Positions 1 to 64,000 of a stretch of DNA of 64,000 bases are shown here, piece by piece. Source of the DNA: Blepharisma japonicum (taxonomy: Eukaryota > Ciliophora > Heterotrichea > Heterotrichida > Blepharismidae); the NCBI GenBank assembly GCA_949751835.1, contig CATKHK010000039.1, positions 186,001 to 250,000 on the forward strand. The letters are read 5' to 3'. The first letter of the stretch is position 1. Each line of letters begins with the position of its first letter. Position numbers and translations under genes: made by a program. The notes beneath the pieces were generated by a model. It was not told where the DNA came from. It did no database searches and worked only from the letters and a program-made list of their open reading frames with translations.

Positions 1-96
1 GTTACGATGCCACAATCCCCAGTGAGGCAGAGCTTTGCTGGATCAGAAAGGTCGCCTGTAAAATTTGTTTCAAAAGGAGATATCGCTCCAATATAA
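1..96 (+). CDS. C-terminal end of an unidentified gene (partial)
   Basis: Frame 1 is open from the first base to a TAA at 94-96 and encodes 31 residues ending GDIAPI. The tail is rich in Ser, Pro and Arg, including the spaced SP motifs SPVRQSF and SPVKF that look like proline-directed phosphorylation sites. Base composition is clearly less AT-rich than the DNA that follows. The rest of the gene lies before the window, so no function can be given. Confidence 0.55.
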   Translation, partial: VTMPQSPVRQSFAGSERSPVKFVSKGDIAPI

Positions 97-493
97 GCTA
101 TAAATATAAAGATATGTAAATTTAGATATAAATTGATTTTAAAAACATCGATTTATTTTTTGCATAAATTTTGTGGATCTTAATAATGACTCTATTTTAT
201 AATATTTTAAAATAAAATTACATAAATTTTGTCTCACAGCTTAAAAATTAAAAAAATTCATCCTATAGTAAAATATTAAGCTTATCATATAATCGGAATA
301 GTAAGATTCAAAATAATAAGAAAATAAGATAAATTATTGGCTCCATGATTTAAATATGATGGCTACAAATTATGATTATTCTCAAACAATTTTATTTTAA
401 TTAACTCTATTTGAGCTCACTTAATTATTTTATCTCAATTAAATAATGCTTTTATCTATGAACAGCTAATTCTCTATTATAGCCAATAATAAA
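97..493. other. Intergenic, AT-rich
   Basis: No open frame of useful length on either strand when TAA and TAG are treated as stops. It separates the preceding gene tail from the transhydrogenase start and presumably holds its promoter, but no motif is recognised. Confidence 0.6.
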
Positions 494-3400
494 ATGCAAC
501 AGATAGTGGAGTCTGTTTACATGCTATGTAGTCTACTTTTTATCCTCGCGCTGGGTGGATTATCACAGCATGAATCATCTAGAAAAGGCAATTTCTTCGG
601 AATCATTTCAATGACTCTTGCAATCGGCTCAACATTTTTACTAGACGAATTCAATAGCAATTTCGTTTATTTTATTCCAGCATTTTCCTTAGGAGGGTTG
701 ATTGGGCTTACCCTTGCCTTAAAAGTCGAAATGATTATGATGCCTCAGATGGTCGCAGCTTTGCACAGCTTTGTTGGTATTGCCGCAACCCTTGTCGGGT
801 ATTCTAAATACCTCCATGAGAATGAGTTAAATGAAACCATGGGGATAATCGAGAAATCAGAGACCTTCGTTGGGGTTTTTATGGGAGCTATTACTTTTAC
901 TGGCTCAGTAGTCGCTTTTGCAAAATTGCAAGGATTGATCAGTGGAATCCCACTACTGATATGTGGGAGAGGCAGACATGTGCTAAACATATTAGCAATG
1001 ATTCTTATTTTCGGGCTTGGGTATTTATTCCTTTTCGCAGAAGACGAAACATTGGCTTTACAATCTTTGATGGCAATGACAGGAATTTCATTCTTTGTAG
1101 GCTGGCATCTTGTTATGGCCATTGGAGGTGCAGATATGCCAGTAGTTGTATCAATGCTAAACTCTTATTCAGGTTGGACTACTTCAGCCTCTGGATTTTT
1201 GCTTCAAAACAACTTGTTAATTATCACAGGAGCTTTGGTCGGCTCTTCTGGTGCCATTCTCAGCTATATCATGTGCAGAGCAATGAATAGGTCTTTCTTC
1301 AGTGTGATTATGGGAGGCTTTGGACAAGGAACAACGATGGGCCCAGTTAATATTGGAGATGGCGTTCAAACACCTATAAAGTGTTCAGATTTTGTTGCAG
1401 AACTAGTCAAAGCAAAAAGTGTTGTAATTGTCCCAGGTTATGGAATGGCAGTTGCTAGGGCTCAGCATGACGTCGGGGAACTTGCTGACGTTCTAAGAAA
1501 AATGGGTAAGGAAGTTCACTTTTGTATCCACCCTGTGGCTGGAAGACTTCCTGGACATATGAATGTGCTTTTAGCAGAAGCAAACGTTCCTTATAACATC
1601 GTTATGGAGATGTCAGAAATTAATAAAGATTTCCCACATACCGATATTTCTATGATTATTGGCGCTAATGATATCGTAAACCCAGATGCTCAAGAAAACC
1701 CAAATTCCCCAATCGCTGGCATGCCTGTGTGCGAGGTATGGAAAAGTAAAATGGTCTGCGTCTTCAAAAGAGGCTCAGGAACAGGATACGCTGGAATAGA
1801 TAATCCACTATTTGTGAAGCCAAATACCAGAATGTTCTTTGGCAGTGCTGATAAATCAGTCAAAGATATTTTAGGAGAATTAAAAGGAAAAGCTGGCGAT
1901 AACGGCCCAGCTGTAAAAGAAGTTAAAAAAGAAGAAGTCGTGGAGTCTGAACCTGATGATGGTGTATATCCAGACCCTCAAATGATTATTGGCGTTCCTA
2001 AAGAAGTCCTTCAAGGCGAGCGCAGAGTTGCTATAACTCCCAAAATGGTCAGAAAATTCAGAAAATCTGGCTTTGAAGTTATTATTGAAAAAGGAGCAGG
2101 AGAAGCTGCTGGATTTTGGGACTCAGAATACGAAAAATACGGAGCTAAAATTAATAGGACTGATAGAGTATGGAGAAAAGCTGATATCATCTTAAAGGTG
2201 AGAAAACCATCTTTTAATCCAGAACTTAACCAAAATGAACAAGACTTGCTTGAAAACGTAAAATTGCTTGTCTGCTACGTATACCCAGCACAAGATCTTG
2301 CATATGTCGATAACTTAGCCAAAAGATATCCAAAACTCACAATAGCTGCTATGGACTGTGTGCCAAGAATTACACGTGCTCAGAAATTGGACTCTTTGAG
2401 CTCTATGGCCAATGTCGCAGGCTACAGAGCTGTTGTAGAAGCTTTTAATATTTTCAAAAAGTGCCCTAAGGCCCAAATAACAGCTGCTGGAAAATTGCCA
2501 CCTGCAAAAGTTTTTATTATTGGATGTGGAGTTGCTGGGCTCGCTGCTATTGGTTACTGCAGAAACTTTGGCTGCATTGTAAAAGCTTTCGATACTAGAT
2601 CTGCTGCAAGAGAACAAGCTGAAAGTTTAGGTGCAGAATTCGTAGAAGTAAAGCTTAAAGAAGAAGGTCAAGGAGTCGGAGGCTACGCCAAAGAAATGAG
2701 TGATGATTTCAAAAGAGCCCAGGATGATTTAACTAAAGAAATTGCCAGAGTTAGTGATATAGTAATTACTACTGCTTTAATCCCTGGAAAACCAGCTCCA
2801 AAACTTATTAAAGAAGAAGTAGTCAGAGTAATGAGACCAGGAAGTGTTATTGTTGATATGGCTGCAGAAATGGGCGGAAACTGCGAACTAACTGAGCCTG
2901 GAGAAGCTATTACAGACCCACAAAGTGGAGTAATTATTATCGGATATACTGATTTAGTCTCAAGAATGGCCCCACAAAGCTCTGAACTATTTGCCAATAA
3001 TTTATGGCATTTACTTGATGAACTAGGAGGAGCTAGCAAGTATCATATTAACATGCAGGATGAAATCGTAAACAATATGGTCGTCGCCAATGCTGGAGAA
3101 GTTACATGGATTCCTTTAGATAAAAGACCACCACCTCCACCTCCTCAAGCAAAACCAGCAGCCGCACCTCAGGCAGCTCCAGTTTTCCATGCAGCTGAGC
3201 CTCTTGAAGACGCCTCCAATAAATCATTTATCAAAGAATACGGATGGCTTTTGAATATTGCATTACTTGCAACAGTATTTTTATCAATTGGCTACTCAGC
3301 TGATGTTGAATTTTTAGGCTTCTTTTTGATTTTCATTTTGGCAATTGTCATTGGGTATATGGTTATTTGGAACGTCACCCCAGCATTGCATACTCCTCTT

Positions 3401-3592
3401 ATGAGTGTCACGAACGCCATATCAGGAATTATTGTAATTGGAGCTATGCTTGAGCTGACTCCTGCATCTGAAGACGTCAAGTTTGATGAAGGAAGTGCTC
3501 TTGGGTTCACCAGCCTTTTCTTTGCCAGTATAAACGTGGTCGGTGGGTTTGTGGTGACCTATAGAATGTTGGAAATGTTTAGGAAAAAATAA
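494..3592 (+). CDS. NNT: Proton-translocating NAD(P) transhydrogenase, fused beta-alpha type
   Basis: 1032 residues, no intron and no in-frame TGA. The order is beta part first, then alpha part: membrane helices of domain IIb (about 1-265), the NADP(H)-binding domain III (about 295-460, with [10 protein letters not shown] at 315-324 and GANDIVNP at 390-397), an acidic/Lys linker (about 470-495), the NAD(H)-binding domain I starting at [10 protein letters not shown] (about 495), a Pro/Ala-rich linker (about 880-900) and C-terminal membrane helices of domain IIa. The enzyme couples hydride transfer between NADH and NADP+ to proton translocation. Animal mitochondrial NNT runs alpha then beta; the beta-first fusion seen here is known from protozoa such as Entamoeba and Eimeria. 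No clear mitochondrial presequence is visible, so the membrane is uncertain. All Trp codons are TGG. Confidence 0.95.
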
Positions 3593-3644
3593 ACTAACTT
3601 AATTCTTAACTTTTACTTCAAAATTTCCATTTTTTAAAAAATAG

Positions 3645-5915
3645 ATGAACAAATCGAAATCTGCTGGGACTGTAATACCTCAGGAGCAGATTATAAAACA
3701 TATAGAAAACTCGTATAATAAAAAATTTCTGGATTTAGAAACTAAGCAGAAGGCGACACAAGATATTGTTTCAATTTCAGAAATTAAGAACCAGAAACTC
3801 AAGCTCCGAAAGCAGCTTAATTTAGATATACAAAATGTGATAAATAACAGAAAAAGAATAAATTTAGAACAGAAGATTGAAAAAACGATGCAGCTCAAAA
3901 CCGAGAGAAGAAGGGAAATATTAAGAGAAATCACCCAAAAAAATCATAAGTTTTCTTCTATAGTCCAGTCAAGAAAAAGAAGCATTGAAAATGAAGAGCA
4001 TAAAAAAGTTGAAGACTTTTTTCAGTATCGAAAATCCACAGAAAATATGTCAAATGCTCCAACTTCATTGACGAGCAGAGATGATCCAAGCAAACTTTTT
4101 AAAAAAAGTACACAAAGTGAGTCACTTATTATGAAAAGAGAAGCCATGCAAGAAGAAGGCATTAATAAGATGAAAGAAGAAAGGTCAAGGCATGAAGAAA
4201 GAAGACTAATTCACTTAGCGGAATTACTTGAAAAGCCTGGAACTACTCGATGAATGTCAACTGCATCTGGAGGAAGAATGAAAAATGTCTATGGGTCCTT
4301 GCCTACGTCAGTTTGCAATACCCCAAGAAATCTCCCTGTATGGGACTGTATTAATGGGTATATTGGCCCAGCTAAAACAGCGAGGACGAATTCAACACAG
4401 ATGAGTGAGGAGGCTAAATGAAAAGAAGACATTTTAAAGAGATATTGCTATAAGCTGAGCCCGAATGACTCAGTTCTTACAGTAGATCAAGCTATGCTTT
4501 ACTTACAATTAAGAAGTAAAGGTTGTCCCAAAAAAGAAGCTATTTCTTTTAGTTCTAGACACAGATGCAGAACAGACTCTACTCAAAGGTATGATGGTCC
4601 GCTTGGATATAAGGTGCTTAAAAGACTAGATAATCGAAATCAAGGCCCAAGTTGGCAGGGATGGCAATTTCACCAAGCAGAGTATAAAAGTGATATGAAA
4701 TATAAACCATATAAAGCTTCAGATCCTCATGATGATTATAATTTGCTTGTAGAAGGGTATGAGAATTTCACTAAAAAATACGCAATAGTGAATGGAGTAA
4801 TGATAAAAAAAGATGACTGAGAAGAAAATTGCAATACTTCAATGCTATCACTCCCTAAAATACATCAAAAGACTGAAAATTCAGTTATTCAGTCAGCTCC
4901 AAATTTATCAATAGGACAATCAAAAGAAACAGAAATGAATCAACCAACAATCCCAGAAATCATTGAAACAAAGGTAGAAACCCTTCCGTCAGAAGAATCC
5001 CAGCAGAGCCAATTTATAAGACACTCTGCTAAATCTTATACACAAATAGAGCCATCTTTTTCTGTACAGAGACTGCTTCAAAGACGATCATATATGAGGC
5101 CTCCGGAAGATAAAATTGATTCAGTAGAAGAGAAGGGGACTTCAAAAATTTTTATAAGGAGCGTAAAACCATTAATTAATCCCACCAAAATTTCTTCAGC
5201 TTCTTCTGAGTTTTTATCCCCAAGAGAAACAAAAAGTATTGAAGAAAAGTCAAGAAGACTAAACAAGAGCAAAACCAGCTTCCTTCTCAGGCATGATGAC
5301 CGCACAGAGAGCCTTAAAATACCTTCAGGAGAAAAATCTATAAATCGATATGATTTATATGAAAAGAAAAAAGAATTCTTTTATCAGCAGATGAAAAAAA
5401 GAGCTGAAATTTCAAGATCAAATGTTGAGCTCATTCAAATGGAAATTTCAAAAAAAATCAAAGACATGGCAAAGGTAACAGAAGAAAATATAAAGAAAAG
5501 CCAGGAAAGAAAAACTTATTTAGAAAGTCAGTTAAGTGAGCAAATTCAAAGAGAATTTGAAGCTAAGCTACAGAAGCTAGAGCAGGCTGAAAACTATAGG
5601 AAATCGTTATATGAAGAAATAGAAAAAAATAAAAAACTTAAATACAAAAATTACTTGCAAAAAGTTCAAACAATGAAATCCAAGATTTCTGCAGAAATTG
5701 AAGATAAACAACAGAACGTCAAAGAGATAAGCATAAATAAGCAGCTTAGAGCAGAAATAAATAAAAAGGAACTTGAACAGCAAAAAGAAAAGAGATTTGA
5801 AGAGAAAAGAAGGGATTATGATTTTTCAAGGATGTTTTCAGCAGTTATTACGAAGCTCATAGCACTTCCTTTGAGTTCTATTCAAGAAGTACGTCCTGAA
5901 GAAAATAAAGTTTAA
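3645..5915 (+). CDS. Coiled-coil protein of unknown function
   Basis: Reading TGA as Trp joins three open segments of one frame into 756 residues, with TGA codons at 4251, 4419 and 4818. The N-terminal 200 residues are Lys/Glu-rich and predicted helical. A Trp/Tyr-rich central part (roughly residues 285-390, with WQGWQF and SDPHDDYNLLVEGYENF) looks folded. The C-terminal half is a long charged coiled coil rich in Lys, Glu and Gln. It starts 52 bp after the transhydrogenase stop, on the same strand. It resembles ciliate cytoskeletal or axonemal coiled-coil proteins only in composition. No family is recognised. Confidence 0.8.
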
Positions 5916-6701
5916 TTTTAAATTACTGAAACTACTGTAATGGATATTTATTATTTATTAGTAAAATTTGGACATTTATAAAATATTTTACCATAAATTT
6001 ATATTTTTGCAAATCAAGTCATGCTTTGAAGAGCCGTTGATTTATTTGATTAGTTCTAATTAGTTGACTAAACTTTCATAACTTGAATNNNNNNNNNNNN
6101 NNNNNNNNNNNNNNNNNNNNNNNNNNNNNNNNNNNNNNNNNNNNNNNNNNNNNNNNNNNNNNNNNNNNNNNNNNNNNNNNNNNNNNNNAATGCATATTTC
6201 TTTACTTAAATATTTAAGTCTTTATTGCAGTCATTCTTTATTATAAATAGATGAAACTTTATATTTTAAGAAACATTTCTCAAACTGATTTGAGTTAGAC
6301 TAAAATTGTGAAATAGATAAGCATGATCTTTCTTTATTCCCTCATTTGATAAGAATAATCAACTTTGGGAGAAAAACTTATTTTTTAATATGCTTGCAGT
6401 GCTATTAATAGATTATAGTGTCAAAATTATTTTGTAAATCGGCATCATTAGTAATAGCTAATCAATGCATCACGATAATGCAGCTAATATATAATATTCT
6501 TTTAAATTTTAATTTTACTAAAATTCTATATGAATATTTTCAACAAGAATAAGCCAATTTTATCAAAATTTTTGTCTCCAAAAATAGCCTCACCCCAAAA
6601 CTTATTTTTTACTCCCTTAATTACAAAGTGTTAACAATAAAACCATTTTATTCCTTACTTAAATTCAAATTCCATGCAATGGCTATTAAGTAACTTTATA
6701 A
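5916..6701. other. Intergenic, contains assembly gap
   Basis: AT-rich sequence on both sides of a run of N. No coding frame is recognised on either strand in the readable parts. A gene or exon could be hidden in the gap. Confidence 0.5.
6089..6188. other. Assembly gap (100 N)
   Basis: Exactly 100 consecutive N. The round number suggests a scaffolding placeholder, so the true distance between the flanks is unknown. Confidence 0.95.
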
Positions 6702-7502
6702 ATGGAAAATCAGCAAAGCTTTCAATACTTTATTCCAAACTATACAATTCAAACTTTAACCCCATACTACTTCTGTGCCTTTCCCCAGGTCCCAGTAGTA
6801 TCAATTCCAATTAAAAACACCGTTGACACAGCCCCAAAAGGGAAATATAAGCGGACTTGGAAAAAGAACCAAGTTGAAAGGCTCTATGAAATCACCAAAG
6901 CCTATGCTCAGCAAAATGACAAAAATATTGAGGATCTAGACATCCACGACTTTGAAACAATTTCAAAAGGAACTGAGCAGTCAGCTGAGCAGTGCATGGC
7001 GAAAATCAACGAAATCCAAGTTTCAGGAACATTGCGCCCTGGGATTTGGTCTGAAAAAGAAGATGAAAAGCTCATCGAATTGGTTGAAAGCGCTGTAAAA
7101 AAGTGGGGAAACATTGCTAATATTATCAACAATACAATACACAAAGGACTCAAGATAAGGACTGGCAAGCATTGCAAGGAAAGATGGAACAACCATTTAA
7201 ATCCTGAAATCAAGAGAGGTAGCTGGACTGAAAAGGAAGATTCACAGTTGCTTGAGCTGCATAAGGAGCTTGGCAACAAGTGGAGCACCATAGCAAAACA
7301 GGTGGGAAATCGAACAGAATGTTCTGTAAAGAACCGAATAAAGTCTCTCTTAAATAAAAAGAGGCAAGAGTTAATACCATTTGAAGAGCCTTGCAATATT
7401 GATGTCAAAGAGCTAGCACAAAATAGCCTTTCAGTCCCAACTTCACAAGTTGAAGAAGCAGCGAGCCCAAGAAGCGGACTAGAATATGCCTCTTTTAATT
7501 AA
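6702..7502 (+). CDS. Myb-like DNA-binding protein, three-repeat type
   Basis: 266 residues. Two clear Myb/SANT repeats lie at about 114-168 (GIWSEKEDEKLIELV... ending RWNNHLNPEI) and 171-220 (GSWTEKEDSQLLELH... ending VKNRIKSLL), with the regularly spaced Trp residues of R2 and R3. A weaker first repeat may occupy about 50-105 (RTWKKNQVERLYEI). The N-terminus is rich in Tyr, Pro and Phe; the C-terminus is short and probably disordered. R2R3 Myb proteins bind DNA in the nucleus as transcription factors or cell-cycle regulators. All Trp codons are TGG. ATG at 6702 is the first in frame after an AT-rich leader. Confidence 0.9.
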   Translation: MENQQSFQYFIPNYTIQTLTPYYFCAFPQVPVVSIPIKNTVDTAPKGKYKRTWKKNQVERLYEITKAYAQQNDKNIEDLDIHDFETISKGTEQSAEQCMAKINEIQVSGTLRPGIWSEKEDEKLIELVESAVKKWGNIANIINNTIHKGLKIRTGKHCKERWNNHLNPEIKRGSWTEKEDSQLLELHKELGNKWSTIAKQVGNRTECSVKNRIKSLLNKKRQELIPFEEPCNIDVKELAQNSLSVPTSQVEEAASPRSGLEYASFN

Positions 7503-8063
7503 AATTTGAATTTTTTCAATAAAATTGGTTTTTTTAATTTTGTTTTTAATCTAACTCATTACTTTATTTATAATTAAAAACTACAAGTTGAGCCAGTATA
7601 ACATTTTTATTTAATTTAAAATAATCAATTGAAAAATGTCTTTGAAAATTTTCCAATGAAATCATTTAATATTTCTGTCAATTAGAAATGAAAATATTCA
7701 ATACATAAATCGCATTGCTTGTGATTTTAATTGAATGTGAGATTTAATATATTGTTATTTTTGGTATCATTAATATCATTTTTAGAAATTTCTTGTCTTA
7801 ACTCAAAAGATTTATTTATATTAGATGCATAATGGCAATTTGGCAAATAAATGTAAAAATCATTGCAAGCTTTACATTAATAAATGCAAAGCACAAATTA
7901 TAGGGTTGCTCATAAATATTGATTACTATCTTATTGCTTCTATGCTATGAAATTTATAACTATTTCTTGGAAAGATTATTATAATTTTACCAACAAGAAA
8001 AAAATTATAGTTGCATATTACTTAAATGAATATTAATGAGATTTTATAATTTTCTAATTACTT
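7503..8063. other. Intergenic, AT-rich, convergent 3' ends
   Basis: Lies between the ends of the Myb gene and the STAND gene. No open frame or RNA-like structure is recognised. Confidence 0.6.
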
Positions 8064-11000
8064 CTATTTGTAAGGGAATAAAGAATTTCTCTTGAGATCT
8101 GGTTTGATAAACCAATCACCTTCTTGATTTTGATATCCTATTGACGTCGGCTCAACTGTTCTTGATCTTGTTAAGAATTCATCTTTTGTGCTACTTCTAA
8201 CTAACTCTAATGATGGTAAATCTTCTTCAAACAATGGACTTGTAGGCTCAGAAGCTGTACTATTCATATTCTTTAAAGAAAGCAGCAGTGAAATATTTTT
8301 TGAGTCATGCTTCTCCAGCCTTCTCGCCCATATTAATATTTTTCTCGGAATTCCTTGGCATTCTCGAATTATTTCATATACTGTTTGGTTAAATTCTGGC
8401 CTATCTCTTTCGGCTTCTAATCTTTGGCTTGTGAATTTAGGACTCTTCAGAGCTAAAAGCTGATATGATTCTTGGTTATTTAAATGGCGCAATGCAAATC
8501 TTTTGATATTATATGAGTCATCTGTAGTTATTTGAGCGCATGATGTTAAAATTACCGAGATTTTGCATTCTTTTAAAAAGATTCTCAGCAAGCTGTTAAA
8601 TGTAATTTCTGCTTGCGTCATTAGCGCATCACAATTATCAAGAATCAATAAAAGCCTTTGCTGATATAAAAATGTCCTTGGATCAATATCAGAAGAATAA
8701 AACGCTAGCCCTACTTTTTGAAATAGCTCATATACTTCATTTAGCGACGATTTTCCTTGTAGATCTAATAAATAAATCCCATCTGGATATTTGTATCTTA
8801 TATTCAAATAATATCCTAAATATTTCACAAACTCAGACTTCCCTACTCCTTCAGTAGAAGTTATATGGACACATGAAGGAGAGTCATTTAAGGCCTCAAT
8901 AATGTTGTAAAGCTCTACTTGCCGTCCTATAAAGCATTTTGTTTTTTTCTCAATATTGCTTGGAGCTCTAGGAATGCTCATATCAATTAATGAAGAGTTT
9001 TTAGGATATTCTGGGCCGTCTTCAAAGAATATTGGTGAATCATGAATTCCACTTACTTCATTTATGAGAACTGGCTCATTTCTGTGGTATTCTTCCCATC
9101 ATTGCTCAAAATATTTACCCATAAACTCTAAGTAGCCAAATTCTCTTGACTGCTCATCTAGATATAGCTCCATTTCTTCTTTGGCTTCAAGATAAGAAGT
9201 CCTTACTGTCAATCCTGACACAAGATTTTTATAAAAACTGATACAAAAAGTATGAATTGCTGATTCAAATGCCAAATATAAGTGAATAGGTTCTCCATCC
9301 TTTGGATAATCTGGCATACCAAATGCAATGACATGTGGAACTCCTAGTTCTTGGCGACAGAATTCTCCAAGCTGAACACTAAATGGCATTGCTAAGACTA
9401 GAACTTCAACTCCATACTGCTGAAATCCTACAATTTCATTTTTCAAGTCTTCTTTCGTCAAAATTTCTGCAACACCATTTTCTTTTTCAAAAATCAAACA
9501 GTTATTTCTTGGAACCTCGCTTGCGATATGCAAAATTCTGCAGTTTTCTTGTAAGTATTCTTTAAGCTTGGCTTTAGAGCCAATATCAAATCTTACACAA
9601 ACTTCTTTTCCAGTTCCAGCAAGCTCTGCTTTAAGATTCGTTCTAAATTCTGATGGGAATCGGCAAACTGCTCCTACTCTTTGTATACTGTTAGTTTTTT
9701 CAACTAATGGCGACGATTTTAATAAAGCTATCACATTTTTACTCTTTTTTCTGATCATCTCATTTGATTTTTTAATTTTTTCCGTGACTTCAATTTCTTG
9801 CTTTCTGTCCCCATTTCTCTTTGTTAAATTTAAAGCTGAAGTATATATATCTCTCGCTTTAATCCAATTTTTCCCAAAGCAATACCAATCACCCAGACAA
9901 ATGGTAGCACGAGCTTCCCAATAAGTCCTGCCAAGTTCTTCAAACACAACTCTGGCATTTTCTAATTTATCAAGCACATCAGCTTCATTACTTTCATATT
10001 TAAGCTTGTATTCCGCCAAGGCTAACTGAGCTCTAGCACAGCCTAAATTATTTTCTGATTCCCTAAATCTTGTATCAGCTAGCTCTAATTGGCCTTCTAA
10101 GTCAGTCTGTGTTGATCTTCTTGAAAGAATTAATGACCCTTCACTGCTGGTGCTTCTAAATTCTTTTATCATTGCTTGCAAAAAGTTTGATTCAGCTTGG
10201 CCTTCTCTATCATCTGCCTCAATAAAATAATTTTTCGCAGCTTCAATTAAGTCGATAGCTTTATCAAAATTATTTGGATTTGCTGATAATAAAGAAGCAT
10301 AGGTTAAATTGATCATGCTATGGTATTTATCCAAATTAAAAGCTTCACAACATTTTTTAGCTCTATCTAGCAGTTCTAGCGCGTCTGCGTTTTTTCCTAA
10401 AATAATGAAAATTGCGGCTGTGCAGTTCATGATTTCTCCTAATGCTTTAGCAGTTTCTTCAGGAATAGTGTCATTTATACCTAAAGCCCGCTTTAGTTGG
10501 TCAATATTCATATAATACCAGAAATTTGCTTCTATTTTTGCAAACATGTCTCGAGGTTTAATTGGCTCTATTTCAAGTTGCTCAGCTAGCTGGTCGCTGA
10601 GGTCAGGAAATTGGCTGCTCCACATTTTATAATCTATTGCAGCATTCACAAAAAATAAGCTTCCTTTTACTTCTGCACCTATTGGAGAAGTCCCAAGTAA
10701 AAAGCACTTTAAAAGAGCTCTCGCAAACACAGCCAAGTGTTCAATAACCTTTATAGCAAATTCTGGACGGTTAGAATAGTGTGTTTCTAAATAATTCGCC
10801 ACGTTACTCCTTACAAGCACAAATTCAAAATTAGGGTCACTATGCAAAAACCATGTATTTAAGGTGTGGCCTTCAGTGTTTAATAGCTGCAAGATTTTCA
10901 TATAATCTAGTATTGTACCTCTACACAAATAGTCAATATTAATCTTGAAAGCGCCAGATGGCAAATAGCATAAAAGCTTTAAAAAATCTGAGGTTTTGTT

Positions 11001-13115
11001 CAATTTATTATTGACATGTGTAAGTGACATTGAAAGTGTTTTTTCAGAATCCTTTGCAGAATGCTGGCTAAAGTTATCTAGACTTTTTGAAGCTTGCAAA
11101 CTGAGTTCTTCTAAGGAATAGTCTTTAAAAAGAGGTGCTATTTGTTGAATAGCTGCTGGCAGAGTCCCAATTTTGTCAAAAAATTCACTCTCTATAGACT
11201 CTGGATGCTTGATATAGTCAGATTTCAGCTTTCAATTAGGATCTACTAAATTCACCAAAAGTTTGGCAGCTTCTCGAGCTTTTAATGGCTTTACTATGAA
11301 TTTCTCTGAATGTGAAAAATTCAGCTCTTTTTGGGTGGCTATTATGAATTTTGGAGCCGTTGTATTGTTTATTAGCGACGAATACGTTTCTTTTAAAGTT
11401 GAATTTTCTTGTTTTAGAAGTGGATCAATATTATCAATAATAAGCAGCACATCAAGGCTGTCAAGTGCTTTGCAAAGCTCATTAAGGTTATTTATTGATG
11501 GTAAATTCAGCGTGCTTGCAATATAGCGGTACATAAAGATGATATCAGTTCTCATCATGAAATCCAAATACACAACACCTTCTTTAAAAATTCTTCTCTC
11601 ATACACATATTGTGCAGCACGCTTCACAAGCATGGTTTTCCCAATACCGCATTGTCCGATTACTTCTACACATCGATTTACTGAAGCAAGGACTGCTAGC
11701 TGCCTTATTTGCTTTCTTCTTCCTACAGTGATTTTTTCTACGTATGGAGGCTTTAAATGGGCAGGAAGAGGGGATTTTATTTCAATGCTAGTTTTTCCGT
11801 TGTTTTCTAATAGAACTTGTTCCAGGATACTAGAATCATTATAAAGTATGCTAAATTTGATATTTGCATGATTAATTTCAGGAGAGCAGCAGCAAATTAC
11901 AAATTTCTGACTTAAAAGCTCATCGTCTGTAAGCTGCCTCTCTGGTGTATAGTCAGTCATGAAATTTTGAGCCCAAGCACAGTTGATGCTATGAATATTG
12001 CTGCCAAATTTGCATCTGCAGGACTCCGGAACATGCTCTCGGTGAATTTCCATTTTATTTGAGCACTGTATCTTATTCATCCACAAGCAGTTTGGCTTGT
12101 GCCTATGTGCACAACAGCAGCTTGAGATTTTATTTTTGTCTTCAATAGCGTACACTGCTTTTTTGAAAGCATTTTCAATGAAATCTCCTTTAATAAGACT
12201 CCTGCACATTTCAGCTACAAAAGTTTTAGCATGGATATCTCCATCCAGATCATGAACAGTAACCACACAGTTAAACCCTGCATTTTGCAGCATTGCTCCT
12301 ATTTCTTGTGAATAGCAGCCTTTAAAAATTACTATTTGGAAATACGTCGAGGCAGATCCCAATATTTTCTTCAGTCTATCAGCATCTACCTCATCCAAAA
12401 TCCCCATATCTTCAACTCCACCTCTTTTTTCGAACCCCAGTACAAATTCTGACCCATTTTCTCTTTTCACCAAATATCCTTGTGAAGAAATATAAATAAT
12501 TTTAGGCTTATAATCCAAAAGTTCATACAAATTTTCTGTATTTGCGACCTCAAACCTAATATCGCAGCCAGCGTCCCTTGATTCTAAATATTCAATTAAA
12601 TTTCTCCTTTCGCCTTCGAAATCTAAGCTGGAATCTTCTATAGATTTGATGACCCCATTATTTGAAGTAACCAGAGGAGAGCTGTGGAGCATGGCTACGT
12701 CTATTTCTGAATAAGCTGTTAATATAATAGACCCTCTTATAGCATAAGTCCTTGCTGCTGTCGTTTCTACTCTTGTTTCTAATTTCTTCTGAAGCATATG
12801 GACCTGTTTTTCAAGAGCTTCAATTTTTTGCAAAAGCTCGTGAACTGATGGGGAATGGCCTTTGCGGATCAACACTCGGACTTCTAAGTCTGAGGAAACG
12901 AAATCGCCTTTTCTGAGGGTGACGTAGGCGCTGCGGGATTCGTTATAAATACTTAAAACACTTTCATCATTTACTTGAGCTCCGTCATCTTTGAGATATT
13001 TAAGAAGGATTTCGCGAGAAAGACCGCTTTCTAGGTCAGGCGCAGTGATATCTAGTGCATGCTGATTATATGTTTGCTCTACTCCTCCTACTTCATATGC
13101 ATAGAGAATTCTCAT
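8064..13115 (-). CDS. Giant STAND protein: CHAT-like, NB-ARC, TPR, CHAT-like, NB-ARC
   Basis: One frame of 1683 residues with TGA (Trp) at 11232-11234 and 9099-9101, starting at ATG 13115 and ending TAG. Order: a short globular N-terminus and coiled coil (about 90-115); a CHAT-like domain (about 127-322) with the Cys motif KGCYSQEIG (Cys267) but Gln212 where the catalytic His of an 'HG' motif is expected; a Cys/His-rich insert (333-418); a P-loop NTPase (Walker A GQCGIGKT 487-494, Walker B LLIIDNID about 557-564); helical TPR-like repeats (about 890-1105); a second, more degenerate CHAT-like region (about 1147-1317, ILHIASEV, no Cys equivalent seen); and a second NB-ARC-like NTPase (Walker A STEGVGKS 1420-1427, Walker B LLLILDNCD about 1488-1496). 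The CHAT calls rest on motif pattern only. STAND NTPases are molecular switches in cell death and immune signalling; that role is inferred. Confidence 0.8.
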
Positions 13116-13164
13116 TTTATTATAAAGACTTCATTAGTGTCATATTAGGAAAATATATCTTTAG

Positions 13165-14004
13165 ATGGAATATGCTCAAAAATGTGCTTCTCAAAGCCAA
13201 CAAATAAGTGAAGAAATTTTAAATTCTGGGATTTCCCACAGCTTAAATTATAGACAAACAGTGTTCAAGAAAACCAATCATATTACCGAAAAAATCCACG
13301 AAGAAATCCAAAAGCTGAACAAGTCAATGGAGGAAAAGAATAACACCAATAAAATAGTTTACAAACAACCTAGAAAGGTTTCTCCTACAAATCCTTCACA
13401 AACCTTATTCCAAGCTTACGCAAAAGTATCAAAACATAAGCCGAGAAGATATAACAACTCCAGCATAGATAACGATTACGACTTTGCAGATCTTCTAGAA
13501 GAGAAATGCAGTTCCCATAATAGCTCAAGCATAGATATTCAAGCTTCAGCTTACCCATTAACACCATTAAACCCTGAACTCGAAGCAAAGCTTCGAGTAA
13601 TCGACTATTTTAGCAAAAATGAAAAGCATCATCATAGGCATCATCGTCAATATTCCTCACCAAGAACTGCAGTAAAAATAAGGAAAAAAACTCCAGTCAA
13701 AATCAATGGAATTCAGTGTCCTAATCTTTCTGTCTTACTTGTGCAAGAAGAAAATAAAGCGAAGTGCAATAACTGCAGACATACGAATTGTAAATGTGCA
13801 ATCCAAGGTTTGGATAAAACAGCGACAGAATGACTGAATAATAAAAAAGATATGAGAAAAAAACTATTAGATGAAATACAAATATTTGTGAAGAAAAACG
13901 ATACAAGGCAAAGAAGCTTGAGAAGCTTGGAGTCGAGAATGATAAGTAGTAATAAGTCTATGAGCCCGAAAAAAGAAAAAAATAGTTATCCTGCTGATAG
14001 ATAA
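13165..14004 (+). CDS. Small basic protein with a Cys/His cluster
   Basis: 279 residues after reading the TGA at 13831-13833 as Trp; the frame then continues to TAA at 14002. It is Lys-, Ser- and His-rich and probably mostly disordered. One compact cluster, Cys201, Cys204, His206, Cys209 and Cys211 (CNNCRHTNCKC), could bind a metal ion. The start codon is only 49 bp from the start of the divergent STAND gene, so the two probably share a promoter region. No family is recognised. Confidence 0.75.
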
Positions 14005-14100
14005 AAGGATAAATACGTTGCACGTTAATTACATTAATAAGTTTTTGAATATTTTAAGTCTAATTAAATAAATCTTAAAATTATGCAAAATTTATTTAAT

Positions 14101-15090
14101 CTACAGCAGCACTTCGGTAGAGGATCCTGCAAGACTAAGGGCTTTTCTGTGAGAACTAATGTCACATCCAATAAGGCCTAAATAGCTGAGCTTTAATTTC
14201 GGAAGTATTTTTATGATTTCTTCCACCCCTTCTGATGTAATATCATTGTGATCAAGGCTTAAGTGTTTTAGTTTGGAGAATTCAGATAAAATATCAGTTA
14301 ATTTCATAATATTGCTGTTATCAGCCCCTACCTTATCAATGATTAAGCTTTCCAATGATCTAGGCAGATGAGGAATCATCATGGATACACCTATTGGCAG
14401 CAGATTATTTTCACCTATATTGAATTTTGTAAGATATTTCAAGCAGCCTAATGATGTTGCTAAAAATGCCATCCCTTTAGGGCCAACCCCATTTTTATTT
14501 ATTTCCAAGGTTGCCAGACTGCATATATATGGGAAAATATTTGCAAGTCCTCTTATACCTACATCTCCAATATTATTTTTCCCAATATATAGCTCTTTCA
14601 AATGTCTGAGTCCCACAATTCCGCTGCATATCATCAACATCCCATTGCTACCAAGCCCAACTTCTTCTAACCCAAGTATTTCAAGGTTTCCCATCCTTTC
14701 CAAGGCTGGGCTCAATATATCAGCTCCTTCAGAACCTATATTGTTAAAGCTAAAGTCAAGTTCTTTAAGCATAACAAGATCAGTCAGAGCAGAAGCAATA
14801 CTTTCAAATGCGCCGGATTCCAAATAGCATTTTGATAGAATAAGTGATGTAATATGATGATAATAAGGGATTATTGCTCCTAAATACTTTCCGCCCTCTT
14901 CTCCTAAATCCCTTCCTGATAAGTCAATGTTTGTTACTGTAAGAGTTTGATTGTGAAGAACGCGATCAGCTAGGACGTGGACTTTAGGGTGCATTTGAGG
15001 AATTTGAACAGTGGACTCAGGAGATTTGACGGTTTCAGATCGCTGGAGTTCTAAGTTTGAGACTGTTTGGCAGCATACACAGCTTCCCAT
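14101..15090 (-). CDS. Leucine-rich repeat (RNI-type) protein, probably lipid-anchored
   Basis: 329 residues beginning MGSCVCCQ, a good N-myristoylation site followed by three cysteines that could be palmitoylated, which suggests attachment to a membrane. From about residue 55 the protein is built of repeats of the ribonuclease-inhibitor type, for example LKELDFSFNNIGSEGADIL and LKHLSLDHNDITSEGVEEI, about 28 residues each. Such arrays bind partner proteins. The NLRC3/NLRP LRR-like resemblance is to the repeat only; no NTPase domain is present. Confidence 0.85.
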   Translation of the reverse strand: MGSCVCCQTVSNLELQRSETVKSPESTVQIPQMHPKVHVLADRVLHNQTLTVTNIDLSGRDLGEEGGKYLGAIIPYYHHITSLILSKCYLESGAFESIASALTDLVMLKELDFSFNNIGSEGADILSPALERMGNLEILGLEEVGLGSNGMLMICSGIVGLRHLKELYIGKNNIGDVGIRGLANIFPYICSLATLEINKNGVGPKGMAFLATSLGCLKYLTKFNIGENNLLPIGVSMMIPHLPRSLESLIIDKVGADNSNIMKLTDILSEFSKLKHLSLDHNDITSEGVEEIIKILPKLKLSYLGLIGCDISSHRKALSLAGSSTEVLL

Positions 15091-15424
15091 GATTTGAATT
15101 AAATAATTTTCATATAATAACCTATTCTCTTATATATAAGAAAATTGCCAAAATGGAACTAAAATGATCGAGCCACAAGAGATGGCCTAAAATAATAAGA
15201 GAAATGCTTATAACACTCATCAGAATTGCCTATTATATATTTTAAACATCAAAATAATTGAAATAAACTCTAATAGGTTGCCAAAATCTTACCCAAGCTT
15301 AAGAATTTAATCTAGCCTCAAGGATTACTATTCTTTAATTTATTACATAAACTTCATTTAAAAGTTTCTAAATTATTAATATTTTTAATTTCACAAAACT
15401 TAATTAACAATTCGATTTAAAGAA
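15091..15424. other. Intergenic between divergent genes
   Basis: AT-rich region between the LRR gene (minus) and the WD40 gene (plus). It must hold both promoters. No specific element is recognised. Confidence 0.6.
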
Positions 15425-18400
15425 ATGTCAAATCTAAATGATTTAATATCCCAACATTCAACCCCAAGAGATTTAGAGATTTCCTTCAATCGACAAGCAG
15501 ATATAGACAAAATAGACCCAGAAACAAGCACTTATTTGATATACAAATGATCTGCTAGAAATATCCTCAATCATCTTGAGTTATCAAGCATTTTAGAAAT
15601 AGAAAATCAGTTTGAAAAGCAGAAAACTCTCCAAATTGAAGAATTTGTCTGGCTGATTTTGCAAGTAATCCAACATGAAATCGAAGAAAAAGTGTATGTA
15701 ACTGCTGGTGCAATAACTTTATATATAGAAGTATTAAAGCAAAAGCACAAAAAATCAATATCTGAAGGTATTCTTTGAAGTGAGCTGAGTGAATATATTC
15801 TTGAGCTAGCTCTTAACAGCAAGAATAATCTTGATCTCCCAGCGACAAAGCTAGTAGAAAACGCTCCATCAATTTCTGAAGCTCCTCTTGTATTTGGAGC
15901 AAAAGAGCACCATTTCAGTAGAATCCACTTAAGTACTAGGCTTCTTGACAAATACCACCACCAAAGATCAATCCGGCAAGGAATTTATGCCCCAAGTGCC
16001 AAATGTTTATTTACATTAGATCAAGTATCCTCCCATATAAGAATGTATGGAAATAATTCTCAGCTTAAAGGCAAAATTGAGCCTGTAAAAAACAATCATT
16101 TATTTGAAGGGGTGATTTTAGATTTCGCATGAAGTGAACAGTATCAAAGAATTGGGGCAGCAATGCAGGATTTTTCACTAACATTTTGGGATTATCGTGA
16201 CGATTTTTCATATGAAAAAATTTTAAAGACCAATCCTCCTGTTGAAGAGCTACAGAACCGAATTTGGTTTGTGGACCGAGGAATATGGTTTACTACTGAT
16301 AAAACTAATGCACTGTATGAGTGGGATATTGAAACTGAAAACCCAACATTGTGGCCTAACAGACATGCAGGGAAAATCACAGGACTAATTGAGTTTAACG
16401 GAGTTTTGGCTACTTCAGCATTAGATAGAAATGTAGTTCTTTGAGAAATGAAAAATAAAGCATCACTATGTGTAATTACGCTTCCTGATGTAAGTGCCCA
16501 CACTTTAGCTTATTCATTTGATTTTCAATATTTAGTAACCGCAGCTTACGAAACAACACCATTAGTATGGAATCTTGAATCAATGCAAGATATCAGCATT
16601 TTTGGAAAACTTGAAGGACATGTGCACACGGTCTCAGCTATGGCTGTCATCAATGGAACTCCACTTGCAGTAACCGCAGATGACACAGGGTTTATAAAAG
16701 TTTGAGACTTAAGAAACTTAAAATGCCTCCAAACTCTTAATCAAGAAAGAATGGAAATTTCAAAAATAATCCCTGCTGCAGGAGAACAGTTTTTTTGTGC
16801 GGTCGGCTGCAGAGTTTATTGGTTTGAGTATGAAAGCTTTATACAGACAAATGCAAATGGCATCAATGTAAGCCATAAATAGAATAAAGAAATTGAGCCC
16901 ACAGCTTTGATATACTCAAGGCAAGATAAAGAGATATTATTAAGCACAAAGTAAAGGTTATTTAGATCTGATTTAAGGGTGTTTGATATATATACAGGAA
17001 AACAGTCAAGAATTATTGCAGACGTCACTGATGCAGCTAGTGAAGTCTGCCAAATGACGTTAACTCATTTAGGAATGAGAGTTATTATAAGTAACCAAAA
17101 AGGCGAAACCAGAGAAATCCAACACGCTAATGGGGTTACTATGAATGCAGTTACCATGCATAAAGAAGAAATCATTTGTTTGAATTATTCTTTAAGATAT
17201 GATTTACTGTTTACAGCTGGATGGGATAATCTTGTAAAGGTCTGGGCTGATGGATCTTATTATGAGCCTTTAAAAGTGTTATCAAATGTCCATGAAGATT
17301 CATTAGCAAGAGCAGCTTGTTCATGAGAACAAGGGATATTTGCAACCTGCAGTGAAAGTGGTGTAATTGCTATATGGGACATTTTCAACCTCTGCAGCAG
17401 AGGAAGCACTAAAATTGAAGAAGAAGTAGACTCCCTTTATTTATGTGAGCATTTACCTTTGCTATCAGTAGCAGAAATTAGTGGGAGGATTTCAGTCTAT
17501 AATCTTACCACTGTAGAAAGTATCCATCAAGCCTTGTTTTGAATAAGGGGAGAATGCATTGTAGAGCTTCCAATAAAAATTTCTTTTGATGTAACTGAAG
17601 AAGAGTTTTTTGAAGATAATAAACTATTTGCTACTGGGGTAGAAGAAAGCGGAAAAGAGCTGAAATATGGGATGTATATTGGAAGTGACCATGGATTTGT
17701 AAGTATTTGAAATGTGGGGAGGTTTATTAAAGGGGTTAAATCGATACAAAGAGAGCCAGATTCTGTATTTAATAAGAAAATGAATATTGATGGAGGCACT
17801 TTTGCAGCAATTATTAATCTTGGAATTGGAAGAACAAAAGCACTAACAAGCTCTCCTGAAGCTCATACAAGCCATAATAGGGTGCAAAGATGAAAAGCCC
17901 ATAAAGACAATTTGAATGATATGATAGTTTGCCAAATTTCAGAAAAATTGATTATAACTGTGGGAAATGATGCAGCTATAAAAATTTGGAGCACAAAAGC
18001 AGAATTAAAAGGGCATATCAACTTAACGAGGCTTCAACCAGACTTATGGAATTTAAAAATAAACACTTTTGCATATAGAGAGCGGCTATACTCCCAGGCT
18101 GAAATTTTACTTACTGAATTAGCAAATAATTATGACTTAAACTATTCTCTTCCAGTCAAGCAGCATCTTCATCAATCATCAACTGTAAGAACTTTTGATT
18201 TAGTTGACGCCCAAAATCGAGTGACAACGTATTCTCTACCTAAAATCCATTCTGAAAAGCGCAAGTCAAGTTCCACTCTCAGACAAATTGACATTAAAAA
18301 GAAATCAGCTGACAAATATAAAAAAATTTTTAATCCAATTACTTATGGGCTTAAAGAATATGATGATGTAACTCCTCCGAAAAAATTTGAACAGTTAGAA

Positions 18401-18994
18401 CCAATTGAGGATCAGCCTCCTCCTAAAAAGAGGAATTGAGAATCTGTGGCAGATTTAGCTAAAAAATTAGATTCAATTGATAAATCTTTTGATAAAACTA
18501 GTTATCGGCAAACTGAAAGCCAAATGTTTACAGATTCTTATCATGATGAAGCAAAGAAAAAAAGAGAGCGAGAATTTGTGCAAAAAGCAATAAAAAAGAA
18601 AAAAATTCAAATAAAAAATTCTTCAAGAAGTAGCAGTGTTCCATTACTCCCTAGGAGGCCATATCATCCTCCAAAGGCCCATTCAAGAGTATATAAACTT
18701 GTTCAAGATTTAAATAACCAAGTTATAAAGTCTATGAACAAAAATTCACTCCCTATGCATATAAGAAATGCAACGCCAAATAAACTTTCAAAAGTGCCAA
18801 GAGATTATATGCTAAGTAAAGCTGATATCATGTCATCTCCTCATTTTGGATTGCCTATGACTCCTGCAGAAAGTGCAGCAAATATAATGAAAGGATATTT
18901 GGAGAATCAAGAAATGTTTGATTCAGCTGCCAAATCTGTAGTTAAGCTTTATCAAGAAATGAGTGTTGTCAACAAATTGAGTAAAAATCTTTAA
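15425..18994 (+). CDS. WD40-repeat protein, possibly WDR49/CFAP337-like
   Basis: 1179 residues after removing two 15-nt introns (16868-16882, 16951-16965) and reading about ten TGA codons as Trp. One of these, 16703-16705, is the Trp of a KVWDL repeat ending. The N-terminal 180 residues are helical and EF-hand-like (ISEGILWSELSEYILELA), an arrangement reminiscent of WDR49/CFAP337 proteins of motile cilia. WD40 repeats then run from about residue 195 to about 860, and a basic C-terminal tail (about 860-1179) is probably disordered. The family assignment is tentative; the WD40 call is firm. The gene lies divergently from the LRR gene. Confidence 0.85.
16868..16882 (+). other. 15-nt intron in WD40 gene
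   Basis: gtaagccataaatag: GT...AG, 15 nt, contains an in-frame TAA whose removal keeps the WD40 frame open. Confidence 0.9.
16951..16965 (+). other. 15-nt intron in WD40 gene
   Basis: gtaaaggttatttag: GT...AG, 15 nt. Unspliced, the frame would stop at the TAA inside it. Confidence 0.9.
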
Positions 18995-20245
18995 TTTTCT
19001 AATAAAGCTATTGTAATAAATATCCATTAAATTAGCATTTACTCATTGAAAAAGCATGTAAAAACAGATCATAATTTAAAATTAAATTGATCTATTAATC
19101 ATGAGGAAGAAGTTTAAAAATTAAATCAATGATATATTTTAGAAATTTATTTTATAAACCTTTCACATTTATATTTTTTGAAGCCAATATTTAAAAATGA
19201 AATCAATTCCTCATCGGAATGACAGATCTAGCTTTAAGTTTTTAAAGATTATTATTCTAAAAAGTAATTTTATTATGCCGTTTTAGAGGAAAAGCAATCA
19301 TGAGCATTTTATCACGCATGGGTCTAAAAATACGAATTTTTTCTCGATTACTCCATTTAGAAGCTTATTATTTATAAAAGCATGACAAATTATTAGCAGA
19401 AGTCTTTAAAATGATGAAAATGCTATACTTAATTAAATAATAGCAATATCAATATTACATTTCGAAATAATCTTCATTTGTGAAGTAAAGTTTATTAATA
19501 AATATTGAATCCTTTCGTAATAATTAAAACCTCCATGAATGTAATTTCTAATTGCTACATATATAATCCATAATTATTGCCAAATCATTTTGAGAGCTAG
19601 TAGACCAAAACAATTAGTCAGTGCATAGGCAAAGCAAAGCTAAGAATAATTAAAATCTCAATCACGATTTAAACCATTTACAATAAGTAATAAATTATAA
19701 GTCTAAGCATTATTTTTATCTTATCGTCTATAAATTTTAAAAAAGTTGGTAAAAATAGATTGATTAAATTAAATTATTATTATATTTGCTAAAATTAAAA
19801 CTCTATAATTTTAATTCTGATCTTATGAGCAGCCAATTTAATTTCTAAATTTTATAATTAAACTAACGAGAATTCTTCCTTTATGATTCAATCCTATTCA
19901 TAAACTAAGCCATTCATGAAAATTCTTAATTTTGAAAGCTATTTTGTTCTCTTCATATTTATGGAATTAAAACTAATATTAATAGACCTAGGAAAATAGT
20001 TTCTGACAAGAATAAGCCTTCCCTATCCTAAAATCTATTATAAAGCTATAAGCATCACTTCTAATATTTTTTAGACCATTATAACTTTTAACTCAATTCG
20101 CACCCGCATTCTGGCATAATAAAAAACCAGGGATTTCCATTTTTATATTTTTAATTTTGATGGCATCTAATCTTTCTCTTCATCCTCTCTAAAAATCCCA
20201 CAATTGTCCATAATTCCTTAATCAATGAAATTAATATTAAAAATC
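18995..20245. other. Longest gene-free stretch of the window
   Basis: About 1.2 kb, strongly AT-rich, between a plus-strand gene end and a plus-strand gene start. Only short open runs (about 35 codons near 19270-19375) are visible with TAA and TAG as stops. No RNA gene, repeat or mobile element is recognised. Confidence 0.55.
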
Positions 20246-22144
20246 ATGGGATCTTGCACATCAGCATCAACCAGAAAGACAGCCAAAAAATTCATCCTTA
20301 ATGAGAGAGAATTAGCTTGTGAAGACAAGAAAATCTTATCAACATGTAAGCCTTACATAGTTACCTCTCAAGAAATGCACCTCTTAGCCTGTTTATTTTT
20401 TGATCTCTCTTTGCGTTCTGAAGAGAGGTGCAAAATTGACAAGTCGACCTTTTTGAAATATTTTTCTCCAAACGTAACAACTATACAGGACATGATCGGA
20501 GAGAGACTTTTTGAGACATTCAACGGTAACAGAAAAGAAAAAATTGATTTTGAAGGATTCTTAAAAGGAATTTCTGAATCCATTCAAATAGGGGAAGGCT
20601 TAAGAACTCGACAAATATTCAAAATTTTGGATTCAAACCATGATGATTTTCTAATTGAAAATGATCTTGTTCCAATTTTTTCTTATTTTTTGCAGAGTTC
20701 AAATAGTTCTGATGGGATTATTGATAGTTCTTCTATAGGGACTAAAGAGGTCGAAGACTTAGACACAGCAAAGGAACTAAGTGATAACGCTACATTTGAG
20801 GACTCGTTAGTTGATAGAGCTAATATTTTGGCTTCAAAAGCAGTAACGCATTATGGGAGTGAAGGGCTTATGAACTTTGAGCAGTTCAAAGACTTTTGCA
20901 AAAATTACCATACCATTGATGATGTCATCTTTGGAAAAATCAATAATTTTCTAAACTCACTTGGAATCACAAAAAAAGTTAGTAATAGCATTGTATCAAC
21001 AGCAAAACTTGTTTCCAACCAAGAAAGCAGCTCAAAACTTAATGGTCATTTTTTCCAAAAAGACCAAAAATCGCACTCCTCGTCATTTTCTCCTTGCTAT
21101 ATTGTCTTGAAAGGCAATTTGCTGTATTTTTTCAATAATGAAAAAGAAGCTCTTCCAAAATCAATTGTTTTCCTTGAAGACTGCTATATAGACAGCCTGT
21201 TAAATAGCTCTGAGAAATATAAATTTGGGATCTCTATCTCAAATAGCAAAAAATCCTACCAAGAAATAGATCTTTGGTGCAGCTCCATCACCCAGCGTGG
21301 CAAATGAGCCGAAGAATTAGAAATCGCAGCAAGAACTCGAAAAATCCATAATTTTTATACAATTCAGAATAAAATAGGAGGCGGTAGATTTTCAGAGGTT
21401 TTCAAAGTTATAGAAAAATCTACAGGACTTGCATACGCTGCTAAAAAAGTAGACAAAAAAAAGCTCAGCCAGCTAGACGAAAGCTTTTTAAACGGTGAAA
21501 TCGAGATTTTAAAGCTTGCCTCTCACCCAAAAATTATAAAATATAAAGAAACATTTGACTCCAAAAGATACTCATGGATCATCACCGAGCTAGTTGATGG
21601 TGGCACACTTCTTGACCTTATAAATAAAAAGAAAAAATTCAGCGACAATGAAGCTAAAAAAGTAATCAAGCAATTACTAGAAATCCTAAACCATTTGCAT
21701 GCATTGAATATTGTTCATAGAGATTTAAAGCCAGAAAATATTCTGATAGCTGATGAAAGGAATTTGGAAATAAAATTAGCTGACTTTGGAATAGCTACAA
21801 TGTGCGAAGATGGAGACAAGTTGGAGCTGGTATGTGGAACTTTTCCTTATATTGCTCCAGAAGTAATTAATAAAGAAGGCTATGGGAAAAAGGCTGACTT
21901 GTGGAGTGTAGGCATTATTGCTTACTTACTGCTGCAAGGAAAGCTGCCTTTTGATAGTGAAGATAAAGAAGAAATTGCTAAATGGATATTAAAAGAGGAT
22001 GTAAGCATTGTGACCACTGATAATTTGTCACATGCAACACCTCAAGCTGCAGACTTTATAAGCAAGCTGACAACAAAAAATCCAGCACAAAGGATCGATG
22101 CTGAAGCATTGAACCACAGCTGGTTACAAAGTGTTTTATGTTAA
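20246..22144 (+). CDS. EF-hand / PH domain / protein kinase fusion, CAMK-like
   Basis: 632 residues from the ATG at 20246. An in-frame ATG 21 bases upstream (20225) is possible, but the second start gives MGSCTSAS, a strong N-myristoylation site, so it is preferred. Two EF-hands are visible: a degenerate one (FNGNRKEKIDFEGF) and a better one at 129-140 (DSNHDDFLIEND). A PH domain spans about 265-365 and ends in the conserved helix Trp354, encoded by TGA at 21305-21307. The kinase domain (about 371-632) has the glycine loop GGGRFSEVF, AAKK, HRDLKPEN (491-498), DFG (513-515) and APE, so it looks active. A membrane-anchored, Ca2+- and lipid-responsive Ser/Thr kinase is inferred. Confidence 0.9.
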
Positions 22145-22486
22145 GTATAATTATAAAGTATAAGATTCACTTAATTTGGATTATTATATCTATATTTTTA
22201 AAATAAAGTTAATTTAGTAGAGCAGGTTAATTATAAGATATTTAAATTAAAAATTCTTTCTCCTTATGATCTAATATTATATTAATTTGAAAATAGATTT
22301 TTAATGGCTAGTCTGCTAACTTAAGAAACAGGCATAAAATACAGCCTATTAATCAAAATAATTCTATATTGATATAGATCAAACATTTCTTTAGATCGTT
22401 ATGATTGATGCATCACTCTTTACCAAATAAAAATTTTTCTGACCCTATGTGAAGGTCATGATATATAATATAACAAATCTAAAACA
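22145..22486. other. Intergenic, AT-rich
   Basis: 342 bases between two plus-strand genes; nothing recognised. Confidence 0.6.
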
Positions 22487-23194
22487 ATGCAAAAGAAATT
22501 ATTATATGGTGAGGCTTCAGATGAAATATGAATCTATCAAGACGATCTTGAGTCATCCATCTTCTCAGAAGACTTTGATATTGCTAATAGTCTAGATAAG
22601 TAACATCTATTCAGCGAACTTATCAAAGATATGCTGAGCCAAATTGAAAATCAAGTAAAAAAGATTAATAACGAAAGCCAAAATCTCGAAAATAATCTTA
22701 AAGACTTAAAAGAAGAAAAGAAAAGCCTGATACAACAAATTTATGATGCCTCAAAAGATAAAAAGCAGAATAAAAACTCTAGTGAAGCATCAGTCAAAGA
22801 ATGGAAAGAAAAAGCAGAATCGAAAAGAAAAATTTTCCTTGAAGACCAGATAATTAAATATAAAATCGATAAGGAAAAAATTATATCAGAGCTAGAAAAT
22901 GTAGAAGAGTCTATGCACGAAATAAAATCACATATGAGCCAAAGGGATAAAGAAATAAGAAATCTGAGTAAAGAGCTTAACAAGGTTCACCATGAAGTAG
23001 AAAGCTTGGTATATTTAAATTCTATTCTATCAAAAAGCTGTTATAGCACAAATAGTCAGCCTTCACAGAGAATTTTATCTCAAGAAAGCTGCAGCAGTAG
23101 AAAAGAGTCGATTAATTCAGAAGAAATTCGAGCAAGGCCATCAATGTCAACTGTGGATGAGTCGAAGAGTATGATTATTCATGATAATCTATAA
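22487..23194 (+). CDS. Short coiled-coil protein with one intron
   Basis: 230 residues from ATG 22487, with a 15-nt intron at 22600-22614 and a TGA-encoded Trp in the first exon. The first 45 residues are acidic. Residues about 50-175 form a heptad-rich coiled coil (Lys, Glu, Asn, Ile), and the last 50 are Ser-rich. The start upstream of the intron is chosen because splicing joins it in frame to the long open part. No family is recognised. Confidence 0.75.
22600..22614 (+). other. 15-nt intron
   Basis: gtaacatctattcag: GT...AG. Unspliced, the frame would meet TAA at its second codon. Confidence 0.85.
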
Positions 23195-23437
23195 ATAAAT
23201 TGTAAAATTGTTAAGATATTTGCTTTATAATTCAAAATGAATATGTTAAATTCTCCACACTTTCAATTGTTGAAATATTGGCTTGCCAATATATCAATGA
23301 TAAAATCCAGTCTCCAGCGCTTCATTAGTATATATATTCTTCATTAACTCTAGCATTATAAAACACTCCATTTTTCACATCATGCAATTTGGCTCATTTT
23401 ATGTGCCAAGCCACTTTTTGCAATAAATAGTGAAAAA

Positions 23438-26400
23438 ATGTTTGAAGCCTTACTTGAAAGAATTCTTCTCGCAAAACTTGGAAAATATATTGAAGGACTT
23501 GATAGGGAAAATTTAAAAATTGCTGTGTGAAGTGGAGACATAATTCTAGAAAATGTTCATCTTAAGACCGAAACTTTATTAATGCTTCAACTTCCTTTAA
23601 TTCTTCACTATTCTCGAGTATCTAGGCTTGAAATAAGAATTCCATGACTCCAGCTTGGATCTAGTCCTGTCGAAATAAATCTCCAAGGAGTATTTGCAAT
23701 AGTTGCCCCTCAACAGAAAAGCACATGGAATTATAGCGAAGATGGAGAAATTTTGCGAAGAAAAGAACATATAGCAGCAAATGAGCTGAGGTGGAAGCAA
23801 TTACAGGAACAAAAGACTCTTTCGGCAGAGGAAGAATTAAAGCAAAAAAGTTATCTTGAAAAACTCGCTTCAAGAATAATTGATAATTTAAAAGTCACGA
23901 TTGAAGACATACATTTTAGGTTTGAACACAATATGGATGGAAGACGATTTTCAAGTGGGCTTACTTTAGAGAAAGTTGAATGTTATACTACAAACCAATA
24001 TTGGAATAAAGAATATACAGATAGACAGCAAGAAGGCAGTGCTGGGAAATCAATATATAAATTACTGAATATTGTCGGATTTGGAATATATTGGAAAAAC
24101 GATGATGACAAAATATTGAGCCAATTGAGTTCAGAAAATGAAATTATTGAAGCGTTAAAAAAGCGAACTTATGAGTGTCAAATTAATGATTATTTAATAT
24201 TGCCAAGTAAGATCTAAATAGTTAACGCCACAACACAAATTATTCACAATGGAGACTTAACACAGCTGGACAAGCCAAGATATGCAATTGATGTAGCTAT
24301 GCCTGAAATCTATACAAAATTCCACCAAAAACAGTTTCATGACATTATTAAAGTCTGTGACTATTTAGCTGAATATAATAAATTCATACTTAAAGCGTAA
24401 CATCCAATTAGAGAAAATAAAAAGAAATTTGTAGCACTTAGCCCAATAGTAAGAAGCCCTCGATCACTTCTTAAATTCGGAATTGAATGTGTATTAAAAA
24501 CAGTAAAACAAAGAAAAAATCGTGCAGTTGATTTATTTAAAATCCCTAAAGACCTTAAAGATTTTTATGAGTCAAGCTTCAAACTTCTTCATCTAAAATT
24601 TAAAAAAGAAGGAACTTTAAGCACAGAAAAGACTGCTTTATATAATAGAATTATTTTTATTACCCCTTTAGAAGAGCTTCGAAAATGGACTGACCAAGTT
24701 CTTTCTGTATTAGATAAAGAAGAAAAAGAAAAAGTAGAAAATTCCAAGAAAAGAGGGTGGATGTCTTATATATGAGGCGGCCCAGAAACAACCCAAGAAA
24801 AAGATGACGAAGCTTATGAACAGATTTTTGGCGAAAGCATTCAAGAATGGCAGCCTCCTGAAGTCTCAAAAAGCTATGTCTGGCTTGAATTCGAGTTCAG
24901 ACTACAGAAAGGCTCCCTTGAGCTTTGCAAATATAAAAAAGGTAGTGGAGAAGAGCTAGAAAGCTTGGAATTCAGACATGAAAGATTCCTATTTAAAATC
25001 GCTTTAAGGACTCCTGGTGGAGATTTGTGTATTTCTGCTCAAAGTATTTCCATAATATCAGTAACTTCTGAAGGAGAAAAAATTGTCTGCCAAAAATTAC
25101 AAGAAAATACTTTACCTTTGGCGATGCTTGCAGTCTCATTAAAACCTGAAGCCGAAGATGTTGCTGCATCTGTAGAATTTCAGTCACAGCCTTTTGAGGT
25201 GAATTTTAATCCAGATGCTTTATGCATGTTTTGCTCTTTTTTTATTGTCCCAAATGTAGCAGAAGCCACCAAAGCAGCTGCATGAGATACTTTACAAGAA
25301 TTTCAAGACTCAACACAAGAGACTTTGACTGATTTATTATATGGAGAAACAAAATACATTTTAAAAATCCATGCATGTGGCCCACGAATAACGCTTCCTT
25401 CTCCAACTGGCCAAGGTAAGTTTGTGCTTAATCTGGGAGAAGCAGAAATTTATAACGAAATTTCTGAAGCAGAAGGGCTATATGAAGAATTTTATATTCA
25501 TATTTCCAATATAAGCTTTCTCCATTCACAGGATTTTATTAATTTTACGCCTGTTGTCCCGTCTTTTGAAATAAATACTTCTTTAGATGTACTAAAATCA
25601 AGATACAAAAAGCGGAAATGGGAAAGAAACGAAAGACAATATATTGAGGTTGCAGATTTAGTTATGTCAGGGTCAATCCCTGTACTAAGAGTGATTCTGT
25701 CGCCTTCTATTTATAATCAAATTTTAAGGCTAGGTGAAATATTTAAGCTAGATGATGAAGTATGAAGCACCATTATTTTAGAAAAAAGGATTATCATGAG
25801 AAAAGCGGTCACAATTGCAAAATTAAAGAAGAAAAATGCAAGTATTCAGTCCTGGCACAGCTATTTTGCAGTCCTTTCAGCGGGGTATATCTATTTTTTC
25901 AATAACGAAAAAGAAACTCTTGCAGCGAATTATTATTATATTAAAGATTGCAGCATCGTCGATATATCAGATCAAATCGGGATTCCAAATACCTTAAAAC
26001 TATTAAACAGATTTGGTGAATGTGTGATAACTTTTGACAAGCCAGCAGAAATGGCAAAATGGATGGATAAATTAAATGACCAAATCACAGAATTAATGAC
26101 TTATACAAGTGCAGCAGCAAAAGATCCGACTCCAAAGGCAAATAAGTTGTGGTGTGTAATTGATTTTTCATACCCAGAAATTTCACTAAAGCTTAGTAAT
26201 GAAGAAGGAGCTGAGCTTGCTGAGTTTGAGCTAAACGAGCTCTCTATGAAAGGACTTTTAAACACTTTTGACTTAGGAGTCCACGCAACACTTGAATCTC
26301 TGAACATTAAAGACCTACAGCGAAATAGCCCTTCTATTCATTTTAACTATTTTGTAAGGACTTTAAATGAAGATAAAGGCTTAATGGACTTCAAATTCCA

Positions 26401-29400
26401 ATATCTTTCAAGGGCTTCTATAGATTATAACGACACTGATGTTGTTTCTATGGCAAGCTTTGGAACTTTACAAATAAATTGAAATCCTGATATTATAGGA
26501 ATTATTTTAAATTTCTTTGCTTTTGCCAGATATTCAGATCCAGCTTCCCTTGTTAGCACACTTACACACCAGCAGACATTAGGAAAGCTCCAGTCAGACC
26601 ATGTCCTTTTTAATTTAAGTTTGAAAATAGAAAAACTTGATTTATATTTAAATAATGTCCAAAAAGAACTGTGCATAGCACTTGTGTCGATACAAAATAC
26701 AGATACATCAATTTTGATTAGAAATGGAGGCTCAGAATTCTCTGGGTTTTTGGGGAATCTACTTGTAGATGATTTGACAAATTATCCAAAAACGGCAGTA
26801 TCAAATCATCGGTATTTATATCCTTTTACTCTATTGTCAGTTAGAGATAGTTCTCAATTTCTTTTGAAGTTTAAAATTTGTATGTACTCTGAAGATAATC
26901 CTGATAAGCCATTAGATACATCCACTATTGTTAATATTGAAATGAACTCAATAAATATGGTTTATATTCAGCAGCCATTCTTAAGGATCATTGATTATTT
27001 TTCATATAAAATATTAGGAGTTTTTGATGTAAATGCTAGAGCTAGGGACATAAATCATTGATCTCCTCTTTATCGTTTATCTTATCTTCTAAATTTATCA
27101 ACAATTCAGTCTCTTCAAGAGGAGTCAGGACTCTATCAAGATACAAGAAGTTTCACCTCTATGACAATAAATATTAAAAACCCTCATATTACTCTTACAC
27201 CCCGTCCTGATTATCCTGATTACCTTATAGTCGATTTAGGTGACATTAATATAACAAATAAGCATGGAATCAGCACAAATCGAGGCGATGAAGTTTGACT
27301 TGATATTTATACGATTTTTATGAAAAATGTCAATATCAGTAGCAAAACTCAAGATGTGGCTGATAAACTTGACTTTCTGCTTACTTTTGAAAGGCCTGTT
27401 TTAACTAATTTACAACAATTGAACAGAAGTATTGATAAGAGTTTCATTATAAGAGGAGAATCAAATGAAGTAAAATTGACTTTTTCTCAAAATGACTATA
27501 AAACTATCCTGAAACTTGTAGACTTAAATCTGTCTTATGATGATCAAATGGAAGAATATATTAATCCTGAATGTGTGCCACCTTTGAAAATTGATAATTT
27601 GCCTGACCATGGAGGAGTTTTCATTAATTTAAATATAGATATTGGACTTTTTGCATTGCTGCTAAACCATAAAGATCAGGAAATCGCTGAAATTGTAGGG
27701 ACAAGAACGAATATTAAAATGATCAAATATAATGATTATTCTATGGATATGGGATTTGTCTGTAAAGGCTTGCTAGGCTTAATAGATAAAATTAAAGTTT
27801 CCAGTGAGGCCACAAATGAAACCCGACTTTCTCAAGAAATTTTCACAATTCCTTCACATTGTCAAAGCATTCTTGAAGGAAATCGTCTGTCTCATGTACT
27901 ATTTGGGCCTTTAGAAGAAGATAATGAATTATCACCTATAGAAAGAGAGTCTACTTTTCGTCTTGATTTAAAAAGTAGCTTTGATGGTTCTAAAGACATT
28001 ATAGTTGAGCTTATCCAAGTCAGGATCAATTTTCACTATGCAATTATAATGGAAATTCAAAATTTCTTCTATTATGGGATGCCTGATTATACAGACGAAA
28101 ACGATACCCCATTTGACTATATGCACAAATACAGGCCTACTCCAAGCCAAATTTCAAAAGAAGTTCTCGTACAGTGACTAGCTCCAAAATTAATGATAAA
28201 TGTCTGTATAAAAAAACCAATAGTAATTTTGCCTTGTTTAGACACTAATCGAGTTTTAGTGGCCCAGACTGATTTTAACTATATGATGATGAGAGAAAAT
28301 GAAGCCAAAGCAATCACTGGAGAAGTCCCATCTGCAATTAAAAAATTTGTAGCCCATGAATTAGAACTCTACACTTGTAAACCAGACGAATTAGTGTCGA
28401 AAAAATCATTTGAAAATGTGAAGAAAAGGAGAATCCAGGAGCCTCTGCAATTGATTTTTGCTAGCGTGGAACAAAGAGTTGAGGATCGTATGAATTATGA
28501 TACTGATTGGCAAATAGAAAACTTGACGTTAATAATATCACATCAAGATATCAATTTAATTGCTTCTGTTATGAAATTTCAAAGCGAAATGCTGGAAAGA
28601 GAAGCAAAACTTATAAAAGAGCTTGAAACTGCTCCTAAAAGAAATACTCAAAAAATTGAACTGCCGAAAGCACCTGTTAATAAATCAAGAATGAGAGGAA
28701 GAACTGACTGTGAAAGAGAAACGCTCCCAGTAAACCCAGCTCCTATAAGTCTCCAAAACTTAAAAATCTCAAGCAAAACGAACTACTACTTCGGCGGCAT
28801 TAATGTGCTGATTATTAATGATGGCTCTGGAGCTTATTCTCCTGTTATAGACTTTACTATAAGCCAGTTTAAACTAAAGCAAGACCAAAATGGTGACGAA
28901 TCCAACATAAAAGCAGAGCTGGACATTCGGTCCAGCTACTATAACCCATTTATTGACATGTGGGAGCCTTTTATAGAAATGTTCATTCTAAATGTCGAGG
29001 TTTTTGACTCTCCAAACTTAAACCCAAGAAAACAAGTTATGCTGCTTTTCAACCCTTCATTGCCATTTAATATAAATTTGACAGAAATTATGATTAAGCA
29101 TACGTTGAAGATTTTAAGCTCATGGAGCACTTCAGAACAAAGGGTAGAAGGAAAAGAGGTTGTGTCCCCTTTATGTGTCATTAACAAAACAGGGTGCAAT
29201 ATGCAAGCCTGAAAGACTAATATTATGGACACCAGCCCAAAAATCATAATTGAAGTACCAGCTGGGAAGTCTGTTGATTATGAAATAAATGCAAATGATA
29301 TGAGGACTATAGAAATTTCTCAGGAATTTTTAACAGTGTCGCTTTTTAAGCCTGAAATGCCTTTTCCGCCAATTAATAATATACCAATCAATAAAGTCCA

Positions 29401-32400
29401 ATGCTTAACTGTAGATGTGGACTGCTATGGGCAGCAATTTCCAATTATATTAGAAATAGGGCTGATTGAGACCAGAAAAATTCTGACAGTAAGAAGCTCA
29501 ATTGTAATTTTAAATGAGACAACGTTTGACATTAAGCTACTTTTCAGCAAATTTTTAGAATCTGAAGAAAAAATCTGCAATGCTAAACAAGAATGCTCAG
29601 TTCCTATTGATTTTGTTAACCATTTATTAGGCTTCATGCCAGTTGATTCAGATATATTTGAATGGACAATGATAAGGCTGCAAGAATTTTCTAGTCAAAA
29701 TCATGGCCATTCTGCAGAAATAAAAATAGGGAATTCTCACGTCGAGTTGTATTTAATCCGGGACCTTGCAAACCCTCAAAAGAAAACCATTGCTATTAAG
29801 CCACCCACAATAATTAGAAACCACTTACCTTGTGACTTATCAATGAGACTTTATTATCAAAATAAGCACGAGTATACAGAAATTTTTATTTTAGCAGGAC
29901 AAACTTATGAAGAATATGCAATAAGCTCAACCAAAGACCTTCATGCAGCAATTACTTTTAGGAATTTTTCATATAGTAATCGCCAGTGTATTATTTCTCG
30001 TAGAGGAGATAAGCCAGCTACGACTATAACGTTTTTAGATCAAAATGGAGATGCTATAACTGTTTTGATTGACTATCGTAAAGAAGGGTCTCATATGATA
30101 ACTCTTTATTCGGCTGTTGTGCTAGTCAATAATACGTCTTTGCCGATCACTTTTTATACAAAAAAGAAAGGACATAGCAAAATTGTGGCTGGACAAAATA
30201 ATATTGATCCTCTCGTTCCTTGCTTTTTTACTAAAAAAATAGCCATTGGGATGGGAAAGAGCAAGTCAGAACATTTCAAAATCAATACAATAGGAGCACA
30301 GACTATGATTGAAATAGAAGGAGAGCCGGACGAAGAAGGCTTAAAAACAAAATATCAATTTATATATGAAGTTCAGCTTGTCCAATCCGTTCCTAATGAG
30401 CTAATTTTTACCAGAATGGTCATTGTATCTCCCAGATTTTTGCTCGTGAATAATTTGAAGCAGGATTTAATTATAAAACAATTTAAAAGTCCTTCAAAAG
30501 ATGTCATTTTAAAACCTGAAAGCAGAGAACCATTCCACTGGCCAGACTGCATGTCAAATGAACTTATGAATATCAAGGTCTTAGAAGACCACTGGGGCTG
30601 GTCAGGAGCATTCAGCATTTCAAGTGTTGGCACTTTTACAGTCCAATGTCGAAATTTAAGAGATCCTGGGGTCTTTGTACTAATAAAGGTTGAAATAAAG
30701 CTCCAAACAAGCACAGCATATATTGTTTTTGAAGAAGAAAATGAGAGGTTTTGCTCTTATAGAATAGAAAATTTTTCAAAACATATTTCTATGATGGTTT
30801 ACCAACAAGGCTGTAAAGACGAAATGAGGTATATTGACGTAATGTCAATGACACCTTTTGCTTTTAGTAAACCTTTGCTTGACCATGAACTTGTCGTTGA
30901 GTTCTTTATAGGGTCTTTAGAAGATTTTCCTGTACAGACTAATTGTAAATATAGATTTTCCTTTGACAAAATAAATTTGACATATAGAGTTCCGATTTTG
31001 ATGACTCAAGAATTAGGATACGTCATATTTGGCATCACTATAAGTGAATCTGCTACCAAAGTTCTGAGATTTGCTGACGTCCCATTAGGAAAAATTACTT
31101 CAGAAAATGAAATGATTTTAACCCAGTTTAATATAAACATCCCTCGGTTTGGAATTTCTTTTATAGAGCACTATCACGACAAAGCTGCCGAAGTTTTATA
31201 TTTTTCTGCTAATAATATAACTCTCCTTATGCAGACCACAAAGCGGCAATGAAAAGTAGAAATGCTGGTGGAAACTCTTCAAATCGACAACCAATATAAC
31301 CCAAGTGCAATTTTCCCTGTCCTTATCTTCCCTAATGAGTACAATGAAAACCGAATAGTTCATTTATCAATCTGTGCATATATTGATGAAAATCCTAACT
31401 GTGACCATTTTGAGACATTTGAGCTGCTTATCCAGCCACTTACTATTAATCTTGAAAGCGCAATTATAAGGAAACTTATGGAGTATATCGGAAGATTAAC
31501 CATGCAGGAATCCCCTGTTTATGAGTCACAAAAAATCTATGAAGCCTATTTCAGCCCAACTTGGTCAGTAAAAGAGCCGATTACACAAGATAAAAGATTT
31601 TATTTTGCAAAACTGAAACTCTGCCCTATAAAATTAATTTTGACCTTTGTACCACTTAAAGAGACTGAAGAAACTGCAAATGATGCGTTCGCGACTATTA
31701 CAAAAGCACTGGGGATGGCAATTACTGCAATTGAATCAGCCCCTATAAAGCTGTACTCAGTAGAAATGAATGATCTTTTTGGGACACAAATGCAGATTGT
31801 TTCAGGGCTGCTTATGCATTATAAAGGACAGCTTGCAAGTGAAATTTTTTCGTTAATTGGACATGCAGAAGTACTTGGAAACCCTATTGGGCTGCTTAAT
31901 AATTTAGGAACAGGGTTTGTGGATTTCTTTTATGAGCCAGCACAAGGGCTGATTAATGGCCCGATGAGTGCTGGAAAAGGCTTTATCAAAGGAGCAGGAT
32001 CACTTGTAAAAAATACTGTACAAGGGACGTTTGGGACAGTTTCGAAGCTTGCAAGCAGCTTGGCGACTGGGATTTCTTCATTGACTCAAAGCAGAGAATA
32101 TTTCTTAGAAAGGCAGCGTGATAAAATAAAAAATAAGCCTAGAAACCTTGTTGATGGAGTTGGGCTTGGATTCAAATCATTTTTCAGAAATTTAGGAAAA
32201 GGAATTACTGGTGTTGTTTCTGAACCTTATAAAGGCTATAAAAAAAACAAAGTAAAAGGAATGATCAAAGGTGGAGTCAGAGGATTGACAGGACTTGTTG
32301 TTAAACCAGTAGCAGGAATGCTTGATGCTGCAAGCAAAACAGCTGAAGGAGTCAAAAATACTGCAAATGCTTTTGAAAAAGTTAGTGTCTATAATAGGGC

Positions 32401-32815
32401 AAGAGCTCCTAGACCATTTTATGGGAACAGTTTTCTTATCAAGCCTTATAATGAATATGACGCTCAATCATTATTTTTTGTCAATCAGCTACAAAAAGGA
32501 ATTTATTCAAGGGAAAGATTTATTGCTCAGTCTGTAAGTAAAGATATAAGAGGACAAAAACTTTTAGCGATTTTATTTTTCGGGATTCTTATTCTTGCAG
32601 ATATAAGAACAAAAAAGATACTTTGGGAAGTTAACACTTCGACAATTGAAAATTTAGAAGTCATTGAAAGAAAAGGGCTTGTCTTGTATACTTTGCCAAG
32701 CAAACATAAGAAACATAAAAAGAAAGTCTCATTTTTGATTCCATTCCCAAATCAAGCAGCTGTGGATAAGCTGTCGAAGAAAATTAAGGATGTGATGGCA
32801 CAAATCAAATCATAA
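23438..32815 (+). CDS. VPS13: VPS13-family bridge-like lipid transfer protein
   Basis: About 3115 residues after removing two 15-nt introns (24207-24221, 24397-24411) and reading about eleven TGA codons as Trp; the open segments all share one frame. The N-terminus (MFEALLERILLAKLGKYIEG...ENLKIAVWSGDIILENV) is a textbook chorein domain. A PH domain is inserted at about 785-885. The VPS13 adaptor-binding (SHR-BD) region lies at about 2120-2580, the ATG2_C-like amphipathic segment (GNPIGLLNNLGTGFVDFFYE) at about 2800-2870, and a C-terminal PH-like region at the end. VPS13 proteins form a hydrophobic groove that moves phospholipids between membranes at contact sites. The length matches the family. 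The largest gene in the window. Confidence 0.95.
24207..24221 (+). other. 15-nt intron in VPS13
   Basis: gtaagatctaaatag: GT...AG, removes an in-frame TAA. Confidence 0.9.
24397..24411 (+). other. 15-nt intron in VPS13
   Basis: gtaacatccaattag: GT...AG, removes an in-frame TAA; the flanks join as Lys-Ala-Glu-Asn. Confidence 0.9.
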
Positions 32816-32936
32816 ATACATAATTTATTTTAATTAATTTTAATATATCATTATTCTTCTATCTATATCTTATTTTGAAAAGATTTTATAAAGCAAAACC
32901 TTTATAATTAACATTTTAAATTAATAACTTCAAGAA

Positions 32937-33626
32937 ATGGGAAACTTAAAATACTATGCAGGAGCATCTGCTGTTTCTCCTTTACTATGAAGTGCAGAGC
33001 AGGTTTATAACAAATACTACACAATAGAGATTCCAATGGACGTTGAAGATATTTTATTCATCCAAGAAGGATGTGAAAATCTTAATCAGCCTATGGGGAT
33101 ACCAGGGATTAAACATTCATATTTAGTTGCTGTTACTTATACTGGCAAAAAAATAAGATATGATTACTATGCAGACAGCATTGACCCTAAAATCACTTAT
33201 AATTACTACGATGATTCTGAAAAAAATATATTCAGACAAAATAGAGCTGTTCCAGGCTATTTAGTTAGAGATGTGACTGCGAAATTTGACAAACATTCAA
33301 AAAAGACACAGTATGATGCTATTCAGCATAACTGCCAACATGTTGTAAGAGACTCTTTTAATGAATTAACAGGAAGAGATGAGCTGCTTCTTAGGAATGA
33401 TTTTGTGAGATGATTTGGGAAAAAACTTTCAGAAGAGCAAAAGAAGCAGTATGATGAAGAATGAGGGGTTAGAGAACATATAGGAGATAGGCTTGAAAGA
33501 AAAATAAAAGCAATGCTTGATGCAGGCTATACATATGAGGAAATTTATAATTTGATAAAAAATGACAATATTGGAGAAATTAAGAAAATAATGGAAAAAG
33601 TATCAAAACATAAGGATAACCAGTAG
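32937..33626 (+). CDS. Possible LRAT/PPPDE-like (papain-fold) protein
   Basis: 229 residues with TGA-encoded Trp codons both before and after the central open part; it starts MGNLKYY (possible N-myristoylation). The central region has a His in GIKHSYLVAV (His60) followed about 70 residues later by HNCQHVVRDSFNELTG (Cys133). The order His then Asn-Cys-x-His is that of circularly permuted papain-like enzymes such as LRAT acyltransferases and PPPDE/DeSI peptidases. The C-terminal 90 residues are helical and charged. Which of these activities, if any, it has cannot be told from the sequence. Confidence 0.55.
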
Positions 33627-33678
33627 AAAAGAAATTTTTTGAATAATTATTGAAATTAATGATCTTTACCTTACCCAT

Positions 33679-35958
33679 TTAAATATTTTCTTTAGATATC
33701 TTATAAGGATCCAAAATAACATCATTTCTTCCTTCAAGATCCTTAAAATAAAGTCCTCTTAAATCTTTTTGGCTCTCATCATGTGTTCGCCCATACATTC
33801 TTTCAGCAGCTATTCTATTTCCCCACACAAGTCCTTTCCTCACTCTTTGAGGAACATCATTAAATTGGACATATAGCGTGTACTTAAATAATAAAATTAA
33901 ATGCTCAATAATCATAAAATAAAGCCATTTTTCTTGAGGTAAATCTAAATCGAATATATCAATTGTAAAGATCATGATTCCTGTATTTGTGAGAGCACCC
34001 ATAGTCGAAATTGTCCTCAAAATTACTTGCCAATATCCTATTGAGTTGGCTAGCATCGGAAAAGGTCTTTTTGTCAGCCAGCAAAGCTTATATGAGTCTA
34101 CACGTATTTCGAGAATATTCATACCTAAAGCCAAAAGTGGGACTAGTGGTAGTGCAGCTGAAAACATTACTACATATCCATAATCAATCACAATTTCCAT
34201 ATAATCATCTAGTGGTGTTTCATAGTCTTCAAGCTTATTTTGTGCTTCAATAGGTGTCATTTCTTCTCTCACCTGTTCACCTCTTTGTTTACTCTTTTCA
34301 ATTTCTTTTCTTTCTTTCCAAAGCTTGATTTTTCTCATAATGATTGGTTTTCCTAATTCAATAAAGTTTAAAAGCATTTTGATAATAAAAATAACACCCA
34401 GCTGTGTCCTAAGCTCACTCATGCAGTCCTCTTCTAGTCCGCAGCCTTCAATGTAATATTTCACAAAGGCAATATAAAATAATGAAATATATGAGTTTAC
34501 GAATTGGAAAAGATATAGTTTAAATATCAAGGAATCGAAATATTGGGAATCATATTCGTAATTTTCCCAGTCTGTTAAAATTTTCGCAACTTTTCTGTAA
34601 ACAAAATTCATTACTTGGATTTGAATTGCATTCAGTAATGCACAAAAACGATGTGCTTGTCCAAAATTGGAGGCGGTAAGGTTAGCTCGATATAAAAAGA
34701 TGCCAGCCACTGCTATGAAAACAATGCTTGCGAATAAAATAGCAATATTTATCCCAATGAATCTTTTTGCGCCTTCTTTGATTATTTTATTTGAAAATTT
34801 TTTTTGTCTTCCTGAAATTGGGTCTTTTTTATATACTCCTTTAAAGCCAGGACGTTGAAGCTCAACAACATTTAAGTCTACAGTTCCCCACATTCAAGAT
34901 AGTTCATTCTGCCTACGTATTCAAAGTTTGTCTAAAAGTGCTGATCCTAAAGCAAGAAATACAGAAAAAATGAGTAGACCCATTTCTGATTTCGTCATCT
35001 CTTTTGTTGTGTCATTCATATCCTGATAACGATATTCAACCCAAAAAAGAGCACATCCCAGCATTGCTGGTAAAATAAGCCATTTAACATAATAGTCAAG
35101 CCATGCAAAATATATAGCGATTTTCTCACCAAAATATTTTCGGATTTCTTTGAAATTTTGAGGCTTATAAATTGCCCAGAATGATCCCCAATTTTTTCTA
35201 AGATATGCCAACTGGTCTTCATTATGGATACAATACCCTGCAGTTATGATTTTATTATCAATTAAATCAGCTATATCAACCACAGAAGTAATCATTTCAA
35301 AGAGAAGTCTTACTTTGTCTTTATACCTAAACATTGTAAATCTTTCTTCAATCAATTTCGCTTTTTTCTCATCATTTTTGTAAGCTTTATATAGCTTCTC
35401 CAAGTTCACGCTATCATCCTGACTATTCTCAATGTCCATCTCAAAAATAGCATAAGGTGAAATAAATGAGTATCCGCATTTTTCCTCATCTTTTCTATCT
35501 AATTGAACTAAATAATCAGAAAGACAAGCCTGGACCTTTGAGTTATAATCGCTCATCCCAATTTTGCAAAAAATCTCATCTTTGTCCCTAGAAAAAAATA
35601 ATTTAATACGAAGCATAAGTTTTGTTTCAAAGATCTTGAATAGGCACATTAAAATTAAAAGCAAAAATCGATGATATTCGATCTCTTCTTGGCTGTCTTT
35701 TAAAAATGCATTAAAATCTTTATTTAGATCGTTTCTTAAATCGTTGTTTTCATCTTCAGAAATCTTAAAGGCAGACTTGAAAATTTCAGTACATTTTGCT
35801 TTGGAGAATTTTCGGTTTTGCAATTGCTCTTTGAGTTTTGGGTCTCTTGAGAAGAGGTTTGGGAAGACAAGAACGTAGACATAATCGTCATCTGATATTT
35901 GGACTGTTCTCTGTCCGCTAAGTGCCATAAGATCGCAAGAATTGTCCTGAGCTGACAT
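33679..35958 (-). CDS. Anoctamin (TMEM16) family channel or scramblase
   Basis: 759 residues; TGA at 34921-34923 is Trp346 and a second TGA-Trp follows shortly. The cytosolic N-terminus (about 1-270) leads to the anoctamin signature IRKYFGEKIAIYFAWLDYY (about 272-290), after which about ten hydrophobic helices follow. DYGYVVMFSAALPLVPLLAL and NILEIRVDSYK (about 614-624) match TM6 with Asn/Glu residues of the Ca2+ site; Glu685 in FMIIEHLILLFK is another candidate ligand. Family members are Ca2+-activated chloride channels or lipid scramblases; the sequence alone does not separate the two. It is shorter than most animal anoctamins. Confidence 0.9.
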
Positions 35959-36008
35959 TTATATAGAGTCCATTTAAGTTAAATTAGTAGTTTAATTAAA
36001 ATGATTTA

Positions 36009-39000
36009 TTAATCCCACTTAGTGATTTGGAAAGCATGCGATAAAATTGAGCTGAGTTTTCCATTCTTTGACGCTTCAGCTTTCCTTCCTATCTCACTAA
36101 GTGCTTCTAATTGTTCTATTCTTCTAATCCTTGATGATACCCTTGCCATAGAAGTTCCATGCATATTTATTATAGTCCTTATCAGAAGTGTCCCCATCAT
36201 ATATTCTGGTACCAGCATATCATTTAGCAGTGGCCCTTGCTGTATTTCATTCGGTGATATATTAACTTTAATAAGTCTATTTTTCAATGGTGTCAGAATT
36301 ATCACAGTTTTCCTTTTCATCCCATGAGATTCAAGCAGATTCGGTATTTTTGCTGTATATGGGTCATTTGCTCTCTGATTCCACAAGACTACAACTTGTC
36401 CATAAGAAATCATTTCTTGTAGTGTTAAAGAGCTTGCATCTGGGATAACGGCAGGTACTAAGCTTATAAGCTCATAATAATACCCAGATGTATATAAAGC
36501 TGCTCCATATTTGTTCAAATATTTGGAGACTTGTTTAAAGACCTCAAACTGTGTATGAGTTGATTTTAATAAAACACCCATTTGAGGCAAAAAGTCTTGG
36601 AAACTTTGAGAATAGTAATCAACATTGCTTAATACGTCAGTTTCTTTGGATTCTGGAGTTTTTAGGTACAAAATTGGAGCAATAATCAACTCTTTTTCAG
36701 GAATTTTGTCAATATCGGATATAACTTTTTCTGTCTCGTCCCCAGATAATGCTAATAAGCTAGAAATGTGCTCAGTTTGGAAAAGGCCAAGCTGTGCTAA
36801 TAATAGCCTATATGATTTTGGTACATCTTCAGTAGGCTTAGGACTCATAACTACATTTTGAGTTTCATATTCTGTATGAATTCCTGACTCATAATTCTTG
36901 CTAATTTCTTCTTGCTTTTTAATTATCCCTTGAAAACTTTTAAATAAAGCTTTTTCTTGGTCGCTCAAATCTTCAAATAAGTGATCAGAAACGCCATCAT
37001 CATGGGCAGGAGCAATAGGAGGAGGTCTGTCTTGGCATAAGTCCATTTTCCAAGTGGTATTTCCTACATTTCCATCATCAATTCTATATATGAGCTTGGT
37101 TTTCCATATATATCTGCCTACTGAGTTTCTCATGACCACTAAAACTTCTTCATTCGTCAGGTTGTCTTGAGAAGAATCGTATAAAGTTAATAAGACCTGA
37201 CCATTATAAAGGAAATGCCGCTTAGGAAGCTTAACTTCACTATATGTTAACAAGCCACTTGAGATTTCAAGGGCGTCTAGACTTGTATATGCAATTGGTG
37301 GGAGACCTCTTCCTAGATTGTTCATTAAAAAATCTTCTACATAAAGAGCTACTTCTTTGACCCTATCCAGTGCTTGAGCACTTATAGCGACTGATAAGGC
37401 GTTCTGTCTTATAGTAGGCTCCATAAAAACATTCGGGAAGCATGCAAGCCAATGCAGCAGGGCAAATAAAAGGCTGCTTATAATAGTCTCATTTGAATTT
37501 TTTCCAAATTTCTTTGAAATATACGAGCAGAGCTTATCCACTATACAAATGACTAAATTTTCACTTGTAATTGGTTTATAGCAGATTAAGAAAGGAAGAG
37601 TCGCAATAGTTTCTAGCAAATCTTGGTAAATCTTTTTTTCTTGAATATAATCAATAGTTTCCAGCCTATTTACCAGCTGAATCACAATATTAGTTAAAAG
37701 CTCAGAATCCGAATGAATGCTTCCAGCAAAAACGCACATAGTCCATACAAGTCTGTGGAAATTTTCACTATCAGTTTCATGGTCAAGTGCTATTTGTAAA
37801 ATTGTAGTTACCTGTATTATAGGTGCTGGCTGGTTAAAATACTGAGCTACAGCTACAAAAGTCCCTAAAATATAATAGCATGGTCTTTTTACTGCTGGAG
37901 AAATATTGCTGTCAGTCAAGTTATTCATGATTGCTTTAGAAAGAGCTTCTTTATGAAGCAAAATTCTGACCCCTCTATGATCTAATGTCAAAAGATTTGG
38001 AGAATGTTTAAGAATATACATAACCACAAGTGAGCTTGATGAACTTTCCATACATTTGAAGATCGTCCTATAGAATTTTCCTAAAAATTCGTCTCTATTA
38101 GGTCCTCCAGCTTTGCACATAATCCTACAAAGCGCTCCTATTGCTTCCGCCCTTCCGAACTCATTATAGCTGCCTTCAGCATTTGCGTGGAAAAATAGCC
38201 AGCCTCCAAACATATTTAGCAAGCCATCGGCGCTTGGAATTGGTAGCCTGCTAAGTCCCCAGAGATAATGGAAATGGGTGTCTTGGAATTTTCTTGTTAA
38301 TTCAGCTAAAGCTTCAGGGCCACTTGCAGTCACAATATTTGGCATGACAAGCCCTTTGGCTACAGTTCTCTTTTCAGCAATCTCCAAAAAGGAGTCAGTT
38401 ATTGTGGCAACTGACCTTACGAGTTCTTTATGAACGTCGGGATCTGTAGGAATTTTATCACGGGTGTTAAGAAGCATGAGATTTAAAAATCGGTACCAAA
38501 AATAAAGGCTTTGCTCTAATGAAAAATGAAGGAGGAGTGTTTCTGGAGGCTCGTCATGGGGCTTTGAGATTCGGAGGAAATGAAGCTGTAAGGTAGGTGG
38601 CTCTTCACCATAAAGCATTGCATTGATTCTTTGTGTAAGACCGTGGGCTACAGCTTTCCATTGGTAAACAAGCCAGATGTGATGCAATCATGCACTTGAG
38701 CAGGTTTGGAGCTCTTTTCATAGCTCTTTGTCTCTGGTATTCGACCTAAGCCAAATTTCAAATAAAGTTTTCAGTAATAATGGGCATAAATCTTGTGCTA
38801 ATGCACTAATACTTTTTAGTAAAGGATGGGCCAGAAGCAGCATTATTTTTAACAGACATTTCCAAGTGTCCTCTTCAAGTGTTTTCATTCTTATGAAATC
38901 TCTAAGCAAAATTAAAACTTCCACACACAATTCAACATGTTTATGGGTGTCTCCTGGTCTTTCCACAAATAACAAAGATAAATGGCCTATGATTTCTCTT

Positions 39001-39344
39001 TGGTAAAACCCTTCATCTTCTTCAATGCAGGCTGGCCGTTCTCCATTTCCAATATTAAGCCAGTCTCTATATATTTCAATTGCTGTAGAAATTATTGAAT
39101 GATACTCTATAGGAAGTGAAAAAGCAAAGCCTATACATTCCATTGCTCATTGAACATGGAAATGCGTCGGCAAGTAAGCTCTGTCTCGCCTTCGTACAGA
39201 TGCGACAATATGCCTTGTGATTTCGACTTTTGGCACTATGTCTTGGCATAGGTGGTTCAGAACATTTGTGTTTGGGCGTGCCTTTATAAAAGGCGCATGG
39301 TTGTTTCTATTAAAATCCTCCAGAGTAAAATGAGACACATACAT
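36009..39344 (-). CDS. RalGAP-beta-like protein (Rap/Ran-GAP family)
   Basis: 1111 residues, with TGA-Trp codons at 39147-39149, 38718-38720 and 38688-38690. Most of the protein is a helical HEAT-like scaffold. The segment around residues 200-250 (FEIWLRSNTRD, WLVYQWKAVAHGLTQRINAML) resembles the RalGAP/tuberin scaffold. The last 220 residues fit a Rap-GAP domain (GQVVVLWNQRANDPY; KRKTVIILTPLKNRLIKVNI). No convincing Asn-thumb motif is seen, as in the non-catalytic RalGAP beta subunit, so a regulatory role with a separate alpha/catalytic subunit is inferred. It starts about 200 bp from the divergent SDHAF4 gene. Confidence 0.75.
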
Positions 39345-39542
39345 CTTGAATTTATTGAATAAAAAATACCAAAATCAATGAAGCTTTTCTAACTGTTATT
39401 AGTATTATAATTATATAGGAATATAGAGGTATTATAATGATCTGAATGTCATTTATCAGAAGAATGCTTAATGTGGTGAGTTCATAAAATGATAAAAATG
39501 TTTGAGTATTTATTGCTAATAATCTATTGATAATATACAAAA

Positions 39543-39788
39543 ATGATATCTAGACTTGTTAGAAGATTCGCTGATAAAGTTGTGCAGAGGACTACTGAAG
39601 AACAAATCCAAGTCATTAACAGATTTACAAAAGAATTAGAAAATGAGCTTCCACAATATGAAGAAGAGTTAGCTGAAGCTGAAGTGGATACTGGAAGTGA
39701 GCTTGGAGAATTTGGTTATAGGGTAAGAGGTCCTGAGCCAACCCGCTATGGAGACTGGGAAATTAAAGGAAGAGTAAGTGATTTTTAA
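39543..39788 (+). CDS. SDHAF4: Succinate dehydrogenase assembly factor 4
   Basis: 81 residues. The C-terminus carries the family signature GPEPTRYGDWEIKGRVSDF (DUF1674). The N-terminus MISRLVRRFADKVV is a plausible mitochondrial presequence. SDHAF4 binds the flavinated SdhA subunit in the matrix and promotes complex II assembly. The stop is 20 bp before the next gene on the same strand. Confidence 0.95.
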   Translation: MISRLVRRFADKVVQRTTEEQIQVINRFTKELENELPQYEEELAEAEVDTGSELGEFGYRVRGPEPTRYGDWEIKGRVSDF

Positions 39789-39808
39789 TATTCTTTAATC
39801 AATTATAA

Positions 39809-40225
39809 ATGTGGACAAAGCTTGCATACTTAAATCCTGAAGCTTTTTACGGCAATCTCGTCAACGGGAAATGGATGCGTGCTGCTCTTTCATCAAGATA
39901 TCGTAATGTACTTAGAAAAGAATTTCTCAAAGCCGGAGTCCCATGGGAATACGATCCAGTTAAAGCTCCTGGCCGCCACCCCTATGATAGAGCTCCAAAA
40001 ATCCCTGCCAGGTATAGAAACAAAGCAATAAGAATTGAAAAAATAACAAAGGCTTTAGAAAGACAGGACGAATTAATCCTCAAGAATAGACAAGAAATGG
40101 CCAAGAAGAAACGATTGACAGGCTTTGACAAGTTTGTCTCTTCAACTTACAATTATTGGATGAAGGAAAATAAAGAAAACAAAGAAAATAAAGAGAATCA
40201 AGAAAAGCCTAGAGGGTTTAAATAA
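39809..40225 (+). CDS. Small basic protein, possibly mitochondrial ribosomal
   Basis: 138 residues, Lys/Arg-rich, with motifs such as RYRNVLRKEFLKAGVPWEYDP and a helical stretch of basic residues, ending in short repeats of KEN. The size and the basic pattern resemble small mitochondrial ribosomal proteins (a distant likeness to mL52/mL59/mL64-type proteins is possible). The 20-bp spacing after SDHAF4 is consistent with tight packing but not proof of a shared role. No firm family call. Confidence 0.7.
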   Translation: MWTKLAYLNPEAFYGNLVNGKWMRAALSSRYRNVLRKEFLKAGVPWEYDPVKAPGRHPYDRAPKIPARYRNKAIRIEKITKALERQDELILKNRQEMAKKKRLTGFDKFVSSTYNYWMKENKENKENKENQEKPRGFK

Positions 40226-40254
40226 GGATTATTATCTAAATTGTTATCTTATAT

Positions 40255-41871
40255 CTACGGCATCATATGCAAACTTGAGCTTCCATGGAGCTGCTCAATT
40301 AAGTTCTTTATTTCGCTATGGTTTTTCGGGTTTAATTCTTGGGCGTCGTTGTAATGCCTTAACGCTTTTTCAGGCTGTCCTAGCTTGGCATAGATTTTCC
40401 CTATTTGAATATAAAGGTGAGACTCTCTGGAGTTTTCTTGACAGAGGGTTTCGAGGTGGGAAAGTGCTTCTTGGTCTCTGTCAAGCTGAGATAACAGAAT
40501 TCCAAGCTGGAATTTAGGCAGAGGATTTTTCTTGTCAATTCTTATAGCAGACTCAAAACAATTGATAGCTTCTTCATAATGTCCAGTAGCTTTGTAATTC
40601 ACTCCTAAATATGTAAGAATAATACTGGAATTAGGATTAATTGATCTTGCTGCTTTATAGCATTGTAAGCTTTGAGTGTACTTTTCCTGCTTAAAATATA
40701 AGCTGCCTAAGCCCCACAAAGCTGTATATTGTCTTGAGTCTATATTATTAGCTGATTCATAATGATACCTTGCTTGGTCAAAATCCTCATTAGCCAAATG
40801 CTCATGCCCACATAGTGCATATGCATATGAATAAAATGGATTCAGCTGAATCGCCCTCGTAAAACACTTTATAGCAATTTCTCTTTCTTTTTGTAAAGAA
40901 TAGAAATTTCCTGCTATCACTCACGTTTGAGGAGCGTAATAAGCATTTTTTAATGCATTATGCAAGGTGTAGCAGAGCTCTGAATTCTTTTTTTCATACC
41001 ATAAAGCTGAAGAATAATAATCAGTATCCTCAGTTCTCTGAGGCTCTTTTTGGAAAGCTCTTTGGAAATATTCAACAGCCCCAGCGAAGTCATATTTTTC
41101 AAAGCAGCATCTTCCCATTTGGCACAGAGCCCACCCTGAATTTTTTTGAGAATCTGGCAGGGCTTTTAACAAATTCATAGCTTCATTTGTGTTATATTGG
41201 CTTAAAGCTTGATAAGCCTTCCCTAATTCTGCAAGTAACTGCTTAAGATCTTTACTTGTTTTGGCGGGCGTTTTGTGGGCAGGGGAGTTTAGTTTTGGGG
41301 GAGGGCTCCAATTTCCAAAATTTGAAGCTGTGAGGGGATGGAAGTTTGAAGGGCTTTCTCCAAGGAAAAGGTGCTCTGATTTTTCGTCTGTCTTGAAGGA
41401 AATAGAAGTATCAATGAAATAACCTAGTTCACATAATTTTTCAAAAGCAGTTCAAAGGTTGGAGTTTAGGTTGAGCGCTTTGGAGTAGTAAGAAATTGCA
41501 TCTTGGATTCTTGACTGACGCTCACAAATCTGGCCTAATAGATAGTTAACTTCTGCTGAAGTGTGTAAGGAGCATTTTAATAATGCCCTTTCAGCTTCAT
41601 CCAGCTTAGAAGTCTGAAAGCACGCAAGTGCGTATAAATACAAATTCTCCACAGATGAACAATTTTTTAACGTTAAAACCACCTTGTGAGGTGAGCTTTC
41701 TGCCAAATAACATTTCGCTAATAAATGAAGTTTAAGCTCTTCATCTTCAGTTGTAGAGGATGGCTCTGAAGACAGTCTTTCACTTAAAAAAACTGCATTT
41801 GAAATAAGATAGCTTTTTAACGACCATTCTGTAGCTTCTTTGAGTTGGTTTTCCAGAGGAGAAAGGACCAT
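40255..41871 (-). CDS. CDC27: Anaphase-promoting complex subunit 3 (CDC27)
   Basis: 538 residues, with TGA-Trp at 41452-41454 and 40921-40923. In the second, TW-VIAGN matches AW-CVAGN of animal CDC27. The N-terminal TPRs (NAVFLSERL) dimerise the protein, a short Ser/Pro-rich linker follows (about residues 160-205, shorter than in animals), and the C-terminal TPR superhelix (IAGNFYSLQKEREIAIKCF; IDSRQYTALWGLGSLYFKQE) recognises co-activator tails. The APC/C ubiquitinates cyclins and securin. The ATG at 41871 is chosen because it lies just upstream of the conserved helix; the frame is open a little further but without an ATG. Ends 29 bp from the convergent small basic gene. Confidence 0.93.
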
Positions 41872-41924
41872 ATTTAAATTCAATTTATTAAGTATTTCTT
41901 CAATACACCAAATTTTATTTACTG

Positions 41925-43016
41925 CTAAATAATTCTCCACAGCTGCTCAAAAGAGATCCCATTTGGAGGTTTTTCAATAGCTAAGCCTAATTCAGGTGAA
42001 AAAATCACTTCTTGTGAGGCTGATGCTGAGCTTACAAAATACGCTGCACTTGCATGCTGCTGCCCTGCATATTCAGGTTCCACAATTTCAATGTCATCAA
42101 GTACTCGTGGCTGCCTGACTTGCTCGGTTGGGGCTTGGACTTCTTGGTGGGCAATTTCAATGCCTAAAATTGGGTTTTCTATTGCGATTCTCCATATCCT
42201 GTTTATCTCAGAAAAAATTTCATCAATTCTTTCAGTCCTGAAGCCTAAAATATGGTTTCCACTGATTTTGGTGGCTTCTAATATTAAAGCTTGGCCGACT
42301 TGGGAATCTTTTTTCTTGATACCTTTAATTTGGATATGAGGCAAAGAAACGTTGAAGCTTTCAGCTAAATTAGCAAATCACACAACACGGATATTGGAGA
42401 TATACATTGTGCCTAAATTTCCTTGCTCTGTTGTGATGTTCCAAACTCCTGAATATTTATGATATACCTGCTCTGAAGGCAATAAGATTAATTCTTTGTC
42501 TTGAATTATGGCACCTCTGATTTTGAAGTCACGGAAAAGCTTAGTAGAATCATAACTTCTCAATGTGCTTTGAAAAGATGTAAAAAGTCTAGGAGAATTC
42601 TCAATAAGCGATGTATATATAAATTCATATCTGGTGTCTCTAAATCTTGTTCGCAAATATAAAGCTTGGACATTTCCTCTTAATTTTGATTTTGTTTGCT
42701 TAATTTCGATATTTGTAATACAATCATAACCGACACTCAAATTTGTTTTGGGTGTTCTTTCAGCATATCAAATTAGTCTAAGATTTGTAATGATAAGATA
42801 TCCCCTTTCTCCGTTATTTCCTTTAGTGTCTTCGACTCCATTAATTGCATCGACCATAACTTCTCCTTTTCGCAAGCCAAGATGCATAACTTGGACGTCA
42901 AATTTAATTTCTTTATTTTGCCAGACTGTCAATGCATCTTCATGAAGCTTTTTGTACTTTGACTCCATCTCTTTGCTCAGCTTTTTAGTTGCATCTTGAA
43001 TAAGGCTTACTGCCAT
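41925..43016 (-). CDS. BBS5: Bardet-Biedl syndrome 5 protein
   Basis: 363 residues, with TGA-Trp at 42768-42770 (NLRLI-W) and 42378-42380 (IRVV-W), both conserved Trp positions in animal BBS5. Two PH-like (DM16) repeats are clear: VEDTKGNNGERGYLIITNLR, SVGYDCITNI, SGVWNITTEQGNLGTMYISN. The C-terminus FSPELGLAIEKPPNGISFEQ matches the family end. BBS5 is a subunit of the BBSome, which carries membrane proteins in and out of cilia. Length is near the animal protein's 341. Confidence 0.97.
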
Positions 43017-43296
43017 TTTAATTACTTGTATATAAGTCCTTTATGAACAATTGGTATTTATTTTAATTGCAAGACTCAGCGGTTATAGTCGATTTTCTAT
43101 TAGCATTTTTTTATAAGTTATATTTAGGCTTTCAACTATACTGAAACATCTTTGATAAAACTTATATAAATTAAATAAAACCAAAACAGGTGCAAAATAA
43201 CAAGATTTCTTCACATTCATTATAATCCCTTTATAATTTACAGAAATTATCAATAAAAAATTAATTGAAATTATTTTTGTTGGAGAAATTATAAAA

Positions 43297-43875
43297 ATGA
43301 ACTCGCAATATAAAATGTACACGTCGGAGCTTGAAATGTTTACAATTATCTTTTTATTTTTCGGATTGATTGTATACTGTTTATTGGACCATCACCACAA
43401 AACAAAACTGAATCAACTATTTTTAGTTATCCAGTCCTGTATTTTAGGTTATTCCCAAATTATTTGGGATAATTTAATTAAGAAAGAAGAATTACCAAAA
43501 AAGATTGTCAGCAAACATGGGAAACCAAAAAAACAAAGGCGAAAAGTAAGGAGACATACAAATATGAAAATTAACACAAGCCTAGGATTAGATGCTGAAG
43601 GGGAAAATACTGAATTAAATGCAGCTGGAAATTTGGAGTCATATGATAAGAATTATTTGTCTGATTTTGGCAAAACTTCGACAGCAGAAAATTCACCAAG
43701 AATTGCCTGCTGTGTTGAGGATGAAACAGTAAATGAGATGGTTATCAACGAAGAAGAGTTTTTCATTGATACGTATAAATCAGATTTTGGGTTATTTAGT
43801 GGGCCATGCATTGAGAGAATGTCTATAGAAACGTTGATTTATGATTCACAGGATAGGAGAGAAGATTTCAATTAG
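43297..43875 (+). CDS. Single-pass membrane protein of unknown function
   Basis: 192 residues. One hydrophobic segment at about 13-32 (MFTIIFLFFGLIVYCLL) is followed by a strongly basic stretch (KHGKPKKQRRKVRRH) that should stay cytosolic, then an acidic tail. It has no in-frame TGA and no recognised domain. The start lies about 280 bp from the divergent BBS5 start. Confidence 0.65.
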   Translation: MNSQYKMYTSELEMFTIIFLFFGLIVYCLLDHHHKTKLNQLFLVIQSCILGYSQIIWDNLIKKEELPKKIVSKHGKPKKQRRKVRRHTNMKINTSLGLDAEGENTELNAAGNLESYDKNYLSDFGKTSTAENSPRIACCVEDETVNEMVINEEEFFIDTYKSDFGLFSGPCIERMSIETLIYDSQDRREDFN

Positions 43876-44595
43876 TTTAAAAGCAAGATACTTGATAATA
43901 TCATTAAATTATTTTTTTTCAAAACTTTTGATATTTAATATATTAATCTAATATTTTTAGAATCTTTTATTCAATGATTAAATTAGAATATCTTATTTTT
44001 GATGAAGATAAGCTTTACGCAGAGCAATTTAGCAATAAAATAAGTTGAATAGTAATTAAAAACGCCATTTTGCTGGATTTTTTTCCCTATACAAAGCTAC
44101 CTTATTTTTTGTAAAGTTTACATCAGAATCTATGACTATTGTATAGAAAAGCCTAGAATCATTTTATACTAAATTTGAAAAATTTTATTTTAGATAAGGA
44201 AATTAAAAAGATCATTTGGATAGAGTTCTTAAAGAAATTTCAATCCTTAGTAAATTTTATCACCTGACAGACGATTTCATCTACCATTTATTTTATTACC
44301 ATAAAAATAGTAGTCAAAAAAATCAAAAAAATTCTTTATAAATTCATTTACCCAAAGTATTAAAGGAGCTTTATCTCATTGCCCCATAATTTTATAAGTC
44401 GATTTATTTCCAAATTTAACTTTTAAATACCTCTTTTCTTGAAATAATTTTCTGATTGCAGAATTACTAATAAACACATTTTTCTGGAAAATTCATATTT
44501 TTAATTAGGCTAATCAGATTATCGTAATAGTTTTTTACTTGTGTGAAATCTTTCTTATTATTGAGTATTCTGATGACATTTTTAATTAATTGTAA
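43876..44595. other. Intergenic, AT-rich, with a possible coding remnant
   Basis: Mostly featureless AT-rich DNA. The exception is an 85-codon open run on the minus strand, listed separately. A 46-codon plus-strand run at 43974-44114 is not convincing. Confidence 0.5.
44247..44504 (-). pseudogene. Possible gene remnant or unannotated exon
   Basis: With TGA as Trp, 85 codons are open between two TAA codons, three of them TGA. The sequence is protein-like (KLFQEKRYLKVKFGNKSTY, GQWDKAPLILWVNEFIKNFF, INGRWNRLSGDKIY), and the same frame downstream still looks coding-like (YPNDLFNFLI) but is broken by several TAA. There is no ATG at a sensible place and no 15-16 nt intron that would join it to anything. 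A decayed gene is the simplest reading; chance is not excluded. The family is unknown. Confidence 0.35.
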
Positions 44596-45792
44596 ATGAG
44601 TGTTGACAACAAAAAACCTTCAAAAGCAATATATCGAAAGCAAATTAACGATTTTCCAGCATGTCAGATTTGCGCATATCCATATGACACTTATTCTCGG
44701 CTGCCTAAGCTTTTGGATTGTGGCCACACGATCTGTCTTATGTGCGCAGAATCACTAATAAAAGGCCGATCTATTCAGTGTCCATTTGACAAAACAAGCA
44801 CAAATCTTGGATACTTATCAAAACTTAGAGTGAATTATGCATTATTAGATATAGTAGAAGAAGGCTCTTTAATTTCAATGTGCGAGGTCCACAATCAAGA
44901 AGTTATTGCATATTGCCAAAATGATTCCTCACTATTATGTGTTGATTGTGTATTTAAACACTTAAACCATGATTTTTATTCACTAAACGACAATAGATCA
45001 AGACTAAGAGCAGAAAAATCTAAAAAAAAATTATTTGAATTTCATGATAAGATTATCAATATTCGGGATAAATATCAGAATTCCTTAAATAATTTAGGAC
45101 CATATTTATTACATATCGAAAAAGTTGTGGATGAGCATATACAAGCTTTTAAAGCCGCAGAAACCTCATTGATCAACGAAATTAAAGAAGGGACTGAAAA
45201 ATGCATAAACTCAATAAAAAGCTTAAAAGAAGTCCAAGAAATAAAGAAAATTGGGGAAAATTTGAATAAAACAGTAAATAGGTGCAATAAAGAGCTGAAA
45301 AAAGTCAATGAAGATATACAGAAATTTGACTCTGCAAGTACTGCTGAACAAATTTCATGAGAAATGGAAGATAGCTTTTTCCAAGAAATCCCCAGTGTCA
45401 AAGATTTTAATATTATTTCTTGCAGCGTGAAAATTAATTATGAAGAAGCAATAAGGAGGAAAGAAATTGATAAATCAGAATTTGTGTGGCTCAAAAAGGC
45501 AGAAAGCCTCGATTCGAATAATAATTTGGAAAATCTGGCTTTTATGGTTAGTTCTGTATCATTGATAATTCCAGATTTATCAAAATATCCGAATAACACT
45601 CATAAACAAATCCTGGGAGAGCATTTATATCCATTGGTGTTGGCATTAGCACCTTCTGATTCAGCTGCTAAAATAACGACAATGATTCTTGATCTACCTA
45701 ATAATGATATTCTCAGGATGCTTAAAAACCATTTAGACTTAAAAGCAGAAGTCGATAAATTTGCAAATGCTTTCAAAAGTGCTTGCTCCTAA
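44596..45792 (+). CDS. TRIM-like RING finger / B-box protein
   Basis: 398 residues, with TGA-Trp at 45358-45360. RING finger at about 21-70: CQIC, CGHTICLMC, CPFD, where the last zinc ligand is Asp instead of Cys. B-box at about 96-130: CEVHNQEVIAYCQ, LLCVDCVFKHLNHDF. A coiled coil (about 130-250) and a helical C-terminus follow. The RING-Bbox-coiled-coil order is that of TRIM E3 ubiquitin ligases. The C-terminal part has no recognised substrate-binding domain. Confidence 0.85.
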
Positions 45793-46058
45793 TTTAAATA
45801 TTTACATATTAAGTATGATAGTGAAAAGCGGATTATCTTGAAGTGAAATCCAAAAAAATTTTTAAGGTATTAATTATATAAATTATGAAAATTATTATTT
45901 CAGTCTATTTATATAAAGCCGTTATTTAAGCAGCGCTTATGCTTAACAATCAATTTGCTAATTAATTTATCAGACTATCTTTAGATAAGAAGAATAATAA
46001 AGTACTATTAATCCTCCATAAATTCCATTTTTATCAGATCTGTCAGATTATAATTCCT

Positions 46059-46697
46059 ATGGAAGGTGAAATTACTCTTCACTACTTTGATATTTACGGC
46101 ATAGCTGAACCTATAAGAATGATATTTCGTCATTTTAATATTCCTTTTAGAGATAACCGAATTAGCTTTCAAGATTGGAGTCATCTTAAGTATAATAGTT
46201 TTGTTGTGATGGGAAAATTGCCAGTCTTGGAAATAGGCAACGAAAACTTTTCTGAATGCTATGCTATTCTTGGATATTTAGCAACTAAAATTGGAATAAT
46301 GCCTGATGATTCAATGGAAAAATATCTTGTGGATTCTATATGTGAATTCATTATTGGGATTAACAAAACTTTCACAAAATTAGCAATAAAAAATGACTAT
46401 GAAAATAGAGATAGGATTATTCATGAAATTGTACCTAAATGACTGAGAAGATTTGAAACCAGACTTTTGAAAAATAATGAAGGAAAAGATTGCTTTGTGA
46501 GCAAAAGATTAACGGTTGCTGATTTTATTGTTTTTCAATTCATGTGGGATTCGTTTTTAAAGCCTGGAAAAGTTGAAATTTATGGACTTATGGTTGAGCA
46601 GTGTGGGCCAACCCTTATGGAATGGACTTATAGGTTTTTGAATTCATCCCCTGGATTATCTTCATATTTAGAAAGCAGACCTCAATGCAATTTTTAA
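46059..46697 (+). CDS. Glutathione S-transferase, sigma-like
   Basis: 212 residues, with TGA-Trp at 46440-46442. The N-terminal thioredoxin-like half has LHYFDIYGIAEPIR with the catalytic Tyr9 type of sigma GSTs, MGKLPVLEIG with the cis-Pro, and a glutathione-binding SECYAI loop. The all-helical C-terminal half has LTVADFIVFQ with the N-capping box Asp. It conjugates glutathione or isomerises small substrates in the cytosol. Stands alone among unrelated genes. Confidence 0.9.
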
Positions 46698-46872
46698 TAT
46701 TCTAATCCTTTACTCTCACAAAAAACAAGTGAAATATATTTATAACGTTTTTTTGAGAGTTCATCTATTTACATCAGCATAGTTAGCCTTATAAAAAATA
46801 TAATTAATTACTAAAACAGCCAATAAATTACTAATGGACTACAGATCATTCCAATATAGGGAATAAAAATAT

Positions 46873-48580
46873 TTAACCTTGCCGCTTCTCGCTCTCTTCC
46901 ATTAGGGATTGGTTTTCTAGTCTCAAATCAGTCAAAATTTTTGTTATTTCATTTTTCTCCTTCTCTGCATTGCTCAACTCTTCAACTAATTTATCCACTT
47001 TATTTTTATAATCTTCATTTTCCTTCAAAATATTTTCTAATTCTGTTCCTTTACCCAGCAACTCCTTCATTGAAGCTATTTCTTGATTTTTCATTAAAAT
47101 TTGATTTTCTTGATTTTTAATAGTTTCTGAATATAAAATTATTTTTTCTTCATTCTTGATATTTTGCAAATTTACATCAGAAATTTGATTCTTCAAGCTT
47201 TCAATTTCTGAATTTAATAATCCTAACTTTATATCTGCTTCATCTATAGTTTTCTGTGCTTTTAATACATTTTCTAAAAGAGTTAAATTTTCTTTTATCA
47301 CCATTTTCTTTTCGCTTGATAATTGATTTAATGTTTGTTGCAGCTGTTCACTTTCTGATTTATATTTTAGAACCAAATCGTCAGCTTCTGGATTAGATTT
47401 CTCATAAGATTTTATATTGCTACTTTCAGAATCAAATAATTTAGCACTTTCCTTTTCAAACGATATTTCATTTGTACAGGAATTTAATTGCAAAATCTCT
47501 TTGTCCTTCAAAGCTATTTCATTTTCCAATTCTCTTATTTTTTGTATTAGCATTTTAGTACTAGAGGTCTCAATTTCCTCATATTGGCTATTTTTTTGGG
47601 TACCATTTATACCATTTCCATCAATTTCCACTATTCTTTTCTCGCTTTCCAAGTCAGAAATTATTTTTTTCAATTTCATAATGGATTCTTCATTTACTTT
47701 TATTCTTTCCCTCGCTTCATTTCTATCTTTTTCAATCCTTAGCAGCTCAGTCTTCATTTGTGCCAATTCCTGCTCTTTTCTTTCTTCAACAAGTTTTGAC
47801 CTCCTAAACTCTTGCATTTTTTCTTGTTTAAGTGACGACGTTAGCTTTGTTTCTTCTTCATATTTCTGTTGCAATTCTTCATATCTCGGTGACAATTCAT
47901 TAAATTTTGACCTAAAAATTTCACTATGTGTGAAATTCATTTCAGTTCCATCTTCAGCTTTAACTTGTTCATCAATAACGGCATATTTCATAATGTCAGC
48001 TGAGTTTCAGTCCTTAAAAAGTTTTATATAAAAATAAAGCAATATTTGAAGTAGAGCTATAACAGTGATTATATACACTAGAACTATTCCAGGACCAATT
48101 TTAGTATCTGAAATAGAGTAATAAGTACTGATTAATATATAAAAAATTGCACCTAAAACGTAAGCAGGAGCTGATATGATGTGGCTGTAGCTTAAGAAAG
48201 GAAACGGTTTGATTTTTACAATCAAAATTAGTATAAAATGTAGGACGCTGAAAAGTAATGATATAATAGATAAAAGCGAAAAGGTAATATAAACAATGCC
48301 TGCTCCTTCTAAATTGTTTTTGAGATCACATATAATATCGATTGGGTAATCTACTAATCGGCATGATGATTGTTGGAATTCTTCAAATGTAACTGAACAG
48401 TATGCTTTGCCGAGGTTAATTTCGAATATTGAGGAAATTTCTGTAAGCGAGATGTCGTAATCCTATGCTTGATATTACCTCGAGTGAGAAAAATGATAGA
48501 TGGATACTGATTAGTATAAGAAGAAGGAACAATAAGTCGATCCCTAGGCTGGTAATCAGGTAAACTTTTACCTTTTCCAT
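46873..48580 (-). CDS. Four-helix membrane protein with long cytosolic coiled coil
   Basis: 563 residues, assembled from two exons across a 16-nt intron (48463-48478) with TGA-Trp at 48007-48009. The start ATG at 48580 opens a hydrophobic helix (about 8-32). A loop with Cys56, Cys68 and Cys79 follows, then three further helices (about 88-116, 127-149, 157-181). From about 200 to the end the protein is a continuous Glu/Lys/Asn-rich coiled coil. The topology suggests four spans with the coiled coil in the cytosol, but no family is recognised. Without the 16-nt intron the exons lie in different frames. Confidence 0.75.
48463..48478 (-). other. 16-nt intron
   Basis: On the minus strand gtaatatcaagcatag: GT...AG, 16 nt. 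It joins ...SFFSLE to DYDISLTE. The alternative reading of the upstream frame runs on but loses the membrane helix and does not meet the downstream frame. Confidence 0.8.
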
Positions 48581-48855
48581 TTTTCAATGTACTTATAAAT
48601 TATGCATTATTTTTTTAGCAAAATTTATTTGTTAGAAGTCTAACTTGCTTATTAATTTGTAAAAATCTTTAAGGACTTCTTATTTATTAGCAAAAATAAA
48701 GTTAATAATATTATAAGTTCAAGATGTTGCATTTATAGATCTGTTATAGCAGGCTAATTACTTTTCTTAAGATCACTTTCATTACATTTTTAATTAAAAA
48801 ATATATGAGCTTTATATTCTAAAACAGCTCTAATGCAGGAAAAAAATTCAATGCC

Positions 48856-51060
48856 TTATTCTTCATACTGTGTAGAAGGCTGTTTCAGCCACCCTTGAAC
48901 TTTATCCCACATAGCCTGTGTATGCTGGTCTTTCAGTTTCTTTTCGATTTCTTCTTCTACACCTTCTTTCCAAGTTTTGATTACTTTTGGTCCTAATTTT
49001 CTCAATCTAAATCTCAAAGCAATTTGATTATCTTTATTTTCTTGAATAATCCTTTCTTCTTTGAGAACCTTTTTAGCATCTACTCATGCCTGAATAGAAA
49101 TTCTTAAAAGGTATTTATCATGATGCTGAGCCATTTCGTACTCTCTTTCCAAATGATAATCTCTGTTTCGTATAAAATTAAGGAGTACATTTCCTTTAAG
49201 CCTCATCAAATAATGCTCATATGCAAAATCCATCCTTCTTCGCTCAATTTCTTGAGTTTCCTGTCTTGAAACTGAAATTCCTTCAATGAAGTATCTAAAT
49301 ATAAGCTTCTTTATAGCTCTTTCTCCAAATACTTCAGCTTTTATTTTTGCGTTTTTCACATTGTTACAATAAATTTTCCAAAATTTAATCATTTTAGCAA
49401 CTAAGCTGAAATAGTAAAATTTATCAGATTTTTCGCATTTTTCTTTTAATTCCATCAGAGCTTGTTTCTTTTTTTCTTCTGCTTCTTTTTTCTGCCTTTC
49501 TTCGGCTTTCTTTTTTTCAATAATTTCTTTTTTCTTTTTTTTCTCTTCTGCAAGCGCTATTAACTCTTTTTCTTTTTTTTCTTGTTCTTCCTTAATTCTT
49601 TTTTCTTTATACTTTTGCTCAAGGGCTTCACGCTTTTTTTTGCGTTCTTCTTCTCTTTGTTTCATTTTTGCAAGCTCTTTAGGTACTTTTTGAGGTTTTT
49701 TATTTTGTATTGGAGACTCTGGTTGTTGATATGATATTTCTTCTTCAATGATATCATTTTCTGGTTCCGGCCTTTGCTGATTTTCTTGCTGAGGATTTAT
49801 GAATTCTTGGTTTTCATCAATAGAAGCTTGAACTGCAACTTCTTCAAAAATAATAGGAGTATCAACTGCTACATCAATTTTTGGCTGAATAATGACTTGA
49901 TTTCTCTTTTGCGATTCTTCATAATCCATTGCTTTTCTCCTTTCAATCTGTTCAATCAGTTCTTGCTGCTTTCTTCATTCTATTTCGATTTGTTTTTTTC
50001 TTTCTTGTTGAATCCTTATTTCCTTTTCTTCTTCAGCTCTTTGTCTTACAAACTCCATCAGCCTTTCAACTTTTTCCTTTCTCCTAATTTCCTCTTCTTC
50101 TTGTTCTCTTTCAATCCTTAATTGGTTCATAAACTTGCATCAGCTTATCAAGCCTCTTCTCAATAGTCAGCTTTCATATTGATTATCTGCAGTATCATTT
50201 AAAAATTGCATTTTTTCCTGTTCTATCCTCTGCCTTTCCAGTTCTTTTTTAATTTCATACTCTTTTACATATTTTCTCCATCTAGCCATATATTTATTGA
50301 TTCTTTTAAACCTATATTTTCTTGCAATTTTTATCATTTTTGATTTAAGCTCTATTGTATAACTTAAAATCTGTTTAAAAGCCCAATTCACATTTTTCCT
50401 CTCGTCAGAATTGATTGTGTTTAGGATTTTTGAATAAATTTGTTTTACTTTAAATTCCAAAAAATTTTTTTCAATTCTTTCTTTTTCTTTGGCCAAATTT
50501 TGCTTTTGTGCTGCCATTCTTTCTCTTTCCTCCGCAGCGCGCTCATGCTTTTTCCTTATTAGGTCTTGCTGCCTTATTTCTTCAGCTTCTTTTTTTACTA
50601 ATTGTTTCATAGCTTCAAGCTCATCTGGAGAAATTTCTTCTTGGAATTTTCTTCTTTCTTCTCTGAGCATTTCAAGTTTGGAGCCTACACTTATTAAATT
50701 TTGGTTTTCTAGCCTCTGTTGTCGCTGTTTTAATACTTTTTGATGTCTTTCTTCCATAGCTGGCCGAGGATCGAACTCTCGATATACTTTTTTTGAATTT
50801 GATCTAGCTTTGTCAAGCTTTTCTTTGTCTTTTTGTTCTTTTTTGTAGGATTCCATGACACGATAAGCAATTGCAAAGTCGTCGTCGTTTTCTTTGTATT
50901 CAGAACTTGAGACTCAATTTTGTTTTTTGCCTGTAGCGCGTTCTTTGATTGATGAGGCTTCGTCTTCGATTTTCAACATAGAGCTTATAATGGATTGAGC
51001 CTGCTCTTTTTCTTCAAAAAGGTGAGGGTATAGTTCTTGAATTAAACTCTTCTTTGCCAT
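48856..51060 (-). CDS. Charged coiled-coil protein
   Basis: 734 residues in one frame with several TGA-Trp codons (for example 50910-50912, 50167-50169, 49084-49086). From about residue 75 it is almost entirely Lys/Glu/Arg/Gln helix, with two patches that are less regular and carry Trp and aromatic residues (about 200-240 and 530-640). It looks like a cytoskeletal or basal-body coiled-coil protein, but composition alone cannot show this. The start ATG at 51060 is the last in-frame ATG before AT-rich leader DNA. Confidence 0.8.
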
Positions 51061-51321
51061 TTTAACTTGAAATTTAAATTCTGAGACATTGATTGTAAGG
51101 GCTTAAAAATTGTTCAAAACATAATTTGGGTAATTCAAGATGATTTTATCATAAATTTCTCATTCTATTTTGATTCAAATTATATACTTTGTAAAGAAAT
51201 CTTGTTTTTAAATAATTTAGTAACTATTTTTGTTATTCTTCTCAACAATTACTAAATCTTTAAAGAAACTAAAAATCCTGCAAATCTTCAAAGCTTTTTA
51301 ATTTCTCTTTTCACCATAAAA

Positions 51322-52746
51322 ATGAGCGAGAAAGTCCGATTTCTTACTCTGATCAGACCCCTCATGTGCGTCCTTCCTGAAGTATCTAACCCAATGCGTC
51401 GTGTTCAATTCCGTGACAAGCTAGTCTGGACCGCAATTACCTTATTTATCTACCTCGTCTGCTGCCAAATTCCTCTCTTTGGAATTTCCACATCTAGCAA
51501 TGCAGATCCTCTCTACTGGGTCAGAGTAATTATGGCCAGTAACCGTGGTACGCTTATGGAGCTCGGCATTTCCCCAATCGTCACTTCCAGCATGATCATG
51601 CAACTTTTAGCTGGCTCCAAAATAATTGACGTCGACCAAAGCTTAAAAGAAGACCGAGCTCTCTTCCAAGGTGCCCAAAAACTCTTCGGCATGCTCATTA
51701 CAATCGGAGAAGCTGTAGCTTACGTTGTCAGTGGGATGTATGGGAATATCTCTGACATTGGCGCAGTCACAGCTATTTTGATTATTGTTCAGCTCTTTTT
51801 AGCTGGAGTCATTGTGATTATTCTTGATGAATTTTTACAGAAAGGCTACGGATTAGGGTCTGGAATTTCTCTATTTATAGCTACAAATATTTGTGAAAAT
51901 ATTGTTTGGAGGGCTTTTAGTCCTACTACAATTACAACTTCTAGAGGGATGGAATTTGAAGGAGCCATTATTGCACTTTTCCATCTGCTTATAACAAGAA
52001 CTAATAAGATTCAAGCCCTTAAAGAAGCTTTTTACAGATCAAATGCCCCAAATATTATGAGTTTATTGGCAACGGTGTTTATTTTCTTGATTGTTATTTA
52101 TTTCCAAGGCTTTAAAGTTGATTTAAGTATCCGCTCAAGCAAGGTAAGAGGCCACCAAGGGACTTATCCAATCAAGCTATTCTATACCTCAAATATCCCA
52201 ATTATCTTACAAACTGCACTTGTGTCCAACCTCTATTTCTTTTCTCAAATCCTCTATAAAAGATACAGGACATTTACACTTGTGTGGCTTCTTGGACAGT
52301 GGCAGGATTTAGACCAAGGATATTCAATTCCTGTTGGTGGATTAGCTTATTATATTTCTCCACCTAGAGAATTTGGAGACATTGTAGCTGATCCTATCCA
52401 CGCTATTGTATATGTAGTCTTTGTGCTGTCTTCATGTGCCCTTTTCTCAAAAACGTGGATTGAAGTAAGCGGAAGCTCAGCTAGAGACGTCGCCAAACAA
52501 TTAAGAGACCAACAAATGTTCTTAGAAGGCCACAGATATGAAAGTATGGTAAAAACACTTAACAGATACATCCCTAACGCTGCTGCATTCGGAGGAATGT
52601 GCATTGGCGCACTTACTATTGTGGCTGATTTACTAGGAGCTATTGGTTCAGGGACTGGAATTCTTCTCGCAGTGACCATCATTTATCAATATTTCGAAGC
52701 ATTTTACAAAGAAAAACAAGAGTCTGGAGGAGTTTTCTTATTTTAA
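51322..52746 (+). CDS. SEC61A: Protein translocase subunit SEC61 alpha
   Basis: 474 residues, colinear with SEC61-alpha throughout: [95 protein letters not shown]. The plug helix and ten spans are present. It forms the ER protein-conducting channel. All Trp codons are TGG and codon choice is less AT-rich than neighbours, as expected for a highly expressed gene. Confidence 0.98.
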
Positions 52747-52772
52747 CTAAAAGCTTAGGTATGTCTTAATAA

Positions 52773-53153
52773 ATGTCAAGAAGCAACGTTTCTTCCCAAA
52801 TGCAAAAGACAAGATTTGTGGGAAGAGAAAGCCTGCAGACCCCGTATATAACTAATCCGTTTGGGAAATATGTGTCACAATTCACGAAAACTATTAAAGC
52901 TTCGAATATTGTGAAGCATTCAAGGGCTGATAGAGCTTTGGCTAGGTCGCAGTGTTCCAATAGAAGCCCTTCACCTCAAAGAATGTTTTTAACATCATCA
53001 TCTAGGCAGGAAAGTTTAGAGATTTCTAACTTTCAAAGACCGTTTTCTAGGACAAGCTCGGCTCCAAGGTCATTGAGGCCTCCAACATATACAAGTTACA
53101 CTGTTGTAAAAAAGAGCTCTTATCAGAGATTGCCGAGCAATGTATCGAGATAA
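52773..53153 (+). CDS. Small Ser/Arg-rich basic protein
   Basis: 126 residues, rich in Ser, Arg and Thr, probably disordered, with short motifs such as NRSPSPQR and RTSSAPRSLRPPTYTSY. It starts 26 bp after SEC61-alpha on the same strand. No domain is recognised. Confidence 0.6.
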   Translation: MSRSNVSSQMQKTRFVGRESLQTPYITNPFGKYVSQFTKTIKASNIVKHSRADRALARSQCSNRSPSPQRMFLTSSSRQESLEISNFQRPFSRTSSAPRSLRPPTYTSYTVVKKSSYQRLPSNVSR

Positions 53154-53497
53154 GGATATAGAAAGATTATTTTAAATTACTGAAAAGATATCTTAGATTA
53201 TCAAAATAGAGTTACTGATAAAAAGTAAAAAATTATTTAAAAAAGTAGGAGAATATGATAAGTGAGTTTAAGTGCAAAATTGAGTGTTTGTGTTATTTTA
53301 TTAGTTTAAAGAGTATTGCTGCTGACTTTTAAATAAAATATATTGATCCTTTGCTATTATTAATTTAAAATCAATAAGTATTGACTGAATATTTTTAATA
53401 ATTCCTCATAGTTTAATTAATTATGAGAAAATTAAGAAATATAAAAATATCTTAAGCTTTTCTACGAAGTACACATTAAGATTTAAAATGGAAATTA
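53154..53497. other. Intergenic, AT-rich, convergent 3' ends
   Basis: 344 bases; nothing recognised. Confidence 0.6.
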
Positions 53498-53770
53498 TTA
53501 AGGAATTATTGATACACTAATAGGAATGATTGAAATCCTCCTCAATCTTCTTTCTCCCACAGGACTTAAGTGTCTCCCTGATTTCTTCCCACTCCTTTTT
53601 CCTTTCTTCATCCCTTTCCCAGTCTTTTTCATCGAAATCTCTGGAAAATGCACCCTGGGTACAAAAACTGATCGAGACCTCAGCACTTCGCTTTGTTTTC
53701 TCGACCTAATTACAGGAAAAGCAAACGGAGTTCTTTGCTCATGATTTTCAACATAAACTGTCACATTCAT
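53498..53770 (-). CDS. Small basic protein
   Basis: 90 residues with an Arg/Lys-rich centre (KKTGKGMKKGKRSGKKSG) after an N-terminal part that may fold (MNVTVYVENHEQRTPFAFP). Its ATG is 53 bp from the divergent ubiquitin-like gene. The opposite strand is also open here but codes a low-complexity Phe/Leu/Pro peptide that is less plausible. Confidence 0.5.
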   Translation of the reverse strand: MNVTVYVENHEQRTPFAFPVIRSRKQSEVLRSRSVFVPRVHFPEISMKKTGKGMKKGKRSGKKSGRHLSPVGERRLRRISIIPISVSIIP

Positions 53771-53823
53771 ACTTTATATGTTTTATATAACCAAAACTAT
53801 CAAAAACTTATAATCAATAATAA

Positions 53824-54189
53824 ATGGCATCTCCACTGAATCTCCACAGAGACGGAAGAGTATCTGAAGAAGTAAAAACCTCGCATGAAGAAAGTGAAGC
53901 AATTGCAGGAGATACAATTAGGCTTATAATCGCATTACCAGACGGTAGAAGAATTGAAGATGATGTAATTTAAATTCAGTTCAAAGGCGGCGTTAATGTT
54001 GAATGGGTTATTTATAAAATTTCAAGCCAAACTGAATATCAATTTGAAGCAATTGTAAAAAATATTTAGGAACTGTTTTTTGAAGGGCGCAAACTGTTAG
54101 GCCCACTTTCACTTTCTGATTATCCTCAAATACAGAGTGGTGCGGTGCTGACTGCAAGAGTAGCTCAGGAGGAGCAAAAGAGTAACTAA
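53824..54189 (+). CDS. Ubiquitin-like domain protein, two 15-nt introns
   Basis: 111 residues once the introns at 53965-53979 and 54055-54069 are removed; each holds an in-frame stop, so the gene is easily missed. The N-terminal 28 residues look disordered. The rest fits a ubiquitin fold: DTIRLIIALPDGRRIEDDF (first beta hairpin), NVEWVIYKISSQT (helix), ELFFEGRKLLGPLSLSDYPQ and SGAVLTARV (last strands). No C-terminal GlyGly is present, so it is a UBL adaptor rather than a conjugated modifier. Confidence 0.8.
53965..53979 (+). other. 15-nt intron
   Basis: gtaatttaaattcag: GT...AG, removes an in-frame TAA from the ubiquitin-like gene. Confidence 0.85.
54055..54069 (+). other. 15-nt intron
   Basis: gtaaaaaatatttag: GT...AG, removes an in-frame TAG from the ubiquitin-like gene. 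Confidence 0.85.
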
Positions 54190-54211
54190 AGATTTAATAA
54201 TACTTATAAGG

Positions 54212-54592
54212 TTAGTCACCTAGATCTTGATTAGTCACTGTAATTTCAATTTCTTTTACTTCAAATGGAGCTGCTTCCCATGAATATTGCAGCGCGCCGA
54301 TCACTTTGAATTTTTCGCCATCTCTGCATGCATTGCTACATTTTATGGTAAAAACGAGCTTCCCGAAAGCTTCCGATTCATCTGTAGGTGGGAAATATTC
54401 CCCAGATGGGCTCTTAATTGTGATTTTTTCAGAAGTTGTAGAAATCATATACCAAATATACCCTGAAGTTGGCTCAGATCTTGCTTCCAAATATGTTACA
54501 CCTCCAGGGTTAATAAATGCTTCATCTACTTCTTCAATATCATATTTCGCTGCAAGCGAAATTGCAATAACGCAGAATATCAAAATTTTCAT
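54212..54592 (-). CDS. Secreted chagasin-like cysteine protease inhibitor (I42)
   Basis: 126 residues with a signal peptide (MKILIFCVIAISLAA). The mature part resembles the chagasin/ICP family: SEPTSGYIWYM (41-44 PTSG) fits the NPTTGYxW inhibitory loop, and WEAAPF (105-110) lies where the RPW/F loop sits, although the Arg is not conserved. Cys85 and Cys89 may form a small disulfide. Such inhibitors block papain-like proteases in lysosomes, food vacuoles or outside the cell. The family call rests on the loop motifs and size. Confidence 0.6.
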   Translation of the reverse strand: MKILIFCVIAISLAAKYDIEEVDEAFINPGGVTYLEARSEPTSGYIWYMISTTSEKITIKSPSGEYFPPTDESEAFGKLVFTIKCSNACRDGEKFKVIGALQYSWEAAPFEVKEIEITVTNQDLGD

Positions 54593-54614
54593 ATTATTTT
54601 TTTTACAAAAATCG

Positions 54615-55619
54615 TTAACCTTTACAATTATTTTCTCTAGGCATAGTTAAGCCTAGTTTTTCTTTAAGTTCTTGTATTTCTTGCTGATTTTTTACCATTT
54701 CTATCCTTGATTTAGTGTGCTCAAGCAGCATGCTCTCCAACGAGTTTTTAAGCTTCTTTATAAATTCTTTATGTCTAGCAATTTCTTCATCTTTATCCCT
54801 AATTTTATGCAGGAGCATAATTTCTGTACTTTGTGGGGACATTGGATAGCCAATGATAGGGATATCAATATCTTCAAGCTGAACACTGGTAAGTGAAGAC
54901 ATAAACTTGCTATTTTTAAACTCAATTGTGTTTTCAAAGCTCTCCAACATACAAGCAGGCTCTACTTCAGTTTGTCCTAAAGACATAACTCTTCCTTCTT
55001 CTTGTATTGCACTTACTTCATATCCTTCTTCCCCTGGAGCTGCATAGTCTTCTTGTTCTAACACAAAAAGCTCGTCTGCGATAAATCCATCAATTTCTGC
55101 ATTATCTTCTGCAATTCTTGATAAATTTTCTAAATTTCTAGCAAGGGCTTGTTCACATTCCAAAATTCTATCTGCTTTGTAAATTTTGTATTTAGAAGGA
55201 GAGCCTTTTAAAGAGTCGTTTTCCCTGTGTAGGTTTTCTATTTCGCGCTCTAGTTCTCTGATATATTTGTCTTTTTCTTTGATTGCAACTTCTCACTTAA
55301 TAATTTTTTGTTTTAATTCGTCATTATATTGATGTAACAGTTTTTGGTGCTCAGCTAATATATCTTCTTGTATTTGTTCAAGCTGCATAACTCGCTGGGC
55401 TAATCTTTTGTTTTCTTTTGCAAAGTGTTCTATTAAGCCCTTTTGGCCTTGTGGAGATTCTCTACTGTAAGCTCGTCTGTGAGATGCATAAGCAGATGGG
55501 GAAGGCTGAGAAAATTCAGGGGTGAGGACTAATGAGGTGTTTTCTGGCTTTGGTGAGCGTGGGGGGCTGAAAACTTCACCAGGTTTACATGGCTTTTTAA
55601 GAGCTTCAAAATTTTGCAT
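54615..55619 (-). CDS. Coiled-coil protein with Pro/Ser-rich N-terminus
   Basis: 334 residues, with TGA-Trp at 55293-55295. The first 60 residues are Pro- and Ser-rich with several SP sites (FSPPRSPKPENTS). Residues about 60-170 and 265-325 are heptad-rich coiled coil, and an acidic linker lies between. It starts from ATG 55619 and ends 22 bp from the chagasin-like gene on the same strand. No family is recognised. Confidence 0.75.
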
Positions 55620-56169
55620 TTTTCATCCAGAGTAATTTAAGAGTTTTGTGTATTATTTACGGAGGCTTTTTTTTAATAATCCAGATATAAAGATTAAAGA
55701 TATTTGATAAACGAATTATTATTAATTAAAAATATACTTAATGGTTACTGGGTTTAATTTTTGGAATTAAATCAATGCTAAGATAATTTTAACGGTATTG
55801 GAAAATTAATAAGCAAATATTTTTTTTAAGTTGGTTCGTATTAAAGCTTATTAAGCTATAAGAAGCATAAGATTATCAAATATTTCAATCAACTTGAAAT
55901 CAAAACTTTTTTGCAGCATAAGATGATTTCTAATATACTCAGTGCAGCAATACACCTGCTGTTCTTTGTAAATGTATATCTGACTTCAAAATTGATCCTT
56001 AATTATTAAAATAAAATTATTACCAAACAAATAAAATCTGAAACTATCACTAAAAATACTAAAACTCTTAGTTAATATCAAAAAATCAAATAATAGTCTA
56101 TTTTACTAGCAGCTATTAAATTTCATTTATATCAGCATTCATTTTCTATTTATCTACTCAAGTAATAAT
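55620..56169. other. Intergenic between divergent genes, AT-rich
   Basis: 550 bases that must hold the promoters of the coiled-coil gene and RPN6. No motif or open frame is recognised. Confidence 0.6.
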
Positions 56170-57417
56170 ATGGAAGAACTCAAAAGAGCTAAGGAACTTC
56201 TCAAAACTGATCCCGAATCCGCAATTTCTGTACTAAGAGCACTTATCCATGCTGACCTCCCAGAAGAAGACAACGCCCGCGTAAAAGAAGGAGCAGTTCT
56301 CACATTAGGTGAAGTTCTGGCAAAGCAGCACCGAGCAAGTGACTTAGCCTTCCTCGTCGAAGAAATCCGTCCCTTATTCAATGCATTCCCAAAGGCCAAA
56401 ACTGCCAAAATTGTCAGATCCCTTATCGATTTTTCTTCCTTAATCCCCAATTCTCTTTCCTTACAAATTAAGCTTTGTGAAGACTCAATAGCCTGGTGTA
56501 ATGAAGAAAAGCGTGCCTTCCTCAGACAGAGGCTAGAGACTAAGCTAGCTCAGCTTTATTTAGACAGTAACAGATACAAGGAAGCTTTAGATTCTTTAGG
56601 CGCCCTTCTAAAAGAAGTCAAAAAACTTGATGATAAATTACAACTGGTAGAAATTCAGCTAATTGAAAGCAAAGTTTACCATAAATTAGAAAACGTCCCA
56701 AGAGCTAAGGCAGCTTTAACCTCATCAAGATCCTGCGCAAATTCTATATACTGTCCTCCTATTTTGCAAGCAGAAATTGATTTAATGTCAGGGATTTTAA
56801 ATTGTGAAGAAAAAGACTATAGGACTGGGTTCAGCTATTTTTATGAGGCACATGAAGGGTTTAATAGTGTAGAAGACCCGAGAGCGCTGCAAGCGTTAAA
56901 GTATATGCTGATGTCGAAGATTATGTGTAATAAGCCTGAAGATGCATATGCGCTTATAAACACGAAAGGAGGAATTAAGTATGCTGGTAGAGAAATTGAT
57001 TCCATGAAAGCTGTAGCTCATGCCCATGAAATTCGTTCTCTACACGAGTTTCAATCAGTTTTACAAAATTACAGAGATGAGTTAGAAGGGGATAGCGTAG
57101 TAAACAGACACATTCAAGCTTTATACGATACCATGCTTGAGCAGCATCTAATAAGAATCATCGAGCCATTCAGCAAAGTCGAGCTGAGCCACATTGCCGA
57201 GCTTATTGGACTGCCTGAAGATGCAGTAACTGAAAAGCTTTCTCAAATGATTTTAGATAAGAAGTTTGAAGGGACCCTCGACCAAGGCATTGGATGCTTA
57301 ATTGTATATGATGACCCACCAGCTTCAAAACTCTATGACACTTCATTGAAATTTTTAGATACACTGAACTTGGTAGTCGATTCACTATTTGAGAAGGCAA
57401 CTCAGGCTAAAGCTTAA
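56170..57417 (+). CDS. PSMD11: 26S proteasome lid subunit RPN6
   Basis: 415 residues, colinear with PSMD11/RPN6: a TPR-like helical solenoid (about 1-300) followed by a PCI winged-helix domain (VVNRHIQALYDTMLEQHLIR; SHIAELIGLPEDAVTEKLSQ; ILDKKFEGTLDQG) and the C-terminal helix. RPN6 braces the lid against the base and core of the 26S proteasome. Its single Trp codon is TGG. Confidence 0.97.
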   Translation: MEELKRAKELLKTDPESAISVLRALIHADLPEEDNARVKEGAVLTLGEVLAKQHRASDLAFLVEEIRPLFNAFPKAKTAKIVRSLIDFSSLIPNSLSLQIKLCEDSIAWCNEEKRAFLRQRLETKLAQLYLDSNRYKEALDSLGALLKEVKKLDDKLQLVEIQLIESKVYHKLENVPRAKAALTSSRSCANSIYCPPILQAEIDLMSGILNCEEKDYRTGFSYFYEAHEGFNSVEDPRALQALKYMLMSKIMCNKPEDAYALINTKGGIKYAGREIDSMKAVAHAHEIRSLHEFQSVLQNYRDELEGDSVVNRHIQALYDTMLEQHLIRIIEPFSKVELSHIAELIGLPEDAVTEKLSQMILDKKFEGTLDQGIGCLIVYDDPPASKLYDTSLKFLDTLNLVVDSLFEKATQAKA

Positions 57418-57440
57418 AACTTATTAATAAATCTAGCGAA

Positions 57441-57833
57441 TTATTTATTTCCATAAAGTCTTCTGTAATGGTCATTGTATCTATCAACATCTTTTTCATA
57501 TTTTTTAGCGCATTCTAAAGCTTCTTCATTATATATCGCACGATTAAATCTTCTTGCAAACATAATGCAGCTGTAACCTAAAATTCCAAATGCAGCCATG
57601 CCAGGCTTGACAACTCCTCTTAATATTCCCCAGTCTCTTTGAAAGAATAAATAATAAGATCCTACTCCAAACGCCAGTGTATATAAAAAATTCAATTTAA
57701 TAGCTCTAAAGGTAAAAGTGTTAAATTTGTGATAATCGTCTGCGTTTGTGTTAAGAGGACTTTGGATATGGTAGAAAAAATAGTCAAAAATCAATTCTTT
57801 TTCGTCTTTGGAAAGGTCCATTTCGCTTTGCAT
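57441..57833 (-). CDS. Small membrane protein of unknown function
   Basis: 130 residues with two hydrophobic segments (about 50-65, LNFLYTLAFGVGSYYLFF; about 75-95, VKPGMAAFGILGYSCIMF) and a charged C-terminus rich in Tyr, Arg and Asp. The pattern would suit a small mitochondrial inner-membrane or respiratory-complex protein, but this is a guess. It converges on RPN6 with a 23-bp gap. Confidence 0.65.
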   Translation of the reverse strand: MQSEMDLSKDEKELIFDYFFYHIQSPLNTNADDYHKFNTFTFRAIKLNFLYTLAFGVGSYYLFFQRDWGILRGVVKPGMAAFGILGYSCIMFARRFNRAIYNEEALECAKKYEKDVDRYNDHYRRLYGNK

Positions 57834-57880
57834 TTTATTATTATGGAAAATAATAATTAAATTCGTTATTTTAATTGCTA

Positions 57881-60319
57881 TTAATACTGTGAGTAATTTG
57901 TCTGCCGTGAAGGAAGTTCTCGTTTGGCTCCTACTTCATAAGCTAAATTGCTAATAACTTCTTTTTGGGGTGCTAAATAGTCTTTTCCTTCCTCAAACAC
58001 TCGATTATTAAGCTCAATCAAGGCATTTTCAGCATCTTCTTGTGATTTTTCATAGCAGTATATCAAAATTGGCAGCTCAGACCCAAACCCAGCCACAGCG
58101 ATCATATTATAAGTCGAATTCCAAGCCACATCACTAATCAAGTCCTTCACTCCTACTTCTAAATTAGAAATATCTTCTCTATACCCCGTCGCTACATCCC
58201 ACAAATAAATTTTCCCATCTTCTGACCCAGAGAGCAAATATCTCCCATCAGGGCTAATGCAATTTCTCACTGCAAATTTCGAAATTTTTGCTCCGAAAAA
58301 CCTTGTATCAATTAAATCATGGGTGTCAGCTTGGGCGACCCTTGCAGGCTCAATTCTTCTTATGACATTATCTCTTGTAAGTACTAATAAAAACCTCTTT
58401 TCAGGAGGTTGTAATAATATAGTATTGATAGGGTCTCCTAATAGTTCATCAAGACTGACTTGATGAATTAATGCAGTCTGAAGCATATTATCCCTGATTT
58501 GTACACTAAATAAATGGACCATGCCTAAGGAGTCTCCTACATACATTATTTCTTGGTTATCAAAAACTATTGTATTAGGATGGCGGTGCTCTAACAGCTC
58601 AGCGTCAGTTGGATTTTTCATACGTTCTTCTTTGAGATATTGATAGTCTAATTGTTGCTGAGGAATTATTGAGAGCTCAGAACTCATAGTTGTAGACTCA
58701 GGGTTGGAAAACCAAAAACGGACATTTCCATCAAAACAAGCTGTAGCGATTATAAAGTAGCCAGAATGGGTTTGGTCAGGGTGGAACTGTCCTGAGTACA
58801 CATAAGAAGGATGCTGCAAGCTGACTTTTAAAAATTCAGCAGTCCCAGGGTTAAACGCTGACTGGGTAAACCCAGTAGCCTCCCCTCCACTTCTGAAAAT
58901 CCCTGAAAAGTCTCATATTTTGGTCGTCCCGTCTGAAGAGCTGCTAATTAAGTACATATCATCATCGCTCCAAGCTAAATCATGGATTAAGTCTGCATGT
59001 CCTCTTAAAGTAAGTGTCAATTCTCCATCCTCAACTTGGTAAAGCTTAATGACCGTTGTTTCATCAGTACACCCAGCAGCCAAATATTTCCCATTATGTG
59101 AAAACGATAATCTCCAACACCCTAGCTTGCTAGCTTGCAGTTTAAACGCAAGCTTATTCGGGATCATGCAGTCTTCTTGATAAAGCCTTCTCCATTTTGT
59201 CAATCTTTTAGCCCTTTCTAAAGCTTCTGCATCAATTTCTTCTTTTCCTCCAAGTTTTAGCTTCCTTGGCTCTGCTGCTTCCATTTCTAGCTCTTCATAA
59301 GTTTTTTCGCCTTCTTCTCTTTCAAAAGGAGAAATTGGCATATATCTTACAAATTTTCTTTCTGGCTGTTCTATTACTCTCAGCTCAACTCTTAAAAAAG
59401 AAGGATAAAGCTCCTTGTTATACCAGTTAAAATTATAGTAAACTTCAGGCCTTCTGAGCTCATTAAAGCCTTTTTGGGGTTTGAATTTGAAATTGTAAAG
59501 CTGCAGCTTAGAGATCCCAAGATGCATTTTAGTGCTGCCAATTGGACGGAGAAATGCCCAGGCAATTGGGTACATTTTGTCTTGTCGCAGAAGGTTAGAG
59601 TTCTGCTTGATAAGTCTGAAATTAAAGTCAAGAATTTCGAATAAAATGACATTGTTCGGGTTAAGCACATAGGCTGCGTCTTCATCTAGTATAAATTCTT
59701 CGTCCCAATGTGGGTCATTTTCGCCTGTAATTCTCATATCACAAGGAGGCGTTGAAAAAGGGTAAATATAGCTACAATCCCCTGAACTGTACTCGTGGCT
59801 TGTATTTAGCTGTCCCATTCCTTCATAATAGCTTATAACGCTATGTGGGTAGCTTTTAGTTAAATACGAATTTTTTGTAATATCCATAATGTGTATCCTG
59901 ACAAAGGGATGTATTACATTTGGGTCTAATTTTAGTCCATTAGTATCATGAATTTTCAAATATAACGATTTTCCTTTATAATGCTCCCTTACTGCGTACG
60001 TTTTTTCATCGATTAATACCACATCTTGTTTCATTACATCTGCAGTATTTCCTCGTGTAAAATGATTTTTGCTTTCTCTCCCCCAAAATCTGGCACAGCC
60101 AATGCAAGATGTTCCAAGCCTTTCTGTGTATGGAAAGCCTCTATAAATTCTTGGATCTCTCATATTCAATTCTGGCGGATCCAGTAGCTCTAAAGGTCGG
60201 TTATGAATAACCTTTTCTGGCTGCTCTTGAGGAAAATTTGTAAGCTGGGTTTGTTCTTTAGATTCATCTTTTGATAGTTTCTTTTTACTACGAAAGAAGC
60301 TGGAAAACAGACTTGTCAT
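57881..60319 (-). CDS. AHI1: Jouberin (AHI1) homologue
   Basis: 812 residues, with TGA-Trp at 58913-58915 forming the 'WD' of a repeat ending (TTKI-W-DF). After a disordered N-terminus, the region about 110-340 matches the Jouberin-specific C2-like domain (VIHPFVRIHIMDITKNSYL, ILFEILDFNF, AWAFLRPIGSTKMHLG). IPNKLAFKLQ and SFSHNGKYLAAGC start the WD40 propeller (about 395-790; SSDGTTKIW, SGSEDGKIYLWD). The vertebrate SH3 domain is absent. AHI1 acts at the ciliary transition zone, with other Joubert-syndrome proteins. It lies 18 bp downstream of the CEP120 gene on the same strand. Confidence 0.93.
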
Positions 60320-60337
60320 TTAAAATTATAATTAAAT

Positions 60338-61861
60338 TTAAATGCTTAAAAATGCGATTTGGCGATCCAGCTCGATAATTAAAGCATCTTCTTCAGTATA
60401 CATCCCTGAAGCAATAAGTTCAGCTTTTTCTGATTTTAATCGTGTAAGCTCGTCTGCTGAAGAAGGCTCTTCTTTGGCAGAATAAAATTCAGATGTATGG
60501 GGGATTGGAAGATTGATGCGGTTTTCATAGGCTTTTTCTGTTTTTGATAGACTTGGCTTTATGTTGTCAGGCTGGGTGTCTTTGAATGTTTTTTGGAGGG
60601 TTACAAGCTCTTCTTTAACTTGTTTAAGCTCTTTGGATTCTTCTTCTTGGATTTTTTTAGACTCTAAAGTTAGCTTGAGTTGCGCAATTTCAGCCATTTC
60701 TCGCTTTTGCCATTCTTTTTTTTCGTCTTCGTGGCTTCTTAAGGCTCTTACAAGCTCACTTTTGATTTTTTCGAACTGCTGTCTGTAGCTTTCTTTCATA
60801 GCTGCCATTTGGTCGAGCTGTCTTTTCATTTCAATGTTTTCTAGCTGCTTATTATTAAGTTCAGTCCTTAAATTTTGAACAGTTGTGGAGTCTTGTTCTC
60901 TTCTGACTCTATACAGCTCTTCTTCAGTTTTTTTAAGCTCTTCTCTAACCTGGTCAAGTTTAGCTTGCAGAGCTTTATTTTCTTTAGAAACTGCATTTCT
61001 GGAGTCGTTAAACCGGTTTTTTAAGCTTTGGATTTCTTCTTCTTTTATAGCCAGCTGCCTGCCTGTATCGTTAATTTTTTGCCTTAATTCGTCTTCAAGA
61101 CTTATTATTTTTTGTTCCCTTTTTTGCAGCTCTAACGCTTTAGCTCTCACTTTGTTTTCTAGCTGGGTAAGCTCAGTTGTGACTTTTTGGAACTGTCTTT
61201 CACGCTGATTTTCACGTTCTTGCCACTCTACAGCGGCTAAGGCGATATGCTGCTGTTCTTTTTCTTTTAATGTAGCTTTTCATTTGGCTTCTTCTGATTT
61301 TTTTCAGACTTCTAGCTCAAAAGCAGTTTGGTAGTCTGTTGGGTGGGTAGCTTGGGCTAAGGCTGCACCTGGTTTTTTTAAACCAAGGTCTTCTAAATAC
61401 AACAAAACTCGGATTTGGCCGTATTTTCCAGAGTCATTTTCTATTGAAATTCATGAGTCCAGAACCCTGAGGACACTTTCAGCTGTTTTTTTAAGTGGAG
61501 CTCGCAGCAGCTCTTCCATTTTAATTTGGACTGTTCCTAGCTGCTTGTCTTTTGTAAATTTATCAGCATGCCAGACTTCTAAAACAAAAGGAGAGCCGCT
61601 TAAGGTAGGTAAAAGCTGGCTTTTTGTCATAGCAAATTCGTGAGCTTGAAAAGCGTTTTCTACCCTGCATTCTGTGTTTTTTCTAATATTCGCTGCTTGA
61701 GTGCGCCCATTTCCTAGAAGTGGATAGTTAAACTTTACATAAAGAAATGCTGACTCAGGTAAGTCTTTTACTGAATGGAGCTCAAATGAAAGTCTCAGCT
61801 GGTGCTCTTCTTCTGCTATTTGGTCAGGTTCAAAATCTTCAGAGTAATTATCTTCAGACAT
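60338..61861 (-). CDS. CEP120: CEP120-like centriole assembly protein (short form)
   Basis: 507 residues, about half of the animal protein; TGA-Trp codons at 61451-61453, 61304-61306 and 61280-61282. A C2-type domain lies at about 20-150 (LRLSFELHSVKDLP, PFVLEVWHADKF). A short linker and a coiled coil (about 210-450) follow, and the C-terminus SGMYTEEDALIIELDRQIAF matches the end of CEP120. It appears to retain the last C2 domain and the coiled coil and to lack the first C2 domains. CEP120 promotes centriole elongation and appendage assembly. Confidence 0.8.
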
Positions 61862-62028
61862 TTTATTTGAATTTTGTCAAATAAAATTAAAAAATTGAGT
61901 AAAAATTGTGTTATTTTTTTTAAGCTTCTAAATGTACAATTTTCTCTTTGAAAAATAAAAATTTAGCAAAGATCTTATTATAAGTTACAAATATTTCCCA
62001 TTATACATTTTTAATTGTGTAATATTAA

Positions 62029-64000
62029 ATGTCTGTTCTTGAGAAACGTAAACTAAAGCAAGAACTAGCCAAGAAAGAAGAAGAGGCTAAATCGCTTGAC
62101 GAAAAAATCCAAAAAATCCAAAATGACAAAGCAAGACTTGAAGGCAATGTTTCTGCTAAAATTACCCAGCTAAAAGGAGCTGAACATAGTTTAAATGATT
62201 TACAAAGAACAATTGCTGATGTAAACCAAGAAATTATACATATTCAAAACTTAAAAAATATACAAAACAAAGACAAGCCTGATATCTCAAAGCGTGTTGA
62301 TGATAAGGAATTTAAAGAAGTCGGAAAAAAACTCCAAGAAAAATTAGAGCAACTCGCCAAGAACAAGCAGCCAATTTTGCCCACAAAAATTCGATCAATC
62401 CGTGAACTTCGTGAAAAAACAGAAAATGTCCCACTTGTCCATACTGCAAAAATCCTTTATACTAAAAATCTAAAAGATGGCGATTTCCGAAAACTCGACC
62501 GATCAAATGCAGTTGAGCTTAGTGTTCGCTTAAATTCCTCTACAACTTTTCAACAACTAAAACTCATAGCTTGCAAACACTGGAATTTAGATGAAAATTT
62601 ATTTGCCTTAAGAGCTCCAAACTACTCATTTATAGACCATTTTAAAGATAGCGTCGTCAAAATTGTATGTGAACAGCGCATGAAACCTGAGTTCTGAATA
62701 ATCCAAAAAGACAACAGCTCTACTAAATCGTTTACCGACCCTGATGACTATTTCATTGAAGAAAACTATAAAAATCAGTTTTCTAAACAAGGGAATAGAA
62801 GGAAAAAAAGAGTCCTCACAGATGAGGGCAGAAAAATTAATTATAATAAATTTCTGCTGACTTATGAAGGGATGCAAACCCATCTTCCAGACGAAGCACA
62901 GGTAAATGAAGACTGGGAGAAAGAAAGGTTAAGTATATGAAGCCTAAGCAGCCCTACACTGGTCGTTATTACTATTATTTTGGCACTAAGTTTAGGGATA
63001 CATATAGCACTGATAGACTTAGATAAAACTTACTGGATTTCTTATGAGGTGGATTTTTGGCTCTCACAAGAAATTGCAAACACAGGGGAGCATTTGACGA
63101 CAATGACTAGCGTGCTTTCTATAAAAAACTTTATTACTAGTGTACTTGCACGAATGGTTTATGAATCAAGTTATGCTTCATCTGACCCTCCTTTGACAAG
63201 TGAATTTTTTATACCTGTGGGGCCACTTAGAATAAGGACACTGAGGACTGAGGAAAAAGGCTGCTATCATAATGATGGGCTAGAAATAGAAAATGCTACT
63301 TGTTACCATAGTGAGTATGATGAGGATACTAAATATACAGACAAGCTTAATCTAAATCCAGGAAATACCCAAGATTATGAAATCTATCGATCTACAAGCT
63401 ACACTAATATCAGCTCAGTATTAATAGGAGAGTTTTCAAATTACGACGGGAGTGGTTATATTAAAGATTTTTCCTATTCATTGACTTTAGAGCAGTTTGT
63501 AGACCAAGCTAATGCTATTTTTGAGAAAGGCTGGATTGATCCCAGTGTAAGAGCAGTCATTATTTCTCTATGTTTTTACCTCCCAAATTCTGATTACTGG
63601 GTATGAGAAGATATTGTAATTTTTATATAGATAATCGAAATTTCTGTAGCTGGCCAAATTAAAGCTATTCCAATAAGACCATATATTTTTCATGGAGATC
63701 TCACATATGAAGACTATAGACCTGCAATTGTGATGATGGCGTTCAGGATTGTTTTTTGTGTTTATTTCCTAGCCTATGGAGTTATCAAAGGTCTCAAAGC
63801 AGACCAATATGGAAAAAGAAACCTCAAAAAATTTTGGTCAGTTTATTCTTTTATTGACTGGTTTATGATGGCGCTGTTTATCACAACGATTGCATTTGCA
63901 GCCCAAGTTAACGCTGACGAAAAAAAGATTTTAAAAGACAATTATTTTCATGATTTTAATGCAGTTGGGTTTGCTTATAGAACCGCTACAATTATTAATG
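62029..64000 (+). CDS. Polycystin-like (PKD2/TRPP) cation channel, 5' part
   Basis: The frame runs from ATG 62029 off the window end; 652 codons are visible with TGA-Trp codons and a 15-nt intron at 63616-63630. Residues 1-135 are a charged coiled coil. About 138-225 may form a ubiquitin-like fold (AKILYTKNLKDGDFRKLD). The first membrane helix lies at about 307-328. A large extracellular domain then follows, with polycystin features: FFIPVGPLRIRTLR, a Cys pair (CYHNDGLEIENATC) and FVDQANAIFEKGWIDPSVRA. After the intron come the next two helices of the voltage-sensor-like domain. In cilia such channels pass Ca2+ and other cations. The pore lies outside the window. Confidence 0.88.
63616..63630 (+). 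other. 15-nt intron in polycystin-like gene
   Basis: gtaatttttatatag: GT...AG, removes an in-frame TAG; the flanks join as Glu-Asp-Ile-Ile-Ile-Glu. Confidence 0.88.

Follow-up and report, generated by a model that had tools for sequence, protein, structure and literature searches.

A Blepharisma japonicum gene predicted to encode a protein with a doubled CHAT-NB-ARC unit, and its three paralogues

The gene and its domain layout

The window, a stretch of 64,000 nucleotides of Blepharisma japonicum DNA, carries a single 1683-residue frame at 8064..13115 on the minus strand when TGA is read as Trp (ATG at 13115, TAG at 8064). Two in-frame TGA codons are present, W628 (11232-11234) and W1339 (9099-9101). 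Three full-length paralogues of 1702-1706 amino acids were found in the same genome, each as a single frame with the same domain order; the four genes found are dispersed, and the window gene is a 30%-identical member of the group. From the sequences, it is placed in a four-member family of predicted NLR-like (STAND) proteins of this heterotrich ciliate, whose N-terminal part holds a putative CHAT cysteine protease. The features of the gene are as follows.

8064..13115, minus strand: whole gene, 1683 amino acids (TGA read as Trp; three full-length paralogues)
12858..13115, minus strand: N-terminal beta/alpha domain, residues 1-86 (AF2 secondary structure, block pLDDT 43-77)
12750..12857, minus strand: predicted long helix, probably a coiled coil, residues 87-122 (AF2 helix 89-120, low confidence)
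12126..12710, minus strand: CHAT1, residues 136-330, with Gln212 at the His position (12480-12482) and Cys267 kept (12315-12317)
11856..12125, minus strand: Cys/His-rich module, residues 331-420, a possible metal-binding domain (Cys/His conservation)
11130..11738, minus strand: NB-ARC1, residues 460-662, with GR465-466, Walker A GQCGIGKT and Walker B LLIIDN
10836..11048, minus strand: winged-helix-like segment after NB-ARC1, residues 690-760 (LSMSLTHVNN...FLKLLCYLPSGAF), conserved in all four copies and named by eye
9744..10460, minus strand: TPR-type helical superhelix, residues 886-1124, about five and a half helix pairs (model, Foldseek)
9162..9740, minus strand: CHAT2, residues 1126-1318, degenerate, with Glu1200 at the His position and Pro1244 at the Cys position (LAMPFS)
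8316..8942, minus strand: NB-ARC2, residues 1392-1600, with a degenerate Walker A (S1420) and Walker B LLLILDN
8067..8285, minus strand: poorly conserved tail, residues 1611-1683 (modelled to 1640 only, low confidence)

An earlier note on this DNA had described a doubled CHAT-like plus NB-ARC order with TPRs between the two units, and this order is borne out by sequence profiles, structure models and the three paralogues. An effector, a STAND switch and a repeat sensor are present in one predicted chain in the window gene, which is an NLR-type anatomy. In the TPR region, a Foldseek match to the TPR of LGN was obtained (E 1.4e-7), Pfam TPR_12 scored 22.5 bits on the window protein (under its cut-off of 30.1), and the pLDDT of the blocks was mostly 68-91, with 62 and 43 in two of them.

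The N-terminal domain, the Cys/His-rich module and the winged-helix-like segment had not been mentioned in the earlier note. When judged by eye, the strands and helices of the N-terminal domain follow a beta-grasp-like order. Pfam and PDB sequence searches gave no significant match for it, and an assignment as PB1 or ubiquitin-like, resting on that likeness, was not adopted. The conserved segment 694-732 after NB-ARC1 is also winged-helix-like by eye, with model helices of low confidence; after NB-ARC2, neither a winged helix nor repeats were seen in the window gene.

It is hardly credible that this frame arose by chance, by misassembly or from two separate genes: the standard code does break it at the two TGA codons, but the three paralogous frames contain TGA too (5, 10 and 10 times), the domain order is kept in all four genes, and at the TAA/TAG frequency of the window a run of 1683 open codons has a probability of about 4e-32. 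Because three full-length paralogues share the order, both the two-gene and the chance-frame readings were rejected. A decaying pseudogene was rejected as well because the 1683 codons are unbroken with no sign of decay, pN is lower than pS in every segment (5/6 gene pairs computed) and every Cys and His of the module is kept; since synonymous change is near saturation, the pN/pS ratios are rough and carry no formal test.

Doubling of the CHAT-NB-ARC unit

When CHAT1 and CHAT2 were compared using hhalign, an E-value of 2.7e-12 was obtained over 175 columns, and NB-ARC1 against NB-ARC2 gave 2.3e-15 over 188 columns. Three cross-pairs gave E-values of 0.32-0.72, and neither score was reached by any of 200 column shuffles. 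On these profile comparisons, the two CHAT domains are homologous to each other, and so are the two NB-ARC domains. Four CHAT1 separated from four CHAT2, and four NB-ARC1 from four NB-ARC2, with 100/100 support. Computation shows that the CHAT-NB-ARC unit occurs twice per gene and that the doubling predates the split of the four genes.

Between them, the models of the two halves match SAVED-CHAT, CED-4/CED-3, ZAR1, NRC4 and Apaf-1; they were built on four sequences and have mean pLDDT values of 49.3 and 61.7. The best PDB match for residues 1-775 in Foldseek was SAVED-CHAT 8tl0 (E 4e-8), and residues 764-1640 matched 8tl0 (E 3.5e-5) and Apaf-1 (E 1.2e-4 to 3.2e-4). On these matches, with models of modest confidence, both halves carry a CHAT/separase-type fold. 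For the first half, ORC subunits, which are AAA+ proteins and not STAND switches, rank above CED-4. In a viral structure library, none of the 50 matches listed for the second-half model was named CHAT; some of these are nameless.

Pfam NB-ARC (PF00931) scored 33.7 bits on the window protein (cut-off 23.5) in two stretches, and this profile is a loose guide: of 14 control genomes, 13 gave a match and 4 a match over the cut-off. The switches were read against what we take to be the normal Walker and winged-helix motifs. NB-ARC1 has a complete Walker A, and D561 of its Walker B is followed by Asn in all four copies. Both P-loops had been considered intact; this holds for NB-ARC1 (GQCGIGKT), but NB-ARC2 reads STEGVGKS, in which the first Gly of GxxGxGKS is replaced by Ser1420. 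The three paralogues all have Gly at that position.

Active sites of the two CHAT domains

Among the three paralogues, no other domain is as well conserved as CHAT1 (71-89%, compared with 51-78% overall), and all three carry its His-Cys dyad. Their CHAT1 domains scored 50.3-53.2 bits against Pfam CHAT (PF12770), above the cut-off of 24 in each case. When the CHAT1 profile was compared with SAVED-CHAT 8tl0 (E 1.8e-6), the His and Cys aligned to those of 8tl0; we take the His and Cys of CHAT domains to be catalytic, and the 8tl0 positions themselves come from the alignment.

In the window copy, the alignment of the four copies has Gln212 in place of the expected His with Cys267 kept, just as first reported. 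Its CHAT1 alone scored 16.1 bits, under the same cut-off, and is absent from the results of the Pfam CHAT search over the whole genome. Neighbours of the dyad are altered as well (H208 to Tyr, C211 to Ser and S265-A266 to Lys-Gly); Cys267, S269 and Q270 are each invariant in the four copies. We also considered a general loss of constraint around the active site. It was not seen, because residues around the dyad have changed no more than those elsewhere in CHAT1 (10/19 residues kept against 54/111, P 0.81).

CHAT2 was said to have neither catalytic residue, and Glu1200 and Pro1244 agree with this. Both residues are absent from CHAT2 in all four family members, with Glu, Cys, Cys and Asn at the His position across the four copies. 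CHAT2 was not recovered by Pfam (no CHAT match in 4/4) or by PDB sequence profile. The family is therefore read, at the sequence level, as a CHAT-protease NLR with a predicted built-in dead second CHAT.

As the three paralogues keep the CHAT1 dyad, the CHAT1 loss is particular to the window gene and the CHAT2 loss is family-wide. The window gene is likely a protease-dead member of the family, as predicted from these residues. The earlier suggestion that dead protease folds make up a scaffold agrees with the window copy, with CHAT1 lacking its His and CHAT2 lacking both residues, but not with the family, in which 3/3 paralogues keep the CHAT1 dyad.

Possible function and related systems

We give about an even chance to the reading that the dyad-bearing members are ATP-switched CHAT1 proteases with a restraining dead half, and that the window copy is a regulatory or scaffold partner of them. 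Under this reading, NB-ARC1 of the active members would be kept closed by the TPR and the winged-helix segment and opened by ligand binding together with ATP, and assembly would bring CHAT1 protease domains together. The dead CHAT2-NB-ARC2 half may restrain or frame CHAT1 in cis, comparable to the JAK pseudokinase. The window copy seems protease-dead while its three sisters have retained their active-site residues, pointing to a role in regulating or supporting the active ones; without a dyad at either site yet still selected as a whole, it would most likely serve them as c-FLIP serves caspase-8. JAK kinase-pseudokinase and c-FLIP/caspase-8 each pair a working enzyme fold with a dead copy of it, the former in cis and the latter as paralogues, and are an analogy of working with this family, not of membership.

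The Cys/His-rich module follows the pattern CCCAHxHKxxCxW ... HxxHxP ... CxC ... HxxxCxW ... VICCCSxExxH. All 16 trio-invariant Cys and His residues of the module are kept in the window copy, compared with 16/40 of its other trio-invariant residues (Fisher P 1.5e-5, a test run after the Cys/His pattern had been noticed). The module itself, rather than control of paralogous proteases, might be the working part of a metal- or redox-sensing STAND scaffold in which the protease fold is only structural. This is unlikely, in our opinion. It would account for the retention of 16/16 module residues in a copy that lost the catalytic His, when only 12/31 trio-invariant Cys and His residues outside the module are kept, and for convincing genome matches to the module in these four genes only. 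However, the dyad-bearing paralogues keep the module equally well, so it does not set the dead copy apart; metal binding is putative, and Pfam and PDB searches with the module gave no significant match.

We consider it quite unlikely that the family works in housekeeping (cell cycle, cortical regeneration or nuclear development), as separase does, rather than in immunity or cell death. Only four dispersed genes were found, and no linked effector and no gasdermin was found in the nine neighbouring frames scanned, a set outside which lie at least L009:8850-9743 and L010:9083-9889. Separase and CHAT proteases are joined in one clan in the part of PMC12881547 consulted. An ordinary separase is present in the genome, which means that proteases of this clan do serve housekeeping tasks there. 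Against this, the tripartite order of effector, switch and repeats is that of NLRs, and CHAT1 (73%) changes more slowly between paralogues L008 and L010 than the TPR (42%) and the N-terminal domain (47%) do.

It is improbable that the window copy is still a protease, with Cys267 activated by another residue or, in a mixed assembly, by a His that a paralogue or partner supplies. The invariance of Cys267, S269 and Q270 is in its favour, but the catalytic His is Gln and the neighbours listed above have changed. Furthermore, we know of no CHAT or caspase fold in which a dyad is shared across chains.

A role of the family in cell death, immunity or mating-type recognition would be conjectural, as in the earlier note; the neighbouring frames scanned and the gasdermin search contained nothing pointing to any of the three. 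A six-frame, splicing-blind search of the genome with one gasdermin profile (PF04598), which distant gasdermins could escape, gave 0 matches. Peptidase_C14 (caspase/metacaspase) had no match in an intron-blind six-frame search of the genome, and proteases of regulated cell death in ciliates are, to our knowledge, poorly known; CHAT-NLRs are therefore candidates. A doubtful extension would be a ciliate death or recognition receptor with protease and pseudoprotease in a single polypeptide, each served by a separate nucleotide switch, a metal- or redox-responsive Cys/His clamp between protease and switch, and a dead window paralogue tuning three active ones, as a protist counterpart of JAK-type cis and c-FLIP-type trans control. 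If true, contracted pathways, in which a receptor has its own caspase-like protease as in fungi, would extend to ciliates, and the family would be a natural test of how a dead protease copy controls a live one, both in the same polypeptide and from one paralogue to another.

Among known systems, some NLRs of fungi carry a CHAT protease at the N-terminus, in part encoded beside fungal gasdermins; like the Blepharisma proteins, they join a CHAT effector to a STAND switch and a repeat sensor in a single chain, according to the parts of PMC12881547 and PMC10197012 consulted. The Blepharisma family differs by its doubled CHAT-switch unit with a dead second CHAT, by the Cys/His module between CHAT1 and NB-ARC1, and by the absence of a PF04598 match. 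The SAVED-CHAT protease of type III CRISPR (8tl0) shares the CHAT fold and dyad positions matching the CHAT1 profile, but has no STAND switch; its SAVED part binds a cyclic nucleotide signal. Apaf-1, CED-4 and plant resistosome proteins share the NB-ARC fold and are the best-ranked STAND-type matches of the models; they have no CHAT, one NB-ARC, and CARD, CC or TIR signalling parts. Rice Pib also has two NB-ARC domains in one receptor (CC, NB-ARC1, NB-ARC2, LRR), but no protease domain is listed in the part of PMC4917536 consulted.

In limited searches of the open-licence literature, no ciliate CHAT-NLR or doubled CHAT-NLR was found: searches for a CHAT domain with NB-ARC in ciliates, CHAT in Tetrahymena and CHAT pseudoprotease returned nothing, and ciliate NB-ARC proteins are not treated in the sections of the papers examined for NB-ARC and ciliates. 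A Euplotes study has the NOD-like receptor pathway among its KEGG enrichment terms, and no such gene is described in the sections available. The main text of PMC9942806 has no word beginning with NLR, caspase or apoptosis.

A bacterial or viral source was also considered. No confirmed relative appeared in scans of genome contigs and of viral contigs; because these need conserved peptides, distant kin would escape them. NCBIfam (2/4 proteins) and PADLOC (3/4) gave only weak ATPase, TPR and SAVED_CHAT matches. When the CHAT1-NB-ARC1 region of L008 was searched against plasmids using tblastn, 47 records were obtained (<60% identity); among the 20 listed, 19 cover the CHAT part only and one the NB part.

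The doubled CHAT-NB-ARC unit and its paralogues

When the window protein was searched against its own genome (224 contigs totalling 45.2 Mb), three more loci (L008, L009 and L010) were found, with E-values of 6.3e-112 to 5.1e-80. At each locus the match came in two pieces, which together span almost the entire length. With TGA read as Trp, these full-length paralogues are encoded by one frame each (1705, 1702 and 1706 aa, with 5, 10 and 10 in-frame TGA). The window gene (8064-13115, minus strand) is likewise a single frame of 1683 residues, opening with ATG and closing with TAG when TGA is read as Trp; a table 11 translation interrupts it at two TGA (W628 and W1339). B. stoltei is described with 66% AT, 41 Mbp and UGA as tryptophan (PMC9942806). 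Both the genetic code and the base composition of the window are consistent with a Blepharisma. The window protein shares 30% identity with the paralogues, and these share 51-78% among themselves. In the tree L008 and L009 were grouped with 100/100 support; the window protein sits on a long branch (2.5 changes per column), whose placement was flagged as unsure.

The proposal of the earlier note that a CHAT-NB-ARC unit is present twice was confirmed. When the four-sequence alignments were compared, CHAT1 matched CHAT2 over 175 columns (E 2.7e-12) and NB-ARC1 (NB1) matched NB-ARC2 (NB2) over 188 columns (E 2.3e-15), against E 0.32 to 0.72 for three cross-pairs used as comparison (CHAT2-NB1, CHAT1-NB2 and CHAT2-TPR). 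The real score was reached by none of 200 column shuffles per pair (best shuffle scores 21.9 and 24.3 vs real scores of 81.1 and 102.0 for the CHAT and NB pairs, respectively). In the CHAT and NB-ARC trees alike, the four first copies were split from the four second copies with 100/100 support, and the internal duplication is therefore older than the gene duplications.

Searching the genome with CHAT1-NB1 of L008 gave at least nine matches at E <= 10 (ten candidates were scored; counts are lower bounds), all within the four family genes. They comprise the four CHAT1-NB1 regions, four NB2 (3.1e-8 to 1.9e-4) and the window CHAT2 (0.0028). Thus, among the matches listed, what CHAT1 and NB1 match most closely, apart from the orthologous positions themselves, is the second half of these genes. 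In the five of six gene pairs computed, pN was lower than pS in every segment; whole-gene pN/pS was 0.057 for L008/L009 and 0.28 and 0.31 for two window pairs, with synonymous change near saturation.

CHAT active sites and predicted folds

The CHAT1 motif HISCHGYY ... VSACFSQ was found in all three paralogues, and its His and Cys align with H355 and C402 of the SAVED-CHAT protease chain (PDB 8tl0) in the CHAT1 profile alignment. The window motif is YISSQGYL ... FKGCYSQ, in which Gln212 replaces the His and Cys267 is retained, as had been read from the sequence. Residues round the lost dyad (catalytic His and Cys) have changed no more than those elsewhere in CHAT1 (kept 10/19 vs 54/111). The second CHAT was said to have neither residue, and the CHAT1-CHAT2 alignment agrees: the Cys position is Pro1244 in all four proteins, and the His position (residue 1200) is Glu in the window, Cys in L008 and L009 and Asn in L010. 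His1196, four residues before the dyad position, is invariant in CHAT2 and aligns with His208 of paralogue CHAT1, outside the dyad.

The Pfam CHAT profile scored the paralogues at 50.3-53.2 bits and the window at 16.1 (cut-off 24), and did not reach CHAT2. Over the whole genome it found the three paralogues and one other gene (21.6 bits), a separase (L030:131-4207, Peptidase_C50 E 8.8e-88); the window copy was absent. Peptidase_C14 (caspase/metacaspase) had no match in six frames of the whole genome, a weak negative because the search ignores introns; for comparison, it gave a match in one of 14 control genomes.

When AF2 models were compared with PDB, both halves matched 8tl0 and NB-ARC-type proteins, in support of the CHAT and NB-ARC folds that the earlier note had assigned. 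The model of residues 1-775 (built on 4 sequences, mean pLDDT 49.3) had 8tl0 as top match (E 4.0e-8). Among AAA+/STAND proteins, ORC subunits came next (8.4e-6), then CED-4/CED-3 (1.9e-5), with further matches to Avs4 (3.1e-5), ZAR1 (7.1e-5) and NRC4 (1.8e-4). For residues 764-1640 (mean pLDDT 61.7), the model matched LGN-type TPRs (1.4e-7), 8tl0 (3.5e-5) and Apaf-1 (1.2e-4 to 3.2e-4). The output holds no aligned ranges, and we infer from match length and secondary-structure order which domain each match probably concerns. By sequence, 8tl0 was the sole PDB match of the CHAT1 profile (E 1.8e-6), and none was convincing for the CHAT2 profile (best E 0.37).

NB-ARC switches

The Walker A of NB1 is complete (window sequence GQCGIGKT), and in all four proteins Asn follows Asp in its Walker B. 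The reading of both P-loops as intact therefore stands for NB1 and fails for the window NB2, in which Ser replaces the first Gly. The NB2 Walker A is GxxGxGKS in L008 and L010. In the case of L009 (2224-7332 (+)), Arg is found in place of Lys (GIGRS), which suggests that some members may do without nucleotide binding by NB2. The NB2 Walker B is Asp-Asp in the paralogues and Asp-Asn in the window. A winged-helix-like segment comes after NB1, and NB2 has a weakly conserved tail alone behind it. Because of the altered motifs and this tail, NB2 looks like a cut-down switch, and its role would be regulatory.

Pfam NB-ARC gave 25 matches in the whole genome, seven of them above cut-off (five in the three paralogues and two on contig C98). 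L028:2033-4342 (-) on C98 is a 769-aa open frame (TGA as Trp) with a kinesin motor (Pfam Kinesin E 4.6e-95) and an AAA_22 P-loop domain (E 5.9e-8) in a region also matched by the NB-ARC profile. A second protein nearby (L029:4558-6702) has a weak AAA_22 match.

Cys/His module, known systems and neighbours

One further domain is placed as follows.
11856-12125 (-), a Cys/His-rich module that separates CHAT1 from NB1 and contains a CxC and two CCC clusters

All 16 of its paralogue-invariant Cys/His are retained in the window copy, vs 16 of the 40 other trio-invariant positions of the module (P 1.5e-5; the test was set up after the Cys/His pattern had been noticed). Trio-invariant Cys/His elsewhere in the protein are retained at 12 of 31 positions. 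CHAT1 and the module are the parts most conserved between window and paralogues (40-43%). No significant match and no known family were found for the module in Pfam and PDB; in the genome it matched the four family genes and one more sequence at E 0.69. The 16 residues appear ligand-like, and the module may bind metal.

NLRs carrying CHAT proteases exist in fungi and have CHAT and a STAND switch in common with the present family; in Podospora, a gasdermin is activated by a TPR-bearing CHAT protease (PMC12881547; PMC10197012). A heterokaryon incompatibility locus of A. fumigatus is a CHAT gene (PMC11138114), and bacterial defence proteins that carry CHAT and TIR, or STAND domains, have been reported (PMC10907252). 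Rice Pib has two NB-ARC domains in one receptor (PMC4917536), as in the window family. The novelty seems to lie in the combination, in a ciliate, of a doubled CHAT-NB-ARC, a second CHAT that is dead in every member, a Cys/His module and one paralogue in which both sites are dead. Judging from this anatomy, the proteases of the three paralogues would be activated by assembly, and the window copy would serve as a regulator or scaffold.

Gasdermin (PF04598) had no match in the whole genome. The nine neighbouring frames that were scanned (Myb, LRR, CNNM, DNA polymerase delta subunit, coiled coils and unknowns) include no pore former and no partner common to the four genes. The LRR protein at window 14101-15090 (-) (LRR_6 E 1.7e-18) lies two genes upstream of the CHAT gene, with no sign of a functional tie to it. 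A 279-aa frame at 13165-14004 (+), without a Pfam match at E 0.01, is divergent from the CHAT gene and starts 49 bases from its start.
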